A stretch of DNA of 23,401 nucleotides from Physocladia obscura (lineage: Eukaryota; Chytridiomycota; Chytridiomycetes; Chytridiales; Chytriomycetaceae). Numbering within the stretch: position 1 is the stretch's first letter; each line of letters begins with the position of its first letter. The DNA lies in contig JADGJH010000257.1 in the NCBI GenBank assembly GCA_027596945.1, forward strand, positions 1 to 23,401, written 5' to 3'. Shown here one piece after another: positions 1 through 23,401 of the stretch. The notes below the pieces were generated by a model. That model saw nothing but the letters and a program-made list of their open reading frames with translations. It did not search any database and was not told the origin of the DNA. A program made the translations under genes and the position numbers.

Positions 1-1450
1 CATATATACAACTTGTATAACATATTTATTTCTAAATCTAATAGTAAGATTGGTCTGTCAATCTTCCCAAACACTTCATCAAGTTGGTTCTATGTCAGAT
101 TGCAATATAAAAATTATATATACTGTTTATGAAAGCTTCAATGAAAATATTCTAACAATCATTTTTAAATACTTGTAATTGTTGACAGCATGTTTCCAAA
201 GCTGTTTCACTGCCATCTTTGTTGAGTTTTCTCTCTGTGACCATGGCAGTGAACTTTGTGCAATTAATTTTGTTGATAGAAAATCTTGAATCATCAAATC
301 TTCGGGGGTTTTTTTTTATACTGCGAATTTTGGTTAGCTATTCTGAAATTAAATTAAATCTTAAGTTCAATTTTAATTTTATTTTTGATTTGCATATTTT
401 CTGATGTAAATATGTAAATTAGAGATTCAATCTAATTTTCTTAAATTATTTAGAATTTTCTCAAGCCTTCTATTATTTTCAAGAACTCAAAAGTCATTCA
501 AGCAATTTCCAACTGCTTTTCAACCATATTAAGCCATATTAGACCATTTTTCTTTTGAAGTGCATTTTATTCTTTTCTTTTTTTTCTTTCTACTCCAAAA
601 ACTATTTAAACCCAAACTCTTTCCTTCATTCTATTATTGGTCTTATTAAATAAAAGAAAGTCTTAATTAAGTATTATATTTCCACTTAAACTCATACTTT
701 TCTGCAACTTACTGGAATCGGCTTGATTTTCACCCTGATTTCAACTTGATTTTCAAGTTCAAAAATGATCATGATGAAAATGAGAGAAAGATATCAGATA
801 TCACTTCAAATCATGTAACTATTGTGGCTGATTGCACATTGATCTGAAGAAAAAAGGTAGCAAAAGCAAGGATAATAAAACTATCACTATTACTGGGACA
901 GCAAACTGACATAGCAAAGTGATCCTTGCAGTATACTTATGAAAGCATTTTATAGGTAGTTTCAATGCATCTGAATCCTGGCAATAGGATGAAATCTAAG
1001 CTGCAGTTGACAGGCCAAACACACCTATTAGTTTGCTCACATACAAGAAACTAACACATAAAAAAGGCAATGGCACATTCAATCTCTTGTTGATAACATT
1101 TTGGGGAAAAAAAAGTGTAGGGTTTTTTAACATAGGTTTTAGGTTATCTTCTGATATTTTCAAGACTCGTACTATCTTCTAATCAAGCCAAAATGATTGG
1201 CACTGAATAATGTACAAATTGAACAGACTTGATTAAATTACCCAATTGGAACAGATCCTGCTGTCTCCAATTTAAATCTTCCATATTAAAAAAATTAAAA
1301 AAGAAGTATAGAACTCATTGAACATGAAAAGCTTCAATAGCATTTATTTTGTAATTATAATGTAGATAAATATTATAATGTCTTTTAAACATATTTTCTT
1401 TTCAACATTGCTAATTTATCACCTTCATCTGAATCCAGCACAAAACCAAA
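1..1450. other. AT-rich spacer, no supported gene
   Basis: The stretch is strongly AT-rich, with homopolymer T and A runs (for example around 308-318 and 578-588). The only ORF near 219-404 looks like a chance reading of T-rich DNA. At about 850-1010 (+) the broken translation carries short pieces (GSKSKDNKTITITGTAN, then KVILAVYL) that recall the central part of pogo/Tigger transposases, but stops and shifts are so frequent that this is only a hint. On the minus strand at about 150-250 a short open piece (MVTERKLNKDGSETALE) is also visible without a recognisable family. Confidence 0.5.
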
Positions 1451-1472
1451 ATATTAAAGATGCAATTTGTGA

Positions 1473-1655
1473 TTTACATTCAATTCCGAGACAGCACCAT
1501 ATGTGATGATGGACTGGCTCGCAACAGTTCTTGGAAAGAACGCAGAATGCGAACGGAGATATATTAGAGATATACTTCGAATTAAAATGTATAGAATGCG
1601 ATTAAAAAATACTGCTGCTATATGGGACCATAGAAGCTTAGGCAACTTTGAATAA
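1473..1655 (+). CDS. small exon-like ORF, unknown
   Basis: An open stretch of 60 codons follows an in-frame TGA at 1470-1472 and ends with TAA at 1653-1655. Its base composition is clearly richer in G and C than the flanking spacer, which suggests coding. The first in-frame ATG codons are at 1506 and 1509, giving a basic protein of about 49 residues beginning MMDWLATVLGKNAE. It could be a small gene or the last exon of a gene whose upstream exons I could not identify. No family is recognised. An antisense ORF covers 1454-1666, but its composition looks less natural. Confidence 0.25.
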   Translation, partial: FTFNSETAPYVMMDWLATVLGKNAECERRYIRDILRIKMYRMRLKNTAAIWDHRSLGNFE

Positions 1656-1812
1656 TATTTATACACTGACTTTGAGTTTCATATTGTATTAATCACGTTT
1701 TCTTCCAATGACTCATCTTAGTTTCTTTATAAGGTGTGTGGCTATATGAGTCATTTCGAGACAACCTATAAAATCGAACTAGATAAAACATAGGTCTAAA
1801 AGTCATCTGAAA

Positions 1813-3348
1813 ATGCTTCACCTCTGCAGTAAAGTCGTAAAACCTCTCAAACTGCAACAAACTCGCACTCTTCTTACACGCAAAGGGTCGCCAAAAGAAG
1901 TATTATTTGTTTGACCGATTCGGAATGACTCATTGACAGTGTTTTGACAGGTTTCTGTGGATGAAGCTGTCAAAGCAATCAAGTCAAATGATAGAGTATT
2001 TATTCACGGCGTTACTGCCACGCCTGCGACTTTACTTGCTGCCCTCGAAAAGCGCATTCCAGAACTCACCGGAATTGAATTTTGCCACCTTCACCTTGAT
2101 AAACCAAACCCGTAAGCATTTATTTACCTGATATTGCCACGTATCTTGGAATTCATTTATGGCAATTAATAATGGTAGATGCTCGCAAGAAAAGTACAGG
2201 GCAAACGCGTTTACAAACAACTTTTTTATCGGCGCAAACCAACGTAAACAAGTCGCGCAAGGTCTCTCGTCATACACTTCCACATTCCTCAGTGAAGTGC
2301 CACGAATTATTCGCGAAGGACCTCTTACGCCCGATGTGGCGCTGATCAATGTTTCTCTGCCTGATAAGCACGGATATGTTTCTCTGGGGACAGAGGTTGC
2401 AACTGCTTTTCCCGCTGTTCAGATGGCCAAGACTGTTATTGCGCAGATAAATCCTCACGTCCCTCGCACACATGGAGACTCGTTCGTGCATATCGACGCA
2501 CTCGATTACGTCTGTCATGTTAACGAGCCGTTACCAGAAATTCCAGACGCAAAAATAGGTGATGTTGAGGGAAAGATTGGCAAAATTATCGCCGATCTTG
2601 TTCCTGATGGCGCGACGCTACAAATGGGTATTGGAGCAATTCCAAACGCAGTCTTGGATGGCTTAAAAGGGCACAAGAATCTTGGAATACACACAGAGGT
2701 GAATTTATCACTATAGAAGGTGCTACTTATATTTAAAAAAAGAACCATCAATAGATGTTTCAAGAAGGAGTTATTCCACTGATGGAAACTGGAGTTGTAA
2801 ACAACTCTCAGAAAAAGTTTTTACCTGGGAAAATTCTAACCTCTTTCATCATTGGCACTCGCCGCCTCTATGACTTTGTTGACGACAATCCAAGTGTTGT
2901 ATTTTATGATGCAAGTATCGCAAACAACCCAGTAATTATTGCGCAAAACCCCAAGGTCACAGCAATCAACGCCGCTATTGAGGTAGACTTGACAGGGCAA
3001 GTTTGTGCCGACTCTGTGGGTCATCGTATGATCAGTGGAGTTGGAGGACAGGTTGATTTTGAGCGTGGCGCTGCTCTTTCAGAAGGCGGATTGCCTATTA
3101 TTTGTTTGCCAAGCACGACAAAAAGCGGTGCCTCGCGTATTGTGACTGCCATTAAAAGTGGAGGTGGAATTATCACTTCTCGACCACACGTGCATTATGT
3201 TATTACAGAATATGGATACGCGAATTTGTTTGGAAAAAATTTGCAACAGAGGGCGAAAGCTTTGATAGGTATTGCGCATCCAAGACATCGTGAACAGCTT
3301 GAACGGGATGCATTCGAGTTTTTGGGTCTCAGCGCTTGGAGGGACTAG
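1813..3348 (+). CDS. acyl-CoA hydrolase/transferase (4-hydroxybutyrate/acetate CoA-transferase family), four exons
   Basis: A class I CoA-transferase of the acetyl-CoA hydrolase/4-hydroxybutyrate CoA-transferase family, which moves CoA between carboxylic acids. Proposed exons are 1813-1899, 1951-2111, 2179-2698 and 2755-3348, joined by GT-AG introns of 51, 67 and 56 nt; all phases agree and give 453 residues, close to the roughly 440 of the shorter family branch (yeast Ach1 is longer). The first 25 residues are rich in K, R, L and T without acids, as in mitochondrial presequences. Family motifs in order: RVFIHGVTATP, FFIGANQR, the HGYVSLG loop, PRTHGDS, GIGAIPNAV, then GIHTEMF, whose Glu256 matches the catalytic glutamate known in the family and is the last codon of exon 3. 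The C-terminal ITEYGYANL motif follows. The reading frame looks intact. Substrate preference cannot be read from the sequence. Confidence 0.93.
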
Positions 3349-3583
3349 CGATTAAAGAGACTAATTGTTTCTTTTCTTCTTCTCTGAAGCATATTTGATT
3401 TTGTTAATCTTGTTGGTAGACGATCAAAAAAAAAATTATCAAAATCAAATACTATCATTCTCATGAAAATTTCGCCAAGAGATTTTAAAATCTGATGGTT
3501 GTAATTTTTTTCTTTATTTTCTTGGCAAAATTGGAATATTTTTTTTGTTACTTATGTCATAACCCCAAACACGTTTTTTATAT
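3349..3583. other. intergenic spacer between convergent genes
   Basis: This short T/A-rich stretch lies between the stop codons of two convergent genes. It must hold both 3' ends and polyadenylation regions, but I see no clear signal beyond poly-A and T-rich tracts. Confidence 0.4.
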
Positions 3584-4018
3584 TCAGAGATCAAATCTGC
3601 CAAATTTTCGAAGCATGCATTCCCAAAGCACATACAACAATCCAATAAGTATCATCGAAAATCCGAAAGTTATAACTACGATTGCACAAACTTTCCATAT
3701 AAAATACAAATACAATTCGGTTTTAATCCAGTCACTTTGAAATTGTCGACCGTAAAAGCTAATTACAAGTGGGTGTAGAACAATCAATAGCAGAACGATT
3801 GCAAGATATATGAATTTCAATTGCTTCACAAAAACGAAGAGATTCTTTAGTTTGCTTATTGGCGCTGGTGGGTTCGTGAATAACTGAATTTTAGATTCAT
3901 TTTGTTTCAAAGATGAGTCTGCCCGAACAAAATTAGATGGCGCAATTTCGATGGTGATGGTGACAGAAGAATTAGAATGTATAGCTGTAAGCTTGTGGAA
4001 ATCAGCGAGCGCATTCAT
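3584..4018 (-). CDS. putative two-helix membrane protein
   Basis: An uninterrupted ORF encodes 144 residues from the ATG at 4018. Residues 1-60 are polar and rich in Ser, Asn and Thr. Two strongly hydrophobic segments follow at about 69-90 (YLAIVLLLIVLHPLVISF) and about 104-131 (IWKVCAIVVITFGFSMILIG), with a basic C-terminus (MLRKFGRFDL). This is the layout of a small helical hairpin integral membrane protein. No family is recognised. It converges on the CoA-transferase gene. The opposite strand has a shorter ORF at 3495-3740 that looks like a shadow. Composition is AT-rich, so a spurious ORF cannot be excluded, but two well-formed helices in one frame favour a gene. Confidence 0.5.
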   Translation of the reverse strand: MNALADFHKLTAIHSNSSVTITIEIAPSNFVRADSSLKQNESKIQLFTNPPAPISKLKNLFVFVKQLKFIYLAIVLLLIVLHPLVISFYGRQFQSDWIKTELYLYFIWKVCAIVVITFGFSMILIGLLYVLWECMLRKFGRFDL

Positions 4019-4129
4019 TGAGCTTTAGAACCTGTGTTTTTGCCAAGATTACTTTTCAGAAAATTTTTAAAGACAAGGGGGTATTTATTTTCAAAAAAAT
4101 ACTTGAAATCACGACGCACGCCATTTTAT

Positions 4130-4240
4130 AGATGTTTTATGCTCAAGAAATTGCGACAAATATCCTTGAGCAAGTTGACAATATTCTTCTCTGGAGATTC
4201 AAAAGCAATATCCAAATTCTTAGAAGGAAATGTTTCTAGA
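4130..4240 (-). pseudogene. degenerate copy of the 3' end of the adjacent methyltransferase gene
   Basis: On the plus strand, 4171-4197 and 4621-4647 match at 25 of 27 positions, and the similarity continues more weakly to both sides. Read on the minus strand, the copy gives REEYCQLAQGYLSQFLEHK against REEYRELVQGSYAEWPKHK in the functional gene, followed by stops and frame changes. It therefore corresponds to the last ~30-40 codons of a methyltransferase paralog, in the same orientation as the intact gene. No upstream domain of the copy could be traced. A tandem duplication followed by decay is the simplest reading. Confidence 0.7.
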
Positions 4241-4540
4241 ACTTTTCTGAATTTTCATCTAAATTTGAGAAGACATGTCGAAAATGGGGCATCTAAAAAT
4301 ATGGATATATTTTTTGATAAGCAGCACGGTAGATATAAAACTATATTTTCAGTTTTTGTTTTTTTCGTTTCTAAACAATGAGTTCAACGCTAACATCGAA
4401 TTATGAAATAATTTAATTTTTGCCTAAAAAATAGCAGATTTTCATCGTATTTTTCCTCTTATTGACGAAAAGTTAAAACATTTATTGCAATTTTGTTTTG
4501 GGCAGCAAACCCAAATAAGTCATAGGAATTTTCAATACCG

Positions 4541-5779
4541 TCATTTCTTCACTTGAAAATATAAAGCACGAGCTTGCACAAATGATTTATGCTTAGGCCA
4601 TTCCGCGTAAGAGCCTTGGACAAGTTCACGATATTCTTCTCTGGAGAGCCTCATTGCTTTGTGCATCCAATCTTCTAATCCGAGGAACACTGCCTTGACA
4701 TCTGCGCCTGCAAGAATTCCCATATTCGAGCCCCACCCAATTGATGCATGAATCATTTTGTTTTGTTGATTTTCGATACTAGCTGCCACTTGCTTAACAT
4801 AAAACGGCAGGTTTGTCGCGGCGTAGCAATCCAAGCCACGCCTATGCATTCCGTCAAATGCCGCAGTTGTCAAAGTTTGAGAGTATGGTCCTGCATTGTA
4901 AATCACAATATCTGCTTCAACTAATTCGATCCAGCCGCCAGGCTTTGTGACGCGAATAAGTTCTTTAAGTGCCTCTGGAAATTTTTGGCGAGGCATACCG
5001 AGTACCAACAAACGTTGGTGAACAAAATCAAAAGTATTATCCTCATCTATCAGAAACGTTTTTTAAAAAAAAAGGTAGAAAATTATAAACCAAACCAAAC
5101 AGTATAGAATAAAAAAGATTCATAAATTAGTGGAAGATTTTACATGGGAGGGTTTCCAAAACGTTTCCGAATTTGAGAGAAACTCCTTCCTCAGCGAATT
5201 GTTCAACCAAAGTTTTGGAAATGTCAACTCCATGATATTCAGCGTCAGGGCTGATCTTTTGCAGTTGCTTCAACCAAAACCCCTTTGCGCATCCAACATC
5301 TAGAATTTTGTACCCAGGGAGTTTGATCAGATCGTTGACAATGGGGCAAACAATATCTCTACAAAAATTAAAAAATATGAGAAAAAACATTAAAAAACCG
5401 TCGCCACAAACCCTCCAAAAGCAGCACGATAAATATAATGCTGCATTTCCAATCGATCTTGCTCTGTGGCGTCATTGGGCAACATATAATCACTAGTTGG
5501 AAGTGAATGATACTCCCGCATTTCCGGTTCCCAGGATTTCGGATCATTTGGATTCCACGTTTTTGCCACTGAAGTGTTTACATGCGCTGGTTTAAGCTCG
5601 TACTTTTTTGATGACCCGGTTTGTGATTTCGGGGACTGCGGAATCGAACCACTGGCAGCATTGCCATTTGGGCTGTCCAATTTTTCTTGTGTGGAATCAT
5701 AATCTTGCGATGCGTGAGTTGGTGACAGTGGATCGTCGGCAAGCTTCTTCTTGATAACTTTGGATAGGTAAGGTCCCAT
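4541..5779 (-). CDS. class I SAM-dependent methyltransferase (LaeA-like), three exons
   Basis: A Rossmann-fold methyltransferase using S-adenosylmethionine. Exons on the minus strand are 5779-5412, 5358-5144 and 5046-4541; the introns (53 and 97 nt, GT-AG) restore a continuous frame of 362 residues. The first ~75 residues are low complexity (Ser, Gln, Pro, Asn), typical of the fungal LaeA-like group. Then comes RAAFGG joined by splicing to DIVCPIV, motif I ILDVGCAKG (about 141-149), the acidic end of strand 2 in HGVDIS (Asp168), and the strand 4 region LPYEDNTFDFVHQRLL, which is assembled across the second intron. ELIRVTKPGGWIELVEAD is the typical strand 5 element. All core motifs are present, so it should be active; the substrate is unknown. 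A decayed partial copy lies just downstream. Confidence 0.9.
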
Positions 5780-6171
5780 TTTTCAACACAAGTCAAGCAA
5801 AATTGTCAAGCAAATTTTATTCTGTTGGCGAGGGGGTAAATCAATTTTGGTAATTACCTGTCTATTATGGAAATTTGCTCTAAAATTGTGTATTAGAAAA
5901 GAAGATTAGACGGAAAAACTATCGGTTGCCGTGAATTTTCCATAACTAGTTATTTGTCGTTATTCTCGTTGTTTTTGATGAACTCATGGCAGATTTTCGG
6001 CTGTTTGTATCAACCTATTAAAAATACTAATTAATAGTCGGCGGTTATTTTTACTGTTTTTCGGTCAGTTTTCCGACAAATTAAATTCAGCAGTGTTTTC
6101 TTTTGAAAATTGTCAAATTGAGTTGGATGGTTTTCAATAGAAACGTGGTAAAAAACTAATGAAATTTCGAG
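5780..6171. other. spacer between divergent units
   Basis: This AT-rich interval upstream of the minus-strand methyltransferase should carry its promoter. I see no distinct TATA box. An ATG at 5986 followed by a possible 5' splice site at 6007 could form a 7-codon first exon that joins in frame to the exon at 6172; this is weakly supported. Confidence 0.3.
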
Positions 6172-6354
6172 GATTACATCCCAACTGGTCGTAAAATAGT
6201 TGAGACGTTGGAGTTGGAGAAGCAGCGCAGCGGAATTGTTGAGGTTGATCATCGAGTCGCAACTTTGCGCTCTCACCTTGACGCCATCAACGCCTTTCGA
6301 GCATTTCAACCATACCGTGACAATATGGCGTGTTTTGCAGCAGCCAAAGTGTAG
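6172..6354 (+). pseudogene. isolated exon paralogous to the last exon of the minus-strand gene at 7.3-8.1 kb
   Basis: After an AG at 6170-6171 the plus strand is open for 60 codons and ends with TAG at 6352-6354. Its core VETLELEKQRSGIVEVDHRV aligns with VETLTLEMERRGINQVDFRI encoded by the last exon of the minus-strand gene (7492-7295): 11 of 20 residues are identical. The next ~20 residues keep the same helical, charged pattern, and both begin with GRK just before. Nothing resembling the rest of that gene is found upstream, so this is probably a fragment left by an inverted duplication. It could also be a very small two-exon gene of about 67 residues if the ATG at 5986 is used. The function of the family is unknown. 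Confidence 0.55.
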
Positions 6355-6492
6355 TGACAAGAAAGACGACGATGTTTTGCAAGTTGGCAATTTTTCGCAG
6401 AAATTTTCATCGTTACGAAAACCAAAAAGACAAAATATTTTAAAGGAACGAAAACTTTTCACAATTTTTTCTTTCGACTAAAGCTTCCTTTT

Positions 6493-7149
6493 TCAGACAG
6501 AATATCTGTGTGCAAACCAAATAGGCTTGGGAGACCAGTCGAAATCAACCAACAAATCCAGTTCAATAGCTGAGATTGTGTCATGATTATGAAACGGCGC
6601 ATCAGCAGGCATTTCTCTCCAGAAGGACGGATACAAGTACTCAGAAGTTGGCAAATTTTGAGCTTCATCAGTCAAAAACCACTTTTGAATAGCTTTCATA
6701 TTCCGACATATTGCAGTGAAAGTAGCTGGAACTTCTTTCATTCTTTGAAATTCGTTGACAAAAAGATATACGCGTTTATAGAGATAGTACGATGATTGTT
6801 TCAAGTTGAACTCGGCTTGAATATAGTGAAGAAAGTCGGAATATTGACTACACTAGTTGTTGCAGTAGTTTCTACTTCTTCTTCAGCTTCGTCGTCGTCC
6901 ATGTTCGTTAATCTACGAATCAACGCGGTAGCGTCGTCTGGAGAACTTCTACTCGGAGAAGAATCTTGTCCCATCGTTGCTTATTTCATCTAGGGCGCGA
7001 GATGGTGGAAGAGCGTAAACTGCTTCTAAAATCAGCTTAACGCCAGCTACTGGGATATGTTGCAGTTCGCGCTCAAAATCTTCCTGAGACATCGCAACGG
7101 TATCTTTCATCCACTTGCCAAACGCGTCCCGGAGTGGGTGAACTGGCAT
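6493..7149 (-). pseudogene. cyclin-like protein gene with broken or unresolved frame
   Basis: Three overlapping coding pieces in different frames run along the minus strand. The first, from the ATG at 7149, begins MPVHPLRDAFGKWMKDTVAM and is clearly protein-like. The second, around 6974-6870, is acidic (ATALIRRLTNMDDDEAEEE). The third, about 6860-6493, begins SDFLHYIQAEFNLKQSSYYL and ends with IELDLLVDFDWSP and a stop. The third piece has the helix pattern of a PHO80/PCL-type cyclin box, ending in the usual 'E..FL..LDF' helix, but this is a pattern judgement only. No convincing intron connects the pieces: the only GT-AG candidate between the second and third would be 23 nt. Either it is a pseudogene with two frameshifts, or introns or sequencing errors are hidden here. 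Confidence 0.4.
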
Positions 7150-7294
7150 CTTATTTTTTGGAACAAAGGAATATTCTGACCAGTCACATTCCGAGATTTT
7201 TTACCACGATTGCAAATTTCGAAAAGAAGAAACCCGTGTTCTCTAAAATATAAAACATAATCTTTATTTGCACTACAAACAAATCCGAATCTTC

Positions 7295-8147
7295 TCAATG
7301 TCCATTCTTTTTCGCTTTCAATTTGTCCATGCTGTCTTGAAATGCTTGTGAGTTTCGAAACCGGCGAATATTGTCCAAGTAGTCCCGGATAATGAGCTGG
7401 GTCACAATTCGAAAGTCAACTTGATTGATACCACGCCTCTCCATCTCCAAAGTCAACGTTTCAACAGTTGCGAAAACCTTGCGACCCGCAGCCTGAATTA
7501 AATAATTTAGAAGCCCAAAACATATTTAAGAACAAATTATTTTACCTCCTTCATGTCGTTTACTCGTTGATGTGTAATCACGCAATGTTCGTTGCGATAC
7601 TCGCCACTAACTCCAATAACAATGCCATTAATTACGCGGTCAACACCCCAGTTGTCACAAGTCAACTCCATTCCCGACATTTCATCAACTCCATTCCCGA
7701 CATTTCATCAACCAAATTGCCACTTTCGTTCCCATTGAGTCGACATAGGCGCTGGAATTCAGGGAGCCCACCATCAGGACCCCAAAATCTGATGTCCGGA
7801 AACACAAAGTTCCGGTCAACAGGACCTTCGCGCCTGGATTTGTACTGTTGAGTTTTTGCTTCCGATGACATACTCACCCACTTCTTCTCAATGGATTTCT
7901 CCCACTCTTTCGACAACATTCTCGGCTCCCCATCCCCGTTTCTTCGTCGAAACGCCGCATCTCCTTCCGCATAGTTTCCAGCCAGAATTTCGCGTAACAA
8001 TTCGTCCGTACGTTTCTCCGACAACGAATTCGAGAGGCGGTTGAAAAGAAGGACCTTTGGCGGGAGGCAGTGCAGGACAGCAGATTTATCCAATCCGGTT
8101 TCCATCCACCGAGAATCAGCAGAAGAGACACAGACGTACTGTCGAAT
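7295..8147 (-). CDS. uncharacterised two-exon (or more) gene, frame interrupted by a 23-bp tandem duplication
   Basis: The main exon on the minus strand is about 8147-7546, joined by a GT-AG intron (7545-7493) to a last exon 7492-7295 that ends with TGA. The protein likely starts at the ATG at 8105 (METGLDKSAVLHCLPPKVLL); residues include a charged middle part, then FVFPDIRFWGPDGG and a helical C-terminal domain (VETLTLEMERRGINQVDFRI). The frame is broken at 7666-7711, where a 23-bp unit occurs twice head to tail; with only one unit the frame would run on through WGVDRVINGIVIGVSGEYR into the last exon. A possible in-frame 33-nt intron (GTGAGT...CAACAG) lies near 7882-7850. Two GT-AG-bounded segments upstream (8450-8333 and 8275-8216) do not join in phase and may be 5' UTR exons. 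No family is recognised. A paralogous exon is present inverted at 6172. Confidence 0.5.
7666..7711. repeat. 23-bp perfect tandem duplication
   Basis: The 23-base unit at 7666-7688 is repeated exactly at 7689-7711. Because 23 is not a multiple of three it shifts the frame of the minus-strand exon that contains it. Confidence 0.95.
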
Positions 8148-8215
8148 CTGTCACGGTTATTTAAAATGAGTTTTTTGTAAGTCATAAATAAAACAGAGAA
8201 AACAAGCCAAAGAAC

Positions 8216-9176
8216 CTGTAACACTCAACGAAGGAGTCACAGCCAATAATGACGAGTGGCGTGGTATCGAGGAGTCTTGATGAATGTTATGGTGAGTCGC
8301 ACAACAGGTGTATCAATCAATAAAATAAAAACCTGACGATACTCTCGCGTCAGTCGAGACGATGAAAGAGGATGAGGATGATGATGATTGATACGATGGG
8401 CAGGATGGCGACCATGTCGTCAGAGATGAGGGTGTGTTGGTCAAGGTCATTTTTTGGATGATGATTTTTGAAAAGAGAAAATCGGACGTCTTCCCTCAAA
8501 TACTATCTGTCAATCCTATCTGTCATAGAACGTTGAACATTCACTCTCGCTGAAGAATACAAGCGACTATTCCTCACTAAAATCAATCACCGTATCTGTC
8601 ACTTTATTTCAGTGATAATAAAACACTTCATTCAAAGTTGAGTTGATTTGTCACAAAATTGAATTTTCTTAGTAAACACACACTCAATCCATCACAATGC
8701 TCATCACTGTTTTTGAGTGAACAATCCTACAGTTTTCAAAGTTGAGAGATTCCACCACTTACCGCAGTGGCGCGACTCACAATTTAAAATTTTATTAGAA
8801 GATTCTCACAGAAAAGTGTGAGTGGGCGTGTGCATGGCGGGGGTGTATGGTCAGCATAATTTTCAAGATAAAATTTTTTTGACTATATTTTTTGTTTTAT
8901 TATCATGAATAGAGAATGCTTATTCTCTTTATTCTTTTTTTCGTGAAAAGGATGCTCAGGGGATTTCAAACAATCAAAATGATTATTTGTCAGCCTAACA
9001 TAAATTATTGATGAACATTGATAAACACCTCATTGAAAGAACAGCGAAAGACAATATACCAGTACTTAAGTAATAACTGTTTTTACCGTTTTGATCAAGT
9101 TTCCAAGGGGGCAAAACTTTCTTCGCGGTGGATTTTTGTGACAAAATCGAACAAATCTCGTCAGTCAATCAACTTG
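8216..9176. other. divergent intergenic region with possible 5' exons and short repeats
   Basis: The minus strand shows two segments bounded by splice-like sites, 8450-8333 and 8275-8216, that could be 5' exons of the gene ending at 7295; the first would encode a Ser-rich stretch if translated from the ATG at 8450. Upstream, the 9-mer tatctgtca occurs three times (8504-8512, 8517-8525, 8593-8601). From about 8850 the DNA becomes T-rich, as expected of a promoter for the plus-strand gene that follows. Confidence 0.35.
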
Positions 9177-9578
9177 ATGTTAACAAAAACAAGACTCACA
9201 AGCCAAAAAACAGTATTGCCTCTTCTGCAAGCAAAAACACTTGCATTCACACCGTTGTATTCCCAGTCATCATCGTTGCAAATGTCAAATGACACGGCAA
9301 TATCTGTCGGAGCTGGAACTGTTGTAGAACGCAGAGCTGCTGAAACACGGCAATCAGCTGTAGTATTTATCGGCAAGGCTATTGCATTGACTATTATCGC
9401 GATTGGTGCGCTGGTGGGGCTTATTTTTCTTGCGTTTCATATTGCGCAAAGTGCAGACAATTCGAATTCAAATACGAATTTGAACACTTCCATCACAACA
9501 AAATCCGAATCAACAGCGTTGAATTCGTCAAAATCATTATGGATAACTCATGCTTCGACATCTGTTGTAACATCTTAA
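9177..9578 (+). CDS. small single-pass membrane protein, possibly mitochondrial
   Basis: The ATG at 9177 gives 133 residues. The same frame is open upstream to 9018, but that part is AT-rich and less protein-like, so the internal start is preferred. The N-terminus (MLTKTRLTSQKTVLPLLQAK) is basic and hydroxylated, as in mitochondrial targeting peptides. Residues about 61-90 (AVVFIGKAIALTIIAIGALV and on) form one strong transmembrane helix. The C-terminal 40 residues are Ser/Thr/Asn-rich. No domain is recognised. It lies about 180 bp upstream of the DCAF12-like gene, on the same strand, but there is no reason to assume cotranscription. Confidence 0.55.
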   Translation: MLTKTRLTSQKTVLPLLQAKTLAFTPLYSQSSSLQMSNDTAISVGAGTVVERRAAETRQSAVVFIGKAIALTIIAIGALVGLIFLAFHIAQSADNSNSNTNLNTSITTKSESTALNSSKSLWITHASTSVVTS

Positions 9579-9756
9579 TGCCTGCGTTGGACTTGTACTG
9601 CAAATCCGTTTTTTTTTTTCTTTTTTTTCCCAACGCATTGCGCCTATTTTATGTATTTTCGAACAAGTTTTTCAAGTAAAATGACTGAAACTCTCTGATT
9701 TGTTACTTTTCTCAGAAAAGAAAAAGAAAAAAAGACAAGCAAACCACCGAATTGTC

Positions 9757-11549
9757 ATGCTTCCATATTTAGAAGCACGCCAGATTCATGGCACTTCGAA
9801 TTTAAGTAATTATAGTATCGAACGCGCATCCAGATGCAGTTCCAAAAGGCAGGAAACGCAACCAAAAATAATGAAATCGAAATCCTCTGCTGACTCGCTC
9901 GCCACCCTGTTTGACTTTGATTTTTCATTGCGCGGAACTGAAACTGAATCGAATCCAATCTCTTCGCGTAAAACGCGCGGTTTTATTCCGATTCCACCCA
10001 CAATCACAACAAATAGCCATTCGCATCGACACATCAAAACATTATTTGCGGTTAATGCAAAGCCCAATGCTGAGCAAACTGAAATGAATAAAATCTTTGC
10101 TTCAGTGTGGCTCGATTCCGAACGCGTTCTCGTAGGAACTAAATGCAACCGACTTATTGTATTGGATGTTGCAAAGGGGCGTATCGCATCGGAAATTCCG
10201 CCAATCACGGGCTATTGGGAAGGAAATTTATTTGTTGAAGGTTGCACGTTTGAAAATAATAATTCCGTATAGTTGAGAAATTTATTTTAAATATTTCCTG
10301 ACTTGTTTTTAATTTTAATTTTAATATTAATTACAAGTCCCGCCGAAAATTTTTCTGGAACACTTCAACATTCTGCAACTTCACCGTGTGCAGGTATACA
10401 TAAATTTTTCCTTTCTGATATTTAATTTGCGAAATTAACAGAACATTATTAGGAATCCATAGTATTGCGGTCAATCCCTCAAAAACTCTCCTTGCCGTTG
10501 CTGCAGGTGCTCCTTTGGCGCCAATTCAAATCTACACGCTTCCTCACCTCGCTGCGTATGCTGTGCTCCGCCGTCCTCACAATGATATGGTATTTTCCGT
10601 CGAATTTTACTCTGATTTTTTGCTCGTAAGTGGCGGGCGCGATACCCGTCTTTGTTTATGGAACCTCGCTGACCCAAACCGCGTTTCTGGCGTCCTCCGC
10701 GGCGCATGCAATATCGACGTCAGTGTTATTGATCCTGTTCCGGGTGAATTCAATGAAAGCTTGAACAAATCTACATCAGTTTTGTCAGTGGCATATCTTG
10801 GCCGACTTTTCGCAGGAGTTTTTCCAAGAGTCGGAGCGAGTGCATCTGACCAGCAACAGCATGCAACCGTAACCAGTAGCGAGATTTCTATACAGCCACA
10901 GCATGGTGTCGTCGGTGTTGTGAAAGTTGAAGAAAAAATACGCGATTTGAAAGTCATCAATGGAAGTGCTGCAGATGCGAAAGTTGCAGCTTTAACCACC
11001 CACGGCGTTGTAAAACTCTTTGATATTTACCAGCATAGCTACTCTTCGCCAGTTTCCGAGTACAATCACCTTGGATTCAATCCGAAGTCAGCAGATGTGA
11101 CTTTGTATAACCGCAAAGAGACGGTGTGTTTACAGGTTTCTGAAAATTCTGGTATTATTGTGGTCGGGTCGCAGTCTTATATTTCGCTTATTGACCCACG
11201 GCAACGCGAGCTAGTTACGTCAATTAAAAGCATGGATGTGGACTGGGGTGTGCGTAGCCTTGCATTTGATGCACAAGGTAGGTTGACGGTCGGTGGAGGG
11301 ATGGGGCGCATTTCGTTTTTGGACATGCGAATGCATGAATACTTAGCTTGCGCAGTGAGACCAAACGGAAAAAAAGATGAACTTGCTCAAAAGTGGTTGA
11401 ATATGGATGCAGATGGAAGATTTTCATCGAGATTTAATCGTGACGCGATTTATACGCTCGCTTACTGCCCGTTTGGTGTGAGGTTATTTGCGGGTGGCGG
11501 TCCTTTGCAATTGAGTTTAAAAGGATGTTATGCAGGGATTTGGGAGTGA
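9757..11549 (+). CDS. DCAF12-like WD40-repeat protein (CUL4-DDB1 substrate receptor family), three exons
   Basis: WD40 beta-propeller protein related to DDB1- and CUL4-associated factor 12, a substrate receptor of the CRL4 ubiquitin ligase in animals. Exons are 9757-10271, 10338-10393 and 10453-11549 with GT-AG introns of 66 and 59 nt; the phases agree and give 555 residues. DCAF12 landmarks appear in the right order: a basic N-terminus, KIFASVWLDSERVLVGTKCN (about 112-131), SPCAGIHSIAVNPSKTLLAV assembled across the second intron, VSGGRDTRLCLWNLADPNRV, VVGSQSYISLIDPRQRE, and the C-terminal LFAGGGPLQLSLKGCYAGIW. A Gln/Ser-rich insert of about 50 residues interrupts the propeller in the middle. 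The TGA stop directly follows the conserved AGIW-E end, so TGA is a normal stop in this genome. The start may instead be the ATG at 9871. Role as a ligase adaptor in this organism is inferred from homology. Confidence 0.9.
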
Positions 11550-12018
11550 TAAATTGTTTGGTGGATTTAGAATGAGCTTTAATTTAAAATAACACATTAA
11601 GCAACAAAGCGGAGCCATATTTGTATACTAGAAAATATTCCAAGGTCACTGAAACAGGCAAAATTATAACAGAATATCTATTTCAAGAAAAAATCGGCTG
11701 GTGCAACCAGACGTTTGCCAAGTCGGCAATATCTGATAAAGTAAAAAGGCAGTGAAAATCTGAAAATTTAAATATATCAGTATTCTATAAACTGTATTGT
11801 TTTCTGTTTCTCCTTTTAAATACTAATTTATATCTTTGTACCAGTTCCTTACAATACCAGATCTGAATCTGAAAGCGACGATTGAGAATTGTTGTTTTCA
11901 TTTTTCTTTCTTTTTACGATTGTTGCATTTTTTACGGCAGTTGCAATTTTTTTGGTTCCAACGGAAAAAAAAAAACTGAATTTAATTCAAAAACTTATTT
12001 TATTTTATAATACTAAAC
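11550..12018. other. AT-rich spacer before the polymerase-helicase element
   Basis: No gene is supported. A small T-rich ORF at 11889-12071 looks like chance. The left boundary of the decayed element should lie in this spacer, but I found no inverted or direct repeat that matches the right flank (16236-16450). Confidence 0.4.
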
Positions 12019-12034
12019 ATGTTCTCATTGGAAA

Positions 12035-12638
12035 GTGTACGTCCTTTCTACCAAAGTATACAGCTATTTGAACCAAAAAATTATGCCCTCACTTACAAAG
12101 GGCTGTTCATCCCTTGTAAGAGAAGAAGTAGAACAGTTACAAACCAAATCAAGCTTCCAAGAAATGGTAATGAACATAAGATGTTGCAATCACACATTTC
12201 AAACCTTATTTGAAACAATAAAGCAACAATTATTGGAAACTATATTCTAAAGTTGGACAACACGTTCATCAAGAAAACTGACAAGACAATGAAACAACTC
12301 CAATCAGGGGGTATGGAAGTTGTTCATAATGTCTTGAAGAGAAAGAGGCCAGATTCACCTGAATCATCAAGAAAGGAGCAATGAATGGAGGTTTTAATGA
12401 AAAGAAAGAGGTCAAATGTCCCGTGGATGCTCAAAAAGAAAGACACATTGACTATTCATTGTACTATCTTCCAACTCTCTTTTCACAGAGGTTGATTGTA
12501 ACTTATGAATTCAAGTATGTGATTCATTATGGAGATTACGATTACAATGACAGCAACACAGGCATCATTCGAGATATTCCTGACCATTTGATTGAACAAC
12601 ACCTCGATACTATGACAAAAGAATATGCTGAGAGATAA
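12035..12638 (+). pseudogene. broken N-terminal region of the polyprotein
   Basis: Short open pieces in changing frames precede the polymerase: one beginning at 12083 (MPSLTKGCSSLVREEVEQLQ), one at about 12250-12381 rich in Lys/Arg (VLKRKRPDSPESS), and one at 12381-12638 that is in the same frame as the polymerase and is rich in Tyr and Asp. They are probably the start of the polyprotein, with a lesion around 12248-12440, but no domain is recognised. The last piece ends in a TAA at 12636-12638, after which the same frame continues open. Confidence 0.45.
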
Positions 12639-14310
12639 CCTTATGACTGTGATATTTTGGAGATTGATTACACAACTCAACCCATTCCACATCAACAAGT
12701 AGCTTTATTAGAACAGAGAATGTTTGGGACTATTTTAAACTACCACCATTTAAACCTTGCACCAAACTTTGCCAATGAAAACATTTGTGTTTATCAACAC
12801 TTAGTAAACATGTATTCAAAACACATTCAAGGATTAACTTTCGATGGTTTAAAAGGTATCTTTGAAGAAGGCGAGATTGATACTGGAGTAACAACAAATC
12901 AAGTTGTCCAATTCTGTGAAAAGTACAGCATTAGCTTGTATGCAATGGATTTAGAGTTTGAGATTTTCTGCTGACATGTCCCGAAAGTCAGAAATCACCA
13001 TGTCCCTTGCCTGATTTATATTGTTGCCAACAATCACATGTATTCTGTATTAGAAGAAGAGCTGAGAAGAAGTATTGTTGCATCTGAGAGAACAAAAGGC
13101 ACAGACAATTCAAGAGTTTTCAAGAGCAAGGCGAAGCTGGTAAATACATTTGACGGAACAATCGAGACTCTCTTAAATGTTCCATATGTAACTCTCAGTC
13201 AACTTGAAAACTGTAATGTTGTTTATACAAATAGAGAAGACCTTTCAGATTTGGTGGTATATTTGGCACAAACTGAACAAACTGTATACAAGACATGAGG
13301 TAATGGTGGGCATATAATTAGAATTGAATACAAGAACCAAGTCAACAAGCACTATCAAGAGTCCTTACTTATGTCCAAGGCATTAACGATTCCTTTTAGA
13401 AACCAAAATCTCATCAGTTTGGTACTGGAGGAATTCCAAATATACAAGGGTGATGACATAATAGAGAGCACATTCAATCGAGTGACTCAATCAGTATTCT
13501 TCAACTGCGTCAAGGGAGCCATTGTCGATACATTTTATGAACCATCAGTATCGGCTGATTTAAAGAGTTTTGATATTCAAAAATGCCATACAGCATGTTT
13601 GACAATAAAGAATGAAATGCCATAGTCTGTTTTCAGCATTTTTGATGAAGTCAAACCATACTCTGGTAAAGTGAGAACTGGATTCTATTATGTTGAGACA
13701 GAGAATACGTTTCCACTAAGAGGCACTCGTTGGTATTCAGCACCCATACTACGATATTGTCAAATGATTGGTGTGTCCCTCAACATTGTGTATGAAATCA
13801 TTCCAAGTAAGACTCTCAAAGCAGACTACTTCAATGATTTTGTAAAGAGGATATATGACAAGAGTGGCAATAATGTAAAGCTGATGATTAACTGTTTTGT
13901 AGGATGTTGAACAAAAGAAGTGATAAAAAGCAAACAGATAGGTTTACAATGAGTTTGAATGATGCAGTTTGATACTATTTCTTGAACGACAATACAGTGT
14001 ATTCATGCATTTCACAAGAGCCAAAGCTATTCACATTTCCATCAAGAATGATACACCAAAGCATTTCAATACAATTCCAATATACTGGCAAGTTATCAAT
14101 AACGGTAATATGATGCTGCATCAATTGGCAATGAAAATGGGTGGTAGAATAGTTCGATTGAAAACTGATTGTGTGGTAGTTGAAGATGGCAATGATGTTG
14201 AATGTCAACCAGGTATTGGTAATTATTGAGTCAAAGCATTACCACAACACTATAAAGTATCTGAGCCATTCAAGAGTACATATGCGTTTCAGCTTGAAAT
14301 AAAGACAGGA
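12639..14310 (+). pseudogene. family B DNA polymerase (organellar/viral type) relic
   Basis: This part of the reading frame has the layout of protein-primed or viral family B polymerases. An upstream domain (ICVYQHLVNMYSKHIQGLTF ... GVTTNQVVQFCEKYSISLYA ... IYIVANNHMYSV) resembles the N-terminal region seen in polymerase-like proteins of many eukaryotic repeats. A motif A-like segment is FDIQKCHTACL (about 13570-13602), motif B-like KLMINCFVG (about 13878-13904), and motif C-like RLKTDCVVVED (about 14155-14187), in which the usual DTD is replaced by TD-C. In-frame stops are at 12972 (TGA), 13296 (TGA), 13623 (TAG), 13908 (TGA), 13970 (TGA) and 14227 (TGA). The frame shifts near 13915, again near 14035, and returns to the first frame near 14310. 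The protein cannot be made from this copy. Family assignment rests on motif pattern and order. Confidence 0.6.
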
Positions 14311-15320
14311 TTCCAACAGATAATAGATTAGAGTGTCAGTTATTAACTGGAAAGGCAGGTACGGGGAAATCAACTGAAGTCAGAGAAACCATTAAAGAAT
14401 TACAGCCTGGGTCATTTGTACTATTAGCAAGTACAAACAAGGCAGCAAGACTAATTAATGGTCAGACAGTCCACCATTTCTTTCATATTGACAACAATGA
14501 CAAGTGTAACTTGAAGGAAGCAGGAAAGGCAGCCAGCAGATATCAGTACATTTTCATTGATGAAGTTGGCATGTTGAGAGCAGAGATTTATGAAATCTTT
14601 TATTATGTGAAGCTGCAAACAAAGGTCAAGTTTGTATTAGTTGGTGACTATAAACAGTTGGGAGGAGTAGAGAAAAACAACAGAAAATATGATTACCTTA
14701 ATACACAGGCTTTAAAGGAACTGGTTGATTACAGTATAACAGAGCTCTTGATTAATCACCATTCAGACAACTCGGTGACTGTGCTATTTGACATTGTGCA
14801 CACATTGAATCCAAGCGACTTTGACAATAAGCACATGTTTACTTGAGTAAATCTAGCGTACACTCATAACAAGAGAAAACAAATCAATGAAATCATGATG
14901 CAGCGAGATAAACTAAAGAAGAAGAAAATGATTAGAATAGAAGCAAATAAAGATGACCCGAACTCACAAGATGTTCTATTGATGGTTGGCACTCCAGTGA
15001 TTTCGAATAGAAACTACAAGAAACTCGGACTTGTCAACAGTGCAACATTTGTAGTCAAAAGGATTGAGCCATTGTTGATGCTGGAAGATACAGTAACCAA
15101 CAACAAGATTGAGATTACTGTTGAGCAATTTCGGTTATATTTCTGGGTCAACTATTGTTTGACAGTCCATCGAGTTCAAGGAGATTCAATTAGAGAGCCA
15201 TTCACTATCCATGAATGGAGTAGAATGGCCAAAGATATGCAATACACAGCGATAAGTCAGACCACTAAAAAGGAATATATAAATGTAGTTGATGACCACG
15301 TAAAACATAGAGAAACAAGA
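14310..15320 (+). pseudogene. superfamily 1 (Pif1/RecD-like) DNA helicase relic
   Basis: A clear SF1 helicase: Walker A LLTGKAGTGKST (about 14341-14376), motif Ia-like VLLASTNKAARLINGQTVHH, Walker B YIFIDEVGM, motif III FVLVGDYKQLGG, and the late motif LTVHRVQGDSI (about 15156-15188) equivalent to the T-H-K-x-Q-G box of Pif1/RecD2 proteins. The final motif reads YTAISQTT (about 15244-15267), where the family has an arginine (A-L/I-S-R); here it is Gln, which would remove the arginine finger. One TGA at 14844-14846 interrupts the frame. The helicase follows the polymerase in the same overall frame, so the two were probably one protein. Confidence 0.85.
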
Positions 15321-15668
15321 GAGACTGATTTTGACAAAATGAAACAGATGAAGAAGAGAGAGCAAGACATGAAAGATGAACTCAAACGAAAGAGAATTGA
15401 GGCTGTTCAAGTAATCAACTACATTATTCGAAAGGGATGTTCTGATGAGTTTAGTTTGAAACATACTTTTGTTAAGAGACGAGAGTTGTTCAAGCATCTT
15501 GGTATTTTTGATGAGGTAGTGCAAAGAGGATATGAGATAGACCACATTAAGCCGCGATGCCAGCATACCACAGATGATGACTTCAAGAACATTAATGCTC
15601 ATTGGAATCTGCGACTGATTTCAAGAAAAGAAAACTACGAGTTGGGTAAAAAATTGCAATTGTTGTAA
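15321..15668 (+). pseudogene. HNH endonuclease domain at the C-terminus of the polyprotein
   Basis: After a charged, probably coiled-coil linker (KMKQMKKREQDMKDELKRKR) the frame ends in a compact HNH nuclease: YEIDHIKPRCQHTTDDDFKN followed by NAHWNLRLISRKEN. The Asp-His pair, the central Asn-x-His-Trp-Asn and the last Asn of the beta-beta-alpha-metal fold are all present. The stop is TAA at 15666-15668. The domain itself is undamaged from 14895 onward, although the full polyprotein is not. HNH domains fused to replication proteins occur in some viruses and mobile elements; here the role is unknown. Confidence 0.75.
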
Positions 15669-15740
15669 AAAATTGTGACTTTTGATTGGTCAAAAAATTC
15701 CATTTTCGTAAACTTTTTTAAATATTTAAAATCTTTTGCT

Positions 15741-15750
15741 TATATATAAA
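15741..15750 (+). promoter_or_regulatory. TATA-like element upstream of the RING/SIAH ORF
   Basis: The sequence tatatataaa ends three bases before the ATG at 15753. An ATTGG (inverted CCAAT) motif lies at about 15684. The TATA is unusually close to the ATG, so either the 5' leader is minimal or the true start is the second ATG at 15777. Confidence 0.35.
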
Positions 15751-15752
15751 CA

Positions 15753-16235
15753 ATGGAACCAATAGTAAACTACTCAATGAATATAAAGCTGTCAGACTTG
15801 ACCTGTTGTATCTGCCTTGAAAACATCAATTTCTCAATTATTCAGTGTGCAAATGGGTCAAACCCGCACTTTGTTTGTATCCAGTGTTGCCATCAATTGG
15901 GACAAAAGTGCCTGCAATGTAAGACTGAATCATTATTTCATAATAAACAGTTGCAAGTTACTTTAACCCCCTTTTTAGAATCATGCACCAATGAAAACTG
16001 TAAAATGCAAGTATTGAAGTGGAATCTCAATGAGCATGTAGAAGACTGTGACTACAAGAAACACAAGTGCTTCATGTGTCAAAGAAAAGTGCTGTCAAGA
16101 AAAACATTGCAGAGTCACTTTGAAACAACCAGGTATCGAAAAATGAGGATTTTGCATTGTCTAATTAGTACTCCAACTTTTCTTTTGCTTTCAACCACAT
16201 CTTTTTTTAGCCAATGTGAAATGATAAATGTTTGA
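15753..16235 (+). CDS. RING / SIAH-type zinc-finger protein (probable E3 ubiquitin ligase)
   Basis: An intact ORF of 160 residues. A RING finger has the ligand order C18-x2-C21, C32, H39-x2-C42, C45, C53-x2-C56. A SIAH/SINA-like double zinc finger follows: C78-x4-C83 ... H95-x3-C99, then C106-x2-C109 ... H122. This is the RING plus SIAH arrangement of E3 ligases that recruit E2 enzymes. The substrate-binding (MATH/TRAF-like) domain that SIAH proteins carry next is absent: after about residue 128 the protein becomes hydrophobic and unrelated, so the 3' part is probably lost or replaced. It lies 84 bp after the polyprotein stop, on the same strand and with similar base composition, and is most likely part of the same element. 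Confidence 0.75.
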   Translation: MEPIVNYSMNIKLSDLTCCICLENINFSIIQCANGSNPHFVCIQCCHQLGQKCLQCKTESLFHNKQLQVTLTPFLESCTNENCKMQVLKWNLNEHVEDCDYKKHKCFMCQRKVLSRKTLQSHFETTRYRKMRILHCLISTPTFLLLSTTSFFSQCEMINV

Positions 16236-16586
16236 ATCATAGTCTTGATAACACAGAAAACGCATACACAGTTAGATTGCGGACTGATCAAGCATATATA
16301 GTCAAATTTCGGGCTGATCACAGATTATGAATTCTGAATTGCGGATTGCGAATTGCGAAGTACAAATCGAAGAATTTGCTCAAATCACTATTTCTCTTTC
16401 TTTATCAGTAATTAAAAATAATAATTGATCTATTTATACAGCAATTTTATCACAAACACATGGAAACAAAGCAACCTGAGTCACAAGTTGGGAAATAAAA
16501 AAGACATGCGGTAAATTCTTTCACTGACACTGAATCTGTCATATAGCGCCAGTCTATACCGGAAGACTTAAGCAAAGCGGGCATTC
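16236..16586. other. AT-rich spacer, right flank of the element
   Basis: No gene is supported. Two imperfect repeats, gcggactgatca (about 16278-16289) and cgggctgatca (about 16310-16320), and a run of attgcggattgcgaattgcga (16338-16358) occur here. The element's right boundary is probably in this stretch. A GTAAAT...TATAG segment of 36 nt at 16511-16546 resembles a very short intron. Confidence 0.35.
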
Positions 16587-16889
16587 GTGCAACACGCTTT
16601 ATGCTGCTGGTATATTGATTATCGTAGAAAACTTCATGATGTTGCAACTGCTATAATTCTTTCTGTCCACACGTCGCGAATATTTTCAGAATGGTTTTTT
16701 TATGTTAGAGTTGAGAATTTGAAAAAAGAGATCGCGAACGCTGGTGCAACTTCATACAAACTAAATGTATATTATACGTATTTGGGATTATTAAAGCGAC
16801 AGAAATTGAAATGGGGTGCAAAGTATATTATTGATTCAAAAATACACAGAATTCGACAGCTTGCCCTTCAACGCATGAAAACACTCTAA
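16587..16889 (+). CDS. terminal exon(s) of an unrecognised gene
   Basis: The frame ending with TAA at 16887-16889 is open back to 16572 and has no good ATG start. The downstream part (VENLKKEIANAGATSYKLNV ... KWGAKYIIDSKIHRIRQLAL) is basic and helical and looks like real protein. A GTATAT...TTTTCAG segment at 16610-16689 is a good intron candidate and would join the last exon to a different upstream frame. Upstream exons could not be resolved with confidence. It may be a gene whose 5' part was displaced when the neighbouring element inserted. No family is recognised. Confidence 0.35.
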   Translation: MQHALCCWYIDYRRKLHDVATAIILSVHTSRIFSEWFFYVRVENLKKEIANAGATSYKLNVYYTYLGLLKRQKLKWGAKYIIDSKIHRIRQLALQRMKTL

Positions 16890-17078
16890 TAATCCAAAAT
16901 CTCAACCATTCGGCAAGAAAAAATTGTAAGCGATTCCGCAGCAATCGCTTTGGTAGTTCAACTCCTGAATTCTGGAATTCAATTTTTGCTACTCTCATTC
17001 CTGATATATTTCAGAAACTAGTGGCTGATATTTGATTGGCTATCTGATCCTGATCGCGGGAAATAGCATAGTTCAGGC

Positions 17079-19315
17079 ATGCAAAAAACTGCCGTTTTGA
17101 CCGCAAGCCTTCAATTCAATCAAAAATCGATGAAATTGTTTAGTGGCAAGATCCAAGCCAATAGGAAACAAACATTCTTCTCCAGAATACTTGGCGGGAA
17201 GAGCGCTGGCAATGAGTATGTGCCGCCGATGATCGTTGTTGACGGTGAACAGCTTCGGGCGATTCCGGGGTCAAGCATCGTCGATCACTGTCCAACTTGT
17301 ACACTCAAAGTGCAGCCCGGAAAGCCCTGTTTTGGAGAAGCCGCAATGCATCGCTTGGCGGCTGCTTTGGAGTCAATAACTCGCCGCCCGCCAGCTTTTC
17401 AGACTCAGGACGTGGTGAGTTTGGTTGTTTTTGCTGTTGAAATTAATGATAAGTCCGACCATCGCAACAGCTCGATGTTCTGGGTGTGGGCCAAATATCA
17501 GAAGCGTGGCTAGCTCGAATGCACAACATAAAAGCGGATTCGGAAACCTACATCGAGCAAATTCATGGAATTCTCTTCGAGGAATGGTTCCAAATACACG
17601 AATGCTGGCGCAGCACCACCGCAATGCGCTTGATCGAAGAAGTCACGGGCGCATTGGGCGCGTCACATCTCATTGTCATTCCCGCAAAACGTACGCTGAT
17701 CACTGTCACTCTTCTCGCTGAAGTTGTCAACCGTATTGGTGCGTGCTGCTGTACTAAATGGCTCGACTCCACTGTGCCCGCAATCCTCACTACCGCGCTC
17801 ACGAATTCCCAAATGCTACTCGAGATCAAAAACGAGATCAGTAGCCAACAGGCAGCCCGCCAGCACGAGTTTGACGCGCGTATCTGGACGCAGGTTCTCT
17901 TGTCTTTGGGCTCTTCCTTCTCGTGTCGTTGTCGCAGAAAATCTCCGCCTCCCCGCTCCATTAGCCATGTTTGGGGTCATGGTGGACAGCTCTGTGCACC
18001 AGAGGAGTCCGGTCGTGCTGTTATGTACCCAAGTGGCAAGACTGCCAAAGTTGCCGATCGCTTCCATTCGAAGCGCGATATTGGCAATGCTGTTGCCGGG
18101 CCATTGTGGATGGATGCATTTGATGTTGATCAAGTGGATAGTGCAATAAAAGCGAAGCAAGTCAAGACCATGTATTTGAAATATCTTGATGCCGACACCT
18201 TCTATGTTGCCGAGAAGCTTCCGGAGGACTTACGTGAGGCTGTACGCATCGTAAAGGAAGAGGAGTTGCTGAAACGGGCTTGGGTTCGGCAGGAACTCAT
18301 TTTGAGCAATACTTATAGGTATAATTGATCCAAGTTTGCGCAAGGCTTTAATGAATTTTTTCTATTCAGTATTTTGTTTATTAATGGCGATCATATTTCT
18401 CCTAAGTCACTCTCTTGGATTTTGCTTTGGAAGACCATTGAGGACAACGCTAATGACACTGATGCTGGCGAAGAAGCCTTATTTTTGCGTATGTTATTGC
18501 AAAAATCCAGTGGTGTAACCAATATCGGTGAAATCATGCGTGAGGCAGAATGCTACTATGATGAAGATCTCGTTGTTGCAGCGGCTAACGTGTTGCAGAT
18601 AAATTTGCCAAATTTCACATATGGACAGGGCATTGCGGAACTCCTCATTAATGTTCTGAATAATACCAAGAACACAGCAATTTTTGAGGGATACATCAAC
18701 TGCTGCACAGCAAAAACATTTGCTGGAATTTTTGGTTCTGAGTTTGATTACAGTGAGGAAGAACATAAGCAGGGCCTAAAATTCTTGACTGCAAGATCTG
18801 ATTATGCTGTGAACGTTCCACCTGGTAAAACACTTTATTTACTGGAAAGTGTGTCCACAGTTGATGGAGTGCAGTTGAGTGCAAAGCAGCAACTGTGGCT
18901 ATCTGAGGAAATACTAAAGAAGACCCACACCATACCTGAATGCATGAATATGTGCCATGTGAATGGCACAGATGTATATAAATCTACACGTGAAGCAGCA
19001 AGGACAATAGGTGTGCCTATTGAGTTGGGGAAAATTGTCTATGAATTTTTTGAGAATGATGTGTGGACAACAATTCTTTGGAAAGATAGGAGTATGCCCT
19101 TAGGAAGCTGGCTTGTGACTCTAAGAAAAGAGAAAGAGAAGCAGGGAGAGGAAGTTTTTCTTGCTTTGAAAGATGCCAATGAGTTATTCTTTGGAATTAT
19201 TGTAGAATTTCATGGAGTGAATGCAGAAGGGGTTAGAAAGGGAACATGTGTGGGTGGATGGTGGAGTAGTAAAATGGAGTTGCGGGACTGGAATTTTAAA
19301 CTTTTTATTGATTGA
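17079..19315 (+). CDS. uncharacterised three-exon protein (~709 residues)
   Basis: Exons 17079-17414, 17471-18318 and 18370-19315 are joined by GT-AG introns of 56 and 51 nt; the phases fit and leave no stop, giving about 709 residues. The start may be the second ATG at 17130. A short Cys cluster (DHCPTC, residues ~69-74, then PCFGEAAMH) lies near the N-terminus. The middle part is hydrophobic to amphipathic (RTLITVTLLAEVVNRIGACC), and the C-terminal third is mixed alpha/beta (LYLLESVSTVDGVQLSAKQQ ... STREAARTIGVPIELGKIVY). I recognise no family. Around 17930-18060 a second frame is also open, so an unrecognised intron is possible there. Exons 1-2 are rich in G and C while most of exon 3 is AT-richer with different codon choice. 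Confidence 0.65.
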
Positions 19316-19769
19316 ACTAATAGCGTAAACTTACTGATTGAATTTCAAATTCAATGTTTATTTCAAAAAATTTATTCATGATGGTATTGACACTAAACAA
19401 AGTATTGAAAATCAGCAAATGGAGTTCTGTGGTGATCTGAATATGGTTCACAAACTTACCAGGTAATGCAAAAAAGAGTGATTAAATTGTAGGCAAGATT
19501 TTGAAAGTCAATGGTTGTTGGATTTTCAGTAGAGAGGTTGTTAATTTCAGCAGTTGCAGTAGTAGTGATATTTTCAGTGATAAAATTCACTGTTTGTGCT
19601 CTCTGCATCTGTTGACTGAAAATAAAAGTTGAAGCACTATTTACTCAAGCATCCCAATATTGTACATACTATTTGCAAAACAAGTTTCTCATTATATTGG
19701 CAGTATGGATGGAAAAAATTTCTGAAATCTTGTTCAAATTGGGCTATTTTATTCATTTTTAGGGAAAGA
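19316..19769. other. spacer, no supported gene
   Basis: AT-rich. The minus strand is open for about 50 codons at about 19459-19620 (VNFITENITTTATAEINNLS), Thr/Asn-rich, ending at a perfect GTAAGT; no family is recognised and the next AG is only 23 nt away. The start of the alpha-SNAP relic lies at the right edge; its N-terminal part was not found here. Confidence 0.35.
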
Positions 19770-20553
19770 ATCGGGCGATGCAAATCGCAGGCAAATCTAC
19801 TCATTAAGGCTGGCGAACGAGACAAAACTGCCAGCGGCTTCTCGAATGCGTGGTGTCGATTCTGATTAAAAAAGGCCGGTTCAGTGCAGCCGCGACAAAT
19901 CAGAAGCTGATTGCCGAGGCGTATGAGACACAGATTGGCGATATTAAAGCCGCGAGAGAAGCATACGAGAAGGCAGGGGAATGATATTATGACGAAGAAT
20001 CAAATGAATATGTTTTCTTCATCTATTTACTTACTGTCATATTGTGAGTAATGTATGCAAAAACACGAGTGCAGACGACGCTTTATTAAAGCAGCCATAT
20101 TTGCTGCTCAACTTCAAGACTTTGAAGCCGCGTTGTCAACGATTTAGGATGTGGTATCCCGATACCTTGATCATAAACTTACCAAATGGAGTCTCAAGGA
20201 GTGCTTCTTCAAAGCAGGAGTAATTTTGCTCAATATTAGGGTTAGAAGCGCTACTGTAATTTACTTTAGAAGGCTTACAGAAATGCCCTTCAATCCATGA
20301 ATGACGAAAACAGGATATGGTTCGAATACGAACTAGTTTGAAGCGATACTGCAGTATGGATTTATCGTTCCGTGCCCAACTCGAATACAAATTTATTCTG
20401 AAACTTGCTGATGCTTTTGAACCTGGAGACGTGGAGGGATTCACAAACAGTGTCGTCGAATTTGATCTGTTTTCGACGGTCGATCCATGGATAACGGCGT
20501 TATTGTTACGTGTGAAGAAGTTAATCGGAGAAGAGGATGAAGATTTTACTTGA
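19770..20553 (+). pseudogene. SEC17: alpha-SNAP (Sec17) relic, 5'-truncated and mutated
   Basis: Alpha-SNAP is the adaptor that brings the ATPase NSF/Sec18 to SNARE complexes. Broken pieces match its TPR-like helices in order: KKGRFSAAATNQKLIAEAYE with TQIGDIKAAREAYEKAGE (19868-19981), FIKAAIFAAQLQDFEAALST (about 20076-20144), KLTKWSLKECFFKAG, and the C-terminal GDVEGFTNSVVEFDLFSTVD with ALLLRVKKLIGEEDED (to TGA at 20551). Lesions: a TGA at 19982 where the family has Trp (E-W-Y), a TAG at 20145, a TGA at 20298, and frame changes near 19850 and between 20230 and 20360. The N-terminal third is missing. One interval (about 20012-20069) may be an intron. The gene is essential in most eukaryotes, so a working copy should exist elsewhere. 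Confidence 0.85.
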
Positions 20554-20937
20554 GCAAAAGTTGAGCCGGGAACTCATTTCTGAATTGAATCAGTTTACTT
20601 TGGTTATTTTTCTTTTAATTCCTTTTATTACTCCGAACGACATAACTGACAATAAATTTTGCATATTATGTTCCGCGCAAATTCAGTTTTTTTGGTTGCC
20701 TGGGGCTCATTTTTGATAAGTCGGTCATTTGACATTAGTTGTGGGGAAAAAGAAATCTTTTTCAATCTCCACTTTCGTCGCCACCCATTTCATTTACACC
20801 TCAGCAAGAAGCAAAAAGCCAGCAGTGTCTCGTAACAACTAGAAGCTAATATCGAACGCTAGAAACTGAAGCGTAATTGGCTATTTGTGTTTATTTTGAC
20901 CGACGCTTTCTGTTTCTTTCGACCGACTACAGGAAGG
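20554..20937. other. intergenic spacer
   Basis: AT-rich, with no coding trace I can support. A pyrimidine-rich stretch ending in CAG at about 20932 could be a 3' splice site of a 5' UTR intron of the next gene. Confidence 0.35.
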
Positions 20938-21485
20938 ATGATGGGAGGAAACACAGCAGAGACAATCACAATTACAAACACAGATACTTTAATCGCCGCT
21001 ATTCACTCATGCGAAACTTCGCCATTCCGCTGTTCGCGCTGCATCACTCATATTGCCAGTGCTGAATCGCAGGCGCAAACGATCTCACAGGGATTCCACC
21101 GCAGCGAATTAACCATCCTATTACGCTGAGAATGCGACAAAGCATCGTGCAACAACCATATGACAGCACTCTACCAATGTATAGCAACAGTGCGTTGGCG
21201 TCGTCGTCATTTTTGCATGGATCAGGTGGGATTCCGTTTTCTCAGCATTCACGGATAGGTGACAGCGGCAGCAGTGGAAGCACTGAAAGTGCGGAAACCG
21301 AGTTTACGAATCACGCAGCTGTGATTATGGGGTCATTACCGTATGGTCATAGACATGGGCTGCAGGGAGATAATTTTATGAATTCGTTTCCCAGCACACC
21401 GATTTTGGCAGATAATTTTGATAATGATAATTTAGGATTTGGCGCTGATCGATTTGATGAGAAGAGTTCGAAAGACACTGAATAA
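20938..21485 (+). CDS. uncharacterised Ser-rich protein, frame change near 21060-21110
   Basis: From the ATG at 20938 (MMGGNTAETITITNTDTLIA) the frame contains a Cys-rich stretch, SCETSPFRCSRCITHI, that could bind a metal. Further on, another frame is clearly coding: GIPPQRINHPITLRMRQSIV, then VQQPYDSTLPMYSNSAL and a Ser/Gly-rich and acidic tail ending at TAA 21483-21485. A 32-nt GT-AG segment (21059-21090) would join the two frames exactly, which is shorter than any certain intron in this window; a one-base error or mutation is the alternative. The tail is low complexity and probably disordered. No family is recognised. Confidence 0.45.
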
Positions 21486-21717
21486 CTTTTGCACTAGTTT
21501 TCTTGGTAAGACAGATCTTCTGTCGTATTTGTTCTTAATAAAACCGAAGTAAATTAATTTGACCTCGGCAATGGCGAAACATGTTTTCTAACCGATTCCG
21601 CTCTATGTTTCTGCCCTCTTTCAGCTTTGGCCTTCTCTTGTTTTTCCTCTTGCTCCACTTCTATTTTTTTATTTTTTTATTGTTCTTCCTCTGTGAGTGT
21701 TTTGTTCCATACAAAAG

Positions 21718-22180
21718 ATGCAGTTACTGGAACTGCCAGCGGAAGTATTGGCCAAAATCCTGCAGATCGTCGATGGCAAAGCGCTTGGCGAGTTCAGACC
21801 CTAAAAACTGTTGGGATCATTCGCGGACAGCCGAATACTCCGACTACTCTGAACAGATTTAGCGCGATAAGCAACTTTAATAGTGCACAACTCGGCACCG
21901 ACGTTATTTCAAGAAACACAGCTGGGAAGCCACATCCCGATTGGGGCGGTGCCTTCCATTCAATGGTTCAATTTTTGATTTTACAAAAAAAAAAAAAAAA
22001 TTCTTTCTTGGGAAGAAAAACGTTGGGAAAAACAATCAGCACGGCGGCAGGTCCTCAAAGCGCTTTTGATGAGTCTGCAGCAAACTGCACTATTGGAATC
22101 CCTCTATGAGGACGGCACACCTGATCGAAGGCTGTTGGAAAACTTACAGTTTGATCATGTCACACTGACATCTGCCATTT
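21718..22180 (+). pseudogene. F-box-like start with broken frame
   Basis: The ATG at 21718 opens MQLLELPAEVLAKILQIVDG, which has the LPxEVLxxIL signature of an F-box, the helix bundle that binds Skp1 in SCF ubiquitin ligases. The frame stops at TAA after 27 codons, and protein-like sequence continues in other frames (GKPHPDWGGAFHSMVQF and later LLMSLQQTALLESLYEDGTP). A run of 16 A residues (21985-22000) lies in between. The 3' side runs into the Harbinger transposase. The likely explanation is a decayed F-box gene, possibly cut by the transposon; a single-helix resemblance is limited evidence. Confidence 0.35.
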
Positions 22181-22224
22181 GATTGACATGATATCTCACT
22201 CCTCGAAACTCTATCCCAAAACAA

Positions 22225-23270
22225 ATTGCATTTCGAAATTTGCTACAAGACTTACTGCCAAAAGAATTCAAGCAGGCTATTTGAATGGACATTCAATTGT
22301 TTAAATTATTTGTTGCACTTATTGCTAATCATTCAGTTTTTCAGAACAACAGCCACAATCCTCAAATGGACATATGGATACAAGCAGCAACTGCGTTAAA
22401 ATGGATTGGTAATAATGTAACAGGGGTATCTGTCGTTAAAGTTAGTGTTTTGCTCAGAATTGCTGTCGAAACGGTGATTATATTCTGTCGTCGGGTTGTC
22501 ACAGCAACCTTATCATTGAAGTTGAAATACGTGCCTTGGCTGTCTCAAGCTGCAAGACATGCTTTGTCAAAAAAAATGAATGACTTGTATGGGCTGAAAG
22601 GTCTCATTGGGATTGTTGATGGCACAGACATAGTTCTGTATGAACAGCCATGTGTGGATCCTGAAACATACTGGACTTGAAAGCACAGATACGCTCTCAA
22701 CTGCCAGCTGGTTGTTCATCCTCTTGATGGTTGCGTTATCTACCATCTACTTGGTTGGCCAGGCTCAATGCATGACAACAATGTCTTCAGCAGGTCGAAA
22801 CTGATCCAGCAACCAGACTTGTTTCTGGGACACAGCAAATTTTTGCTTGGTGATTCTGCATATGTCCTGACAACTCAAATGCTGACACCGTACAAGGGTG
22901 CTCCCTTGCAGATTCTGGAAAACAAAGAATTTAATTGCCAGATTTCTTCAGTAAGAGTCAAGGTTGAACATACTATTGGTGTGTTGAAGGACAGATGGGG
23001 CAGCTTAAAGCATTTACATTGCAGTACCCAGAAGGAGAAGATTTGCAGCATATCAACAACTGGATTCTCACATCTATTATCTTTCATAATATGCTCATTA
23101 CTTTTTGTGATACGTGGGAAGAAGTGGAGGAAGATGATGATGATACAACTGATGAGTCACACCTGGGGAATCAACAACAAGCATCTCCAATCAGTGAAAA
23201 ATTTTGGTCTCAGATCAAGCAAACTGTTTTGAGCCATATTAGTTGTGTTTTTAGTCAGTTGTGTTTTTAG
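22225..23270 (+). mobile_element. PIF/Harbinger (HARBI1-like) DDE transposase, damaged
   Basis: A DDE transposase of the PIF/Harbinger superfamily, which cuts and pastes DNA with 3-bp target duplications. The N-terminal helical part (FQNNSHNPQMDIWIQAATAL) has the usual pattern. Catalytic residues: first Asp in GIVDGTD (codon at 22618), second Asp in LLGDSAY (22852), Glu in VKVEHTIGVLKDRWG (22966), giving spacing of about 38 residues between the last two. The GSMHDNNVF and LTPYK elements are present. The C-terminal NWILTSIIFHNMLI helix is in another frame. Lesions: TGA at 22282 just before ATGGACATT, TGA at 22678, and a one-base shift at about 23000-23020. No terminal inverted repeats were found within the window, and no Myb-like partner gene was seen. 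Confidence 0.9.
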
Positions 23271-23401
23271 TTTTGCAGAAATACATAGAGTTTAATTAAA
23301 GCCAACTACTTAAAACAAATTGAAAAATCCTTTGAGATCACTTGGTGTTTTTCCTGAAGTGATAGCTGCTTGAATCAACCCCATTTTGAGTTTCTGCTTC
23401 T
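23271..23401. other. 3' flank of the transposase
   Basis: AT-rich end of the window. A 7-bp inverted repeat (atcactt at 23337-23343 and aagtgat at 23357-23363) could form a small hairpin. The transposon's right end may be here or beyond the window. Confidence 0.3.

What the first reader, a model, noticed from the sequence alone, without database searches (positions are those of the whole stretch)
12035..16235. Decayed element encoding a PolB-SF1 helicase-HNH polyprotein plus a RING/SIAH protein
One reading frame links a family B polymerase, a Pif1/RecD-like helicase and an HNH nuclease, with a separate RING/SIAH zinc-finger ORF immediately downstream. I know no standard eukaryotic transposon class with this gene set: Polintons have integrase and capsid genes, Helitrons have Rep-helicase, and fungal linear plasmids have PolB plus an RNA polymerase. 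It may be a relic of a giant-virus-like or undescribed self-replicating element in fungal genomes.
Basis: partly seen in the sequence, partly recalled or inferred. Interest (0 to 1): 0.82.

Follow-up and report, generated by a model that had tools for sequence, protein, structure and literature searches.

The report
Dead copy of fungal transpoviron-like element
This stretch is one broken copy of a very common mobile element in a chytrid fungus that carries its own DNA-copying enzyme but seems to lack virus shell genes, and it most resembles the small linear DNA parasites (transpovirons) so far known from giant viruses.

Summary
Largely confirmed, with corrections. Window 11926/11966-16128 is a truncated, decayed copy of a high-copy element. 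Its main gene is a fusion of a protein-primed-type family B polymerase palm, a Pif1-like SF1 helicase and a weakly supported HNH end. A RING/TRAF zinc-finger gene follows. The helicase-HNH piece has 111 matches in the same genome. Host: very probably Physocladia obscura; relatives occur in Obelidium and Chytriomyces. Two copies run from terminal inverted repeat to terminal inverted repeat (7.15 and 8.70 kb). They carry a variable left module, the fusion gene, the zinc-finger gene and a conserved antisense gene. Ends are sharp, at a run of C, without target-site duplication of 3 bp or more (0 of 6 paired ends). No capsid, packaging ATPase or integrase was recognised, and the shorter copy has little room for them. 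Shorter derivatives exist (0.6-4.9 kb). The fusion is not new: it is the published 'Tlr1-like helicase' of polinton-like viruses and transpovirons. What looks new is a capsid-less family of this kind in fungal nuclear genomes at high copy. I read it as a transpoviron-like, protein-primed selfish element; episomal replication and integration by host end joining are inferred. Verdict: new variant of a known kind.

The parts
11926..16128 (+). Truncated copy of the element's core (fusion gene plus start of zinc-finger gene); neither terminal repeat retained
   Evidence: blastn against 20 fetched copies: in 14 of 20 the match begins between 11926 and 11997 (mostly 11964-11970; 11926 with L010), in 10 of 20 it ends exactly at 16128 and in none later, while other copies continue on the right
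12019..15668 (+). Broken gene B: vOTU-like region, pPolB palm, SF1 helicase, HNH-like end
   Evidence: tblastn with the 1144-aa Obelidium relative P0002: five segments, three frames, 65-88% identity; in-frame stops include 12636, 12972, 13296, 13623, 13908, 14844
12696..13103 (+). vOTU-like protease region by position
   Evidence: maps P0002 residues 150-285; Cys180 and His263 are kept in 26 of 26 aligned rows that cover them. The name vOTU comes from PMC11071308; the fold of this part was not tested alone
13560..14274 (+). pPolB palm region
14310..15302 (+). SF1 (Pif1/RecD-like) helicase
15480..15650 (+). HNH-like C-terminal domain (weak)
   Evidence: PF13395 E 0.036, below cut-off; motif EIDHI/V near the C terminus in 5 of 33 rows scanned: P0002-P0005 and the C373 ORF
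15753..16128 (+). RING/TRAF zinc-finger gene, cut off at its 3' side
   Evidence: same position as L025:2277-3077 (-), which matches zf-TRAF PF02176 E 6.3e-9 and weaker RING models; blastn to other copies stops at 16128
11927..11952 (+). Left arm of a 26-nt inverted repeat flanking gene B (right arm 15648-15673, 88%)
   Evidence: in L010 the corresponding pair is 31 nt, 97%
8562..8843 (-). Solo terminal inverted repeat of the same family (terminus near 8843, body towards lower coordinates): a second element fragment
   Evidence: blastn to terminal repeats of L033, L034, L035 and C365; sequence
7292..8384 (-). Left-module sequence of that second fragment, like that of L010
   Evidence: blastn 69-76% in three stretches; tblastn of L010:1817-2761 59% over 122 aa, E 2e-39
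6496..6852 (-). Possible left-module gene of the second fragment (distant)
   Evidence: 21-25% over 63-70 aa to ORFs upstream of gene B in L028, L026, L013, L027, E 3e-5 to 3e-4

Best explanation
The window holds a dead, end-truncated copy of a capsid-less, terminal-inverted-repeat element of the nuclear genome of a chytrid (very probably Physocladia obscura). Shown: 111 matches of one gene piece on 77 contigs, sharp ends at a run of C, a fixed order fusion gene - RING/TRAF gene - antisense gene D, a variable left module, TIR-only and shortened derivatives, no target-site duplication of 3 bp or more, and the same gene pair in two other genera. Inferred mechanism: the pPolB palm starts replication at the ends of a linear copy with a protein primer, perhaps sliding back on the terminal C-run. 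The vOTU region would release the primer part, the fused helicase would unwind, and linear copies would be joined into chromosomes by host end joining, possibly at breaks made by the HNH domain. TIR-only derivatives would be copied in trans. The host appears to silence copies, which lose CpG. It works like a transpoviron, with no helper shown.
Against: No terminal protein, episome, transcript or integration event was seen. A short TSD could have been lost in old copies (C307 shows a 2-bp match), and an empty site for C1148 was not found. HNH support is weak. Capsid absence rests on ORF sizes: PF04451 rang nowhere, so its 0 says nothing, and whether PF04665 sees polinton-like ATPases was not checked. 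Left modules hold unnamed ORFs up to 315 aa, some of which might be enzymes of mobility. A PF03175 polymerase match lies on C275, which also holds a gene B piece; not followed up. Gene D had no match at E <= 0.001 in the one library searched (viral models). The four short units could be other elements sharing the ends.
Confidence: 0.7

Rival explanations
1. They are remnants of capsid-bearing polinton-like proviruses that lost their structural genes after integration.
For: The fusion protein is that of polinton-like viruses (PMC11071308, passages), and a capsid-bearing polinton-like virus is reported in the chytrid Spizellomyces (PMC7805220, passages).
Against: In the shorter TIR-to-TIR copy (C307, 7154 bp) the fusion gene, RING and gene D span 1331-6798, and the longest unassigned ORF is 157 aa; in C365 it is 136 aa (ORFs of 80 aa or more). 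Proteins of three genera point to the fusion gene and gene D staying together (contigs of equal length). PF04665 gave 0.
Confidence: 0.15
2. An ordinary cut-and-paste DNA transposon that captured a viral replication gene; an unrecognised transposase lies in the variable left module.
For: TIRs, a TIR-only unit and dozens of terminal-repeat places look like a TIR transposon. Left modules hold unassigned ORFs.
Against: No TSD of 3 bp or more in 6 pairs. Left modules are shared only within subgroups. No transposase family above cut-off in the element ORFs given to Pfam.
Confidence: 0.09
3. A cytoplasmic or mitochondrial linear plasmid family that leaks into the nucleus.
For: A protein-primed-type polymerase, inverted ends and no TSD would fit end-joined linear plasmids. 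A separate PF03175 polymerase with nine TAG codons sits on C443.
Against: Long frames of gene B are open in the standard code in some copies (for example 831 aa on C373) and annotated in other genera. No RNA polymerase was recognised in the ORFs scanned. The domain set is Tlr1-like.
Confidence: 0.06

Closest known systems
Tlr1-like helicase (pPolB-SF1 helicase) of polinton-like viruses and Tlr1
   Same: vOTU-like region, palm, SF1 helicase, nuclease at the C terminus (HNH or GIY-YIG in the literature: PMC11071308 passages)
   Different: Published polinton-like viruses that carry it have capsid genes and larger genomes; here no capsid gene was recognised and the whole element is 7-9 kb
Transpovirons (linear episomes of mimiviruses; pltv of a pacmanvirus)
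   Same: About 7 kb (PMC11788076 passages), terminal inverted repeats (380-520 nt in PMC7031253, passages), helicase fusion, zinc-finger gene, a conserved gene of unknown function, no capsid
   Different: Found integrated in a fungal nuclear genome, no giant virus known, RING/TRAF instead of the published zinc-finger protein, no tandem array 3' of the helicase in three loci tested
'Polintons' of Rhizophagus and polinton-like viruses of Spizellomyces and Allomyces (PMC7805220, passages)
   Same: Fungal hosts, related replication genes, integration
   Different: The Spizellomyces and Allomyces elements have capsid genes; three TSDs of 5-7 bp are reported among elements of the fungus and oomycetes; the Rhizophagus element had no detected capsid but belonged to a group defined by pPolB plus integrase
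Linear plasmids of fungi (recalled; named in PMC11071308 passages)
   Same: Protein-primed type polymerase and inverted ends
   Different: No separate RNA polymerase seen in the ORFs scanned; helicase fused; nuclear, many copies

Membership tests
Tlr1-like helicase (protein family) | pPolB palm with catalytic motifs fused N-terminally to an SF1 helicase | tested here: met
   motifs 28-29 of 29; phi29-type fold 305-678 and Pif1-type fold 693-1023 in one model
Tlr1-like helicase (protein family) | vOTU region with catalytic Cys and His before the palm | tested here: inconclusive
   Cys and His kept in 26 of 26, but the fold of this part was not searched alone
Tlr1-like helicase (protein family) | C-terminal HNH or GIY-YIG nuclease (in some members) | tested here: inconclusive
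   HNH below Pfam cut-off; EIDHI/V motif at the C terminus in 5 of 33 rows
Tlr1-like helicase (protein family) | branches with named PLV or transpoviron sequences in a tree | not tested
   no named PLV or transpoviron sequence was obtained; the tree holds chytrid and unnamed or metagenome proteins only
Transpoviron | about 7 kb with terminal inverted repeats | tested here: met
   7154 and 8696 bp TIR to TIR
Transpoviron | no capsid genes | tested here: inconclusive
   longest unassigned ORF 157 aa in C307 and 136 aa in C365, but 315 aa in C951; no usable capsid model
Transpoviron | replicates as an episome with a giant virus | not testable with these tools
   no cell or virus data
Transpoviron | tandem repeat 3' of the helicase | tested here: not met
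   no such array near the end of the fusion gene in 3 of 3 loci given (L010, L015, L027)
Polinton / polinton-like virus | packaging ATPase | tested here: not met
   PF04665: 0 in the genome, rang in 2 of 14 control genomes; its reach to polinton-like ATPases was not checked
Polinton / polinton-like virus | major capsid gene | tested here: inconclusive
   PF04451 rang nowhere, controls included; little room in C307
Polinton / polinton-like virus | RVE integrase or tyrosine recombinase | tested here: inconclusive
   none above cut-off in the element ORFs given to Pfam, but left modules hold unassigned ORFs

The most novel reading that the evidence does not exclude
A distinct lineage of capsid-less, transpoviron-like elements has settled in chytrid nuclear genomes. 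It multiplies by protein-primed copying of linear molecules that are joined into chromosomes without an integrase or target duplication. It keeps a swappable cargo bay beside one end (an OTU-protease gene in one copy) and a RING/TRAF gene, and spawns TIR-only satellites. It may be the resident, nuclear counterpart of the helper-dependent transpovirons, or a satellite of an unseen chytrid DNA virus.
Probability: 0.35. Interest if true: 0.8.

Novelty: new variant of a known kind. Interest (0 to 1): 0.62.

Why it matters
In the passages I read, transpovirons appear only as episomes of giant viruses. A nuclear, high-copy fungal family with the same kind of replication protein, ends and size would show how polinton-like viruses can turn into capsid-less chromosomal transposons. 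It would give fungi in which protein-primed transposition and integration without an integrase can be tested. It would also explain part of the unannotated repeats and 'hypothetical proteins' of these chytrid genomes. Eight topical library searches listed no paper that by title or abstract start describes it; their lists are capped (4-30 papers shown per search), subscription journals are mostly absent and only some preprints are held.

Tried and rejected
A library look-up by accession H6WBE3 found 0 papers. IMG/VR scan: 87 confirmed loci, 80 kept; palm and vOTU profiles built here matched 0 of 80 at E <= 1e-3, so I took these as other helicases and dropped them. Fold search of gene D against viral models: nothing at E <= 0.001. 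The PF04451 capsid search rang nowhere and is not used. PF03175 gave four places (C443 twice, C275, C33), not followed up; C275 also holds a gene B piece. Joined flanks of C1148 found no empty site. Paper PMC5499653 is not held. The left-module protein P0035 was not searched in the protein database, as the last search went to gene D. Giant-virus relic: not supported, but only PF04665 and PF04451 were tried.

Full report
What is in the window. The helicase piece (14298-14843) is unmistakable in Pfam; the HNH end is weak and below cut-off; no polymerase model matches. The gene starts at 12019 and is broken: the 1144-aa Obelidium relative P0002 aligns in five segments and three frames at 65-88% identity, with at least six in-frame stops. 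The RING-type ORF begins at 15753. Of 20 fetched copies, 14 begin to match between 11926 and 11997 (mostly 11964-11970; 11926 with L010 alone). Ten of 20 stop exactly at 16128 and none later, while other copies run on. So the window copy is cut off inside the RING gene and carries neither terminal repeat.

The host. The Physocladia obscura protein P0034, from a contig of 12712 bases, matches contig C897 of the same length at 99.7% over 399 residues. P0050's contig length equals that of C1032. I take the genome to be P. obscura; the tools gave no name for it.

The family. A single helicase-HNH piece has 111 matches on 77 contigs (contigs counted by hand; some copies give several matches), gene D 151, and the terminal repeat 40 places (all 40 scored of 75 candidates). 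Unrelated flanks meet a run of C. Among 34 distinct ends with a run of 5 or more C, the runs are 5-11 long and the base before is A in 29; ends with shorter runs exist and were not counted. Six contigs have both ends: C365 8696 bp, C307 7154 bp, C2 4918, C1210 2711, C59 1248 and C1148 627. None has a target-site duplication of 3 bp or more; C307 has a 2-bp match. The 627-bp unit is two 158-nt arms, 94% complementary, around 310 nt.

Gene order. From left to right: TIR; a variable left module; the fusion gene; the RING/TRAF gene; gene D on the other strand; TIR. Left modules are shared only within subgroups. One ORF on C1152 is an OTU-like protease (PF02338, E 1.5e-9), with a 43% relative in L021 that Pfam did not flag. 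A stretch of the Chytriomyces confervae protein P0035 (within residues 289-572) recurs in L019 and L023, with a short match in L021. The C951 left module has ORFs of 209 and 315 aa without a Pfam family above cut-off. In C307 the longest unassigned ORF is 157 aa and in C365 136 aa.

Relatives. Hits that bear an organism's name are chytrids: Chytriomyces cf. hyalinus, Obelidium, Physocladia and C. confervae; one is labelled viral metagenome and the others bear no organism (27 proteins, 13). In a FastTree of 31 of 33 proteins (P0031 and P0033 dropped for low coverage) the four chytrid sequences are one clade (support 1.0), inside a larger clade with P0003-P0005 (1.0); two Physocladia lineages each pair with another genus (1.0 each). 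By motif, 16 of 33 rows carry an HNH before the palm and 5 of 33 (P0002-P0005, C373 ORF) near the C terminus. Gene D homologues share contig lengths with fusion-gene proteins in three species; the same contig is inferred from equal length.

Decay and silencing. CpG observed/expected is 0.35 in the window copy and 0.17-0.74 in eight others, against 0.84-1.23 in three other window stretches. This fits methylation and deamination, which I infer.

Mechanism. Shown: repeats, ends, order, conserved catalytic residues, shortened units. Inferred: protein-primed copying of a linear form (terminal C-runs fit sliding-back priming, recalled from protein-primed replicons), release of the primer part by the vOTU region, end joining into chromosomes, and copying of TIR-only units in trans. 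The A before the C-run may be part of the terminus or a site preference.

Comparison. It works like a transpoviron in size, ends, core protein and apparent lack of capsid. It is not filed as one: association with a giant virus cannot be tested, no tandem array 3' of the helicase was found in three loci, and a tree with named transpovirons is missing. As to polinton-like viruses, the packaging ATPase was not found (PF04665) and the capsid could not be tested properly. Eight topical library searches, with capped lists, showed no description of such an element in fungi.

Noticed in passing
window 6496-8843 (-): A second, separate fragment of the same element family: a solo terminal repeat and left-module sequence, opposite in strand to the main copy and on the other side of a DCAF12-like WD40 gene.
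   Followed up: partly
window 10419-11546: DCAF12-like WD40 gene piece (PF23760 E 3.8e-35) between the two element fragments.
   Followed up: no
window 22285-23270: ORFs that by eye look like a Harbinger-type DDE transposase; Pfam gave no family above cut-off for the first piece.
   Followed up: no
G000 C443:15007-16198 (-): PF03175 DNA polymerase matches with nine TAG codons in frame, suggesting a mitochondrial linear plasmid or its nuclear copy (TAG as sense in chytrid mitochondria is recalled).
   Followed up: no
L010 2988-5798 versus Obelidium P0002: 88% protein identity of the element protein across two genera, while the other lineage is 77% to Chytriomyces: possible horizontal transfer or rate differences; no host-gene yardstick was run.
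   Followed up: no
L023 near 9793 and L032 near 1848: A variant terminus with CCGTGGTCGCGCCCTGTGC before the same kind of inner motif: another subfamily of ends.
   Followed up: no
window 11927-11952 and 15648-15673; L010 2938-2968 and 6672-6702: Inverted repeat closely flanking the fusion gene, not the element ends; function unknown.
   Followed up: no
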